In this document: positions 1 to 29,001 of the stretch, piece by piece
Position numbering within the stretch: position 1 is the stretch's first letter
Layout: each line of letters opens with the position of its first letter
DNA from: a virus
Reading direction: 5' to 3' (one strand)
Virus record (IMG/VR): IMGVR_UViG_3300031722_000126
Location: 1-29,001 of that record
Length of the DNA stretch: 29,001 nt
The notes under the pieces: model-generated
Databases searched by the model: none
The model's input: the letters and a program-made list of their open reading frames with translations, nothing else
Told to the model about the DNA's origin: nothing
Position numbers and translations under genes: made by a program

Positions 1-28
1 ATCAACATCAGTTCGAAAATTTAATAAT

Positions 29-565
29 ATGAAACAGGAAATAGAAAAAACAAGAGAAGAAAGATGGTCAGAATCTACCTTCGAGTGGGTAAAAACTGAG
101 CGATCAGGTGATTTTTCACGATTCAAAGATACCACTATTGAAAATGACATAGAATACATTATCTTTCAAGATGATACACGTATAAATATCAACTTACTTG
201 GTGATGTTGTGCTTGTTCATAATGAAAATGAAGCGTATTTGTCTGATTTTTCACTTAAGAATCAATTAGTAAGTGTATCACAACCCAGCCAACCATTCAT
301 AAGTAAACAGCCTACTGCACAACAGATAGCTCCAGTAATACAAGATAATCCAATTCATGGTTTATTACGTAAAGCAAAGTTTAATACTGAAGAAATTCTA
401 TTACCAGTTAATATTTCTATTCCGACTTCGGCAATATATGACGTGATAACTGAAAATTTTGAAGACGGGGAAAGAGAAATTCTCAATTTTATACTGAAGA
501 ACATAACTCCTGAGATGATATCAGATGCATTGTTTACTGCACTACATGATAAATATACAAAATAA
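29..565 (+). CDS. Hypothetical phage protein, 178 aa
   Basis: I do not recognise this family. The N-terminal third is charged and acidic. Around residues 80-105 there is a Gln/Pro/Ser-rich linker (SQPSQPFISKQPTAQQ). The last 70 residues look like a compact alpha/beta domain starting at NPIHGLLRKAKF. No signal peptide or membrane segment is visible. The ATG at 29 is used, but the frame is open upstream to the window edge, so the gene could start earlier. A stop at 22-24 in another frame may end the preceding gene. It leads a run of four tightly spaced genes ending at the hairpin at 1618, and the next gene begins 2 nt after its stop. Its place before the baseplate genes suggests a late or virion-assembly role, which is inference only. 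Confidence 0.75.
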   Translation: MKQEIEKTREERWSESTFEWVKTERSGDFSRFKDTTIENDIEYIIFQDDTRININLLGDVVLVHNENEAYLSDFSLKNQLVSVSQPSQPFISKQPTAQQIAPVIQDNPIHGLLRKAKFNTEEILLPVNISIPTSAIYDVITENFEDGEREILNFILKNITPEMISDALFTALHDKYTK

Positions 566-567
566 TA

Positions 568-1101
568 ATGGAAGTAAGAGAAATAGAAGGCTATAAAGCT
601 GTAAGATCGGCTAATGCTAATATTGCAGTCATTACATATACATTATCTAATGACATAATAAGTGAAATAGGTATAGTAAGAGAAAAAAATCCACATTTTT
701 CAGCTGGGTTTTGTGAAAATTTAATATCAGGTATAGTTACAGATGATGATGCTTCATTACTCGAAAGAGCAATGACCGAATTGAAGACTGTAACTGGATT
801 AGTAGTAAAAGATTCACTGAAATGGTGTTATTTAGGTGAGATTTATCATTCTAAAATTTCTCCTGATCCCATCTATATTTTCTCAGTTAATGTAACAGGA
901 TGTAAATTACAGAAATTAACGTCTGATACTGTACTTTCATTTACATTAGTACCAGTTAATGATGCACTTAAAATACAAGATAGTATTTTACAGACATCTT
1001 TCTTTAAATTATTCATGAAACTTTATCAAAAAGAAATAAAAGACACTACATGTACGACTTACCAAACAGAAAACAACGCAGAGATATTGCCAGAAAATTA
1101 G
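568..1101 (+). CDS. Hypothetical protein, possible catalytically dead Nudix-like fold
   Basis: A 177-aa protein. Residues 70-95 contain a stretch that resembles a Nudix box: a Gly, an acidic patch, then ERAMTELKTVTGLVV, where active enzymes have a pattern like aaxREL.EEtGL. The metal-binding Arg and paired Glu are not conserved (TEL and TV replace REL and EE), so hydrolase activity is doubtful. The later strand-like segments (IYIFSVNVTG, VLSFTLVPV) would fit the same fold. The gene starts 2 nt after the previous stop, and its last 52 nt overlap the next gene in another frame. The family call is weak. The ORF itself is supported by its position in a compact co-directional cluster. Confidence 0.6.
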   Translation: MEVREIEGYKAVRSANANIAVITYTLSNDIISEIGIVREKNPHFSAGFCENLISGIVTDDDASLLERAMTELKTVTGLVVKDSLKWCYLGEIYHSKISPDPIYIFSVNVTGCKLQKLTSDTVLSFTLVPVNDALKIQDSILQTSFFKLFMKLYQKEIKDTTCTTYQTENNAEILPEN

Positions 1102-1256
1102 GTCTTTTAAAAAGAAGATCGAAAATGGAATACAAAGATTGGCTAGAAGAAACTCATCGTTCTCAGCTAATGGGAAAAGAACTTCATCGACAGAAAACAG
1201 AAGAAAATCTGAGAAAACAAGAAGAAGTTGAAGCAGAAAAAAATAAAGATCTATAG
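1050..1256 (+). CDS. Small basic, helical phage protein, 68 aa
   Basis: A 68-aa, strongly charged protein. It begins with a basic segment (NRKQRRDIARKLG), followed by a long predicted helix or coiled coil rich in Glu, Lys and Gln to the C terminus. I do not recognise a function; such proteins are sometimes nucleic-acid binding or scaffolding factors. The ATG at 1050 overlaps the end of the preceding gene by 52 nt. An alternative ATG at 1125 with an A-rich leader lies just after that gene's stop and would give a 43-aa product. I prefer 1050 because the basic N-terminal segment looks like real protein. Its TAG stop shares a base with the next gene's GTG start. Confidence 0.6.
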   Translation: MYDLPNRKQRRDIARKLGLLKRRSKMEYKDWLEETHRSQLMGKELHRQKTEENLRKQEEVEAEKNKDL

Positions 1257-1618
1257 TGGAAATATGGATAGCAAAGGGATCAAAGAAAGAGTTACGTAAA
1301 GCTTTTCCTTATATCAGAGATTTTGCAGTAATAGATGTAAAAGAAATTGCAAATAGTTTAGGTTATGAGACATCTATAGATTTAGATGAACATAGTTACT
1401 ATGTATTATCTTCTGAGATTCAGAAACGCTTAGTATCTTTAAATTCTAGTAAACGATTCTTTCGCATTCTGTATCTTGTAGAAGACCAACACAGTTCTAT
1501 GGGATATGAATTATTAAATTTCTCTGTTGAACATAATTTAACATACGATAAAATATACACTCTCGAAAAAGATAGTTTTGAACTATTCATATCGTCAGAT
1601 GATTATCACTATTCATAA
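1256..1618 (+). CDS. Hypothetical protein, 120 aa, GTG start
   Basis: A 120-aa protein of unknown function. GTG at 1256 overlaps the TAG stop of the gene before it by one base, and there is no in-frame ATG until about residue 82, so the GTG is probably the true start and translation is probably coupled. The sequence alternates strands and helices (MEIWIAKGSKKELRKAF, YYVLSSEIQKRLVSL, RILYLVEDQ), suggesting a small alpha/beta domain. No catalytic motif is evident. It is the last gene of its unit: the stop codon runs directly into the inverted repeat of the terminator. Confidence 0.65.
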   Translation: MEIWIAKGSKKELRKAFPYIRDFAVIDVKEIANSLGYETSIDLDEHSYYVLSSEIQKRLVSLNSSKRFFRILYLVEDQHSSMGYELLNFSVEHNLTYDKIYTLEKDSFELFISSDDYHYS

Positions 1619-1651
1619 CAAATTGGGACCAAATTTCTGGTCCCAATTTGT
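1618..1651 (+). terminator. Hairpin terminator
   Basis: A 13-bp perfect inverted repeat (ACAAATTGGGACC / GGTCCCAATTTGT), plus one further A-T pair, around a 6-8 nt loop. It begins on the last base of the upstream stop codon. The downstream T-run is weak (TTTGTGT). Strand is assigned from the upstream gene; the perfect stem could act in both directions. A promoter-like box follows 7 nt later. Confidence 0.8.
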
Positions 1652-1658
1652 GTAGGCT

Positions 1659-1668
1659 GATATATAAA
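1659..1668 (+). promoter_or_regulatory. Putative phage late promoter box GATATATAAA
   Basis: GATATATAAA starts 24 nt before the ATG of the tail operon and just after a terminator. The same octamer recurs at 13581 and 16853, and a close variant at 26364, each directly after a terminator. T4 late promoters consist of a single -10-like element (TATAAATA), so a lone AT-rich box is plausible. Promoter activity is inferred from recurrence and position. Confidence 0.6.
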
Positions 1669-1682
1669 GAAAAACAATATCG

Positions 1683-3581
1683 ATGGCATTAAGTAGAACT
1701 TTAAATAGCCAACATATAGTATATCACGAACCTAGCTATGTGAGATACGGTGGTACTATATCACCAGATGATAACCCTAGAAGAAATGACGTAGGCTTAC
1801 CTGTTGTATTAAAAGAGAATCCTAGTAAATCAGATTTAACTAAGACTCCTTCTATAGCAAGTGGTGTGCCATCTATCATAAATCCTTATGCATTATTAGC
1901 GTTCCCTACGTTAGGCTCACAATTTAATCAAATTGTAGATAATCCATACAGCTCAGATAAATTTTCATCTTCTATAGCTAATGTAGCAACTGCTAATGGT
2001 AATACGAATGTAGAACCTACTGTATTCAATTTAGTTAATATTCCACCCGATGGAGCAGACGATGCATGGGTAAGTAAAATGCCCTATAGATATACAGATT
2101 TTCTGTACTGTAAATACTATAACGTTATTCCAAACAACCATTTAATAACACTTAGAAGATATCCAGCACCAGCTTACGATAACTTAGGCGTACCCTTAAC
2201 ATCAGATGATGCAAAAGGTGCTTGGCAATCTATGAATAAGGGTAAGTTTATGCCAATTGCTCAAGCTGTAACATGGGCAGGCGAAGAGACAGAGAATAAA
2301 ATGTCAGACATAATGGGATTCGAGGTTTCTATGAACTGGAAAGAATTTGAAGCAAATGTTGAAAATGTACATGGTAATGAACAACAGTCATCTGACGGCC
2401 CAGGCATTTTTGAAGGTGTAGCTAATATTCTTACAGCAGTATCAGGAACTATCACTGGAAATAAAGTAAGCGCTTTTGAAGAACATAATGCACAATATGA
2501 TCCCTATGCAAATGGACCTTACTCACATAGAGTATATGGACCAGTTAACGTTATATCTAAAACGTATAAACGTGATAGAGGATTAGATTATAAACAGTCA
2601 TTTAATATTAACTTTCACTATAGTTTAAAATCTATCGGGAACATAAATCCTAAGGCAGCAATGTTAGATATTATGTCGAATATGTTACAACTGACATATA
2701 ATAATGCAGCTTTCTGGGGAGGTGCAAATAGATACTTCCCAAATAGACCCGTATATCCATTCTTGGGTGGACCAGGCGGTATGAATTCGTGGTACAGAGG
2801 TGATCCTGCAGGTTTCGTTCATTCAGTAGGAGCACAGATTTCTAAAGTAGCAAATGAAGTAGCAGGGTTCTTTAATGATCTGTTCAAAGATCCTATTGCA
2901 GCATTGAAACAACTTGCTACAAATGGTGCTTCAATGGCTATGGCAACACTCGGAAGAGGTAAAGCCCCAGATATTGTAGGTATGAAAGCTCTATTAACTG
3001 GTGAGCCTATTGGTGAATGGCACATGGTAGTAGGAAATCCTTATGCTCCTACTATGATGATCGGTAATCTTATCTGTAAAGGAGCAAAATTCACATTTAA
3101 TGATACATTGGGAGCAGATAACTTTCCAACTGAATTGAAAGTTACTATTAATATGGAACATGGTAGACCAAGAGATAAGGGTGATATAGAATCAATGTTC
3201 AATATGGGTGAAGGTAGAATCTACTATGCCCCTATGCATAGCGGAAACGTTTTCAATTCATCTGCACAGTATAATTCACCGAATGATACAACTGGTATTA
3301 AAGGATCAGGACAGACTCAAGCAACGAATGCGAATAATCAAATAGAAAGTTTTGCAGTACATAGAGCTTCTGCTAAGCATACTGTTTCAAGAAGAAATTC
3401 AAAGAATGGTGATTGGATAGGTTATTTGGGTATGACATATAGACCAGGTTCTGGAGATTTCGATGCTATAAAAACAGAAACTAGTGATACATTCCACCAC
3501 CTTGCATCAGCAATGGGATTAGAATCTGCACACGTTAAACAAGGAGCAGGTGGAACTTACAATAATAAAACAAAACCTTAA
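1683..3581 (+). CDS. Virion structural protein, putative baseplate/tail-tube initiator
   Basis: A 632-aa protein that opens the tail operon. The middle (about residues 330-375) is rich in Gly, Pro, Trp and Tyr (WGGANRYFPNRPV, PFLGGPGG). About residues 445-525 contain the best-conserved-looking block: GNPYAPTMMIGNLICKG, then a strand-rich segment and HGRPRDKGDIESMF. The GNP..P pattern followed by beta structure recalls the tube-like domains of baseplate tube-initiator proteins (T4 gp48/gp54 type), but I cannot confirm this by eye. No membrane anchor or catalytic motif is seen. It is preceded by a terminator and a GATATATA box. The next gene starts 1 nt after its stop. Structural role is likely; the exact subunit is uncertain. 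Confidence 0.75.
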   Translation: MALSRTLNSQHIVYHEPSYVRYGGTISPDDNPRRNDVGLPVVLKENPSKSDLTKTPSIASGVPSIINPYALLAFPTLGSQFNQIVDNPYSSDKFSSSIANVATANGNTNVEPTVFNLVNIPPDGADDAWVSKMPYRYTDFLYCKYYNVIPNNHLITLRRYPAPAYDNLGVPLTSDDAKGAWQSMNKGKFMPIAQAVTWAGEETENKMSDIMGFEVSMNWKEFEANVENVHGNEQQSSDGPGIFEGVANILTAVSGTITGNKVSAFEEHNAQYDPYANGPYSHRVYGPVNVISKTYKRDRGLDYKQSFNINFHYSLKSIGNINPKAAMLDIMSNMLQLTYNNAAFWGGANRYFPNRPVYPFLGGPGGMNSWYRGDPAGFVHSVGAQISKVANEVAGFFNDLFKDPIAALKQLATNGASMAMATLGRGKAPDIVGMKALLTGEPIGEWHMVVGNPYAPTMMIGNLICKGAKFTFNDTLGADNFPTELKVTINMEHGRPRDKGDIESMFNMGEGRIYYAPMHSGNVFNSSAQYNSPNDTTGIKGSGQTQATNANNQIESFAVHRASAKHTVSRRNSKNGDWIGYLGMTYRPGSGDFDAIKTETSDTFHHLASAMGLESAHVKQGAGGTYNNKTKP

Positions 3582-3582
3582 T

Positions 3583-4215
3583 ATGCTATCGATTATAGAT
3601 AATAAGCCAGTAATAGGCACAACCGACATTGATTTTAGATTAGACCTTCTTTATCCTTCAAGAGAAGCTAATATACTAGTCAATGACAGTATGATGGTAG
3701 TAGTAAAAAAGGGAGAGGAAATGCGACCTGATGTATTATCAGCTAATTTCTATGCATCTACACAGATGTATGATTTAGTACTTAAACATAACGGTATATC
3801 TAATCCATTTAGTATAGATGAAGGAGATGTGTTTATCTCTGGCCCAGCAGATGAGATGGTTACAAATAATACAGCTTCAGCTAAATTGAATGCCGCAGTA
3901 GAAAGTGTAAGACAACAGTATATCAATACCAGTAAAAAATCTCTAACTGATAGAAGACTTTCTCTAGTCGAAGCAAAAAGACAAGAAGCTGAAAAAGTTC
4001 GTTCATCAGAAGCTATGAAGAAAAGAGCAGAACAATCTGCTATACCGGGTTCTTTATTGCCACCTAATATTGCCGAAGAAGGAGAAAGAGAAATCACAGT
4101 AGTAGGAGGAAAAGTATATTTTGGAAAAGATGTAGTAAGAGGAAAAGAAGAATGTGCAGAGCCTTTAAGTAAAAGTGAATTCTTATCTAGATTAATCAAA
4201 AACAGAAATAAATAA
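3583..4215 (+). CDS. 53: Baseplate wedge protein, T4 gp53-like with LysM-like segment
   Basis: A 210-aa protein from the ATG at 3583. A GTG 33 nt further upstream lies inside the preceding gene and is not needed. Residues 45-90 carry the pattern expected of gp53/LysM-type domains: DVLSANFYASTQMYDLVLKHN, then NPFSIDEGDVFISGP, similar to LysM 'YG....W.I...N.I.dPf.l..G..L.iP'. T4 gp53 is about 196 aa and joins wedge sectors to the hub. The C-terminal half is a charged helix-rich region ending in a short beta segment. It sits between a structural gene and the hub gene, and its TAA overlaps the hub ATG by one base. The family match is moderate. Confidence 0.6.
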   Translation: MLSIIDNKPVIGTTDIDFRLDLLYPSREANILVNDSMMVVVKKGEEMRPDVLSANFYASTQMYDLVLKHNGISNPFSIDEGDVFISGPADEMVTNNTASAKLNAAVESVRQQYINTSKKSLTDRRLSLVEAKRQEAEKVRSSEAMKKRAEQSAIPGSLLPPNIAEEGEREITVVGGKVYFGKDVVRGKEECAEPLSKSEFLSRLIKNRNK

Positions 4216-5681
4216 TGAATAGCGTAGCAGAAAACGTTAATCAGTTACAAATAATAAAGCAAGTAGCCAAACCCTCTATTTTACTTGATGAAATGTCAGT
4301 GATTGATACAGAATATGGTACTAATCAGACTATTGGCCCTGATAATCAGGGCCCTGTAAAATACACAAAAGCTGTGGCTGGTGATATGCCTCTAGTATAC
4401 ATGAATAAAGTATACTATAGAGGTGTAGATATAGTATCGATGCGTATTTATTCGACAGATTTCTTACCAAGACTAGATTTGACACTGCTAATAAGAAATA
4501 AAGTTGTATATTCTACATCATTTCCAAAAGATGGCGATATAGTTTCAATATTTGTACGTTCTAAGGATGATTTACTGAAACCTATTAGAAATGACTATTA
4601 TATAACAAGTGTAAGAATAGATTCATCAAGAAATGAAACAGGATATGATAATATGTACATTGCTGGTATTTTATATGTACCGGGTATGAATAGCCAGAAA
4701 TGTCAATTTAATTCTGGAAAAAGTATAGATGTACTACATAAAATATCTCAAGAATTACAAATTGGCTTCGCAACAAATGAAACTGATACTTCTGACGACC
4801 AAACTTGGATTTCACCGTATCAGAAAAAGATTGACTATGTAAAAGAAATATCTAATTCAGCTTGGAAGAATGAGGATTCTTTTTTCAAGACTTTTATAGA
4901 TGTCTTTTATCATCTTAATTTTGTCAATGTTGATCCTCTGTTCTCACTTACGCCTGGTTTTGAATTAGGCGTAGATATGCAAACGTTTTCATCAGATTAT
5001 GATGATTTCATGGAGCTAATGAAACATGAAAGTAACATTATGTTGACGAATAGCTCATCAGCTAAATTTTCTAAGTTTAGGATAGCTAATTATGAACAGA
5101 AGAATTTTGCAAATGCGATCAACTTTCATGCAGGATATATGAAGTATATGCATTATTATGATTCACTTCTAAAAGAAAAGATAGTATTCTTATCTGACCC
5201 TAAGACAACTCCTGGAGCAGAGAAAGATAAATATCTTTTAAGAGGTAGAAATGCAGAAGATCAAAAAGACATGTATGTTTCACATGATTGGATGGGTACA
5301 GTATATGGAGCAAATGGTGAGAATTGCCACTCTAAATATCTGTATGCAAAATCTTGGAATTATCAAAATCTTTTACATTTACAGAAACTGAGTCTTGATG
5401 TCACATTAGAAGGAGTAAATATGAACTTGAGAAGATTTCAAGTCATCCCAGTTCTAATCGTAATAGAACGAGATCAATCAAGAAAACAAGCTAATCAGAC
5501 TGAAGAATCTGACGATAAATCAGGACAATCACAAACCGATCAAGATCTATTAGCTGTAGATAAGTTTTATTCTGGTTTCTATGTTATAGACGCAATAGAG
5601 TACATTTATGAAATGGGTCTTTTAAAACAGAAACTTACACTTCTACGAAGAGAATGGCCAGTACCACCAAATAAAAAATAA
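4215..5681 (+). CDS. Baseplate hub protein (T4 gp27 / phage late-control D-like)
   Basis: A 488-aa protein. The N-terminal third is beta-rich, with hub-type segments (MRIYSTDFLPRLDLTLLI, GDIVSIFVRSKDD). About residues 175-240 have the helical segment typical of hub proteins (SIDVLHKISQELQIGFATN, then SFFKTFIDVFYHLNF), where the polypeptide looks for its place between two tube-like domains. Near the C terminus, beta strands (FQVIPVLIVIERD, FYVIDAIEYIYEMG, KQKLTLLRREW) match the last hub barrel. T4 gp27 (391 aa) forms a trimer that carries the spike. The spike gene lies two genes downstream, which fits. The call rests on pattern and context, not alignment. Confidence 0.65.
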   Translation: MNSVAENVNQLQIIKQVAKPSILLDEMSVIDTEYGTNQTIGPDNQGPVKYTKAVAGDMPLVYMNKVYYRGVDIVSMRIYSTDFLPRLDLTLLIRNKVVYSTSFPKDGDIVSIFVRSKDDLLKPIRNDYYITSVRIDSSRNETGYDNMYIAGILYVPGMNSQKCQFNSGKSIDVLHKISQELQIGFATNETDTSDDQTWISPYQKKIDYVKEISNSAWKNEDSFFKTFIDVFYHLNFVNVDPLFSLTPGFELGVDMQTFSSDYDDFMELMKHESNIMLTNSSSAKFSKFRIANYEQKNFANAINFHAGYMKYMHYYDSLLKEKIVFLSDPKTTPGAEKDKYLLRGRNAEDQKDMYVSHDWMGTVYGANGENCHSKYLYAKSWNYQNLLHLQKLSLDVTLEGVNMNLRRFQVIPVLIVIERDQSRKQANQTEESDDKSGQSQTDQDLLAVDKFYSGFYVIDAIEYIYEMGLLKQKLTLLRREWPVPPNKK

Positions 5682-5684
5682 AGA

Positions 5685-7046
5685 ATGTTAGTAGATAAAT
5701 TAAAACGAGGATTTCTTACAAGTGGGATAACAAAAGGCAACGATCCGTTGTACTTTGCACAAGATCCTACATATTTAAGTTTTCATCTAAACTTCTTTTT
5801 GCCTGATGTAGATAGTGGTTATACTGCCGATGAGTTTTTGATGTATTCATTTGCTCATGATGGTCTATTTCGCAAATCTCAATTTTCAAAAAATGATTCA
5901 TCAGCATCTAGTATAGCAGATCGTATAAATAATTACGATTTTACAGATAGTGCTGAAGATTATCTCTATTCTATCGGAGCTGTTACAAGATTAGCATCAC
6001 TAGAAAGTTTCAAACTATTACTCAGAAATATTCAAGATAAAACTCCTTGGTATTTTCAGAAAATAAGTGGAACAGAATCGTTTTATACTATAGATCCGAA
6101 CTTAAATACAATTAAAGATGGTATACTTACAGTAGACTGTTTAGAAAGTGTAGATCAACGAGTATCTTTATTAGCTGATTTATATAGACATGCCGCATGG
6201 GATGCAGAACGTAAAAGAGAAATATTACCGTATAATGTACGTACTTTTAAGATGAGAGTACATGTATTCGAAATGAGAAATTTTGATGCTTCTCTACAAA
6301 CAAAAGTAAGAACCGTATTAGATATGAGCGATCATTCTACAATATCTACTATAACTGATCATATTGATCCTTACACAACTGTTAGAACATATGAACTTGG
6401 TCAATGCGAATTCGATTTCTATTCTGCTGCACCATCGTATTTATCTGAGATATCAGTAGCAGAAGTTCCAATGTCAACATTTCAGTTCAAGATAAAATTT
6501 AAAACTGTTAGATTGACAGCAGAATACCCATTCTATAAATATGTAGTAGATAATGTTTCATCTCTAATGGAATTTCCTTCCGATAGTACTCCATTCGATT
6601 CGGGTATTATTCCTAGTACAAGAATACATCCTAATCCATTTTATGATGCAGCTCCAGTAGAAACAATACGATCTTATTTTAGACCGACTATTGAAACTGA
6701 GATACAAAATACTCCTAATCCCACATATGAAAATGTCTATGGTAATCCGCAATCTGGTAGAATAGGTGGCGTAACAGGACAAATTCTAGGTGCATTAGAA
6801 TCTAGAGTAAATACTGCTATTTCAAGATTAGATTCTAATGTTAATAGTGTCATAATGGGAAATGTATACGATAATGTGCCTTCGCCATCTCAAGTTTCAC
6901 AAGCTCTATTAGGGTTTTTCAATCCTGATTTAGGTGTAGGTAGTGCAACACAAGTAACAAATCAACAAGCAATACGAGGGAACGTTTTCGATGAGCCTAG
7001 AACTACTGCTAAACCAGCTGAACAATCAAACGTATATAGAAGATAA
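5685..7046 (+). CDS. Tail/baseplate structural protein with C-terminal NVY-type repeats
   Basis: A 453-aa protein between hub and spike genes. Residues 145-290 form a beta-rich domain introduced by RREILPYN-like sequence (KREILPYNVRTFKMRVHVFE), similar in flavour to tube or baseplate-tube domains. The C-terminal 110 residues are low in complexity and carry repeated short motifs: ENVYGN, GNVYDN, GNVFDE, SNVYRR. These could be linear binding peptides for a neighbouring subunit. There is no enzyme motif. Start ATG 5685 lies 3 nt after the hub stop, and its TAA overlaps the spike ATG. Structural role is likely; the T4 equivalent is unclear. Confidence 0.65.
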   Translation: MLVDKLKRGFLTSGITKGNDPLYFAQDPTYLSFHLNFFLPDVDSGYTADEFLMYSFAHDGLFRKSQFSKNDSSASSIADRINNYDFTDSAEDYLYSIGAVTRLASLESFKLLLRNIQDKTPWYFQKISGTESFYTIDPNLNTIKDGILTVDCLESVDQRVSLLADLYRHAAWDAERKREILPYNVRTFKMRVHVFEMRNFDASLQTKVRTVLDMSDHSTISTITDHIDPYTTVRTYELGQCEFDFYSAAPSYLSEISVAEVPMSTFQFKIKFKTVRLTAEYPFYKYVVDNVSSLMEFPSDSTPFDSGIIPSTRIHPNPFYDAAPVETIRSYFRPTIETEIQNTPNPTYENVYGNPQSGRIGGVTGQILGALESRVNTAISRLDSNVNSVIMGNVYDNVPSPSQVSQALLGFFNPDLGVGSATQVTNQQAIRGNVFDEPRTTAKPAEQSNVYRR

Positions 7047-7855
7047 TGGGAGATTTTACAAATAATTCGAAAGATTTAAGACTGAATGAATGGATTGGAA
7101 TCGTTGAAGATAATAATGATCCAAACTTTTCAGGAAGATGTAAAGTAAGAGTGTTTGGTGTTTATGACGGTAAAGAGAATGACAAAATAGATAATTCACC
7201 CTATACTATTCCTACTGATAAACTTCCATGGGCTTATCCCGCTACTGGAATAATCTTCGGTTCAGGAGAAGGAGCTGGTAACCTATCAGTACCTAAAAAT
7301 GGTGCAAAAGTCAAAATCAGATTCAATGGTGGTAATCTTTACGCTCCAGAGTATTTTGCTGTACAAGATATAAATGACGACCTAGTAAATGAAATATCAG
7401 ATTCATATTTAGATTCGCATGTTTTAATGTTCGATAAAGAACAAGATTTAAAAGTTCTATATAAGAAGAATATAGGAATGCAAATCTATTTTAAAGGATC
7501 GAATATAACGATAAATCCAGATTCAAGTATATCAATTGAGCATAAAGACACGAAAAGCATCATAGAATTAGTAAATGGTACAATCAATATAGTAGCTAAT
7601 TCAACTATCAACCTTACATCAAATACAAAGATACAAGCGGAAACTAGTGAAGCTATAATAAATGGAAATACTTCTACAAAATTAGGACCTTCTCCTCAAT
7701 ACTCAAGCGTATTAGCAGAACCACTATGGATGTTCTTAAAAATGATGGCTCAAGCTATTGATGCTAAAGCGCCAAGCACACCTGGAGTAATGACTGCTCA
7801 AGCTGATGCATTCGAAACAATATCAACGTCAAAAAACGTTAAATTATCACCTTGA
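7046..7855 (+). CDS. 5: Baseplate central spike, gp5/gpV-like, no lysozyme domain
   Basis: A 269-aa protein. Residues 13-105 are an OB-fold of the gp5/gpV kind, with recognisable landmarks: EWIGIVEDNNDPNFSGRCKV, IPTDKLPWAYP, and VPKNGAKVKIRF. Residues 145-215 consist of short alternating strands (NITINPDSSISIEH, GTINIVANSTINLTSNTKI) ending in INGNTSTKLG, as in trimeric beta-helix spikes. About 50 residues follow the helix. In T4 gp5 (575 aa) a lysozyme domain lies between the OB-fold and the helix; here no lysozyme segment is present. It should sit on the hub trimer and pierce the outer membrane. Start overlaps the previous stop as TAATG. Confidence 0.85.
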   Translation: MGDFTNNSKDLRLNEWIGIVEDNNDPNFSGRCKVRVFGVYDGKENDKIDNSPYTIPTDKLPWAYPATGIIFGSGEGAGNLSVPKNGAKVKIRFNGGNLYAPEYFAVQDINDDLVNEISDSYLDSHVLMFDKEQDLKVLYKKNIGMQIYFKGSNITINPDSSISIEHKDTKSIIELVNGTINIVANSTINLTSNTKIQAETSEAIINGNTSTKLGPSPQYSSVLAEPLWMFLKMMAQAIDAKAPSTPGVMTAQADAFETISTSKNVKLSP

Positions 7856-10800
7856 TGAAAACTAATACACAGATTTTAGATAAGAAATGGTGTTGCAATA
7901 GAACATTTAATATAGAGGGAATTGGGAACGTCACGTTCCCTCCCGGTGTATTTACAGTTAATATTGAAAAAGACACAGAGATTAAGCTATATGATGAAAT
8001 TCCAGATAATGATGAATTGACATCTACTATCGAATCTATAAAATATGCATTAGAAGCAGTAAATGAGTTATATGATGAAAAGCTAAGTAGCCAAATACAG
8101 AATGCATTTTCTTCTATTTTTAACTATAAAGGGCAGTCTAAGATTAAATTGAAGTTACCATTCAAAATTATTCTGTCAGAGGACTTCTATGGCATTAAGT
8201 TTTCTGTATTGTTAGATTTATCAAAGTTTAAATTCTCGTACAATATCGAACAGTTTATAGAAGATAAACTTAAAGCTATCGATTTTTTACAGAATGATCC
8301 AATATTGAATCCTAAAGCTTTCCCTATTACACGTTCTATAGATTCTACAACTACTCAGAAATCAGTAGAAGAAATTCTTACAGCTTTAGCGGGTAAATTG
8401 TCGACTAACGATATGTTAGAGTATGAAAAATTAGATAATGTTCAAGACTTATTAAGAAGAGCAAAAAGAGACGGTATAGATATAAGAGAAACCTTCAATA
8501 TCGGTGAAGAACTTTTGAACATGTCTGGTGAATTTACACCAACAGAAGTAGATAACATATCAGTGACAGAAGTCATTGATGAACCATGTGTAGATTGTCC
8601 AGATCGTGAAACTAATTTGACACATTTCAAACCAGAAGAAGTAAACATTATTTCTACACAATGCTGTGAGCCAGTAGAAGAATCATTAAATGAAAGTGTC
8701 GATATACCAGAATCTACAAAAGAAGACCTCCCTAATACGCCTCTTACAGACACAGACATAAGTAAGATGGTAGATACAGTACGCAAAATATCGGATGATT
8801 TAAAAAAATGTTCAGATGAAAAGGCGTTTGCTGACGCTTATAGAGAAAAACTCTATAAAATAAGAGAAGACCTGTACCCGTTATATTTATACGTTACAAA
8901 ACGAAATGAATATTTTGAATCATACGAACAGATAATATCATATCAAAATACTATAGCAAAACAATACGCTAATATAATAAAAGATTTAAGTAATATAGTA
9001 TCGATTGGAACAAAAGCTATAAAAACATTCACGAAAGATACTGGCATTAGTACATCAGATATAGACACACTTAAATTAGATCCTTCATTGAAGAATATAA
9101 ATACAGTGTTGACTAAAATTACTGATTCATCTTTAAAAACAAAATGGGGATCTGCATTTTCAACATATAATACATCCATAACAACGTATATCAACGATAT
9201 AAACACCAGTAATACGTCAATAACGGATTATTTAGCTATTATAGATAAATTAGAACATGAAAATAGCTATACACCTATACTCACAGGAACATCACTTAAT
9301 CTGCTACGAACATCAAATAGTGTAGATATTGTTAATCTGAGTGAAATTTTCAGTCCTACCGAAGATACAAATAATACAAATTATACTAATCAATCCGGTA
9401 TCAATCTAAAGAACAAAGGTAACTTTTATCTTCTGATAGACACTGAGAAGACTATTTACGATGAAATAAAAACTATTTTTGACATGATAGATGAAATAGG
9501 GAATTTCGAAGTTCTCTATAAACCATCATCTAAATTATCTAAAACGGGTACATCTACAGGAATAGTCTATAAAAATGTATGGGATAAATATGATTCTATA
9601 TCGAGAATAGATTTCTTATTCACATCCGCTGAACAGGGATATATTTCAGCTAAACCTACGACTGATCAAGTCATAAATAATGATGTAGAAAATGTAGAAG
9701 TGGATGAAAAGGTGATGACTAAGTTTCTGAGTACATTCGATGCCGAGCAAGAGATAAGATTATTGACGAAAATAGTAGAAGCAAGAAAAATAGATACTGA
9801 ATATTTTAGCAAAATAGAAACATTTGCTAAAACAGAAGCTGCCAAGACTTATCAATATGAAACATTTGCACTGTTATTTGGATTAGACAATATAACTAAA
9901 AAATTCAAAGATCAGAAAGCTAAGTATAAGGCAGAGTATGATACGATATCAAAATTTAATGCTGCATTAGGAGATAAAATAGATTCTTTGATTTCTTTTT
10001 CTAATCAGAAAAAGAAATGTTTCGAACAACAAGAACAGAATCTAAAAGATCTGTATGATACAAATGAAGAAGATACTTCATTAGCTTCACCATGTTCTGA
10101 TCCCAAAGGAATTGGACAGATGAATCCGTTAAACCCGAGCTATATAAAGAATTGTTATTGGAAAGAATATACTAAGAATTTGCAGACTGTATCATTTATG
10201 CCTATTCCCGATATAAAAAATTTCAATAAACGACTATTCAGATATTACCCTGTAGGATTACAGATTCCAGTACCAGCTATTCCAGGTGTATTGCCAACAT
10301 TACCTCTGGGTATACCTGATATACGAATAAGCATACCTCTGCCTATTCTCTGGAAGCATTTATTCACTTTAACTACACCTGCAGGTCAGTTTGTTTTGTG
10401 GATAACTTATTGTCCGCCGTTCACTGTATTTCCGTATCTAATGTTCATAGATGAAGTTCAAAATACGACATTTATTTTGACACCTAAAGGACCTACACCT
10501 GTTCCGATTAAATCGTTAGGATGGAAAGATCATTTTGAAAAATCAATAATAGAGAAGATACCGGGACTAAAAATACCAATGCCTAGTCTACCACCTGTAG
10601 ATTCAAATGTGAACAATAATCTGCCAGATACTGTAAAGTCATGGTTAGAAGAATTGAAGGGAGGAGTTAAGAAAACTATCGATCAGATCAATACTCCTAA
10701 AGATACAGTTACAGCGTCTGATCTTGAAAAGAACAAGCGTCTATTGTCATTTAAAAAGACAATGAAAACGATAATAGATAAATTAGATAAGGGCATTATA

Positions 10801-12324
10801 TCAGACGATTTCATAGAAGTCATAAAGCAGTACGTATCATTTATAGAAAATGAAGTGGCATTACGTGCTACTAAGATGATAGATTTCGAACCATTCTATG
10901 TGCCAAATTCAGTATCTAAAGCTTTACAGCTTGACGCTATAACTGAAGCAAATTCTTTGAAACAGAGAGTTTTAAAGTTACAGAAAAGTGGTATCAATTT
11001 AAACATTAATACTTTAGACTTTACTGTTATCGTTAAAGAGAAGATACTCAATATCCTTGAAACAAAATCGGGCAAGAAGATTATTTCTAACTTCGATAGA
11101 GAAATACAAGAACTGGAAAATGAAATAAAAAATAAGACTTACGGTGTATATTCTGCAGAAGAACAACACAGAAAAAGAATTATTCTAATACAGAAATATT
11201 TTTCAGAAATAATAAAGAAGATAACATCAAAAATAGTACTAAGGGACTTTGGTATAACTGAAGAAATGACATCGTTGATACCAATATTTCTGCCTTTTCC
11301 ATGTAAGAGTAATATATCGATATCGCCTATTCCATCCTGGTTGATACTTATTATCGCAGCGATCAAAAAACTGGATAGTATTGTGACATCTGACGATATG
11401 ACAATTAAGATAGATAAAGCAGTATCATCACAGTATAATTTTGCTTTACGCTTACCTTCTGCCAGAGATTTGATATCAGACATAACACAAGATGTTTTAA
11501 TACAAGTAATGAACAGTGTAAGTGTACCTGTGCCTGGATGGCCTTCAGCCGTACCATTTATCGAAAAACCGTCAATCGTAAAACAGTTAATACAAAATTC
11601 ATTAACGGATATCTTCAAGACTAAATTACGTATGCCTGCTATAGGTGGAATTACTCCTATGAAAATTGAACCTGATTCTGTAAAGAAATTGGCATCACCT
11701 GTGATAGATATTGCTGTAGAAACTGTATTCAGTATATTAATAGAAATAATTATTAAACAAATAGCTAGTGCGAATGAACAAAATAATATACAAACTATAA
11801 AGAATATACTCCAGATAACAAAATCTGTTTTAGGAACAAACATAGAAGATTTGACATCTGAAGACTTAAATGAAATAGCAACAGCATTCACGAAAAATGC
11901 AATTCTTGAAGTTGAATCATCATTAAATGATACATTACATCTTTTAGATGTGCCAAGCAAACAACTTGTATCATTTATGGCTTTATTTTCTCCTATACAA
12001 GGAATAAAATCAAGTATTCTTCTGAATAATCAGAAAGGACCTTATATCGAAATAGGAACAGATATAATACGTGCATTGATGAGTAAAAATAAGATTACTC
12101 CGAACTTTTTAACGACCCTTCTATTATGTACAACAGGTATACCCGGATGGACAATTTCATCATTGTTTAATCCATCTAGAAGTATAGAAAAGTTGCCTCC
12201 TTGGGAAAGATTATGTCTAAAAAATGCTCCGTATGTAGTTTTTTTAGATCAAATTGCAGCAACAGCACAACGAATAGGAGGATTAGGAAACAGTTATTTA
12301 GCTCCGTATTATACACCAGAATAA
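7855..12324 (+). CDS. Giant tail/baseplate-associated protein, 1,489 aa, unknown function
   Basis: The start is set at the ATG at 7855, which overlaps the spike's TGA as TGATG; a TTG one codon earlier is unnecessary. Residues 1-300 include Cys pairs (WCCN, CVDCPD, QCCEP). Residues 310-770 are charged and helix-rich with probable coiled coils. About 790-890 form a Pro-rich hydrophobic block (VPAIPGVLPTLPLGIPDI, PILWKHLFTLT), echoed near 1,140-1,175 (IPIFLPFPCKS, WLILIIAAI), 1,220-1,235 (VPVPGWPSAVPF) and 1,420-1,440 (TGIPGWTISSLF). Size would suit a tape measure, but hydrophobic Pro-rich repeats and position after the spike are not typical. A membrane-interacting, ejected or baseplate-core protein is equally possible. 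It is the last gene before the S1-like gene. Confidence 0.7.
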   Translation: MKTNTQILDKKWCCNRTFNIEGIGNVTFPPGVFTVNIEKDTEIKLYDEIPDNDELTSTIESIKYALEAVNELYDEKLSSQIQNAFSSIFNYKGQSKIKLKLPFKIILSEDFYGIKFSVLLDLSKFKFSYNIEQFIEDKLKAIDFLQNDPILNPKAFPITRSIDSTTTQKSVEEILTALAGKLSTNDMLEYEKLDNVQDLLRRAKRDGIDIRETFNIGEELLNMSGEFTPTEVDNISVTEVIDEPCVDCPDRETNLTHFKPEEVNIISTQCCEPVEESLNESVDIPESTKEDLPNTPLTDTDISKMVDTVRKISDDLKKCSDEKAFADAYREKLYKIREDLYPLYLYVTKRNEYFESYEQIISYQNTIAKQYANIIKDLSNIVSIGTKAIKTFTKDTGISTSDIDTLKLDPSLKNINTVLTKITDSSLKTKWGSAFSTYNTSITTYINDINTSNTSITDYLAIIDKLEHENSYTPILTGTSLNLLRTSNSVDIVNLSEIFSPTEDTNNTNYTNQSGINLKNKGNFYLLIDTEKTIYDEIKTIFDMIDEIGNFEVLYKPSSKLSKTGTSTGIVYKNVWDKYDSISRIDFLFTSAEQGYISAKPTTDQVINNDVENVEVDEKVMTKFLSTFDAEQEIRLLTKIVEARKIDTEYFSKIETFAKTEAAKTYQYETFALLFGLDNITKKFKDQKAKYKAEYDTISKFNAALGDKIDSLISFSNQKKKCFEQQEQNLKDLYDTNEEDTSLASPCSDPKGIGQMNPLNPSYIKNCYWKEYTKNLQTVSFMPIPDIKNFNKRLFRYYPVGLQIPVPAIPGVLPTLPLGIPDIRISIPLPILWKHLFTLTTPAGQFVLWITYCPPFTVFPYLMFIDEVQNTTFILTPKGPTPVPIKSLGWKDHFEKSIIEKIPGLKIPMPSLPPVDSNVNNNLPDTVKSWLEELKGGVKKTIDQINTPKDTVTASDLEKNKRLLSFKKTMKTIIDKLDKGIISDDFIEVIKQYVSFIENEVALRATKMIDFEPFYVPNSVSKALQLDAITEANSLKQRVLKLQKSGINLNINTLDFTVIVKEKILNILETKSGKKIISNFDREIQELENEIKNKTYGVYSAEEQHRKRIILIQKYFSEIIKKITSKIVLRDFGITEEMTSLIPIFLPFPCKSNISISPIPSWLILIIAAIKKLDSIVTSDDMTIKIDKAVSSQYNFALRLPSARDLISDITQDVLIQVMNSVSVPVPGWPSAVPFIEKPSIVKQLIQNSLTDIFKTKLRMPAIGGITPMKIEPDSVKKLASPVIDIAVETVFSILIEIIIKQIASANEQNNIQTIKNILQITKSVLGTNIEDLTSEDLNEIATAFTKNAILEVESSLNDTLHLLDVPSKQLVSFMALFSPIQGIKSSILLNNQKGPYIEIGTDIIRALMSKNKITPNFLTTLLLCTTGIPGWTISSLFNPSRSIEKLPPWERLCLKNAPYVVFLDQIAATAQRIGGLGNSYLAPYYTPE

Positions 12325-12351
12325 ATTATTAACACTTTAAACATAATTAAT

Positions 12352-13515
12352 ATGCCAAAAGCATTAGTTGAAAACAAAACAATCGTTAAACAAAATTCAA
12401 AGGATAAAATCTATTGCCATGAATCTTATACACAAGAAATGTATGACAGGTTCAATGGGATCGATATCAAACCTAAAGACGTTAAGCTTGGTCAAAGTTT
12501 AAAAGCTCTAGATTTGGAAGTCCTAAATACCGGTGAAGTTGAAATTCACACCGACGCAGGAATAGACATCTATCTTGACATGCGAAAAGAAAAGAAATAT
12601 TTCGAAGCTATTGGTATTACAGATTTCAGTATAGAAAATCTTAAGAGATTATCTAGAGAAGGAGTATTCAAATATCTGTTCAAGGAGAAAGATGAATATG
12701 TAGTCCTAAAAGGAAAAGAAGGTGCTGAAAGAGGAACATTGTATGATTCACATTTAAGTTTCGTACGAAGAGAGTTTACAAAACAGATTACTTTACAATC
12801 TAACGCATACGTAGCAAAAGTTATTTCGAAAAATCAAGGTGGTTTCTTCATTTTGGTCGGTGGAGTAGAAGCATTCTTGCCTGGATCATTAGCTGCTGCT
12901 AATAAAATCGTAAACTTCGATACCTTTATCGGTAAAGAAATTAACGTAATGGTTGAAGATTATCTACCAGCATCAGATACTTATATCTTCTCATATAAGA
13001 AATATCTAGAGAAAATCTTGCCTTCTAGAATGGCAGCATTAGATAGAACAGCTAAACACGTAGGTATTGTAACAGGAGCAAGTAAATACGGTATATTCGT
13101 AGAATTTGAAGAAATTTTCACTGGTCTTTTACATAGTACTGAAATGACTGAATCTACTCTAGAGAAATTCAGTTCTTACAAATATCGTCCAGGCGATAAA
13201 ATTGAACTATGGGTTAAAGATATTAAAGGTGACAAATTAATTCTAACAGAAATCGATCCTTCACAAAAAGTCGATGAACTTAAAACATTCAAAGATAAAG
13301 TTGAAGGAACAGTAATGTCTGTTAAAGCTTCTTCTATCAAACCTTTCGGAGTATTCTTCGAAATAGAAAAAGACTTAGTAGGTCTCTTACCAACTAAGGA
13401 ATTAAGAAAAATGGATGTTAGAGTAGAAGTAGGAGAATTTTATCCACTCTGTATATCATCAATTGAACCTGATACCGGTAAAATCTACTTATCAGCAATT
13501 AATGATTCTAAATAA
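12352..13515 (+). CDS. Ribosomal protein S1-like protein with repeated S1/OB domains
   Basis: A 387-aa protein with at least two clear S1 RNA-binding repeats and a more diverged one. They lie at about residues 151-216 (NAYVAKVISKNQGGFFILVG...EAFLPGS), 234-302 (AKHVGIVTGASKYGIFVEF...TGLLHSTEM, then RPGDKIELWVKDI) and 316-385 (VEGTVMSVKASSIKPFGVFF...VGLLPTKEL). The 'G.V......G.fV.....GllH.sem' pattern is characteristic. Residues 1-120 resemble nothing I know. Host S1 binds mRNA leaders on the 30S subunit, so a phage copy may steer ribosomes to its own A-rich, SD-less mRNAs or serve another RNA-binding role. It has a 27-nt spacer upstream without an obvious GATATATA box and is followed by a strong terminator. 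Confidence 0.85.
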   Translation: MPKALVENKTIVKQNSKDKIYCHESYTQEMYDRFNGIDIKPKDVKLGQSLKALDLEVLNTGEVEIHTDAGIDIYLDMRKEKKYFEAIGITDFSIENLKRLSREGVFKYLFKEKDEYVVLKGKEGAERGTLYDSHLSFVRREFTKQITLQSNAYVAKVISKNQGGFFILVGGVEAFLPGSLAAANKIVNFDTFIGKEINVMVEDYLPASDTYIFSYKKYLEKILPSRMAALDRTAKHVGIVTGASKYGIFVEFEEIFTGLLHSTEMTESTLEKFSSYKYRPGDKIELWVKDIKGDKLILTEIDPSQKVDELKTFKDKVEGTVMSVKASSIKPFGVFFEIEKDLVGLLPTKELRKMDVRVEVGEFYPLCISSIEPDTGKIYLSAINDSK

Positions 13516-13535
13516 TCATTTCTTATTTGACTTAA

Positions 13536-13569
13536 AAAGCCAAGGGATTTTATCCCTTGGCTTTATTTG
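13536..13569 (+). terminator. Rho-independent terminator
   Basis: A 12-13 bp perfect stem (AAAGCCAAGGGA / TCCCTTGGCTTT) with a tiny T-rich loop, followed by ATTTGTTTG. It closes the S1-like gene and stands directly before the promoter box at 13581. Confidence 0.9.
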
Positions 13570-13580
13570 TTTGTCAAGCA

Positions 13581-13590
13581 GATATATAAT
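13581..13590 (+). promoter_or_regulatory. Putative phage late promoter box GATATATAAT
   Basis: GATATATAAT lies 12 nt after the terminator and 28 nt before the ATG at 13609. It shares its core octamer with the boxes at 1659 and 16853, and has the same upstream CA as the 26364 variant. Its place between a terminator and a gene start is the evidence for promoter function. Confidence 0.6.
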
Positions 13591-13608
13591 AAGAACAAAA
13601 TAAAATGT

Positions 13609-15063
13609 ATGCAGGATAAACTTTTAAATTATAGTGCTTTATCGTCGTCTGTCGTGGGCGTAGAATATGAATTCTATAGCTTCAAGTCACCGAATATTAT
13701 AGCTAAAGAAGTAGCTAAAATATTGGGTAAGAAAGTATTGATTAGTAGAGCATCTGGAAATGTCAAAGATTCTAAATCGGCCAAATATACTGATGATGAT
13801 CTAGTAGCAAAAGTTACGACTACAGGAGCTAACGATAAGAATAAATCTGTTAGTAATGTTTCAAATGTGTTTACGCCTGAACTTCTTAGTGACAAAGAAA
13901 AAGCTAAGAAAAGCAAGTCAGAATTTGTGCCTACCGCTTCTACTTTAGTATTAAAGAGAGATTACAGCGGCGGAAGAGACATGAATGAATTAGTGACGGG
14001 CCCTCTACCATATGAAGAAGCAAGACTTACTATAATCAAAATTTTAGATTGGATACGATTAAATGGATGGACAGACAAAAGATGTTCTATGCATTTGAAC
14101 ATAAGCTTTAACCCATTTTTATCGAAATTGAAAAATGGAGTTTCACATTTGGAGCCTTTGAAAATGATCCTTTCATACGATGAAAAGTATATTTACGATA
14201 GATTTCCAAATAGAAAGAACAACGTATATGCTAAATCAGTGTATCAAATTCTTCCAGTTAATAAGTTTGTATTCCAAAGTACTGCCGATAATTTAGATCC
14301 AGCAAACTTCATCGTCCCAGATGAAAAATATTACGGCCTCAATTTTACAAAAAGAGTGCATAATTATCTAGAAGTTAGATATGTAGGAGGAAAAGATTAT
14401 GAAAAGAAAGTAAATAAAATATTAGAAGTATTAGATTATTCTATCTTAAAAATCTATAATGCATTACTTAACCCGGGAATTGATCTAACTGAAGCAGAAA
14501 AGCTAAGAGGTATGATGACTAATATGAGAAAGATAACTGAATCATTTTCAAGTCCTCAACGTTTCTTCATTGATTATCCAGCTATCAATGTACTAATCGA
14601 TATGAAAGGTAACATTGAAATAGTCAAGAGCTACTGGACAAGTTTACGTGAACAACTATTCAGTCTTATTATATCAGCTGGAGCAACAGAAGGTGTATTT
14701 AATTATGATACCGATATGTCTAAGCCTCAATTTAGATTCGGTAAACTAAAGAATGTTCATGAACTCAGAAATTTTGAAATTTTCGATAGTGAGTTTGAAG
14801 GAAGTGCATATGATTGTCTATTCTTTAGATGCAAATTACAGAATAGTAGAATAGATAATTGTTCATTAGTAGAATTTAATACAGTAGAAGATTCGACATT
14901 AGAATATTCATCATCATTAGGAACTAATACATTAGTCAACTGTTACATAAATTGTCCAGATTCCATAATCGAAGGTAGCATCAATGGTGGAGTAATAAGA
15001 AATGCTATACTTGGAGTAAGAGCAGACTTAACATCAGATGTTATGATAGTTAATCAGAAATAA
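13609..15063 (+). CDS. Putative amidoligase (GS-like COOH-NH2 ligase) with C-terminal beta-helix
   Basis: A 484-aa protein from ATG 13609. A TTG at 13567 opens the same frame but lies before the promoter box. Motifs fit the phage/bacterial amidoligase family: GVEYEF (17-22), RDYSGGRDMNELVTGPLPYE (117-136), CSMHLNIS (159-166) and NYLEVRYVGG (252-261). These correspond to the GxExE, ELvtpPL, HxNxS and hvEfR patterns of the glutamine-synthetase-like fold that uses ATP to join amine and carboxyl groups. Residues 375-480 look different: short irregular Cys/Asn/Ser-rich strands (FRCKLQNSRIDNCSL) suggesting a pentapeptide-like beta-helix. The substrate is unknown; peptide tagging of virion or wall components is possible. 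It is the first gene of its unit. Confidence 0.7.
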   Translation: MQDKLLNYSALSSSVVGVEYEFYSFKSPNIIAKEVAKILGKKVLISRASGNVKDSKSAKYTDDDLVAKVTTTGANDKNKSVSNVSNVFTPELLSDKEKAKKSKSEFVPTASTLVLKRDYSGGRDMNELVTGPLPYEEARLTIIKILDWIRLNGWTDKRCSMHLNISFNPFLSKLKNGVSHLEPLKMILSYDEKYIYDRFPNRKNNVYAKSVYQILPVNKFVFQSTADNLDPANFIVPDEKYYGLNFTKRVHNYLEVRYVGGKDYEKKVNKILEVLDYSILKIYNALLNPGIDLTEAEKLRGMMTNMRKITESFSSPQRFFIDYPAINVLIDMKGNIEIVKSYWTSLREQLFSLIISAGATEGVFNYDTDMSKPQFRFGKLKNVHELRNFEIFDSEFEGSAYDCLFFRCKLQNSRIDNCSLVEFNTVEDSTLEYSSSLGTNTLVNCYINCPDSIIEGSINGGVIRNAILGVRADLTSDVMIVNQK

Positions 15064-15071
15064 TTTTAAAT

Positions 15072-15803
15072 ATGACAAAAAATGATTTAGTACAACAAGT
15101 AATGAGAGAACTTGATAGTTCATTTGCATTGCCTGTCCAAATTCAACCAGCTGAAATTGAAAGAAATATAGAACAATGTTCAAGATGGTTCTATGAAAAT
15201 TATAGGGATTCTGTAGAAACCCAATATTATATCATAAAGTCAGATCAATTCGAAAAACCTGAATTTACTGCTAATCGTACAATAATGATGCCCGATTGTG
15301 TAATATCAGTATTTGAAGTTAAAGAAATAACTGGTGCTGGATTACTTGGGATCGTAGATAGAGATTTTGCCGATAATAAACTTATAGCTTCAGAGATTTA
15401 TTTATCACCATTCACTGGCGATAGCTTAGTACAAAGAGTAGCTCAATATCAATTCTACGATTTAGCCAAAGCATTTTTCCTTGATCTTATTCGATTTGAC
15501 TTTAATAGACGTACACGTAAATTGAAAATTCTTGGTAGAAATCCAAGAAGAGATGTATTTATACAGACATACGTTAAGATTCCAGAAGACGATCTATATG
15601 AAGATTTTTACTTTTATAGATATGTCACTGCAAAATCTAAATTGTCTCTTGCTAGACAGTTAAGCTTTTTTGATTTCAATCTTATGGGTGGTATAAAAAT
15701 TAATGTAGCAGATCTACGATCAGAAGCAAATGAAGAGATAACAAAAATAGAAGGTGAAATTGATTCACAGAATTCACCTGACTTTTTCGTTACTTGGCAC
15801 TAA
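15072..15803 (+). CDS. Virion protein, putative neck/head-tail connector
   Basis: A 243-aa protein. It opens with a helical segment (DLVQQVMRELDSSFALPVQI) and a Trp/Tyr-rich patch (CSRWFYENYRDSVETQYY). Its C-terminal half has the pattern DVFIQTYVKIPEDDLYEDFY followed by FYRYVTAKSKLSLARQLSFF and a Gly-Gly-Ile-Lys-Ile-Asn turn. I associate this block with a widespread family of virion structural proteins in large T4-like phages, possibly neck or connector proteins, but from memory only. It starts 8 nt after the amidoligase stop and is followed by a 13-nt gap. Structural role moderately likely; exact role uncertain. Confidence 0.65.
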   Translation: MTKNDLVQQVMRELDSSFALPVQIQPAEIERNIEQCSRWFYENYRDSVETQYYIIKSDQFEKPEFTANRTIMMPDCVISVFEVKEITGAGLLGIVDRDFADNKLIASEIYLSPFTGDSLVQRVAQYQFYDLAKAFFLDLIRFDFNRRTRKLKILGRNPRRDVFIQTYVKIPEDDLYEDFYFYRYVTAKSKLSLARQLSFFDFNLMGGIKINVADLRSEANEEITKIEGEIDSQNSPDFFVTWH

Positions 15804-15816
15804 TATAAAACTAATT

Positions 15817-16413
15817 ATGAAAATTTTAAACTTTATGCAATGGATAAATGAAGCTGCATCTAAACAGCATGTATATGACAAAGGATGCGTAATGTTATTC
15901 TTTGATTTCCCTGAAATGAAAGAATTACAAGAAGATATAGATGAAGACGATCTGTATACTGATCCGGAAGATGATTCATACGGTTTAGAAGATGAACCAC
16001 ATTGTACTATTCTATATGGTCTTGAACCAGAAGTAGAATTGAAAGACATAAAGGGCGTAGTAAAACAATTCACATATAGTCCATTGATAGCACATAAAGC
16101 TTCTTTGTTTAAGAACGATAAATATGATGTCCTAAAAATGGATATTGGTTACGTGAATCCAGATGAAGAAAACAGATTTTTACATGACTGTAATAAAGAA
16201 CTTAAAACTTTACCTTTTGAGTCTTCATTCCCTAATTATCATCCACATATGACTATCGCATATTTGAAATCAGGAAAGGGAGATAAATATGTTAAGCTTC
16301 TTAAAGATAAAGAATTTGAAATAGAACCTGAAAATATAGTATTCAGTGAAACGGATGGTACAAAAACACTGATTTCTATTAAAATAGTTAAGAATGACAC
16401 TATAACAAAATAA
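15817..16413 (+). CDS. 2H phosphoesterase (2'-5' RNA ligase-like) with capsid-targeting-like N terminus
   Basis: A 198-aa protein from ATG 15817. A longer frame from 15754 would overlap the previous gene and lacks support. Two H-x-T motifs, H62-C-T64 (EPHCTILYG) and H144-M-T146 (YHPHMTIAYLK), are spaced as in the 2H phosphoesterase superfamily, whose members open 2',3'-cyclic phosphates or cut 2'-5' and cyclic-oligonucleotide bonds. An acidic insertion occupies residues 36-60. The N terminus MKILNFMQWINEAASKQ resembles the T4 internal-protein leader MKTYQEFIAEA and offers an I-N-E/A prohead-protease-like site, so the protein may be packaged. Substrates could be RNA ends, NAD metabolites or immune signalling nucleotides. 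Fold confident, role open. Confidence 0.8.
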   Translation: MKILNFMQWINEAASKQHVYDKGCVMLFFDFPEMKELQEDIDEDDLYTDPEDDSYGLEDEPHCTILYGLEPEVELKDIKGVVKQFTYSPLIAHKASLFKNDKYDVLKMDIGYVNPDEENRFLHDCNKELKTLPFESSFPNYHPHMTIAYLKSGKGDKYVKLLKDKEFEIEPENIVFSETDGTKTLISIKIVKNDTITK

Positions 16414-16418
16414 ATATT

Positions 16419-16670
16419 ATGAGAACCATAAAATACAGCGAATTTAAAGCTAAGCATATGCCTCATTTAAACGAGGAAGAAAATAAAGAGGTAGATACTA
16501 TAACAGTTGACGTACCATTATTTATTCGTTTATTGGAATATGCGAAAGAGGATGCTAAAACAGACATGGACTTGCATAGAATAACAGAAAATATATTGCA
16601 ACTTTCAAAAGCTAAATCACAGTTTTCAATGAAGGATTATGCAACAATTGTGAACAAGGGGCTAAAGTAA
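16419..16670 (+). CDS. Small conserved phage protein, 83 aa
   Basis: An 83-aa acidic, helical protein. A recognisable core reads VDVPLFIRLLEYAKEDAKTD followed by MDLHRITENILQLS. I have seen similar cores in hypothetical proteins of large T4-like phages, but no function is known to me. The N terminus MRTIKYSEFKAKHMPHLNE weakly resembles the SEF/EEF leader seen on several other proteins in this window, with an L-N-E that could be a protease site. It starts 5 nt after the 2H gene. Its last 14 nt form one arm of an inverted repeat (GGGGCT) that pairs with AGCCCC in the structured stretch downstream, so the gene end may be folded into that RNA. Confidence 0.75.
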   Translation: MRTIKYSEFKAKHMPHLNEEENKEVDTITVDVPLFIRLLEYAKEDAKTDMDLHRITENILQLSKAKSQFSMKDYATIVNKGLK

Positions 16671-16829
16671 CTGAATCTCAATCCTGAGCCCCTGAAGCTA
16701 AGGCTGACAGACCACGAGGTAATTCTCTAGGAGTGCAGTTAGGAGATTCTATAACATACGGATTAGGACCGTTATAGCTTCGGCTATCCTGGGTTGATTT
16801 GAATTCGCTCCTCAAATCAACCCATTTTT
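16671..16829 (+). ncRNA. Candidate structured RNA / long structured 3' UTR ending in terminator
   Basis: There is no credible ORF here. Hand count gives about 47% G+C over 16681-16800 against about 30% in flanking genes. Complementary segments are GGGGCT 16658-16663 with AGCCCC 16687-16692; GAATCTC 16673-16679 with GAGATTC 16743-16749; CTATAAC 16749-16755 with GTTATAG 16771-16777; and a C(UUCG)G tetraloop hairpin ATAGC-TTCG-GCTAT 16774-16787. The last two compete for the same bases. The terminator at 16791 closes the stretch. I do not match it to tmRNA, RNase P, 6S or tRNA. It could be a phage regulatory sRNA released from the 3' end of the transcript, or a regulated terminator. The RNA call is inferential. 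Confidence 0.45.
16791..16829 (+). terminator. Strong rho-independent terminator
   Basis: A 12-bp perfect stem (GGGTTGATTTGA / TCAAATCAACCC) around a 9-nt loop, followed by ATTTTTATGTTTT. It ends the unit that began at 13581 and the structured RNA candidate. Confidence 0.92.
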
Positions 16830-16852
16830 ATGTTTTATAGCATGGGCCGATA

Positions 16853-16862
16853 GATATATACC
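16853..16862 (+). promoter_or_regulatory. Putative phage late promoter box GATATATACC
   Basis: GATATATACC lies 24 nt before the gp25 ATG and about 24 nt after the preceding terminator, the same spacing to the ATG as the box at 1659. A second GATA precedes it (GATAGATATATA). Confidence 0.6.
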
Positions 16863-16876
16863 AAAATAAATCCAAT

Positions 16877-17239
16877 ATGCTTAAAGAACTTTATACAAGA
16901 AATCCTGATGATGCACTATACGTAGAAAATGTATATGAGATAGAATCATCATTGGAAAATCTTATAGGTCAGATCAGAATGTTGTTATTTACCAAACCCG
17001 GTGAAATAATAAATGATCTAGCATTCGGAATCGATATTGAATCCCTCGTATTTTCCACCAATTTAAGTAATGTAGCAATACAAGAGAAAATATCTACTGC
17101 TATATACAGATATTGTCCAGATGCTGGTGAATTTACTGTGAAGATATCGGTAGAATTTTATAAAGGTACAGCCAGAGATATGTGTTTAATAGATATATCG
17201 ATAGATGGTACAAAATATCTAGGAATTTTAATAAAATAA
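16877..17239 (+). CDS. 25: Baseplate wedge protein gp25-like
   Basis: A 120-aa protein of the gp25/lysozyme-like wedge family. The core reads SLENLIGQIRMLLFTKPGE followed by DLAFGIDIESLVF, matching the family pattern 'i..qi..lL.T.pGE....p.fG.dl..llf'. Length is close to T4 gp25 (132 aa). In contractile systems this protein bridges the sheath initiator and the wedge core with gp6 and gp53. The family name notwithstanding, no lysozyme activity is expected. It is the first gene after a terminator and promoter box, and gp6 starts 6 nt after its stop, the usual pairing. Confidence 0.88.
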   Translation: MLKELYTRNPDDALYVENVYEIESSLENLIGQIRMLLFTKPGEIINDLAFGIDIESLVFSTNLSNVAIQEKISTAIYRYCPDAGEFTVKISVEFYKGTARDMCLIDISIDGTKYLGILIK

Positions 17240-17245
17240 AATATA

Positions 17246-18901
17246 ATGAGTACAGATTCAAGCAAATTTCCAACTTTTTTAAATAAAGCTAGATCAGATG
17301 CAAAAGCACTATTCGATCAGTTTTATACTTATATGACAGATAAGTATGCCCAAGCTGGAAAGACATTTTCTATAGCTAGTGCATATGGACAGATAATGCA
17401 TGCATTATCTCAGATATCTGAGATGATACTCTATTACATAGAAGATGCTATAACTGAATTGAATATTTCTTCTGCTTCTAGAACGACCAGTATTCAATCT
17501 CTTGCAAGATTATCTGGGCACAACATAACTAGAAATATATCAGCTACAGGAGAAATACAAGTCACCCTTTTGAAAAACCCAGAAGGTGTAAATGGTACAC
17601 AAATCTTGATACCAAGATATAGCAAACTGAAATGTGTAAATAATTCAATGCTGTATATTGTTGACTTTCCGGGTGAAGATATCAGAATGCCATTTGACGA
17701 TAAGAACCCAATTTATATCAATGTCATTCAAGGAGAGATTCAGAATCAAGTATACACGTCATCAGGTGAAATGCTACAGTCTTTCAGTATTCAAGAACGT
17801 AGTTACAACTATATCGAAAACTTTTTCACTAAAGTATACGTAAACGGTACCGAATGGCAGAAATTTGACAGCTTATATGATATCCCAAAAGATTATAACG
17901 GCTTCTTAGCAAAAACTGGCATAGCAGGAGGATTGGATATTTATTTCGGTAACGGTCCCTTTGGCGCAGTTCCTCCGCTAGGAGCAAGTATTAGAGTAGA
18001 ATACATCAGATCTGCAGGTGAAGATGGAAATATAAGAGATGGTGAAGATGTTTACTTCTCATGGATAGACCCGGGATATAGCATATATGGAGAAGAAATT
18101 GACTTAAATGAAGTGACACTAATAAAAATGTCAAATTCAATATCATTTGGTACTAATACGGAATCTATAGAAATGACTAGACTTTTATCACCTAACGTTT
18201 CTCGATCATTTGTATTTGCAAGACCAGAAAACTATAAAGTGTTCTTACAGAAATATAACTATTTCTCTGTAATTCATGCATTCACAACATTTGACGATAA
18301 CTATTTAGATGATGACAACATCATTTATCTGTTTCTTATCCCAGATATAACTAAAAGAATGACAGAAGGTGAAAATTATTTTACCGTTAAGCAGAAGTTC
18401 TTTACATTAACAGATGCTGAAAAAACTAAAATTCTAAATTTAATTGAAGATAGTCAATCGAAAATTGTAACTACTGTGACTAAAATTGTAGATCCGATAG
18501 TTACAAAATATGTAGCAAATGTAAGCCTTATATCGTACGAAGGATATTCTACTATCTCATTAAGAGAAAAAGTTATTGATACAGTATCTAATTATTTCTT
18601 AACAAACACTAGAACAGATAGAATACCAAAATCTGATTTAATACGTGAAATAGAATCAATAGATGGAATAGATTCAGTTAATGTAAGTTTCATGTCTGAG
18701 TTGAATGAACTGAGAAGCGATCAGACATTGCCATTAATTGGACTAGATGAATTTGGCGATATAGTTATTGGTAGAGATGAACTTCCTCTTATCAGAGGAG
18801 GCTGGACTGATCATAATGGAATTCTCTACGAAGACGGTATCTATTCAAATAAACCATGCTCATTGAATATAGAATTTAAAAAAACAACTCCTAGAAGATG
18901 A
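17246..18901 (+). CDS. 6: Baseplate wedge protein gp6-like (baseplate J family)
   Basis: A 551-aa protein. The N terminus has the helical start common to gp6/gpJ proteins (ASAYGQIMHALSQISEMILY), followed by SIQSLARLSGHNITR, the landmark 'A...G......a.g' before the first beta domain. Middle portions are strand-rich (YVNGTEWQKFDSLYDIPKD, FGNGPFGAVPPLGASIRVEY), which is typical of baseplate J. The C terminus has the conserved helix-strand region LREKVIDTVSNYFLTN and ESIDGIDSVNVSF. T4 gp6 (660 aa) forms the dimeric ring backbone of the baseplate. The gene follows gp25 directly, as in many contractile systems. Its TGA overlaps the next ATG by 4 nt (ATGA). Confidence 0.85.
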   Translation: MSTDSSKFPTFLNKARSDAKALFDQFYTYMTDKYAQAGKTFSIASAYGQIMHALSQISEMILYYIEDAITELNISSASRTTSIQSLARLSGHNITRNISATGEIQVTLLKNPEGVNGTQILIPRYSKLKCVNNSMLYIVDFPGEDIRMPFDDKNPIYINVIQGEIQNQVYTSSGEMLQSFSIQERSYNYIENFFTKVYVNGTEWQKFDSLYDIPKDYNGFLAKTGIAGGLDIYFGNGPFGAVPPLGASIRVEYIRSAGEDGNIRDGEDVYFSWIDPGYSIYGEEIDLNEVTLIKMSNSISFGTNTESIEMTRLLSPNVSRSFVFARPENYKVFLQKYNYFSVIHAFTTFDDNYLDDDNIIYLFLIPDITKRMTEGENYFTVKQKFFTLTDAEKTKILNLIEDSQSKIVTTVTKIVDPIVTKYVANVSLISYEGYSTISLREKVIDTVSNYFLTNTRTDRIPKSDLIREIESIDGIDSVNVSFMSELNELRSDQTLPLIGLDEFGDIVIGRDELPLIRGGWTDHNGILYEDGIYSNKPCSLNIEFKKTTPRR

Positions 18902-19143
18902 CAACTCCAGACAGTATCTACGATAGAACAGCTACTAGAGTAGAAAAAATCAATAATCTGGGCTATAACTATGAAGGTAAGATATTGAAGAAAACCTTAT
19001 CGTCATATCTATTTAAGGATCCTTCACGTTCAGAAATATTAGCTAAAATTGATGCAATACTTTATTTTTTAGTAGAGAAAGTAAAGACTATAAAAACCTT
19101 CTATAATTATACGGTTCCAAAGAACTATCGTAAACTGAATTAA
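18898..19143 (+). CDS. Small protein between wedge genes, 81 aa
   Basis: An 81-aa basic, helical protein of unknown family. It has a helix (RSEILAKIDAILYFLVEKVK) and a short C-terminal basic tail. It overlaps gp6 by ATGA and precedes the 1,389-aa wedge gene by 10 nt, so it is almost certainly co-translated with baseplate proteins and probably is a small wedge component or assembly factor. That role is inferred from position only. Confidence 0.7.
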   Translation: MTTPDSIYDRTATRVEKINNLGYNYEGKILKKTLSSYLFKDPSRSEILAKIDAILYFLVEKVKTIKTFYNYTVPKNYRKLN

Positions 19144-19153
19144 AAATGGCTAG

Positions 19154-22100
19154 ATGGCAAAAACTAATTTTATACGCTTTTTTAACAAGCTTGGTGAAGA
19201 TTGTAACTTTACTTCATTCAATTCAACATTCGGAAAAACTTTCGAGGGTTCTCTCTATTTTCCGAGAGTGTCTACAAATCTGATAGAATCAGAAAATTTA
19301 TACATTCTAGAAGAGGTAACTTTACCAACCACTACGCCAAACAGAACACGTTTATCAGGTACTGCTATATTAGTATCAGGAACGCCTTTTGTGACTATCG
19401 TAGATGGTGCACCTACCAGTGAATTAGTAGAACAAGAAAAGATAGTAATAGACAATGTACAATATACTGTACAATCTGTGTCATTAAATTCTATAGAAGT
19501 ATCACCTACTCCTGCCGTATCAGGTAATAGTACAAATATCTATAGACTTGACTATATAGCATATAATGCACCTCTGAAATCGAATGTTATAACTGAATCT
19601 ATCGTAGCAGAGTTTGTTGATGAAACTGGCGAGTTCTTCTTTTACGATATTGACTATACTGATGATCTACCACTTATAAACAAAACTAGAACACAAGAAA
19701 TAGTTCTAACGCAAGCAAATGAAGGAATAGATATCACAACGGGTCGATCTCTTATAACTGGAGTCAATCATAAAGTTAAACCTGTAGATTTTAATATCGG
19801 TTTTTCTTCTACAGTAGAAGGTAATTTCGTTGAATCAATAAATGTGTTCCTCAAGAAGACAATGCACTTTACTAGTAGTGCATGGACATATTTAGAAGGA
19901 GATGATAAAACATATACTATCACAATAGATGCAAATTCTATTTATGCAGATTATGTAGATGAAATAAAAGCTACAGATGCAATATCCCTATCAAGAAGTA
20001 TAAATGGTGCTACTCAATATTTCGGTCTTATATTCATATCATTTGAACAAGTTACGATAAGTGGAGCTGAATATTTTTTACTTACAGTAAAAGAGCCAAA
20101 TACAAATATGCTTCACACTGTTACTGAAAATAATTTGGAGACATTTGGATTCTCTATTACATGGAAAGAAGAATTAGCAAGCATTGGACTATACGGTGAA
20201 GCAGAATCTGAAGATGAAAGATTCAAACTTGTATTAGAGAATTTTGGTAGAAAGATAGACCAAGAAAAAGAGTACATTTTCAGAGATTCTGATATAAATG
20301 AAGAGCTTACTGATAATATTCTTTTGAATAAGAAACGTAAAGAACTTTTATTAGAAGGAGATAAGATTTACCCTTACATGGGTTCATATAAAGCGTTGAT
20401 AAATGTACTTAACTTATTTGGATATTACGATGTTGACATAAAAGAATATTTTCTTAATGTCGATCAGAACTCACCTGACAAAGGAAAGTTTACGTCTGTA
20501 ATTATCGATAAGAAGCCTAACAGTGAATCAGTTAAACGAACATGGGCAGTTTTACCGTCAAGTGTATACAAGAAGACTTCATTATTTGGACTTTATTATA
20601 AGCTAAATAAGACTACCGGTGCATATGATGAATTTGACATGCCTATTGTTGAAGAAGATTATCAATTCACAGCTGATGAAGTACTTATAAAGCTTTTTGG
20701 TCTCAAAGAATTACTTAAGAAAGATTACTTACCGCTGAATGCCAGAATTTATGACATAACAGGTGAAGGTATCTATTTTGAAAAGTATAGTCTACCAACA
20801 TGGTCTGATGATACAACTATCCGTACAATAAACTTAGGTACTTTACCTGATATTTATGTCTATCCAGAACATGAAGCAATAATCAAAGATATTCGTGTAA
20901 TAGATGAATACTATATCGATAAATTTACAGATCAAGGATTAACTGGGTTTTATAACTCTAATATGTTATTGCATAACTGGGAACATAAAAGAGAATACCA
21001 AGATTCTATCTGGGAAAATATGCCTCCGGGATTAGTAGACATAAACTTTAATACAAATATGTCATATACTAATCCATTAGCAGATGATACAGATATTGTC
21101 ATAGGAGCTCCTATACTGTTAGAAGTTATATTTAAGTTAGAATGGAAAGAATGTTTCTTTGCTTGGAACGATCTAAATACAAGCAATGCTGATGATTTAG
21201 TAGAAATCATAGACGGTGGAGATTCATTAACAGAAGTAGACACAATAGTAGACGGTGGAGTATCTGATACTCCATATTTTGCAAATACGATAGACGGCGG
21301 CGAATCAGCCGATATGGATAATATCGATCTTTGGACATGGGACACTTTGTCTAGATGTGATTACGTAGATATGCGTATCATAGTTGATCATTCTGTACCA
21401 GGCACATTTCATTTCGATACTGATAGAAGACCAATGCAGGAATTCGAATTCGTATACACAAATATAGATGGCCAATCATATAAACGTTTAGTATATCCTA
21501 TCAATTTACCATTCAGCGGTATCTATAATATTTACATCTATGTGTATGATGCGTTGAACGGTTTCACTATGCAATTTTTAGAAAAAACAGTTAATACTGC
21601 AAATGCCCAAATTACTACTAGTCATCAAGATGTAAATACTGTGACTACTTGGGACAATATGGATATTAACTGGGAAAGTTTATCAATAGATAATTTAGAA
21701 ACAGGTGTTCCAGAAACTGCACAAACTAACTTAACAGTAGAATACATAGATAGAAGAAATAGTCAAGTAATCGTGACAAATGAGCAAGAAGTTAATAAAG
21801 GAGACTTCTTATTCTTTTCAAGATTATCGAGCACGTTAGAATTGACTAACTTAGCTTGTCCAAATGCTGCATTCACAGAGTTATCGTATGACACAGTGGT
21901 TTACAATAATTTCGGTCATCCTTCATTACATAATTTACCACTATACGCTAAGATAATGATAAAGAATGCATCGGGGCCTTATTATGAAATGGGAACTGGA
22001 GATTTCTGTTATGGAGACATAATTGCTCAAACTTCTACAGAAACTCACATTAAGATTCAAGGAGAGTTCGATAAAATACAAACAGGCCATTCTACACTTT

Positions 22101-23323
22101 TTGTAGACAGTGGATTCTATAGCGGTACATATGCGATAGAAATAAAGGGATCAAGTGTAGCAGGAGGAAAAACTACTATATTCTTAAATGATTCACAGAA
22201 AGAATTGTATAAATTAGACAATTTATTTTCAGTGTATTTGGCTCCGTATGATATAGATTATGCAGAAACACATATTGGTAAAGTATCAGAAATATTCGAT
22301 AATTCAGTTAATAGTTGGAATGATTATAGCGGCAATGATTGGATATCTAGAGAGTTACATTCAGTAGAGAACCCAGGATTTATTATTCCAAGTGTACATG
22401 CTGGTACTACTATAACAATAAATGATTTCGATACTTTTACATTTAGCGATAATCCAGTATTAAATAATGGTGATACATCTTCATTAGTCGCTGCAATACA
22501 AGAACTGAATAATGCAGATAATGAAGGTATTGAGAGATATGACTATACACTTTTCCCGTCAGAAAAGATATACATTCGTGACATAAATGGTGTTATTTTG
22601 ACACCAGTATCAAACACATCAAATACTGTTACATTATCGGGAGTACCGAATAATACGTTAGATGTTGCAAATATATGGTCAGGTAATGAATGGTTAACGA
22701 TTGTAAACATCGAAGATAATGTCATCACTGTCAATTATATAAATGATCCAGTAACAGAAGCCCTATTACCTTATAACTGGCATACACAATTAATTATAGT
22801 TATGCGCCAATTTTATGATTGTATATTAGCAACTTCAAAAACTGATTCATTAGACATGTTCGATCAGATAATAATAGATGATAATTTTACTACTTCATAT
22901 GCAATGGGTAATGCAGAATTATTCAAAGCACTAGGAAAGACAGATAATAACGTACAGTTAAAATATAAAGAATATAATAACGATAATTTCTTTGAAAACG
23001 ATATTGCTACTATGCATACTGAATATACTGGTGCATTCACAGAAGTCTTCTCTATTAGAGACTTATCAGTAAGCAATAACTCCATAACAATAAATCAGAA
23101 TACACTTGTCACATTTCATGATGATACGACAAGAGTCCCTGCTAAACAATCATGGAACTGGAAATTATTTAACGACAAAGATATAGAATTAGTATCTGTA
23201 TCAAGCAAAAAAATGACATGGAAATTCGAAAAATCAGGATTGTATAACATTCAACTCACAGTAGTTGATAAAAACGGTAATATCTCAGAGACTATAAAAA
23301 AATCATTCATAAACGTTTTGTAA
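19154..23323 (+). CDS. Large baseplate wedge-like protein (possible gp7 counterpart), PKD-like C terminus
   Basis: A 1,389-aa protein directly downstream of gp25 and gp6, where T4 has its large wedge gene gp7 (1,032 aa). Residues 360-425 hold a distinctive helical block (EKEYIFRDSDINEEL, KKRKELLLEGDKIYPYMGSY, KALINVLNLFGYYDVDIKEY). I have the impression this block recurs in large wedge proteins of giant T4-like phages, but cannot verify it. Residues 685-720 contain three (I/V)DGG repeats spaced 13-14 residues apart. The last 85 residues read like a PKD/Ig-like domain (SWNWKLFNDKDIELVSV, TWKFEKSGLYNIQLTVVDKN). It probably forms the wedge periphery and may bind fibres or glycans. The subunit assignment is tentative, structural role likely. 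Confidence 0.72.
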   Translation: MAKTNFIRFFNKLGEDCNFTSFNSTFGKTFEGSLYFPRVSTNLIESENLYILEEVTLPTTTPNRTRLSGTAILVSGTPFVTIVDGAPTSELVEQEKIVIDNVQYTVQSVSLNSIEVSPTPAVSGNSTNIYRLDYIAYNAPLKSNVITESIVAEFVDETGEFFFYDIDYTDDLPLINKTRTQEIVLTQANEGIDITTGRSLITGVNHKVKPVDFNIGFSSTVEGNFVESINVFLKKTMHFTSSAWTYLEGDDKTYTITIDANSIYADYVDEIKATDAISLSRSINGATQYFGLIFISFEQVTISGAEYFLLTVKEPNTNMLHTVTENNLETFGFSITWKEELASIGLYGEAESEDERFKLVLENFGRKIDQEKEYIFRDSDINEELTDNILLNKKRKELLLEGDKIYPYMGSYKALINVLNLFGYYDVDIKEYFLNVDQNSPDKGKFTSVIIDKKPNSESVKRTWAVLPSSVYKKTSLFGLYYKLNKTTGAYDEFDMPIVEEDYQFTADEVLIKLFGLKELLKKDYLPLNARIYDITGEGIYFEKYSLPTWSDDTTIRTINLGTLPDIYVYPEHEAIIKDIRVIDEYYIDKFTDQGLTGFYNSNMLLHNWEHKREYQDSIWENMPPGLVDINFNTNMSYTNPLADDTDIVIGAPILLEVIFKLEWKECFFAWNDLNTSNADDLVEIIDGGDSLTEVDTIVDGGVSDTPYFANTIDGGESADMDNIDLWTWDTLSRCDYVDMRIIVDHSVPGTFHFDTDRRPMQEFEFVYTNIDGQSYKRLVYPINLPFSGIYNIYIYVYDALNGFTMQFLEKTVNTANAQITTSHQDVNTVTTWDNMDINWESLSIDNLETGVPETAQTNLTVEYIDRRNSQVIVTNEQEVNKGDFLFFSRLSSTLELTNLACPNAAFTELSYDTVVYNNFGHPSLHNLPLYAKIMIKNASGPYYEMGTGDFCYGDIIAQTSTETHIKIQGEFDKIQTGHSTLFVDSGFYSGTYAIEIKGSSVAGGKTTIFLNDSQKELYKLDNLFSVYLAPYDIDYAETHIGKVSEIFDNSVNSWNDYSGNDWISRELHSVENPGFIIPSVHAGTTITINDFDTFTFSDNPVLNNGDTSSLVAAIQELNNADNEGIERYDYTLFPSEKIYIRDINGVILTPVSNTSNTVTLSGVPNNTLDVANIWSGNEWLTIVNIEDNVITVNYINDPVTEALLPYNWHTQLIIVMRQFYDCILATSKTDSLDMFDQIIIDDNFTTSYAMGNAELFKALGKTDNNVQLKYKEYNNDNFFENDIATMHTEYTGAFTEVFSIRDLSVSNNSITINQNTLVTFHDDTTRVPAKQSWNWKLFNDKDIELVSVSSKKMTWKFEKSGLYNIQLTVVDKNGNISETIKKSFINVL

Positions 23324-23356
23324 AGACACTATATGTGTAACTAAAATTAAAAACGC

Positions 23357-24085
23357 ATGGAAAAGAGAAGAAAGAGGAAGTATGACGATGAAGAAGTAGA
23401 AGCAATAAAAGAAGTTGCTCCAGTTTTAACAAGAAAGTCTTTAAAACAAATCAAGTTTACACAATCACAATTAACGTTCATTAAAACAATCGACAATAAT
23501 TACATAACTACATGTACCGGCCCAGCTGGATCGGCTAAAACATTCGTTTCATGTTTTTATGCAATCGATCAATATATAAAAGGTAATTTCAAAAAGATAG
23601 TTCTCATGAAACCTGCAGTAGAATCAGGTGATAGTGTAGGTTTTCTACCTGGTACATTACAAGAGAAAATTGCACCGTACATGGAGAGTTACGTATCAAA
23701 TATTAAGAAGATAATTGGTACAGAAAACTACAACAACATGCTTGCTCAAGGAGTTATCGAAATGAAATCTTTGTCACATGAAAGAGGAGTAACTGAAGAT
23801 GATTCAATTATGATCTTAGATGAAGCCCAAAATTCAGATTTACGACAATTAATTTTGTTTACTACTAGAATGGGTAAAACATCGAAAGTTATTATCTGCG
23901 GAGATACAACACAGTGGGATGAAAAGAAACGAAGAAAAGATTTTCTTACTTTCAATAAGATAATGGAAGGTACTGAAGGTATTGGTCTATTCTCTTACAC
24001 TAGAGAGGATATCGTTAGACATAAGATAATAATCGAAATCACAGATAGATACGAAAAATATAAAATAGATAATAATTTAGATTAA
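23357..24085 (+). CDS. phoH: PhoH-like P-loop ATPase
   Basis: A 242-aa protein. Walker A is GPAGSAKT (55-62), Walker B IMILDEAQN (151-159) and the sensor-like CGDTTQ lies at 181-186. A Q-motif-like segment, FTQSQLTFIKTI, precedes Walker A. KPAVESGDSVGFLPGTLQEK at about 85-104 is the conserved PhoH block. The family is common in large phages; ATP-dependent RNA processing is suspected but the in vivo role is unsettled. The first 30 residues are very basic and acidic in turn (EKRRKRKYDDEEVE). It lies 33 nt after the large wedge gene and is followed by a terminator, so it seems to ride on late transcription. No box precedes it. Confidence 0.93.
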   Translation: MEKRRKRKYDDEEVEAIKEVAPVLTRKSLKQIKFTQSQLTFIKTIDNNYITTCTGPAGSAKTFVSCFYAIDQYIKGNFKKIVLMKPAVESGDSVGFLPGTLQEKIAPYMESYVSNIKKIIGTENYNNMLAQGVIEMKSLSHERGVTEDDSIMILDEAQNSDLRQLILFTTRMGKTSKVIICGDTTQWDEKKRRKDFLTFNKIMEGTEGIGLFSYTREDIVRHKIIIEITDRYEKYKIDNNLD

Positions 24086-24090
24086 AAGAG

Positions 24091-24130
24091 AATAACACAT
24101 GTTCTCGCATATATAACATGTGTTATTTTA
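24091..24130 (+). terminator. Hairpin terminator after phoH
   Basis: A 13-bp perfect stem (AATAACACATGTT / AACATGTGTTATT) around an 11-nt loop, followed by TTTTA. No GATATATA box follows; instead CATAAATAAAAG lies at about 24136, closer to the T4 late element TATAAATA, and is a weak promoter candidate for the next gene. Confidence 0.8.
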
Positions 24131-24152
24131 AATTCCATAAATAAAAGAAAAT

Positions 24153-25016
24153 ATGACATTAAAACATGTGAAACTCTATGAAGAGTTCTCAAAGGACAAG
24201 GTAGCAATAAATAAAGATGCGTTCTTAAACATGGTAGAAGTTAGATATCCAGATTTTAAAAATAAAGTCGGATTTGTACTCGCTAAAGATGGTATCGAGG
24301 CTGCTAAGAAGAAACTAGCAGAGTTAACTCATAGAACTATTGATTCGCTCTTTGATGAAATTCAAAAGAAAGAGTATGCAAACGCTCAAGCTAAAAAGTA
24401 TTACAAGAAGAAACGAGGAGAAAAAGGTATTCGTTCATATGAAGGAATGGTACCAACCCCAATATATCTTGAAGATTATACTGATCGTATAGAAGAGTTC
24501 AGAGAAGCTGCAGTGAAAAATCTAAAACGTGCAGAAGAAACAGAAGATGCAAATGAAATTCAAAAGGGTGAACATGGTATCTATACTATGAAAGTATTTT
24601 TTACTGCCCCAATTTTCAAACGTCTAAATGATGCTATGCAAAAGATTAAAGAACGTTACGATGTTCAGCAAGAATCAATCAAAGCTGGACATCATGAAAC
24701 TGACTTAATCGATCCGTATACTGGAGATAAAATAGTATTAGATGATGCAGTGAATAAAACTGACAAAAACGGTGTCGTATTCGCAGATAATAATTCTTAT
24801 ACAGCTTCTCGTACTTTAATGAGACCTGGTGCTAGATTAGAAACTGCTTTAAAATCAGGAAAACTCAGTGGAATGTCAATTCTTATGTATTGTGCTGGTG
24901 TAGCAGCCGGTGATAAATTGCATATTAAAACATTACGAACAGAATTACAAAAACTGTACCCACAAGGTATAGATAAGGAAATTCAAAAAGAACAAGAAGA
25001 GGATGACGCAGCTTAA
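24153..25016 (+). CDS. Hypothetical protein with EEF-type N-terminal peptide, 287 aa
   Basis: A 287-aa protein rich in Lys and Glu. The N terminus MTLKHVKLYEEFSKDKV resembles that of the next gene (LKHVHSYSEF) and, more loosely, T4 internal-protein leaders, though no N-E-A follows. Residues 60-120 are strongly basic (KKYYKKKRGEKGIRSYEG), compatible with DNA binding. A later segment has a short Gly/Ala-rich patch (ILMYCAGVAAGDKLHI). I recognise no enzyme family. It opens a run of four overlapping genes after the phoH terminator, and its last 14 nt overlap the next start. A packaged, DNA-associated internal protein is one possibility, stated as inference. Confidence 0.7.
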   Translation: MTLKHVKLYEEFSKDKVAINKDAFLNMVEVRYPDFKNKVGFVLAKDGIEAAKKKLAELTHRTIDSLFDEIQKKEYANAQAKKYYKKKRGEKGIRSYEGMVPTPIYLEDYTDRIEEFREAAVKNLKRAEETEDANEIQKGEHGIYTMKVFFTAPIFKRLNDAMQKIKERYDVQQESIKAGHHETDLIDPYTGDKIVLDDAVNKTDKNGVVFADNNSYTASRTLMRPGARLETALKSGKLSGMSILMYCAGVAAGDKLHIKTLRTELQKLYPQGIDKEIQKEQEEDDAA

Positions 25017-25506
25017 GCATGTTCACTCATATTCCGAATTTGTGAATGAGGCGAGAGAATCAGAACCTCATTTTCATTTTCCTTCTAAAAAATTCTCATT
25101 AAAAACGGGCATTAATGTCTTCACTGAGTGGAAACTTCCAAGAGATAGAGAATCATTGAATAAGAAAATGTCAAAACTATTTCCGGACAATGAAGATAAT
25201 ATAGAAACTGTAGAAAAACTATGGAGAGATACAGTACTCATAAATCCTGAAATTGAAAAATGGATTACAGATAAAGGGAAAGAGACGCCTATCGTACAGA
25301 AATGGGATATTTTATTTGGAATGATATCAATGTTCAATGAAGATGACATCAGAAGTTGGCAAGTATCTACAGGTATAGATAAACCCAGATCTTGGTCTAA
25401 GAGGATAGATAAAATAGAAAAAGAATCTGGAGGTGAAATATGCTGGGTACCAAGCGATAAAACATTAGCATATATAGAATCTGAACTTAAAGCAAACAAG
25501 CAATGA
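25003..25506 (+). CDS. Hypothetical protein with capsid-targeting-like N terminus, 167 aa
   Basis: A 167-aa protein of unknown family. Its N terminus MTQLKHVHSYSEFVNEARES follows the T4 internal-protein leader pattern (MKTYQEFIAEA), with V-N-E/A as the possible prohead-protease site. The rest is mixed helix and strand with conserved-looking Trp residues (EKLWRDTV, QKWDILFG, IRSWQVSTG), ending with GGEICWVPSDKTLAYIE. No motif names a function. The start at 25003 lies inside the previous gene, and the stop overlaps the next ATG by 4 nt (ATGA). Coupled translation with its neighbours is likely. Confidence 0.7.
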   Translation: MTQLKHVHSYSEFVNEARESEPHFHFPSKKFSLKTGINVFTEWKLPRDRESLNKKMSKLFPDNEDNIETVEKLWRDTVLINPEIEKWITDKGKETPIVQKWDILFGMISMFNEDDIRSWQVSTGIDKPRSWSKRIDKIEKESGGEICWVPSDKTLAYIESELKANKQ

Positions 25507-25715
25507 AAATTTTACGTTTTGTGCCAATTAATCTATTATTTAGCTTACCAATGTTTGGAATATCGATGATAGTTGTACACGAAGTTTTTAAAGTAGCTTT
25601 AGTACCGACTATTATCATTTCAATAATTGAATACGTATATGATGTACATGCTCATTCACATATAGATTATTTACAGTCACAAATAGATGAATTAAAAAAA
25701 GATCATGATAAATGA
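25503..25715 (+). CDS. Small membrane protein, 70 aa
   Basis: A 70-aa protein with two hydrophobic segments: about residues 5-24 (RFVPINLLFSLPMFGISMIV) and 30-48 (KVALVPTIIISIIEYVYDV). A charged helical tail follows (DYLQSQIDELKKD). It looks like an inner-membrane protein with a cytoplasmic coiled tail. Size would fit a holin- or spanin-related role or a superinfection factor, but nothing specific supports these. It overlaps both neighbours by ATGA. Confidence 0.65.
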   Translation: MKILRFVPINLLFSLPMFGISMIVVHEVFKVALVPTIIISIIEYVYDVHAHSHIDYLQSQIDELKKDHDK

Positions 25716-26020
25716 GATATGTCAATTTATTCGATGAATATCTGCTTAATGAAGCGAAAAAACATACTAATCAAGAAGAACGTGTAGACCTTCAAGATGA
25801 AGATTATACTCCTGCAGAAAAAGAACTGCTACTAAAGATTGAAAAGAAATATCCAATGGGTTCTAAATACAAATCTATAACTAGTGGTGAAACATGCAAA
25901 GTAGAAACTCATCCATACTTTGTCAAGTATAGAGGAGACATCGAAAAGCGTAGAGTATCAGTACGATTCGGTAAAGGATTGATATATGATAATGGAAACT
26001 GGGCCGAAAAAGTTGAGTAG
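25712..26020 (+). CDS. Hypothetical protein with capsid-targeting-like N terminus, 102 aa
   Basis: A 102-aa protein. N terminus MRYVNLFDEYLLNEAKKH matches the same leader pattern, offering L-N-E/A as a protease-like site. After it comes a charged linker (TNQEERVDLQDEDYTPAEK) and a compact beta-rich domain (KYKSITSGETCKVETHPYFV, RRVSVRFGKGLIYDNGNW), which could be a small SH3-like or OB-like fold. Function is unknown. It is the last of the four overlapping genes, and its TAG stop is followed within 6 nt by GATATATAGT. Confidence 0.68.
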   Translation: MRYVNLFDEYLLNEAKKHTNQEERVDLQDEDYTPAEKELLLKIEKKYPMGSKYKSITSGETCKVETHPYFVKYRGDIEKRRVSVRFGKGLIYDNGNWAEKVE

Positions 26021-26197
26021 AGAATGATATATAGTAAAATATTTTTATCCACGTTTTTCTTTCATGCATATTTGTGTTATTTTTGTAAATCAATTCAAAT
26101 AATACATGAATTTCAAATTTTTTTTCAAATAGTTTTTCAACACAAAGAACTATGTTATATTATATCTATAATACATAACAACAAAACAAAACAACAA
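26021..26197 (+). promoter_or_regulatory. AT-rich leader with promoter candidates
   Basis: A 177-nt stretch with no convincing gene. GATATATAGT lies at 26026-26035. TATTTTTG at 26078-26085 fits the Bacteroidota -7 consensus TAnnTTTG, though its -33 partner is unclear. A third possible element is TATAAT in ATCTATAATACAT near 26165. The end is a purine-rich leader (ACAACAAAACAAAACAACAA) directly before an ATG, the type of translation leader expected in SD-less hosts. A frame reading through the stretch from 26024 encodes only hydrophobic Phe/Ile-rich sequence and is rejected. Confidence 0.4.
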
Positions 26198-26290
26198 ATG
26201 CAAGCAATTATCAAAAATATCGCCAATTTTAAAGCAATCGTGAATAATGATTGGTTTATTGCATATGATGACCACCTGCTAGCTTCTTAA
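26198..26290 (+). CDS. Possible 30-aa microprotein
   Basis: A 30-codon ORF starting MQAIIKNIANFKAIVNNDWF and ending YDDHLLAS, with ATG at 26198. It is preceded by a strikingly A/C-rich leader (AACAAAACAAAACAACAA) and followed 22 nt later by a strong terminator. It is the only sensible coding option between the leader and terminator, which together look like a monocistronic unit expressed separately from the late genes. Function is unknown. It could also be a short leader peptide of an RNA. Confidence 0.45.
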   Translation: MQAIIKNIANFKAIVNNDWFIAYDDHLLAS

Positions 26291-26312
26291 ATACGTATTC
26301 AAAAAATACTCA

Positions 26313-26350
26313 AAAGGGAAGCTTTAGAAATAAGGCTTCCCTTTATTTTT
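26313..26350 (+). terminator. Rho-independent terminator
   Basis: A 13-bp stem with one G-T pair (AAAGGGAAGCTTT / AAGGCTTCCCTTT), loop AGAAAT, followed by ATTTTTT. It ends the microprotein unit and is directly followed by the box at 26364. Confidence 0.9.
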
Positions 26351-26363
26351 TGCTTATGAAACA

Positions 26364-26372
26364 GATATATCC
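26364..26372 (+). promoter_or_regulatory. Putative promoter box GATATATCC for the tRNA operon
   Basis: GATATATCC differs from the other boxes by one base at the eighth position. It lies about 14 nt after a terminator and precedes a leader hairpin, the 56-aa gene and the tRNA array. Confidence 0.5.
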
Positions 26373-26377
26373 AGTAG

Positions 26378-26410
26378 GTCTATTTTAGGTTATTTCACCT
26401 AAAAATAGAT
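26378..26410 (+). promoter_or_regulatory. 5' leader hairpin before the 56-aa gene
   Basis: TCTATTTTAGGT pairs with ACCTAAAAATAGA (one bulged A, plus a flanking G-T pair) around TATTTC. It lies 5 nt before the ATG at 26416 and just after the promoter box, so nearly the whole leader folds. It may control translation or protect the 5' end of the tRNA transcript. Confidence 0.55.
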
Positions 26411-26415
26411 ACTAA

Positions 26416-26586
26416 ATGAAAAACTTTGAAATGTTAAAGACAACTGGTAACTCATCAGTTTATAGAAAAGCTTTTATAAAACTGTATTCAAAATGCCCAA
26501 TGTGTTCACCTAATAGAGGTTGCAATAGACATTTTTCTACAGATATAAATTCATGGAAACGAAAAAGACTAACGCAGTGGCGTTAG
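26416..26586 (+). CDS. 56-aa Cys-rich, basic protein with CPMC...GCNRH zinc-site-like motif
   Basis: An ORF of 56 codons with ATG at 26416 and TAG at 26584. It begins MKNFEMLKTTGNSSVYRKAF, has KCPMCSPNRGCNRHF in the middle and ends SWKRKRLTQWR. The CxxC followed by C and H could bind zinc, and the rest is strongly basic, so RNA or DNA binding is plausible. I recall small phage proteins of similar layout (CPxC with a C-terminal WK.RRKTQW-like tail), but of unknown function. It is the first gene in the tRNA operon, 5 nt before the first tRNA, so it probably is made with the tRNAs. Confidence 0.7.
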   Translation: MKNFEMLKTTGNSSVYRKAFIKLYSKCPMCSPNRGCNRHFSTDINSWKRKRLTQWR

Positions 26587-26591
26587 TATAT

Positions 26592-26664
26592 GGGACGATA
26601 GCTCAGTTGGTAGAGCACTAGATTGAAGATCTAGGTGTCGGCAGTTCGACCCTGCCTCGTCCTA
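26592..26664 (+). tRNA. tRNA-Phe: tRNA-Phe(GAA)
   Basis: A full cloverleaf: acceptor GGGACGA/TCGTCCT (G-T at the end), D arm GCTCAGTTGGTAGAGC, anticodon arm CTAGA-TTGAAGA-TCTAG, T arm GGCAG-TTCGACC-CTGCC, discriminator A. CCA is not encoded; the next bases are CA. Confidence 0.95.
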
Positions 26665-26730
26665 CAATTCTTTACCTTTGGTTTGGAATATTTAAAGGTT
26701 TTTAATATTGAACCCGAATCAATATTACAT

Positions 26731-26803
26731 GGGAGTATAACAAAGATGGACTATGTGCTGGCCTGAAAAACCAGAAATGTTGGCTCGGTACCAACTGCTC
26801 TCA
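26731..26803 (+). tRNA. Degenerate tRNA, possible second tRNA-Phe(GAA)
   Basis: Acceptor GGGAGTA/TGCTCTC pairs fully if two G-T pairs are allowed. The T stem is GTTGG/CCAAC, with an unusual loop CTCGGTA. The anticodon loop is CTGAAAA on a stem CTGGC/ACCAG, with one C-A mismatch. The D stem has only 3 bp (ACA/TGT). Reading it as tRNA-Phe(GAA) is consistent with the loop, but it may be decayed. An 8-bp inverted repeat (TAATATTG/CAATATTA) lies just upstream at 26703-26727. Confidence 0.5.
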
Positions 26804-26813
26804 CAGATAATAT

Positions 26814-26895
26814 GGGATTATCGTATAGTGGCAATTGCAAGGCTCTGTAAAAGCCTCCTCTTCGGAGTTCGTAGGTTCGAGTCCTACTAGTCCCA
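26814..26895 (+). tRNA. tRNA-Tyr: tRNA-Tyr(GTA)
   Basis: Acceptor GGGATTA/TAGTCCC, anticodon arm AGGCT-CTGTAAA-AGCCT, a long class-II variable arm (CTC-TTCG-GAG) as expected for bacterial tRNA-Tyr, T arm GTAGG-TTCGAGT-CCTAC, discriminator A. The D stem is short (3 bp). CCA is not encoded; CA follows. Confidence 0.93.
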
Positions 26896-26917
26896 CACGG
26901 ATGTAGATTAAATCTAC

Positions 26918-26991
26918 GGGTCCTTAGCTCAGTTGGCTAGAGCATCTGCCTTGCACGCAGAGGGGCATCGGTTCAAGTCCGATAGGATCCA
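26918..26991 (+). tRNA. tRNA-Ala: tRNA-Ala(TGC)
   Basis: Acceptor GGGTCCT/AGGATCC with a G3-T70 pair, the alanine identity element. Anticodon arm TCTGC-CTTGCAC-GCAGA, T arm ATCGG-TTCAAGT-CCGAT, discriminator A. CCA is not encoded. Confidence 0.95.
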
Positions 26992-27035
26992 CTTTGGGAA
27001 TTTATTCCTTGACAATCAGGAAAGACTGATGACCT

Positions 27036-27108
27036 GGAGTATAGGTCAAGCGGCTAAGATGTCACCCTGTCACGGTGTATGGAGCGGGTTCGACTCCCGT
27101 ATATTCCG
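27036..27108 (+). tRNA. tRNA-Asp: tRNA-Asp(GTC)
   Basis: Acceptor GGAGTAT/ATATTCC, anticodon arm TCACC-CTGTCAC-GGTGT with one T-T mismatch at the base, T arm GCGGG-TTCGACT-CCCGT, discriminator G as expected for Asp. CCA is not encoded; CA follows. Confidence 0.9.
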
Positions 27109-27201
27109 CAATTCAATGTATCATAATCGGTCAATCCACATCTAGCCGTTAGTATATTGAAGATGAAAGAAAGAAGTGGCTGCGACATTTTTTCATCAAA
27201 C
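27109..27201 (+). other. 93-nt intergenic spacer in tRNA array, possibly a decayed tRNA
   Basis: No gene is visible. It is roughly tRNA-sized. It has one 7-bp complementary pair (GATGAAA 27162-27168 with TTTCATC 27191-27197) but no recognisable T arm. It could be a decayed tRNA or a processing spacer. Confidence 0.2.
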
Positions 27202-27276
27202 AGTCTTTTAGCTCAGTTGGTTCAGAGCATCTGTTTTACAAGCAGAGGGTCATTGGTTCGAATCCAATAAGGACTA
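27202..27276 (+). tRNA. tRNA-Val: tRNA-Val(TAC)
   Basis: Acceptor AGTCTTT/AAGGACT (one T-G pair), D arm GCTCAGTTGGTTCAGAGC, anticodon arm TCTGT-TTTACAA-GCAGA, T arm ATTGG-TTCGAAT-CCAAT, discriminator A. CCA is not encoded; CA follows. Confidence 0.94.
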
Positions 27277-27283
27277 CAAACAT

Positions 27284-27354
27284 AGGAGTATGGTGCAATG
27301 GTAGCATATCGGATTCCAAACCCGCTGATCTGAGTTCGACCCTTAGTACTCCTG
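27284..27354 (+). tRNA. tRNA-Trp: tRNA-Trp(CCA)
   Basis: Acceptor AGGAGTA/TACTCCT is perfect, D arm GTGC/GCAT, anticodon loop TTCCAAA with anticodon CCA, T arm CTGAG-TTCGACC-CTTAG, discriminator G as usual for Trp. The anticodon stem TCGGA/CCCGC has mismatches at both ends, so it pairs at only three positions. Confidence 0.82.
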
Positions 27355-27367
27355 CAAATAGAATAAA

Positions 27368-27646
27368 ATGGAATGTGGAGATGAATTCTATATCTGGTGT
27401 AAACTTTATATAGATGGAAGGTTAAATACTACAGGATTTTTAGATGAGATAATAGGTGATAAAGATTGCCTTGTAAAAGTTAAGTTTATCGAATATCGTA
27501 CAATTACTAATACAGTATTTTTATTAGTAGAAAGAATGGATAAGAAATATCCATACAGAGCATTCATAAATAAAAACCGAATATTATCGGATGAAGAATA
27601 TCGTAGATTTAACATAGAACTTATAAGTGATAAGTTCGGATTTTGA
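27368..27646 (+). CDS. Hypothetical protein inside the tRNA array, 92 aa
   Basis: A 92-aa ORF, ATG at 27368, 13 nt after the tRNA-Trp. It has an aromatic- and acidic-rich N terminus (MECGDEFYIWCKLYIDGR) and a mixed strand pattern (NTVFLLVERMDKKYPYRAFI). It reads as a small beta-rich domain but I recognise no family. It ends 8 nt before the tRNA-Asn. It could be an independent cargo gene in the array. Its density of reasonable residues and tight fit between tRNAs support it as real. Confidence 0.6.
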   Translation: MECGDEFYIWCKLYIDGRLNTTGFLDEIIGDKDCLVKVKFIEYRTITNTVFLLVERMDKKYPYRAFINKNRILSDEEYRRFNIELISDKFGF

Positions 27647-27654
27647 AATAATAT

Positions 27655-27727
27655 GTGAGTATAGCTCAGTTGGTAGAGCAATAGACTGTTAATCTATTGG
27701 TCGTGGGTTCGAGCCCCGCTACTTACG
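27655..27727 (+). tRNA. tRNA-Asn: tRNA-Asn(GTT)
   Basis: Acceptor GTGAGTA/TACTTAC, D arm GCTCAGTTGGTAGAGC, anticodon arm ATAGA-CTGTTAA-TCTAT, T arm GTGGG-TTCGAGC-CCCGC, discriminator G. CCA is not encoded; CA follows. Confidence 0.95.
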
Positions 27728-27732
27728 CATAT

Positions 27733-27806
27733 GGATGTATAGCTTTAATGGTTAGAGCGGCGGCCTGTTAAGCCGAGGGTTACAAGTTCGAATCTTGTTA
27801 CGTCCG
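27733..27806 (+). tRNA. tRNA-Asn: tRNA-Asn(GTT), second copy with different body
   Basis: Acceptor GGATGTA/TACGTCC, D arm GCTTTAATGGTTAGAGC, anticodon arm GCGGC-CTGTTAA-GCCGA with one G-A mismatch at the base, T arm ACAAG-TTCGAAT-CTTGT, discriminator G. The loop gives GTT, the same as the preceding tRNA, on a clearly different body. CA follows the discriminator. Confidence 0.88.
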
Positions 27807-27817
27807 CAATTTTAAAT

Positions 27818-27893
27818 GGGTGGATCGTCTAATTGGTTAGGACGCGAGACTGATAATTTCGTAATCCGGGTTCAAGGCCCGGCCCGCCTACCA
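27818..27893 (+). tRNA. tRNA-Ile: tRNA-Ile(GAT), with encoded CCA
   Basis: Acceptor GGGTGGA/CCCGCCT with G-T pairs and one A-C mismatch, D arm GTCT/GGAC, anticodon arm CGAGA-CTGATAA-TTTCG, T arm CCGGG-TTCAAGG-CCCGG, discriminator A followed by CCA at 27891-27893. It is the only one of the array with a complete encoded CCA. Confidence 0.88.
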
Positions 27894-27896
27894 AAC

Positions 27897-27970
27897 ATTT
27901 GGGTAGCTCAGTTGGTTAGAGCGCTACACTGATAATGTAGAGGTCGTCAGTTCAATTCTGACTCTGAATA
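27897..27970 (+). tRNA. tRNA-Ile: tRNA-Ile(GAT), second copy with different body
   Basis: Acceptor ATTTGGG/TCTGAAT (three G-T pairs), D arm GCTCAGTTGGTTAGAGC, anticodon arm CTACA-CTGATAA-TGTAG, T arm GTCAG-TTCAATT-CTGAC, discriminator A. It starts 3 nt after the CCA of the previous tRNA-Ile. Confidence 0.9.
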
Positions 27971-28016
27971 CGTAATGGTTTTAAAGTTTGTACCATCTCC
28001 ATAAACAAACTCTCAA

Positions 28017-28091
28017 GGGGGCACATGTTCCATGGCTTGGCGATAGACATTTGCAATGTCTGTGAGGTGGATTCAATTTCCACTGTCTCCA
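28017..28091 (+). tRNA. tRNA-Ala: tRNA-Ala(TGC)-like, diverged
   Basis: Acceptor GGGGGCA/TGTCTCC pairs with G-T at positions 3-70 and 5-68. G3-T70 plus discriminator A fits alanine. Anticodon arm AGACA-TTTGCAA-TGTCT gives TGC; T arm GTGGA-TTCAATT-TCCAC is perfect. The D stem is weak (TGTT/GGCG, mostly G-T). There is an extra base between D and anticodon stems. Cys(GCA) was considered but does not pair. Confidence 0.65.
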
Positions 28092-28130
28092 CTGCAACAA
28101 TAATGTGACAGTTTTGTTCCTTGACATTTT

Positions 28131-28140
28131 GATATATACT
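28131..28140 (+). promoter_or_regulatory. Possible promoter box GATATATACT for the endonuclease
   Basis: GATATATACT lies 26 nt before the ATG at 28157, the same spacing as the other boxes, with TTGACA directly upstream at 28121. Unlike the late boxes it is not preceded by a terminator. Confidence 0.45.
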
Positions 28141-28156
28141 AAAACTATACTTCATT

Positions 28157-28912
28157 ATGCCAAGAAAGCAACACAGTCATCATTACATCTACAAGACAAC
28201 TTGTAAAATTACTAATCGATATTATATCGGTATGCATTCTACAAGTAATCTTGAAGATAATTACATTGGATCAGGGAAGCGACTTTGGTTATCGATTAGA
28301 AAACATGGTAGGGAAAATCACATGAAAGAAATTCTTGAGTTTCTTGAAGATAGAAATGCATTGAAAGCAAGAGAAAAGGAAATCGTAAATAAGATGCTCT
28401 TAAAAGATCTTATGTGTATGAATCTTATAGAGGGTGGAGAAGGAGGATTTAATAATGAACTAATTTGGACGGGTAGAAAGCATTCTACTAAGACTAAAGA
28501 AAAATTCAGTATTACTCATTTAGGAGAAAAAAATTCTCAGTTTGGAAAAGTATGGGTGCATAATCACGAAAAGAGTGCATTTATTCATCACGATTTTTTA
28601 GATGACTATATTTCTAAAGGATGGGAAAGAGGTAGAATATGTCCAAGGATAAAAGAAAGTAAGCATAATTATTGTATGTCATGTGGAGAAGAATTGTATA
28701 ATCGTGCAACTTATTGCAGTATATGCACATATTATGCTAGATTTAAGGGGCTATTCAAAAAACTAGAAATAGTTGACACTAATTTAGGATTGGCAAAAGA
28801 TAATGCAATTTTAAAAATTATAGAATTAAAAAAGACTATGTCTTTAAGTTTAATACGTAAGCAGTTCGGTATACAACAGAACAGCATAGATTTATTAAAC
28901 AGATTGTCCTGA
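28157..28912 (+). CDS. GIY-YIG homing endonuclease
   Basis: A 251-aa protein. The N-terminal 90 residues are a GIY-YIG nuclease domain: YIYKTT (10-15), YYIGMH (22-27), DNYIGSGKRLW with the conserved Gly/Arg region at about 34-44, and AREKEIVN around residue 72 providing the catalytic Glu. The middle holds GRKHSTKTKEKFS, a NUMOD-like DNA-binding segment, and the C-terminal part has CMSCGE...CSIC (about 173-192), a zinc-ribbon-like module, followed by helices. This is typical of free-standing phage homing endonucleases of the T4 Seg type. It sits at the end of the tRNA array, where such mobile genes are common. It is probably selfish rather than needed for infection. Confidence 0.85.
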   Translation: MPRKQHSHHYIYKTTCKITNRYYIGMHSTSNLEDNYIGSGKRLWLSIRKHGRENHMKEILEFLEDRNALKAREKEIVNKMLLKDLMCMNLIEGGEGGFNNELIWTGRKHSTKTKEKFSITHLGEKNSQFGKVWVHNHEKSAFIHHDFLDDYISKGWERGRICPRIKESKHNYCMSCGEELYNRATYCSICTYYARFKGLFKKLEIVDTNLGLAKDNAILKIIELKKTMSLSLIRKQFGIQQNSIDLLNRLS

Positions 28913-29001
28913 TAGGATTCAGATTCAAAGGGGCGGAATGCAAATGACCAATCAGAGAGGTTCGATTCCTCGATGAGTAGGACCATTTTGAATTCGACAA
29001 T
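28913..29001 (+). other. Edge region with a tRNA-like T-arm remnant
   Basis: No gene is seen. GAGG-TTCGATT-CCTC resembles a T arm, and GTCCT (28906) can pair with AGGAC (28979). But three extra bases lie between T arm and acceptor and no anticodon arm fits, so it is at most a decayed or partial tRNA. The sequence continues past the window edge. Confidence 0.25.

Follow-up and report, generated by a model that had tools for sequence, protein, structure and literature searches.

The tRNA genes of a phage array follow a Bacteroidota rule of encoding C at position 74

Introduction

Why should every tRNA gene in a phage array carry a C directly after the discriminator, at position 74, when only one of them goes on to encode a full CCA? 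The question is raised by a 29,001-base stretch of DNA (the window), a virus record that holds baseplate, PhoH-like and further phage genes, and in which ARAGORN finds 12 tRNA genes at 26592-28092 (Table 1).

Results

The 12 genes have the structure of genuine tRNAs: six or seven of the seven acceptor pairs form in every one, and 11 of the 12 exceed the gathering score of Rfam RF00005. We placed the discriminator by structure alone, from the T-stem, the T-loop and a 7-bp acceptor stem, such that base 74 itself was never used. In this register, set by the T-arm and acceptor pairing, all 12 genes have C at position 74. The C fraction is 0.119 in the array spacers and 0.150 in the whole window, and the chance of such a run is P = 8e-12 with the spacer composition and 1e-10 with the whole-window composition; a preliminary description of the array, which had reported C74 throughout, was thus correct on its main point. 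It was also correct that a single tRNA-Ile, the one at 27818, encodes a full CCA (1/12), and the array does not belong to the CCA-encoding class. The extent that it gave, 26592-28091, is right except that it stops one base short of the final C74 (28092). Its claim that the C is usually part of a CA did not hold up: eight of the 12 genes have A75, at least eight having P = 0.047 given the A-rich spacers. We rejected CA as a signal, since base 75 tracks A+T content.

Table 1. tRNA genes of the window, with the discriminator (base 73), the position of C74 and the two bases that follow it
Gene (anticodon)	Position	Strand	Base 73	C74 at	Next bases	Remark
tRNA-Phe(GAA)	26592..26665	+	A	26665	AA	
tRNA-Phe(GAA)	26731..26804	+	A	26804	AG	second tRNA-Phe; unusual T-loop CTCGGTA
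tRNA-Tyr(GTA)	26814..26896	+	A	26896	AC	
tRNA-Ala(TGC)	26918..26992	+	A	26992	TT	
tRNA-Asp(GTC)	27036..27109	+	G	27109	AA	
tRNA-Val(TAC)	27202..27277	+	A	27277	AA	
tRNA-Trp(CCA)	27284..27355	+	G	27355	AA	
tRNA-Asn(GTT)	27655..27728	+	G	27728	AT	
tRNA-Asn(GTT)	27733..27807	+	G	27807	AA	
tRNA-Ile(GAT)	27818..27893	+	A	27891		sole full CCA
tRNA-Ile(GAT)	27897..27971	+	A	27971	GT	
tRNA-Ala(TGC)	28019..28092	+	A	28092	TG	under the Rfam gathering score

We considered an artefact of the gene finder as a source of C74 and rejected it, because ARAGORN is indifferent to this base and an independent scan agrees: when base 74 was swapped in silico, 12/12 window tRNAs and 60/60 host tRNAs were detected with each of the four bases, and a scan made without ARAGORN gave the same registers and the same C74 result for the array. 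Isoacceptors are duplicated in the array, with two each for Phe, Ala, Asn and Ile, and a homing endonuclease gene adjoins it (28157-28912; PHROG 314, E 1e-29), much as segB is located within the tRNA genes of T4.

In a near-identical contig (L001), the array has five more tRNAs, 17 in all, each with C74; this contig also provides an internal control. Beyond base 12650 it contains seven T-arm fragments that lack a proper acceptor partner or cloverleaf, and only two of these seven have C74, versus 17/17 cloverleafs of the same array; base 74 was not used to sort fragments from cloverleafs. Four further scan hits are not T-arms of a fragment and were left out of the count: one in the window, within an ORF (27635), and three in the contig, of which the hit at 14310 falls within a tRNA-Tyr and those at 14616 and 15122 have loops that lack TTC[AG]A. 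One of the seven fragments is also present in the window, at 28961 (28912-28995), directly after the homing endonuclease gene; it has a T-arm with four of five T-stem pairs, no good acceptor partner, and GACC after its discriminator.

The structural proteins of the window are closest to those of Bacteroidota phages. In a tblastn search, the closest matches to the tail protein encoded at 1683-3581 were phages of Prevotella, Tenacibaculum, Chryseobacterium and Flavobacterium; the 31 records matched comprise 15 from Prevotella, five from Tenacibaculum, two from Chryseobacterium, one from Flavobacterium, six that are uncultured and two of phage PAU, for which the host given is Sphingomonas. The nearest relatives of the baseplate wedge protein are huge metagenomic phages and Lak phages. 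Together, the tail and baseplate wedge matches indicate that the phage lineage of the window infects Bacteroidota. A search of the phage collection for close relatives of the window at the DNA level gave no match.

The C74 pattern is shared by related phages. Within the stretches of the related records that were fetched, 225 of 227 good tRNAs of seven megaphages have C74 (LR756500, 22/22; PAU, 5/6; Lak-A1, 28/28; LR756504, 35/35; LR756501, 54/54; Lak-B1, 27/27; LR745206, 54/55), and CCA is encoded by eight. Both exceptions have A74: a tRNA-Met from PAU (L048) and an undefined tRNA from LR745206 (L069). Good tRNAs are those that passed a quality filter (T-stem of 4 or more, acceptor of 6 or more, score of 15 or more), which removed 10/237 tRNAs from the relatives, 1/330 from the hosts, 5/113 from a set comprising KVP40, T4, phage G, Myrna and S-PM2, and 4/146 from a set comprising a Bacteroides and a Flavobacterium genome with LuckySocke, HGTV-1, S-SSM7 and pT24; one low-quality tRNA-Met of Lak-A1, with A74 and an acceptor of 5/7, was removed in this way before counting. 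Three other relatives (W02, W03 and W05) and Rhizobium phage RHph_I42 (W16) were examined for tRNA genes and have none. Although PAU is recorded on Sphingomonas, its tRNA ends are of the Bacteroidota type, with C74 in all but one and no CCA, and these gene ends call its host name into question.

The same pattern extends to Bacteroidota genomes. All 329 good tRNAs beside a Bacteroidota-type tuf gene, at 80 loci, have C74; among these loci we kept a record with the title Staphylococcus sp. (L096) and another from Chlorobiota (L091). By contrast with base 74, base 75 of these tRNAs varies (A, 151; T, 118; G, 31; C, 29), and 25 encode CCA. C74 is likewise found in 34/34 fetched tRNAs of a Bacteroides genome and 39/39 of a Flavobacterium genome, sets that cover nearly all amino acids, such that every fetched isoacceptor has C74. 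We also counted matches to the pattern AGCTCAG...GTTCRA...C in 148 Bacteroidota genomes, with either C or another base at 74. With C there were 2453 matches (control, 19), distributed over 148/148 genomes; with any other base there were 88 (control, 66), in 67/148 genomes. Five of these 88 come from a single contig (G071:C47), and most of the others are, by eye, visibly not tRNAs. The rule also applies to tmRNA, with C74 in all 19 of the genes that ARAGORN located at 20 loci and CCA in two. We therefore rejected the idea that C74 is a phage-specific feature, since tuf-locus tRNAs and 148 Bacteroidota genomes follow the same rule. The window, which has C74 regardless of bases 75 and 76, conforms to the rule that holds for tRNA and tmRNA genes in Bacteroidota: they encode C74 with or without the remainder of CCA.

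These counts bear on the possibility that C74 is a functionless relic of an ancestral encoded CCA, a possibility that would accord with the few genes still encoding CCA (25 of the 329 tuf-locus tRNAs). A relic would be expected to decay evenly. Positions 75 and 76 are indeed randomised, but 74 is invariant across the phylum, its phages and tmRNA, and the tRNA-like fragments of the phage array mostly lack C74. We consider a relic highly improbable.

The contig that contributed five of the non-C matches (L205; 13.2 kb) is from a genome assigned to Bacteroidota and has T74 in 6/6 tRNA genes; it may be contamination or a foreign element.

Phages of other hosts differ in how they treat base 74 (records L192, L197-L204 and L211-L215). 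Vibrio phage KVP40 encodes CCA in 28/28 tRNAs. C74 is found in 6/8 tRNAs of T4 and 13/16 of Bacillus phage G, the others having T74 (2/8 and 3/16, respectively). T74 is also frequent in cyanophages S-PM2 (C74, 11/24; T74, 13/24) and S-SSM7 (3/5 and 2/5) and in halovirus HGTV-1 (9/32 and 23/32). C74 without CCA is the rule in two actinobacterial phages (61/61), Mycobacterium phage Myrna (32/32, with one CCA) and Streptomyces phage LuckySocke (29/29, with two CCA), but not in the cyanophages or the halovirus. Tenacibaculum phage pT24 has C74 in 3/3 tRNAs. Across the 177 tRNAs of these nine phages, base 74 is never a purine; it is a pyrimidine throughout, though not always C.

We also searched Bacteroidota genomes for the enzymes that might read base 74. 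A full-length RNase Z match was found in 32/61 genomes and was missing from 29, of which 11 had no match at all, although all 61 genomes show C74. Unless the assemblies are incomplete, it is doubtful that RNase Z is the sole common cutter, given the C74 in the 29 genomes that lack a full-length match. These gaps raise the question of what matures tRNA 3' ends there. Of 39 RNase Z loci, six gave no segment and 33 were read; the PxKxRN loop, which has been linked with the rejection of CCA, survives intact in only one of the 33, such that these enzymes do not, as a group, carry the CCA anti-determinant. For RNase P RNA, the motif GGGU[A/G]G occupies the place of loop L15 at 25 of 26 Bacteroidota loci (25 being 18 + 7), which places these RNAs in the GGU type; no motif was found at L178, a partial match.

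Discussion

A base that does not vary when the bases next to it do, as at position 74, must either remain in the product or be recognised by an essential enzyme. Our preferred explanation, to which we give about an even chance, is that C74 stays in the mature tRNA, with a 3' nuclease cutting after C74 and the CCA enzyme adding C75 and A76. In these hosts, the 3' trailer would be removed just past C74 rather than past the discriminator; the mature tRNA would then contain a C74 copied from its gene, and only the last two bases would come from the CCA enzyme. The cutter would be RNase Z where that enzyme is present, and some other nuclease elsewhere. Any other base at 74 would leave the tRNA with an incorrect CCA end, such that phage tRNAs would need C74 to work.

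Several observations support a cut after C74. The constraint on base 74 is near-absolute while 75 and 76 are free, and C74 is mostly absent from the non-cloverleaf fragments (2/7). RNA-seq in Propionibacterium acnes (PMC3848588) and Streptomyces coelicolor (PMC4681348) mapped 3' cuts to the junction of the two Cs in encoded CCA, left unexplained in the sections of these papers available to us, and the actinobacterial phages in our comparison follow the C74 rule. A partly purified RNase Z from spinach chloroplasts, as described in part of another study, cuts after C74, with the rest then added (PMC3161902).

Other observations weigh against it. RNase Z, in organisms that bear it, including M. 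tuberculosis, mostly cuts just after the discriminator (PMC10673834), and P. acnes has no obvious RNase Z, according to a portion of the report on that species (PMC3848588). Ordinary RNase Z is, according to an excerpt of a survey, inhibited most strongly by C74 (PMC3161902); a phylum in which C74 is ubiquitous would therefore need either an altered RNase Z or a different enzyme. The rarity of an intact PxKxRN loop speaks for a cut after C74; however, E. coli (PTRTRN) and human ELAC1 (PSPTRG) vary from the motif found in B. subtilis (PAKARN) and human ELAC2 (PMKIRN), so the loop is not strictly kept elsewhere either, and this counts against the reading. The inhibition also makes it unlikely that C74 is a signal for host RNase Z in the usual sense, one role that the preliminary description had offered. 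Its comparison of choice, with related phages and host tRNA genes, found the excess of C common to both, and its link of C74 to 3' processing and the CCA-adding enzyme seems apt, whereas its idea of a substitute for CCA does not hold as a phage-specific device, the rule being that of the host phylum.

A cut after C74 is further weakened by the possibility that C74 instead serves RNase P. Here C74 would be kept for 5' processing, pairing in the precursor with a G of GGU in loop L15 of the RNase P RNA, and one encoded C together with the discriminator would suffice for the Bacteroidota enzyme. We judge this to be rather unlikely, although much is consistent with it. The GGU motif is kept in Bacteroidota, and this explanation would require no RNase Z, which fits the gaps among the 61 genomes. 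Pairing of U with R73, G with C74 and G with C75 is established, as set out in a part of one study (PMC4919922), and cyanobacterial RNase P lacks GGU, according to a part of another (PMC4264200), matching the loss of the C74 rule in S-PM2 and S-SSM7. Nonetheless, the second G of GGU, the partner of C75, is equally kept, even though C75 is encoded in only 29/329 tRNAs, suggesting that RNase P usually meets a completed CCA. The actinobacterial cuts between Cs would also be left unexplained. Moreover, T4 has tRNAs with U74 in a host whose RNase P is of the GGU type, as that of E. coli is.

The two mechanisms are compatible, and all of the evidence for either would also favour a dual use, in which C74 both persists in the mature tRNA and aids RNase P, so that selection would act twice; we consider such a combination unlikely. 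We regard as very unlikely a third alternative, that C74 halts exonuclease trimming, or makes ends at N73 and at C74 both good substrates for the CCA enzyme. CCA enzymes can complete partial ends, as parts of two reports indicate (PMC3848588, PMC4681348), but tolerance alone should not yield invariance.

Elements of a cut after C74 have precedents. In plant chloroplasts, as far as the relevant part of one study goes, many tRNA genes encode only the first C and an RNase Z fraction cuts after it, yet C74 occurs in about 17-32% of genes (PMC3161902), whereas here it occurs in essentially all, in bacteria, phages and tmRNA. The 3' cut after C74 seen in vivo in P. acnes and S. coelicolor is the same as that proposed here, but those cuts were reported for CCA-encoding genes and, in the sections available, were not linked to a C74 rule (PMC3848588, PMC4681348). 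The interaction between RCCA and RNase P RNA shares with Bacteroidota the kept GGU in L15, with which C74 could pair, but Bacteroidota genes encode just the 73-74 half of the partner. As in the CCA-less tRNA genes of the B. subtilis type, processed by RNase Z, CCA is not encoded and is added by the CCA enzyme; there, however, C74 is inhibitory, according to part of one source (PMC3161902), and cleavage follows the discriminator (PMC10673834), whereas here C74 is universal.

We propose, with a confidence slightly short of even, that Bacteroidota and apparently Actinobacteria may use a third tail mode, in which the first C is templated, the 3' cut falls after C74, and CA is added. With every tRNA and tmRNA gene templating at least the first C, this mode would lie between a fully encoded and a fully added CCA. 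If this is true, phages with tRNA arrays must match the tail mode of their host, and base 74 would also report the host group. We found no statement of the C74 rule for Bacteroidota in the open-licence PMC literature, which was the scope of our search. Surveys of CCA score genes as positive or negative, and most Bacteroidetes genes have been placed, in the part of one such source that we could consult, among those not templating CCA (PMC5143459); a phylum-wide first C means that such genes are not simply CCA-less. The rule offers one explanation for the cuts between Cs in two actinobacteria, allows a direct test of the 3' maturation site in an under-studied phylum, and provides a one-base criterion for whether a given host can mature a phage tRNA.

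Lastly, the continuation of the array beyond the end of the window (L001:13880-15115) contains a run of tRNA-like units in permuted order, T-arm then D-arm, in which the motif GAAGCGG...TTAC recurs. For one unit there is a match to YrlA (Y RNA-like) in Rfam, with 29.1 bits and E 7e-4, under the gathering score of 69; the run may represent a series of Y RNAs, or of mimics of tRNA, encoded by the phage.
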